Assembly (NCBI GenBank): GCA_040752395.1
Contig: JBFMHD010000084.1
Location: 1-10,894, forward strand
Reading direction: 5' to 3'
Length of the DNA stretch: 10,894 nt
Source: JBFMHD01 sp040752395 [NCBI: Candidatus Hydrogenedentota bacterium]
Lineage (GTDB): Bacteria; JBFMHD01
The notes beneath the pieces are model-generated. The model did not search any database and was not told where the DNA came from. It was given only the letters and a program-made list of their open reading frames with translations. Both the position numbers and the translations under genes were made by a program. Of the stretch, positions 1 through 10,894 are shown one piece after another; the first letter of the stretch is position 1; the number at the start of each line of letters is the position of its first letter.

Positions 1-75
1 GTTTGCATACCATTTGGAATCCCAGTCTTCAATAATTTTCAGTCTCTGAATTTTTGGTGGCACCTTCTGACCCAT
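1..75 (-). CDS. rpsC: 30S ribosomal protein S3, N-terminal fragment (cut by window edge)
   Basis: Reading the minus strand from the ATG at 75 gives 25 codons beginning [10 protein letters not shown] and continuing to the motif DWDSKWYAN. The MGQKV start and the W-D-S-(K/R)-W-Y-A motif are the hallmark of S3, which binds 16S rRNA in the small-subunit head near the mRNA entry channel. S3 follows L22 in S10 operons, and rplV is indeed the preceding gene. The start has a strong Shine-Dalgarno AGAGGAG six bases upstream, supplied by a copy of repeat module A. Residues 6-13 (PPKIQRLK) differ from the usual NPxGFRLG-like text, which is odd for this protein. Unusually, 475 bp of repeat DNA separate it from rplV, where the two genes are normally almost contiguous. 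The identity is secure; the rest of the gene lies outside the window. Confidence 0.9.
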
Positions 76-80
76 TAGAC

Positions 81-115
81 TCTCCTCTGAAAAATATTCT
101 AACTCTAATAATATC
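81..115 (-). promoter_or_regulatory. Module A copy 1: leader and ribosome-binding site of rpsC
   Basis: On the minus strand this about 33-bp module reads TATTATTAGAGTTAG, then TTTTTCAGAGGAG, and is followed after six bases by the rpsC ATG. The purine-rich end is a near-perfect Shine-Dalgarno sequence. Eight other copies with the same polarity lie at 187-219, 464-498, 5571-5602, 5691-5722, 9208-9240, 9398-9430, 9868-9900 and 10767-10800. Those next to a start codon give the gene its translation signal. Whether the TATTAT text also acts as a -10 element cannot be settled, because no consistent -35 lies at the right distance. Confidence 0.65.
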
Positions 116-290
116 AAATAGAAGCAAGAGGCAAGAAGCAAGATAACGGAAAGAAAGATAACGAAAGAGGCAAGAAAACGTCTGAATCTCCTCTGAAAAA
201 CTTCGCAACCCTAATAATTTGGGCTACAGGCTACAGGTTACGGACTACAGCCGGCTGGAGCCAAAAGCCCAGAGCCTGCTGAAAAGTCTT

Positions 291-347
291 GAGTCCTGAG
301 TCTTGAGTCTTGAGTCCTGTTTTGACTCACGACTCACGACTCTTTTT
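291..347 (+). repeat. GAGTC/GACTC hairpin array (module D, copy 1), terminator-like on the plus strand
   Basis: Four GAGTC units spaced by two bases are followed by CTGTTTT and then three GACTC units spaced by AC. Together they can fold into a long interrupted hairpin with 5-bp helices separated by 2x2 internal loops. On the plus strand the stem is followed at once by TTTTT, the layout of an intrinsic terminator. On the minus strand, the one carrying the genes, the T-run is missing. It would therefore stop antisense rather than sense transcription, if it acts at all. Copies at 5794-5843 and 3839-3866 have 4+2 and 1+2 arms, which indicates unit-wise expansion and contraction. Confidence 0.6.
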
Positions 348-364
348 ATATCATCTTTAGTTTT

Positions 365-460
365 TCATCCTTTGTGTAGAGCGCAAAAACCCAAAAATGC
401 AATAACCCAATAACCCAAGAACCCAATAACACAATAGTGTAGAGCGCAACCCGCGCTCAT
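365..460 (-). other. Repeat-borne mini-ORF, 31 codons, doubtful as a gene
   Basis: A minus-strand ATG at 460 lies five bases after the GAAGGAG Shine-Dalgarno of module A copy 3. It opens a frame beginning MSAGCALHY and ending FCALHKG before a TGA at 365-367. A second repeat copy (9360-9392) has the same layout with a 10-residue product, MSAICVLHKG. The two differ by exactly 21 codons, so the insertion keeps the frame and the ends (MSA, C-x-LH-KG). The inserted part is made of 8-11-bp AACCCAATA words, which stay open in this frame in other copies too. It could be a leader peptide, or simply word-repeat DNA that happens to lack stops. No family is recognised. Confidence 0.25.
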
Positions 461-550
461 GTTGACTCCTTCGAAAAACTTCGCGACCCTAATAATTTTA
501 CGAAGTAAGAAGTATCAGAAAAAATTTTAATCTTTCAATCTTTGAATCTC

Positions 551-892
551 TCAACTCTCTTCATTTGTAACAACAATGGTTATATGCGAGGTGTAAACTC
601 TTATGCGGTTAGCCATCCCACGTGACCTCGGTACAACCCGCTTTAATATAAATCCCCTGTCTGCATAAGCTTGCTTTATATATAAATCCTTTTCATCAAG
701 TCCTGCATCATCCTGTTTAGCATTGTTAACCGCGGATTTTAAAAGCTTTAATATTATCTTAGCAGCCCGTTTATTACTAAATTTTAACTGATCCATAACT
801 TCTCTAACGTTCTTCTTACGAATCTCATTTAAAATGAGCATCACTTTACTCGGTGTTATTCGTTCAAATCGCTTTATAGCTCTCGCTTCCAT
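551..892 (-). CDS. rplV: 50S ribosomal protein L22
   Basis: This 113-residue protein begins MEARAIKRFERITPSK and ends with the L22 signature region GFILKRVVPRSRGMANRIRVYTSHITIVV (written here only as a guide to residues 80-108). L22 is an early-assembling large-subunit protein whose beta-hairpin, the arginine-rich segment near residues 83-97, lines the peptide exit tunnel and meets macrolides. Its length matches the family (about 110). The ATG lies two bases after the rpsS stop, so translation is probably coupled. Downstream, where rpsC should follow within a few bases, there is instead a 475-bp repeat block. The identification rests on the RSRGMAN-type core and on position in the S10 operon, and it is secure. 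Confidence 0.97.
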   Translation of the reverse strand: MEARAIKRFERITPSKVMLILNEIRKKNVREVMDQLKFSNKRAAKIILKLLKSAVNNAKQDDAGLDEKDLYIKQAYADRGFILKRVVPRSRGMANRIRVYTSHITIVVTNEES

Positions 893-894
893 AA

Positions 895-1191
895 TTATTC
901 CTCTTTACCCTTTTCACCCTCACCCTCTGCTTTCCTACCACCATGCATTTTAAAAATTCTTGTTGGTGAAAATTCGCCTAATTTATGACCAACCATATTC
1001 TCCGTAACATATACCGGTATAAACTTTCTACCATTATATACAAGAAATGTTATACCTACAAATTCAGGTAAAATAGTTGTTCGCCGTGACCATGTCTTTA
1101 TTACACCCTTAATCTTACCCTCTTTTAAATCCTTAACTTTTTTTAAAATATATTCATCAACAAATGGCCCTTTCTTAACTGACCTCGGCAT
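895..1191 (-). CDS. rpsS: 30S ribosomal protein S19
   Basis: The 98-residue product starts [18 protein letters not shown] and contains [16 protein letters not shown] (about residues 31-46) and [17 protein letters not shown] (about residues 62-78), all diagnostic of S19. S19 forms a dimer with S13 in the head of the small subunit and contacts tRNA and bridge B1a. The basic, glutamate-rich tail ([12 protein letters not shown]) is slightly longer than in E. coli. The gene lies five bases after the rplB stop and two bases before rplV, typical S10-operon spacing that suggests coupled translation. There is no sign of damage. Confidence 0.98.
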
Positions 1192-1196
1192 CTAAA

Positions 1197-2024
1197 CTAC
1201 TTCCTCCTTTTTAAAATCATTTTATTTGATGGTTTAGATTTTTTTCTTGTTTTTAATCCTTTGGTATGCCAGCCCCACGGCGAAACCGGATGCGGATTCC
1301 CTTGAGGCGATTTCCCTTCGCCCCCACCATGCGGATGGTCAACAGGATTCATTGCCACACCACGTACCGTTGGCCTTATACCCATATGCCTTGACCTGCC
1401 CGCTTTCCCAATTGATATGTTCTCATGCTCTTCATTACCTACCATCCCTATCGTTGCTCTGCATTCAAGTTTAACCATTCTCACCTCGCCTGATGGTAGT
1501 TTCAAATGCGCATACCCTCCTTCCTTAGCCATAAGCTGTGTATAATTCCCGGCAGAACGACAAAGCTGGCCACCCTTCCCTCTTGTTAATTCTATGTTAT
1601 GAATAATAGTACCCACAGGTATCTTTTCGATTGGTAAACAATTACCTATCTTAATTTCAGCATTAGACCCATTCATTACTTCATCCCCAACATTTAACCC
1701 TTTCGGTGATAATATATATCTTTTTTCTCCATCCTTATAGACAAGAAGCGCAATCCTTGCTGACCTTGCTGGGTCATACTCTATTGAGACAACTTTTGCA
1801 GGGATACTATCTTTCAACCTCTTAAAATCAATAATCCGATATTTTCGTTTTGCTCCGCCACCACGATGCCGAACCGTTATCCTTCCCATATTGTTCCGAC
1901 CACCTGTTCTTTTCAATGGTATAACTAAAGATTTTTCAGGCTCGGTTCTTGTTATCTCTGAAAAATCAGAGACAGTCATCTGCCTCTGTGCTTGCGTAGT
2001 CGGTCTGTAAGCCCTGATACCCAT
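1197..2024 (-). CDS. rplB: 50S ribosomal protein L2
   Basis: The 275-residue length fits the family (about 273-277). The N-terminal OB-like half carries [19 protein letters not shown] (about residues 42-60). The C-terminal SH3-like half carries [24 protein letters not shown] (about residues 214-237), including the conserved histidine (H229 in E. coli) near the peptidyl-transferase centre. The lysine-rich tail ends KMILKRRK. L2 binds domain IV of 23S rRNA and is needed for subunit joining and peptidyl-transferase activity. The ATG is two bases after the rplW stop, so it is in the tightly packed part of the operon. All conserved features are intact. Confidence 0.98.
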
Positions 2025-2026
2025 TT

Positions 2027-2311
2027 CTATGCTCCCTCAAATAGCTTAATTGTCTGACCTTCCTTCAGTTTAATTACAGCCTTTCTTCTTTCTCGCGTAT
2101 ATCCTGCCCTACCCCTTAATCTCCGCACTTTAGCTGGTTTTTTGATAATATTGATTTTTCTTGCATCAACTAAAAATAACTTTTTTATAGCCTCTTTAAT
2201 CTGGCCTTTGGTCGCTTGTGAATGTACATAAAACGTATATATACTTTTCTCTCTGTTAATAACTGCTTTCTCTGTCTGTACCGGTTCAATAATAATATCT
2301 TCAGGAAACAT
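2027..2311 (-). CDS. rplW: 50S ribosomal protein L23
   Basis: This 94-residue protein begins [16 protein letters not shown] and contains the L23 pattern [18 protein letters not shown] (about residues 25-42) followed by the basic loop [21 protein letters not shown] (about 58-78). L23 sits at the exit of the nascent-peptide tunnel and is the docking point for trigger factor and the signal recognition particle. Its length is close to the usual 95-100. It starts two bases after the rplD stop and ends two bases before rplB, so it is in the uninterrupted rplD-rplW-rplB-rpsS-rplV segment. The call is confident from motif and context. Confidence 0.96.
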
Positions 2312-2313
2312 AT

Positions 2314-2964
2314 CTACCCTCTTTTTTCAAGACTTAAAAAACTCTTTAACCTCTGATTAAACTCCAAAAAAGAATCATTCGTAAATAAAATGTCTTCAGT
2401 ATCCAGAATATTATAAGCATTTACATCAGAATATCTCATTATTGCGACACCTGGTATATTTCTGCCTGATTTTATAATTTTTTCATCATTGTTTTGTTCG
2501 ATGATAAGAACCTTGTCTCTCAGACCCATTTTTTCTAAAAGTAAAACCATCTTCTTTGTTTGCGGTTTCTCAAATTCAAAATTTTCTATAATATGGAACG
2601 CTTGTTCTTTTGCTTTAATTCTTGACGCTCCTAATAATGCAAGCCTTTTCATTCTTATATTAATCTTCTGTCTCCAATTCCTTGGTTTCGGACCAAAAAC
2701 AGTCCCACCCCCTAGCCATAAAGGACTTCTTATAGAACTATGTCTTGCTCTACCTGTGCCCTTCTGACGCCACGGTTTACGACCACCACCACGAACCTCA
2801 GCCCGTGTCTTTGTTTTTACCGTGCCCTTTCTCTGGTTAGCAAGATAAGCTGTTATAACTTGATGTAAAAGAAATTCATAAATTTTACCCTGATATATCT
2901 CTGAACTTAATTCTTCTTTACCAGTAAGTTCACCGTCTTTTGTAAACCTCTCAGCTGTTAACAT
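2314..2964 (-). CDS. rplD: 50S ribosomal protein L4
   Basis: From the ATG at 2964 the product is 216 residues (E. coli L4 has 201). It carries the tunnel-lining loop KTRAEVRGGGRKPWRQKGTGRARH (about residues 50-73) and the following SPLWxGGGxxFGPxPR-like text, the signature of L4. L4 binds 23S rRNA domain I and helps form the exit-tunnel constriction; in gammaproteobacteria it also represses its own operon. An in-frame GTG at 3027 would add 21 residues, but they are translated largely from a repeat word (AAGAAGCAAG) and lack a ribosome-binding site. The chosen ATG has GGAG six bases upstream and gives the family-typical start. Confidence 0.95.
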   Translation of the reverse strand: MLTAERFTKDGELTGKEELSSEIYQGKIYEFLLHQVITAYLANQRKGTVKTKTRAEVRGGGRKPWRQKGTGRARHSSIRSPLWLGGGTVFGPKPRNWRQKINIRMKRLALLGASRIKAKEQAFHIIENFEFEKPQTKKMVLLLEKMGLRDKVLIIEQNNDEKIIKSGRNIPGVAIMRYSDVNAYNILDTEDILFTNDSFLEFNQRLKSFLSLEKRG

Positions 2965-3033
2965 CTTTCTCTCCAATAGGCAAAATACCAGATCTTGCTT
3001 CTTGCCTCTGATAACAATAATGACCACGGCTGC
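2965..3033 (-). repeat. Short repeat word in the rplC-rplD gap
   Basis: This 69-bp gap contains TCTTGCTTCTTGCCTCT at 2993-3009. That is the reverse complement of the AGAGGCAAGAAGCAAGA text in module B of the large repeat blocks. Module B here is therefore in the opposite orientation to its copies at 115-186 and 5602-5690. Just after it, on the minus strand, comes the GGAG ribosome-binding site of rplD. It is probably a remnant or seed of the larger repeat family. Confidence 0.5.
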
Positions 3034-3645
3034 TTATGCTGTTGTTATCTGTAAATAGCTTCCATTCGCTCCTGGTACAGCACCTTTTACAAATATAAGA
3101 TTTTCTTCTTTGTTTATATCTACAATCTTCAGATTTCTAACCGTTACTCGTTCACAGCCATAATGTCCAGGGCCACGTGTCCCTTTTCTTGAATGCTGCG
3201 GAAATCTTGTTCCTCTTGAGCCAACACCTCTAAATGACTTAGCGGTCCCATGACTCGCTCCAAACCCACTAAAACCATATCGTTTCACCGCACCTGTAAA
3301 CCCCCGACCTTTTGTCAGTCCACTAATATTTACCATCTCTCCTATGTTAAAAATATCTACTTTTATCTGGTCACCTACATTGTAATTTGTATCAAATTTT
3401 AGCTCTTTTAATACTCTGCAAACAGCAACATTTACTTTTTTGAATATCCCTGATTCTGCATTGTTCAAAGACTTCTCTTTACAAGTGTCAAACCCAAGTT
3501 GCAGTGTTTCATACTTATCATTCCCATATTTAATCTTTTTAATAAGATAACATGGACCTGCTTCTATAACAGTAACAGGTATAACTTTACCCTGTTCGTC
3601 AAATAATTGTGTCATCCCCAATTTTTTTCCAATTAATCCCTTCAT
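3034..3645 (-). CDS. rplC: 50S ribosomal protein L3
   Basis: Starting at the ATG at 3645 gives 203 residues beginning MKGLIGKKLGMTQLFDEQGK, the standard L3 opening. The GLTKGRGFTGAVKRYGFSG segment (about residues 109-127) and the C-terminal RGPGHYGCERVTVRNLKIV followed by KGAVPGANG are typical L3. L3 is one of the two assembly-initiating large-subunit proteins, and its central extension reaches toward the peptidyl-transferase centre. An ATG six codons upstream (MERSDK) is possible, but it has no Shine-Dalgarno and departs from the family start. The chosen start has GGAG about twelve bases upstream, a rather long spacing. A 363-bp repeat-filled gap separates it from rpsJ, which is abnormal for this operon. 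Confidence 0.95.
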   Translation of the reverse strand: MKGLIGKKLGMTQLFDEQGKVIPVTVIEAGPCYLIKKIKYGNDKYETLQLGFDTCKEKSLNNAESGIFKKVNVAVCRVLKELKFDTNYNVGDQIKVDIFNIGEMVNISGLTKGRGFTGAVKRYGFSGFGASHGTAKSFRGVGSRGTRFPQHSRKGTRGPGHYGCERVTVRNLKIVDINKEENLIFVKGAVPGANGSYLQITTA

Positions 3646-3776
3646 CTTGTCGCTTCGCTCCATTGCAAATTGTAAATTGCAAATTTATTTGCCTACTTTG
3701 GGTCTTGTGACCCTCACTACGTCATTTTTCCATTCATTTTGCAATCTCCAATTTCCAATCTTCAATTTTCAATTGT

Positions 3777-3828
3777 GCCTCTTGCTTCTTGCTTCTTTCG
3801 TCATCTTTCTTTCCGTTATCTTGCCTCT
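3777..3828 (+). repeat. Module B copy in inverted orientation
   Basis: The reverse complement of this stretch contains CAAGATAACGGAAAGAAAG and ACGAAAGAAGCAAG. It matches module B at 5602-5680 over roughly 36 bases with about one mismatch by eye. The neighbouring module D (3839-3866) keeps its usual orientation. Module B has therefore been flipped relative to D in this block, which shows that the modules are separate units. Confidence 0.65.
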
Positions 3829-3838
3829 GAGAAGTCTT

Positions 3839-3866
3839 GAGTCTTGTTTTGACTCACGACTCTTTT
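3839..3866 (+). repeat. GAGTC/GACTC hairpin (module D, copy 3), minimal form
   Basis: A single GAGTC arm, the TTGTTTT loop and two GACTC arms separated by AC are followed by TTTT on the plus strand. This is the shortest of three copies of module D. It shares the flanking text GAAAAGTCTT or GAGAAGTCTT on the left and ATATCATCT on the right with the longer copies. Confidence 0.55.
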
Positions 3867-3988
3867 CATATCATCTCATATAAAAAGTTAAAAGTTAAAA
3901 GTAAAGAAAGCGAAAATATACACTTCCTTGCCGTATCTTTGAATCTCTGTGCCTTTGTACCTCTAACTACAATTTCCAATATACAATT

Positions 3989-4007
3989 CGACATACGCAG
4001 TATGTCG
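3989..4007 (-). other. Perfect hairpin directly after the rpsJ stop
   Basis: CGACATAC-GCA-GTATGTCG forms a perfect 8-bp stem with a three-base loop, beginning two bases after the rpsJ stop codon on the minus strand. It is followed by GAATTGTATATTGG, with no U-run, so it does not look like an intrinsic terminator. In a polycistronic message it could mark a processing site or protect a 3' end. This role is inference from position only. Confidence 0.45.
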
Positions 4008-4008
4008 C

Positions 4009-4317
4009 CTAACTCTTTATCTCTACATCTACACCAGCAGGTAATTCGAGTTTCATCAACGCATCAATCGTATCCGGCGAAGGATTATAAATATCAATCA
4101 ACCTTTTGTGGGTTCTTATCTCAAATTGTTCTCTTGACTTTATGTTTACATGTGGAGACCGAAGCACAGTCCATCTATTTACATTAGTCGGTAATGGTAT
4201 TGGACCTGATACTTCTGCCCCCTTTCTCTGCGCAGTATTAACAATCTTCTTTGCAGACTGGTCAAGTATCCTGTGGTCAAACGATTTTAGTTTAATCCGT
4301 ATCTTCTGTTTAGCCAT
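4009..4317 (-). CDS. rpsJ: 30S ribosomal protein S10
   Basis: From the ATG at 4317 the protein is 102 residues, beginning [20 protein letters not shown], the near-invariant S10 start. It contains [12 protein letters not shown] and the [20 protein letters not shown] region (about residues 53-73). S10 sits in the small-subunit head and doubles as the transcription antitermination factor NusE. A TTG at 4362 would extend it by 15 residues back into tuf, but those residues are not S10-like and are rejected. A GAGG sequence lies about eleven bases before the chosen ATG. tuf ends 37 bases upstream, the ancestral tuf-rpsJ adjacency. A perfect hairpin and then 363 bp of spacer follow. Confidence 0.97.
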
Positions 4318-4354
4318 AATAAATTGAACCTCAAAGCCTGCCTTAAGTTTGGCA

Positions 4355-5563
4355 CTACTCAATCACCTTTGTAACAACACCTGCACCAATCGTCTTACCA
4401 CCCTCTCTAACCGCAAACCGCACACCCTCCTCCATCGCTATGTTGCTTATTAACTCAACCTCTATCTCGGTGTTGTCCCCTGGCACCACCATCTCTACAC
4501 CCTCTTTTAACTTTATGGTCCCGGTTACATCCGTTGTCCTGAAATAAAACTGCGGCCGATACCCGCTGAAAAATGGCTTGTGCCTGCCACCCTCCTCCTT
4601 CTTTAATACATATACCTCTGATAAAAATCGCTTGTGAGGCGTTATCGTCTTCGGAACCGCTACTACCTGTCCACGCTCCACCTCGTCCTTACCTATACCC
4701 CTTAATAATAACCCTATGTTATCACCTGCTACACCCTCATCTAATAACTTCCGAAACATCTCTACACCTGTCACTACCGTCTCCTGCGTCGGCCTTATCC
4801 CAACTATCTCTACCTTGTCTCCTACCTTTATCTTGCCTCGCTCCACTCGACCCGTCACTACTGTCCCTCGACCCGTTATCGAAAATACATCCTCGATCGA
4901 CATTAAAAATGGCTTCTCTATGTCTCGCTTTGGCACAGGAATGTATCTGTCTAATGCATCGATTAACTCTATTACACATTTCCCAGCCTCATTATTCGGC
5001 TCACCCTCTCGCATCGCTTTTAATGCATCACCACGTATAAATGGTATCTCATCACCCGGAAACTTATACTGCTTTAATAAATCCCTGACCTCCATCTCTA
5101 CTAAATCTATTAACTCAGGGTCATCTACTAAATCTATCTTGTTCAAGAATACTACGATGTAGGGCACACCTACTTGCCGGGCTAATAATATATGTTCGCG
5201 TGTCTGCGGCATCGGACCATCAGCTGCACTCACTACAAGTATCGCACCGTCCATCTGCGCAGCACCGGTTATCATATTCTTTACATAATCCGCATGGCCT
5301 GGACAATCTATATGTGCGTAATGACGATTTGCACTCTGATACTCAACATGCGAGATCGCTATGGTCAATATCTTGGTCTCATCCCGCCTGCCCTGTTTCT
5401 CGCTCGCTTTTGCTACCTCATCATAACTCACCTCTTTTGCTAAACCCTGGCGTGCTAAAACCCGCGTCATCGCTGCGGTGAGCGTTGTCTTACCATGATC
5501 AACATGGCCTATTGTCCCAACATTAACATGCGGCTTGGTTCGCTCGAATTTTGGTTTACTCAT
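4355..5563 (-). CDS. tuf: Translation elongation factor Tu
   Basis: The 402-residue product is full length for EF-Tu, the GTPase that delivers aminoacyl-tRNA to the ribosomal A site. The G1 motif GHVDHGKT is at 19-26, DCPGH at 86-90 with catalytic His90, and NKID at 141-144. Domain II has [13 protein letters not shown] and domain III has the ending [16 protein letters not shown]. The switch-I region (47-72) is about five residues longer than in E. coli and reads [11 protein letters not shown] instead of a RGITI-type text, a form I associate with PVC bacteria. The G5 position reads DAL (179-181) rather than the usual SAL. The ATG has GGAGGAG about five bases upstream, at the end of module A. 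tRNA-Thr lies upstream and rpsJ immediately downstream. Confidence 0.99.
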
Positions 5564-5570
5564 AGTTCTC

Positions 5571-5602
5571 CTCCTCTGAAAAACATTGTAACTATAATAA
5601 TA
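5571..5602 (-). promoter_or_regulatory. Module A copy 4: ribosome-binding site of tuf
   Basis: On the minus strand the module reads GATATTATTATAGTTACAAT and ends TTTTTCAGAGGAG. It is extended by GAG to give GGAGGAG about five bases before the tuf ATG. It is the same element that serves rpsC, the debranching enzyme and the DUF35-type gene. A -10-like TATTAT or TATAGT is visible, but no convincing -35 sits 16-18 bases away, so only the ribosome-binding role is called. Confidence 0.6.
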
Positions 5603-5793
5603 TCAAGTAGAAGCAAGAGGCAAGAAGCAAGATAACGGAAAGAAAGATAACGAAAGAAGCAAGAGGCAAGAGGCAAGAAAACGTCTGAATCTCCTCTGAA
5701 AAACGCTGTAACTCTAATAATTTGGGCTACAGGCTACAGGCTACGGACTACAGCCGGCTGGAGCCCGAAGCCCGGAGCCTGGTGAAAAGTCTT

Positions 5794-5843
5794 GAGTCTC
5801 GAGTCTCGAGTCTCGAGTCCTGTTTTGACTCACGACTCTTTTT
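5794..5843 (+). repeat. GAGTC/GACTC hairpin array (module D, copy 2)
   Basis: Four GAGTC arms, separated mostly by TC so that CTCGAG palindromes arise, are followed by CTGTTTT and two GACTC arms, then TTTTT on the plus strand. The arm numbers (4+2) differ from the copies at 291-347 (4+3) and 3839-3866 (1+2), consistent with a variable-number 7-bp repeat that keeps its hairpin-forming ability. Confidence 0.6.
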
Positions 5844-5908
5844 ATATCATCTTTAGTTTTTCATCCTTTGTGTAGAGCGCAAAAACGCAATAACCCAATA
5901 ACGCATAT

Positions 5909-5981
5909 AGCCCACGGGCGGATTCGAACCGCCGACCACCTCCTTACCAAGGAGGTGCTCTACCGCCTGAGCCACATGGGC
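5909..5981 (-). tRNA. tRNA-Thr(GGT)
   Basis: The minus strand folds as a complete 73-base cloverleaf. The acceptor stem pairs GCCCATG with CGTGGGC, including one U-G pair. The D arm is GCTC-AGGCGGTA-GAGC. The anticodon arm pairs CCTCC with GGAGG around loop TTGGTAA, with anticodon GGT. The variable loop is 5 bases (TGGTC), and the T arm pairs GGCGG with CCGCC around TTCGAAT. The discriminator base is T and CCA is not encoded. The anticodon reads ACC and ACU threonine codons. A tRNA-Thr directly upstream of tuf is a familiar bacterial arrangement (thrT-tufB in E. coli), which supports co-transcription despite the repeat-filled spacer. Confidence 0.97.
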
Positions 5982-6347
5982 AAATATACTTTTATCTTCA
6001 TCATAGTTAATTCAAACTGTCAAGCAAAAATCGTTTTCCTTGGTATCCTCCCGGTCTTTGGTAGAGTCCTTAAGTTCGGTGTTTTTGTTTTCGGTTATAG
6101 GTTATAGGTTTTAGATTCTTATATCATGAGATCTGTGCAATTCGCGCAGAATTTTAACTCAACTACATTGCGTCAAAAGTCCAGATATAGAAGTTTGGTT
6201 GGTGGCACTGCCACCTTAGGTTATCGGTAAACCGAACATCGAACATCGAAAACCTAACACCGAAGCTAAAACCCAAAACCGATAACCGAATATCTTGCTT
6301 CTTAGATTTTGCTTCTATTATATCACCTGTAACTGATGAGATAAGTA
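5982..6347. other. Gene-free region between the MBL-fold gene and tRNA-Thr, with inverted word repeats
   Basis: No credible gene is seen in these 366 bp. It contains TTCGGTG/TCGGTTATAGG words on the plus strand (6075-6113) and the same kind of text inverted (6251-6290). There is a perfect GGTGGC-ACT-GCCACC hairpin (6201-6215), a long inverted repeat GGTTATCGGT/ACCGATAACC (6219-6228 with 6278-6287), ATCGAACATCGAAC direct repeats (about 6232-6250), and an AAGAAGCAAGAT word (6292-6303, on the minus strand). The tRNA promoter should lie here. A TTGACA occurs on the minus strand at 6018-6023, but no good -10 is at the right spacing. A terminator for the MBL-fold gene is not clear. Confidence 0.6.
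6201..6287. repeat. Hairpin and inverted repeat of GGTTATCGGT type
   Basis: A 6-bp perfect stem-loop (GGTGGC-ACT-GCCACC, 6201-6215) is followed by two 10-bp arms that are exact reverse complements of each other (6219-6228 and 6278-6287), enclosing 49 bases of AACATCGAAC-like words. Neither hairpin is followed by a T-run on either strand. This word set differs from modules A-E, so it is a second repeat vocabulary in the same genome. Confidence 0.5.
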
Positions 6348-7244
6348 TCATAGGGTAAGTTTAAGATCTTCGTATGCTGGTAGTATTCTTAATGATGAAT
6401 GTGTTTTATTTTTAATTTTTTTAGCATATCTCATAATATCATCAATCTTTCTATCCGGTGATTCGGGTGCATAATGAAACGGTATCAAAACCTTAACTTT
6501 ATTACGTTGGCAGAGTTTTATACCTTCCTGAACTATGCTATGACCCCATGTCTTTTTTCCGAAACCTTCTTTTTCGCAGGCTTGAGGATCATATTCCTGA
6601 TGGGTATACTGGGTATCATAAACAAGTGCGTCAGCACCCCTGCATAATTTATCAAGCTTCTTTTCCCATTCTTTGCTATGCTCAGTATCAGTTGCATATA
6701 CAAAAATTTTACCTTTTCTATTTTCTATTCTATAACCAAAAGTCGGATCAGGATGATTTATATATATGGGTAATATTTTATATTCCCGGATTCTTAGTAT
6801 TTTTTCTTCTTTTAATTCAATCATTTTTATTTCTGACTGTAAATTAGAAAAGTTAAGAGGGAAAAATGGTTTTGTAAAAATCTTTGGCAGCTCCTTTTTA
6901 AGATTTTTACAGCCATAAATATTGATTCTGTTACCTTTTATATAGATAGGCTTAAAAAATGGTAGCCCAATAATATGATCCCAATGTAAATGTCCAAGAA
7001 ATAAATCAATCACAGCCCTACCAGTATTAAAATCAGTTTTTCTTAATTGTTTACCATCGGGATTAACAGCACATAATTTATTTCCTAATAGCCGTATGCC
7101 GCTGCCGGCATCAAGAATAAAAGCATAATCTTTGTCTTCAACCAGAGAGACGCAACTTGTATTGCCGCCGTATTTATGATAATTAATCTTTCTTGTTGAG
7201 GGTGAAGGTAATGATCCTCTGACACCATAAAATCTAATATCCAT
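6348..7244 (-). CDS. MBL-fold metallo-hydrolase (PhnP/COG1235-like)
   Basis: This 298-residue protein opens MDIRFYGVRGSLPSPS, followed by KYGGNTSCV (about 24-32) and LDAGSG (about 44-49), a pattern of metallo-beta-lactamase-fold phosphodiesterase-like hydrolases. The dinuclear metal site is visible as H85-x-H87-x-D89-H90 (HLHWDH), a downstream NHPD (His164), TDTEH (Asp186, His189), WGHS (His235) and a late PFHYAPESPD (His257). There is no signal peptide, so it is cytoplasmic. The substrate cannot be read from sequence; relatives include cyclic phosphodiesterases and proteins paired with response regulators. Its ATG overlaps the stop of the debranching-enzyme gene (TAATG), which indicates coupled translation. 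All metal ligands appear intact. Confidence 0.88.
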   Translation of the reverse strand: MDIRFYGVRGSLPSPSTRKINYHKYGGNTSCVSLVEDKDYAFILDAGSGIRLLGNKLCAVNPDGKQLRKTDFNTGRAVIDLFLGHLHWDHIIGLPFFKPIYIKGNRINIYGCKNLKKELPKIFTKPFFPLNFSNLQSEIKMIELKEEKILRIREYKILPIYINHPDPTFGYRIENRKGKIFVYATDTEHSKEWEKKLDKLCRGADALVYDTQYTHQEYDPQACEKEGFGKKTWGHSIVQEGIKLCQRNKVKVLIPFHYAPESPDRKIDDIMRYAKKIKNKTHSSLRILPAYEDLKLTL

Positions 7245-9202
7245 TATATTTCTATCCCTTCTTCAACTATTATTCTTGTGATTTCAGCGACGCTCCAGGC
7301 CTGGGCAAAACATCCTCTGCATAGATGCGGGCTATCCCCATCAAATATTTCAGAGATGTTGCTGATACAACCATCAGAAAGATGTGTATCTAAAAAATTT
7401 TTTAAATAAATTTTTACTTCTTCTCTGGTTTTACTGTCTCTACTATAAACATTAAGATAGGCAGTAAAATATGGTCCTAACAAATATGGCCAGACTGTAC
7501 CCTGATGATAAGCCATATCACGTGCCTTTAAATCACCTGTGTAAACTCCTTTATACCTTTTATCATCAGGTGAGAGGGTTCGAACCCCAAACGGGGTTAA
7601 AAGTTTCTCTTTGATTACTTGAAGAATTAAACGCGCCTTTTCTCCAAAAATAAGCTGAAAAGGAAGACTCATAGTGAATAATTGATTGGGTCTTAAACTT
7701 GAATCCTTCTTATTCTTGTCTATAACATCAAATAAATATTTGCCATCAGAAAACCAGAAAAGATCAATAAACCTCTCTTCAATTTTTTTAATATATCTTT
7801 GAGTAAGTATCTTTGTTTTATTATCATTGAACTTATCTGCAAATAATTCAACTATCTTTAATAAATTATACCATAAAGCCTGAATTTCTACGGGTTTACC
7901 TCTTCTTGGTGTTACTACAATATTCTCAACTTTAGCATCCATCCATGTAAGTTGAATACCTTCTTCGCCTGCATATAACATCCCATCCTCGTCATCAACC
8001 TTTATAGAATGTCTCGTCCCTTTAATATGATTCTCAATGATATTTAAAAGTTTCTCATAAACTTCATCTTTTATAAATTCTTCATCACCTGTATATCTAT
8101 AGTAAAAATATATAGAATTAGCCAGCCATAAAGTGCCATCAACTGTATTATAAAGAGGTTCTGTCTGGGCTTCAGGAAACACATTCGGTATCATACCTTT
8201 AGATAGATATTTCAGAAAAGATTTTATTATACTTTTAGCGATATCAAATCTCTTGGTTACAAGAGCTAAACCGGGCAATGAAATCATAGTATCCCGGCCC
8301 CAGTCAGTAAACCATGGATAACCTGCTATAACACTCCAGCCATCATCACGTCTTACAAAAAAAGAATCACAAGCAGAAAATAAAACAGACTTAGTTAAAC
8401 TCTCTCCGCCTTTTCTAAATTCGGCGTCATACCTTTGCTGTATAATATTATCTGCCTGCTCAGTAGTTAAAATTGGATCTATGTTATCAGTTGCGATCAA
8501 AGTAATTGTTGATGCTGGATTTAAATTTATCTCAAAAACCCCGGGAGAGAAGAGGTCTTCATTATAAGGCTCTCCTTTTTCTTTATCTATTGAGTATAAA
8601 AAATTATAATACCATAAAGGTTCATCAATAAATTCTGAATTATCAAGTTTAATATATAAACAGAAATTATCACGATTTATTTTTAAGGTTCCATCATTAA
8701 ATTTATTGGTATATTTTATGTTCTGGTTTGATTTTTGAACTATATGATGATTTCTTATAGATAATAATGGTCTTAATCTGAGTTTTATATTTTTAGTACC
8801 TTCTAAGTATTTATAAGAGAGGTAAATGGTATTACTATCAGGTAACATACCGAGCTTTTTTTCTAATCTATAATCTCTGACTCTGTAAACCCATTTAACA
8901 AAAGCATCGAGACTAAATTTTTCAAGGTATTTATAACCATCGGGATATACGATACCATCTGAATATATGTTAGAGTCTATAGCGACCCTCTCGCCGGCTA
9001 AATCTAAAACTTCTTCAATCTTATTTAAAAATACAAACCTTTCCACAGGTTGTCTTGTAACCGCTACTAATAAACCATGGTATCTTCTCATAAGGATACC
9101 AAAAATATTACACACAGAATAACCACCAATCCTGTTGGTTATTAAATATTCTTTATTCAGATTTTTTTTAAAATCAAAAAGCTTTTCTCCAGATAATTCC
9201 AC
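7244..9202 (-). CDS. Glycogen debranching enzyme (amylo-alpha-1,6-glucosidase, GH133 type)
   Basis: The 652-residue protein matches bacterial/archaeal debranching enzymes that hydrolyse alpha-1,6 branch points of glycogen-like glucans in the cytoplasm. The N-terminal domain has NRIGGYSVCNIFG and RRYHGLLVA (about residues 22-50). The (alpha/alpha)6-barrel has WFTDWGRDTMISLPGL (about 295-310), TWMDAKV (about 416-422), GKPVEIQALWYN (about 430-441), YHQGTVWPY (about 562-570), EIFDGDSPH (about 616-624) and RGCFAQAWSVAE (about 627-638). The start is set at the GTG at 9202, five bases after GAAGGAG. An ATG 17 codons upstream only translates the module A/B repeat ([14 protein letters not shown]) and overlaps that ribosome-binding site. 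The gene is coupled to the MBL-fold gene. Length and motifs are complete. Confidence 0.93.
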   Translation of the reverse strand: MELSGEKLFDFKKNLNKEYLITNRIGGYSVCNIFGILMRRYHGLLVAVTRQPVERFVFLNKIEEVLDLAGERVAIDSNIYSDGIVYPDGYKYLEKFSLDAFVKWVYRVRDYRLEKKLGMLPDSNTIYLSYKYLEGTKNIKLRLRPLLSIRNHHIVQKSNQNIKYTNKFNDGTLKINRDNFCLYIKLDNSEFIDEPLWYYNFLYSIDKEKGEPYNEDLFSPGVFEINLNPASTITLIATDNIDPILTTEQADNIIQQRYDAEFRKGGESLTKSVLFSACDSFFVRRDDGWSVIAGYPWFTDWGRDTMISLPGLALVTKRFDIAKSIIKSFLKYLSKGMIPNVFPEAQTEPLYNTVDGTLWLANSIYFYYRYTGDEEFIKDEVYEKLLNIIENHIKGTRHSIKVDDEDGMLYAGEEGIQLTWMDAKVENIVVTPRRGKPVEIQALWYNLLKIVELFADKFNDNKTKILTQRYIKKIEERFIDLFWFSDGKYLFDVIDKNKKDSSLRPNQLFTMSLPFQLIFGEKARLILQVIKEKLLTPFGVRTLSPDDKRYKGVYTGDLKARDMAYHQGTVWPYLLGPYFTAYLNVYSRDSKTREEVKIYLKNFLDTHLSDGCISNISEIFDGDSPHLCRGCFAQAWSVAEITRIIVEEGIEI

Positions 9203-9207
9203 TTGGT

Positions 9208-9240
9208 CTCCTTCGAAAAACGCTGTAACTATAATAATAT
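9208..9240 (-). promoter_or_regulatory. Module A copy 6: ribosome-binding site of the debranching-enzyme gene
   Basis: On the minus strand the module ends GCGTTTTTCGAAGGAG, five bases (ACCAA) before the GTG start at 9202. This decides the start codon, because the upstream ATG reads through the module itself and has no ribosome-binding site of its own. The GAAGGAG variant of the ending is shared with copies 3 and 7, which precede the repeat-borne mini-ORFs. Confidence 0.65.
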
Positions 9241-9359
9241 CAAGTAGAAGCAAGATAACGGAAGAAGTGAGAGGTATCAGGACAGGCTACAGGCTACGGA
9301 CTACAGCCGGCTGGAGCCAAAAGCCCGGAGCCTGAAGCCAACATATCATCTTTAGTTTT

Positions 9360-9392
9360 TCATCCTTTGTGTAGAACGCAAATCGCGCTCAT
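9360..9392 (-). other. Repeat-borne mini-ORF, 10 codons, doubtful as a gene
   Basis: A minus-strand ATG at 9392 follows GAAGGAG of module A copy 7 by five bases and encodes MSAICVLHKG before TGA. It is the short counterpart of the 31-codon frame at 365-460, with the same start, ending and ribosome-binding site. The copies in the tuf leader and near 10000 keep the ending frame (CALHK-G or -V) but lack this ATG. It may be a leader peptide or an accident of repeat text. Confidence 0.25.
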
Positions 9393-9469
9393 GACGACTC
9401 CTTCGAAAAACTTCGCGACCCTAATAATTTCACGAACTTCTCGCTTCTTCTCCACCTACAACTGAAGCA

Positions 9470-9862
9470 TTACAAGCCATCGTCTACACGCTGTTTCCCT
9501 GCTGGCTTGAATTTATTTATTATAAACTTAAACAATGGGGTAAATTTTTTCTTTAGGATTATTAGCCACCTATACTCTTCACAATAGAATGTTTCTTCAT
9601 CCTGCATAACAATTACTTTAGCACCGATCTTAGTTAAATTTTTAGAACCGCGACAAAGAAGTTTCAAGTTATCAGATAAACCAACCATAACAAGATATAA
9701 AGGTGCTGGAAACCCCTCTGGCGGCATCTCTACAACAGTATAACTTAAAATATTGCCGATACCATCAACATTATCTTGGGCTGTGGGTTTGCCACAATCA
9801 ATACATTTATTCACATCAGGCATATCAATCTTACCACATTCGCATTTTGAAACCTTGAGCAT
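9470..9862 (-). CDS. Zinc-ribbon/OB-fold protein of the DUF35 type
   Basis: This 130-residue protein has an N-terminal rubredoxin-like zinc ribbon with Cys7-x-Cys9 and Cys20-x2-Cys23. An OB-fold follows, with GIGNILSYTVVEMPPEGFPAP (split here around residues 34-54) and a closing IGAKVIV strand (about 79-85). This two-part layout is that of DUF35 proteins, which usually partner thiolase- or HMG-CoA-synthase-like enzymes as scaffolds or acyl-CoA-binding subunits. No thiolase is in this window, so the partner is unknown. The C-terminal 45 residues are basic and hydrophobic and match no family I recognise. The ATG lies five bases after AGAGGAG of module A copy 8. The family is fairly certain; the function is not. 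Confidence 0.75.
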   Translation of the reverse strand: MLKVSKCECGKIDMPDVNKCIDCGKPTAQDNVDGIGNILSYTVVEMPPEGFPAPLYLVMVGLSDNLKLLCRGSKNLTKIGAKVIVMQDEETFYCEEYRWLIILKKKFTPLFKFIINKFKPAGKQRVDDGL

Positions 9863-9867
9863 CGTGG

Positions 9868-9900
9868 CTCCTCTGAAAAACGCTGTAACTCTAATAATTC
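9868..9900 (-). promoter_or_regulatory. Module A copy 8: ribosome-binding site of the DUF35-type gene
   Basis: The minus strand reads AATTATTAGAGTTACAGCG and then TTTTTCAGAGGAG, followed by CCACG and the ATG at 9862. This copy joins directly to module C without module B. The start-proximal position of module A is therefore kept even when the rest of the leader is rearranged. Confidence 0.65.
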
Positions 9901-10080
9901 GGGGTACAGGCTACGGGCTACGGACTACAGCCGGCTGGAGACAAAAGCCCGGAGCCTGAAGCCAACATATCATCTTTAGTTTTTCATACCTTGTGTAGAG
10001 CGCAAAAACGCAATAACCCAATAACCCAATAACCCAATAGTTGAGTACTCCTCTCATAATAGGGTCGGACCTTTAGTTAT

Positions 10081-10107
10081 GAAAATGGGGACGGTTATGA
10101 TTTTTAC
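10081..10107 (+). repeat. REP-like 27-bp repeat, copy 1 (downstream of the ORF6N gene)
   Basis: GAAAATGGGGACGGTTATGA and the following TTTTTAC match the sequence at 10635-10661 at 23 of 27 positions in the same orientation. The core GGGACGGTT with flanking A- and T-runs resembles extragenic repeats that in other genomes accompany Y1-type (IS200-like) transposases. No transposase is present in this window. Confidence 0.55.
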
Positions 10108-10142
10108 CCTGCAACAAATTAATCGAATCAAATCCTGACTCA

Positions 10143-10709
10143 TCAAAACCCTATCTTTTTAACTGGTTTGTTATCTGGCTCTATCAATTCTTTTAAAGCC
10201 TGAAAAATAATCTCTATTTTCTCATCATGCCCCTTAACCTGTCTCTCCAGTTCCTTAATACTTTCAAAAAGCGCTTTATAAGATGACAGCATCTCTCTCA
10301 TCTTTATAAATGCTCTTACAACAAAAATACTCATCTCAATCGCTCTGGGAGAATTAAGTACTGAAGCAAGCATAACTGCACCGTGTTCTGTAAAAACATA
10401 GGGCATAGAACCGCCAAAATATTTCCTTGATGGTATCGCAAATTGCGATACCACTAATTCCAGTTCCTGATTATTAAGTCTAAACATAAAATCATTTGGA
10501 AATCTCTTTATGTTGCGTTTCACCTGTTCACGCAAACGGATCGGCTTTACTCCATAAATAAACGCAAGATCTTTATCCAGTATTACTTTTTGATTGCGAA
10601 TCGTAAAAATTCTATTCACAATTCTTTCGATGGTGAAAACAGGGACGGTTCTGGTTTTTACGTTATTCAGTTTTCCCCTTCGGTGTCTAAAGCGAAACCT
10701 GTTAAACAA
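10143..10709 (-). CDS. ORF6N-domain protein
   Basis: The 188-residue protein has an ORF6N domain at about residues 27-115: FTIRNQKVILDKDLAFIYGV, then LREQVKRNIKRFPNDFMFRL, and PYVFTEHGAVMLASVLNS. A charged helical, probably coiled-coil tail (about 133-176) ends in the common KKIGF motif. ORF6N domains occur in phage antirepressor-like and putative DNA-binding proteins, and the protein is widespread as an orphan in environmental bacteria. Its function is not established. The start is TTG at 10709, with AAGGAG seven bases upstream and no better in-frame codon before the domain. Residues about 16-26 are encoded by a REP-like repeat (10635-10661), so the first 26 residues may be an acquired extension. 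Confidence 0.85.
   Translation of the reverse strand: MFNRFRFRHRRGKLNNVKTRTVPVFTIERIVNRIFTIRNQKVILDKDLAFIYGVKPIRLREQVKRNIKRFPNDFMFRLNNQELELVVSQFAIPSRKYFGGSMPYVFTEHGAVMLASVLNSPRAIEMSIFVVRAFIKMREMLSSYKALFESIKELERQVKGHDEKIEIIFQALKELIEPDNKPVKKIGF
10635..10661 (+). repeat. REP-like 27-bp repeat, copy 2 (inside the 5' end of the ORF6N gene)
   Basis: GAAAACAGGGACGGTTCTGG with following TTTTTAC matches 10081-10107 at 23 of 27 bases. On the minus strand it encodes the KTRTVPVF segment just before the conserved ORF6N domain. The two copies, in direct orientation and 554 bp apart, bracket nearly all of the gene. Confidence 0.55.
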
Positions 10710-10894
10710 TCAAAAACTCCTTGCCTGTAAAATTAATCAATCGTTTACTTCGATTTATATATATCACTCCTCTAAAAAACATTGTAACTATAATGATATC
10801 AAGTAGAAGCAAGAAGCAAGATAACGGAAGAAGTGAGAGGTATCAGGACAGGCTACAGGCTACGGACTACAGCCGGCTGGAGCCCGAAGCCCGG
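10710..10894 (-). repeat. Repeat block upstream of the ORF6N gene, cut by window edge (A-B-C)
   Basis: Module A (10767-10800), a short module B ending GAAGTGAGAGGTATCAGG (about 10797-10847) and module C with CAGCCGGCTG at 10870-10879 (10849-10894, running off the edge) form the left part of another leader. Here module A's AGAGGAG is about 60 bases from the ORF6N start rather than adjacent. The interval 10710-10766 carries its own AAGGAG, so the coupling to a start codon seen elsewhere is broken. No gene is visible. Confidence 0.7.

Follow-up and report, generated by a model that had tools for sequence, protein, structure and literature searches.

The nearest known kinds of element to the repeat described here are mobile promoters, BOX-type repeats and the TAACTGA heptamers found next to start codons. 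The dispersed bacterial repeats that we know of mostly sit beside genes without supplying a start signal, or else supply promoters. Putative mobile promoters, which were reportedly described in 2012 by Matus-Garcia, Nijveen and van Passel, are said to be homologous non-coding DNA upstream of unrelated genes of one genome, thought to spread and to rewire expression. Their definition asks for 50-100 nt, at least 80% identity and a position upstream of unrelated genes. REP and REPIN elements are palindromes, and the cyanobacterial STRRs are heptanucleotide repeats. Putative mobile promoters are also named in a further source (PMC8049555). The TAACTGA repeats of marine Beggiatoaceae are presented as oriented intergenic repeats lying a few nt from unrelated start codons, including those of ribosomal-protein operons; they are built of 7-mers in tandem, and a Shine-Dalgarno sequence accompanies them in only about 10% of the intergenic regions where they occur (PMC4679880). 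The BOX elements of Streptococcus pneumoniae are modular dispersed intergenic repeats with a variable number of modules that can form expressed ORFs, have terminal inverted repeats and target duplications, and are over-represented between convergent genes (PMC3049150).

The stretch of DNA analyzed here (the window, 10,894 nt) contains nine copies of a unit, A, with the minus-strand sequence ATTATTAKRGTYRSRRNRTTTTTYRRAGGAG (Table 1). The initial annotation had already listed nine copies, with starts that are correct within 2 bases, and had given them a length of 33 bp, whereas the conserved unit measures 31 bp and shows no indels. All copies are intergenic, confined to five intergenic regions, and finish in AGAGGAG or GAAGGAG (9/9), as first described. 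The polarity reported for them also holds: 9/9 are oriented like the genes, in a window where every gene found lies on the same strand. A search pattern written from the nine copies themselves matches 9 sites, against a mean of 0.01 in shuffled sequences, none of which (0/200) reaches 9. A position weight matrix derived from the same nine copies gives them scores of 39.7-46.6 bits, and no other site on the two strands of the window exceeds 2.0 bits; the matrix thus revealed no decayed copy.

Table 1. Features of the repeat in the window. Spacings run from the final G of A, the end of its Shine-Dalgarno sequence, to the start codon. GDE, glycogen-debranching enzyme.
Feature	Position	Strand	Remarks
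A copy, type A3	82..112	-	6 nt before the rpsC ATG
A copy, type A2, internal	188..218	-	no start codon at 3-9 nt
A copy, type A1	466..496	-	5 nt before a mini-ORF ATG
A copy, type A3	5571..5601	-	7 nt before the tuf ATG
A copy, type A2, internal	5691..5721	-	no start codon at 3-9 nt
A copy, type A3	9208..9238	-	5 nt before the GDE GTG
A copy, type A1	9398..9428	-	5 nt before a mini-ORF ATG
A copy, type A2	9868..9898	-	5 nt before the ATG of the DUF35/OB-fold gene
A copy, type A3	10767..10797	-	no start codon at 3-9 nt
Composite leader repeat, rpsC	82..504	-	A1, mini-ORF, octamer and heptamer arrays, palindrome, A2, heptamers, A3
Composite leader repeat, tuf	5571..5902	-	without A1; between tRNA-Thr and tuf
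Composite leader repeat, GDE	9208..9436	-	A1, mini-ORF, palindrome, A3; without A2
Composite leader repeat, DUF35	9868..10041	-	octamers, palindrome, A2; without A1 and A3
Partial composite repeat	10767..10894	-	palindrome, A3; cut off by the window end
Palindromic module	5730..5781		further at 227-278, 9283-9334, 9907-9958 and partly 10849-10891
Putative mini-ORF, 31 aa	365..460	-	MSAGCALHYCVIGFLGYWVIAFLGFCALHKG; behind A1
Putative mini-ORF, 10 aa	9360..9392	-	MSAICVLHKG; behind A1

The copies of A fall into three positional types (A1, A2, A3) and belong to a larger modular repeat, which holds A at as many as three places and is present in the five intergenic regions. Nine separate insertions beside start codons, one origin that had been proposed, do not agree with this arrangement; the other, a duplication of leaders, fits. 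Copies of different flank type share an identity of 0.80 within A, which drops to 0.33 over 30 nt of upstream and to 0.23 over 24 nt of downstream sequence. The bases GT, TTTTT and AGGAG are invariant (9/9) and ATTATTA is found in 8/9 copies, while the variable columns cluster in the spacers (9 runs, 16.1 expected; permutation P 0.006). Like REP/REPIN elements and STRRs, the composite has a palindromic module and heptamer arrays; unlike them, A itself is neither palindromic nor made of tandem 7-nt units, the palindrome being a neighboring module and the heptamers lying elsewhere in the composite.

The rpsC composite is located in the S10 operon, between rplV and rpsC. Counting local alignments of at least 28 nt with an E-value of 1e-3 or better, it is 87% identical to the tuf composite over 339 columns, with two gaps of 7 and 14 nt, and the GDE and DUF35 composites share 95% over 101. 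The tuf leader and the 10767 region are 94.5% identical over 55 nt; this pair and the rpsC-tuf pair thus reach the length and identity set for mobile promoters, with which the leaders share the presence of homologous non-coding DNA before unrelated genes. In contrast to mobile promoters, the shared DNA ends at a Shine-Dalgarno sequence, a 31-bp module occurs up to three times per leader, and the promoter is putative. Alignments between composites stop at AGGAG or 1 nt past it at the gene-proximal copies, except for GDE against the ORF6N region, which stops 8 nt short. The composites resemble BOX in being modular, dispersed, intergenic and variable in module number. They differ from it in that all five precede a same-direction gene. 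Neither terminal inverted repeats nor target duplications were recognized by eye at four composite edges. An assembly artefact is unlikely, given the differences within the rpsC-tuf and GDE-DUF35 pairs and the normal order of the ribosomal genes in the window, and a CRISPR-like array disagrees with the irregular spacing. The rpsJ-rplC gap also contains pieces of this repeat debris; no A copy was detected there.

Six of the nine A copies place an AGGAG-type Shine-Dalgarno sequence, sought 4-10 nt before a start, at 5-7 nt from a start codon (four genes and two mini-ORFs). All four unrelated gene starts claimed in the initial annotation are indeed behind A, at a spacing given there as 5-6 nt that extends to 7 nt in tuf, and both claimed mini-ORFs follow their A1 copy as described. 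The starts of rpsC and tuf are backed by family profiles that align from residue 1, and the ATG of the DUF35 gene is the earliest start possible in its ORF. The GDE start is more doubtful: an alternative start codon for this ORF, a TTG, lies at 9253 on the upstream side of the A copy, and the GTG was chosen in part for its spacing to A. When each copy was moved randomly inside its own gap with its orientation fixed, related copies being treated as independent, four hits at 5-7 nt arose in 0/100,000 shuffles in one run and 1/100,000 in another. Without GDE, at least three hits arose in 2/100,000, and without both GDE and DUF35, at least two arose in 123/100,000. The TAACTGA repeats are likewise oriented, intergenic and close to unrelated starts, also inside ribosomal-protein operons; A differs from them in being a 31-bp unit that carries the Shine-Dalgarno sequence itself, with heptamer arrays only in the surrounding composite.

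The idea of a portable leader or ribosome-binding cassette is therefore upheld in part: A looks like a portable start cassette, as its Shine-Dalgarno sequence matches the register of four unrelated starts and marks the point at which the homology of the leaders stops, and the three copies with no start codon 3-9 nt behind them (188, 5691 and 10767) count against it. Behind the 10767 copy, the next gene found encodes an ORF6N domain; it lacks a clear standard start, and the one assumed for it, at 10661, is more than 100 nt away. Conserved leader peptides do not account for the internal copies, as neither of the two internal A2 copies is followed by an ATG, GTG or TTG at a distance of 3-9 nt; the A1 mini-ORF has two copies, too few for a test of coding selection.

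On balance, we lean towards A being a portable start cassette, the 3' end of a modular dispersed leader repeat that is reshuffled by recombination at A. A modular intergenic repeat would have spread, probably by recombination or transposition-like copying, and become the leader of four genes. Its module A would be a ready-made translation start region, with an AT-rich box (ATTATTA..GT), a short variable spacer, a U-rich TTTTTC and the Shine-Dalgarno sequence AGGAG. Since the repeat ends at AGGAG 5-7 nt before the start codon, we infer that translation of the gene behind it would use the Shine-Dalgarno sequence of the repeat itself. The A3 copies may also start transcription, giving a leader of roughly 25 nt. 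With as many as three copies of A in one leader, recombination from one copy to another could delete or swap the modules lying in between and so produce the variants.

A possible but doubtful alternative is that the dispersed repeat is passive: debris of the MITE or BOX kind, with microsatellites of heptamers, in which A has no function and the AGGAG at its end is due to chance. It would have entered at resident Shine-Dalgarno sequences via short homology, and the register with start codons would be a by-product of the insertion point. The composite is indeed rich in simple repeats, the rpsC-tuf gaps of 7 and 14 nt agree with this origin, and so do the A copies with no start codon behind them and the debris of the rpsJ-rplC gap. 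Moreover, in the rpsC-tuf pair, the only long pair of composites, A is no better conserved (54/62 aligned bases) than its surroundings (242/263), so that selection on A is left without support. Passive debris accounts poorly for the clustering of the variable columns between fixed motifs, for the ATG that follows the A1 copies at 5 nt although these are internal, and for the box resembling an extended -10 in A3, which would lie at a sensible distance. We give rather little credence to a further scenario, a family of insertion modules directed at Shine-Dalgarno sites, with A as their shared, unvarying 3' end. Each insertion would bring a different body and set its end precisely at AGGAG, thereby giving the gene a new start region in register, and the modules would stack in tandem as A1, A2 and A3.

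This box arises because the A3 copies are preceded by TTGAT, which yields an extended -10-like TGnTATNAT. The motif TGnTANNNT occurs at a fixed place in 4/4 A3 copies and in 0/5 of the others, and at 8 of the 2273 intergenic positions of the minus strand, four of which are the A3 copies; the four A3 flanks share descent and count as one observation. It is missing from A1 and A2, including the copy before DUF35. A standard -35/-10 promoter found no support, as a consensus scan stays at chance level, with 33 sites compared with 32.4 in shuffles and a single A copy (5571) among the 33, and the upstream flank types share no -35 by eye. An antisense promoter on the plus strand was discarded too, as no suitable -35 spacing was seen by eye.

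Searches for relatives returned little. A relaxed A pattern matched two stretches of the GTDB species-genome collection, which are one site on overlapping contig ends of one Epulopiscium MAG, where no further place fits the pattern at up to 3 mismatches. Two A patterns and the palindromic module gave 0 stretches in IMG/VR, and a stricter A core is absent from 34 loci, 32 of which are Tuf loci taken from IMG/VR; no related element thus emerged from these scans of GTDB genomes and IMG/VR. No match was found in plasmids. Two phage records matched 15% of the query, both through one heptamer stretch, and one of them is annotated as neuO heptanucleotide repeats. Among the papers listed by the literature searches, a partial coverage that did not extend to the mobile-promoter papers, none was seen to describe such an element. 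Similar octamer and heptamer debris may also occur in Omnitrophota and WOR-3 genomes.

The Epulopiscium site consists of a TATAAT-like box, a short leader, GGAGGAG and an ATG, which indicates that the arrangement can arise as an ordinary promoter and Shine-Dalgarno region. It favors a reading in which A is the standard strong promoter and Shine-Dalgarno sequence of the species, found at many genes because a common constraint acts on it, with mobility limited to the repeats around it; that tuf and rpsC are normally highly expressed speaks for it as well. We consider it improbable, because it does not explain 31 bp without any indel, copies in composites with no gene behind them, or the different upstream sequences of the other genes in the window, and a separate promoter inside the S10 operon would be unusual.

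Three of the nine A copies were folded alone and gave 0, 0 and -1.9 kcal/mol, values that do not improve on those of shuffles, and three copies with the first codons gave -4.7, -5.6 and -6.1 kcal/mol (z-scores of -0.3, -0.2 and -0.9). In the folds of rpsC and tuf, part of the start region pairs with A, so the start site is not plainly open. At gathering scores, Rfam recovered only a tRNA in the window and no 16S rRNA; with no family for A and no stable fold in the three copies alone, a hairpin or riboswitch was rejected. The lack of a stable fold also bears on the very unlikely case that A is a recombination site of the attC or dif kind and the mini-ORF modules between copies are cassettes. 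Tandem copies in the same direction with different modules between them, and edges that are sharp on both sides, would suit such a site. However, no symmetrical arms were seen by eye, on which ground integron- and dif-like sites were dismissed, no integrase was found among the proteins scanned, and the register with start codons would be left unexplained.

The site patterns within A are consistent with exchange between copies, the recombination that the start-cassette reading calls for. All four allele combinations occur in 14 of the 36 informative column pairs, 12 of them involving columns 25 and 26, which co-vary, and the copy at 9208 mixes A3-, A2- and A1-like parts. Repeated mutation could also give the four-allele pairs.

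If modules that target Shine-Dalgarno sites were the true explanation, the mobile element formed by them would owe its spread to the gene-start cassettes that it provides and not to an avoidance of genes. More generally, a repeat that carries a Shine-Dalgarno sequence in register with the essential genes rpsC and tuf would show that translation start regions are modules open to copying and exchange, and the A repeat offers a directly testable case of such leader shuffling.

A 31-bp unit (A) occurs nine times in the window, always in intergenic DNA between its genes, and the copies share the minus-strand consensus ATTATTAKRGTYRSRRNRTTTTTYRRAGGAG with a single exception at column 3 (C in one copy). 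The number of sites expected in a shuffled window is 0.01, and with a position weight matrix no copy scores below 39.7 bits, whereas the best site after them reaches 2.0 bits, a gap widened by the training of the matrix on these nine copies themselves. The copies form 7 distinct haplotypes. Thirteen of the 31 columns vary, and they are clustered (9 runs vs 16.1 expected, permutation P 0.006), the fixed boxes being ATTATTA (C once, in one copy), GT, TTTTT, and the Shine-Dalgarno AGGAG. The flanks define three positional types, A1 to A3, between which identity is 0.80 within A, 0.33 in the 30 nt upstream, and 0.23 in the 24 nt downstream, so that A is sharply bounded on both sides.

Four copies are in register with the starts of genes: the distance from the last G of AGGAG to the start codon behind it is 5 nt for the glycogen debranching enzyme gene (GDE) and the DUF35/OB-fold gene (DUF35), 6 nt for rpsC, and 7 nt for tuf. 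The two A1 copies have the ATG of a mini-ORF (31 and 10 codons) 5 nt behind them. No ATG, GTG, or TTG was found 3-9 nt behind copies 188, 5691, and 10767. Profile searches back the start positions of rpsC and tuf; that of GDE, taken as GTG, is ambiguous, an alternative TTG at 9253 being likewise in open frame. When A copies were shuffled within their gaps, four matches were reached in 0/100,000 and 1/100,000 trials (two runs), at least three in 2/100,000 with GDE left out, and at least two in 123/100,000 with GDE and DUF35 left out. Since copies sharing a gap are related, the five gene-proximal copies give a fairer count, and 4 of these have the proper spacing (binomial P 6e-8). Orientation matches that of the genes in 9/9 copies, but this carries less weight, given that every gene found is on one strand and that the copies occupy just five gaps.

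Features of the window
Feature	Positions	Strand	Remark
A1 copies (start)	466, 9398	minus
A2 copies (start)	188, 5691, 9868	minus
A3 copies (start)	82, 5571, 9208, 10767	minus
Arrays of 7-/8-nt units	120-143, 222-250, 285-342, 384-436, 3662-3685, 3738-3797, 3883-3902, 5609-5679, 5725-5753, 5788-5819, 5880-5914, 6093-6114, 6233-6250, 9282-9306, 9900-9928, 10003-10039, 10805-10821, 10848-10872		many short arrays, of differing sequence, in intergenic DNA
rpsJ-rplC gap of S10 operon	3646-4008		operon also interrupted here by repeat debris, without A
Inverted copy of CTTGCTTCT module, in this debris	3776-3828		94% to 5623-5675
Inverted repeat, 29 nt	6090-6118, 6262-6290		86%; upstream of tRNA-Thr gene
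Direct repeat, 28 bp	10080-10107, 10634-10661		86%; flanks ORF6N-domain gene
tRNA-Thr		minus
tuf, rpsJ, rplC, rplD, rplW, rplB, rpsS, rplV		minus
rpsC		minus	first 25 codons only
Metallo-beta-lactamase-fold gene		minus
GDE		minus
DUF35		minus	Pfam score 23.1 bits, below curated cut-off of 27.1
ORF6N-domain gene		minus	no clear standard start codon

A belongs to a larger composite repeat. Towards the gene, the rpsC leader consists of A1, a mini-ORF with an octamer array, a AAAGGATGAAAAACTAAAGATGATAT stretch, GAGTCTT-type heptamers, a GC-rich palindrome, A2, CTTGCTT-type heptamers, and A3. The tuf composite lacks A1, that of GDE lacks A2, that of DUF35 lacks A1 and A3, and the one at 10767 runs off the window end. 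Among alignments of at least 28 nt with E 1e-3 or better, those at gene-proximal copies terminate with the last base of A or 1 nt beyond it, except that between the GDE and ORF6N composites, which stops 8 nt short; at internal copies homology continues past A, as expected within a repeat. The rpsC and tuf leaders are 87% identical over 339 aligned columns, with gaps of 7 and 14 nt, lengths that heptamer slippage would produce. In this pair A is no better conserved (54/62 bases) than the rest (242/263), an argument for recent copying of the entire repeat and against A being under strong selection. At 10048-10062, directly upstream of the DUF35 composite, minus-strand CTATTATGAGAGGAG resembles a second Shine-Dalgarno at the other edge; among four composite edges compared, only this one has AGGAG. 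The ORF6N-domain gene may be an insertion that displaced the gene formerly behind copy 10767.

All four allele combinations occur in 14/36 pairs of informative A columns, and columns 25 and 26, which covary, take part in 12 of these; repeated mutation is an alternative source of such pairs. Copy 9208 is a mosaic that resembles A3 on its left, A2 in the middle, and A1 at its end, and the DUF35 leader looks like a full composite from which all that lies between A2 and A3 has been lost. The allele combinations, this mosaic, and the DUF35 leader would all be explained by exchange between A copies.

A ribosome-binding role of A is likely, and a promoter role of A3 plausible. Folded alone, three copies gave 0, 0, and -1.9 kcal/mol, values that do not beat those of shuffled sequences, and such weak predicted folding would suit an open ribosome-binding region. 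Folded with the first codons, three copies gave -4.7 to -6.1 kcal/mol, again not better than shuffles, and the AT-rich box paired with the start region in rpsC (minimum-energy fold) and tuf (centroid), which argues against an open region. In both rpsC (69-112, TATTAGA with TCTAATG) and tuf (5558-5601, TATAGTT with AACTATG), 7 nt of this box are the complement of the sequence around the start codon, the two A sequences differing in line with their complements; the folds score no better than those of shuffled sequences. Stretches containing the palindromic module had fold z-scores of -1.1, -2.4, -1.4, and -4.2. An extended -10-like box, TGATATNAT, spans the left edge of A in 4/4 A3 copies and is absent from A1 and A2; were transcription to start from it, the AT-rich box would lie outside the RNA and its pairing would be irrelevant. 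A general promoter scan of the window was at chance level (33 sites vs 32.4).

A relaxed A pattern had one site in the GTDB genome-contig collection, in an Epulopiscium MAG, where a TATAAT-like box, a short leader, and GGAGGAG precede the ATG of an open frame; no second place was found in this MAG at up to 3 mismatches. The pattern is thus specific, yet such an arrangement can be ordinary. Nothing related was found in IMG/VR, plasmids, or phages; two phage records match across a heptamer stretch only.

Mobile promoters are among the nearest described phenomena to the A repeat. They are named in a passage of PMC8049555. Other near likenesses are the BOX repeats (PMC3049150) and the TAACTGA repeats of Beggiatoaceae, which according to PMC4679880 adjoin start codons, ribosomal operons included. 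In contrast to all three, the A repeat itself brings the Shine-Dalgarno, as its outer edge. This description of the repeat comes from a single 10.9-kb window.
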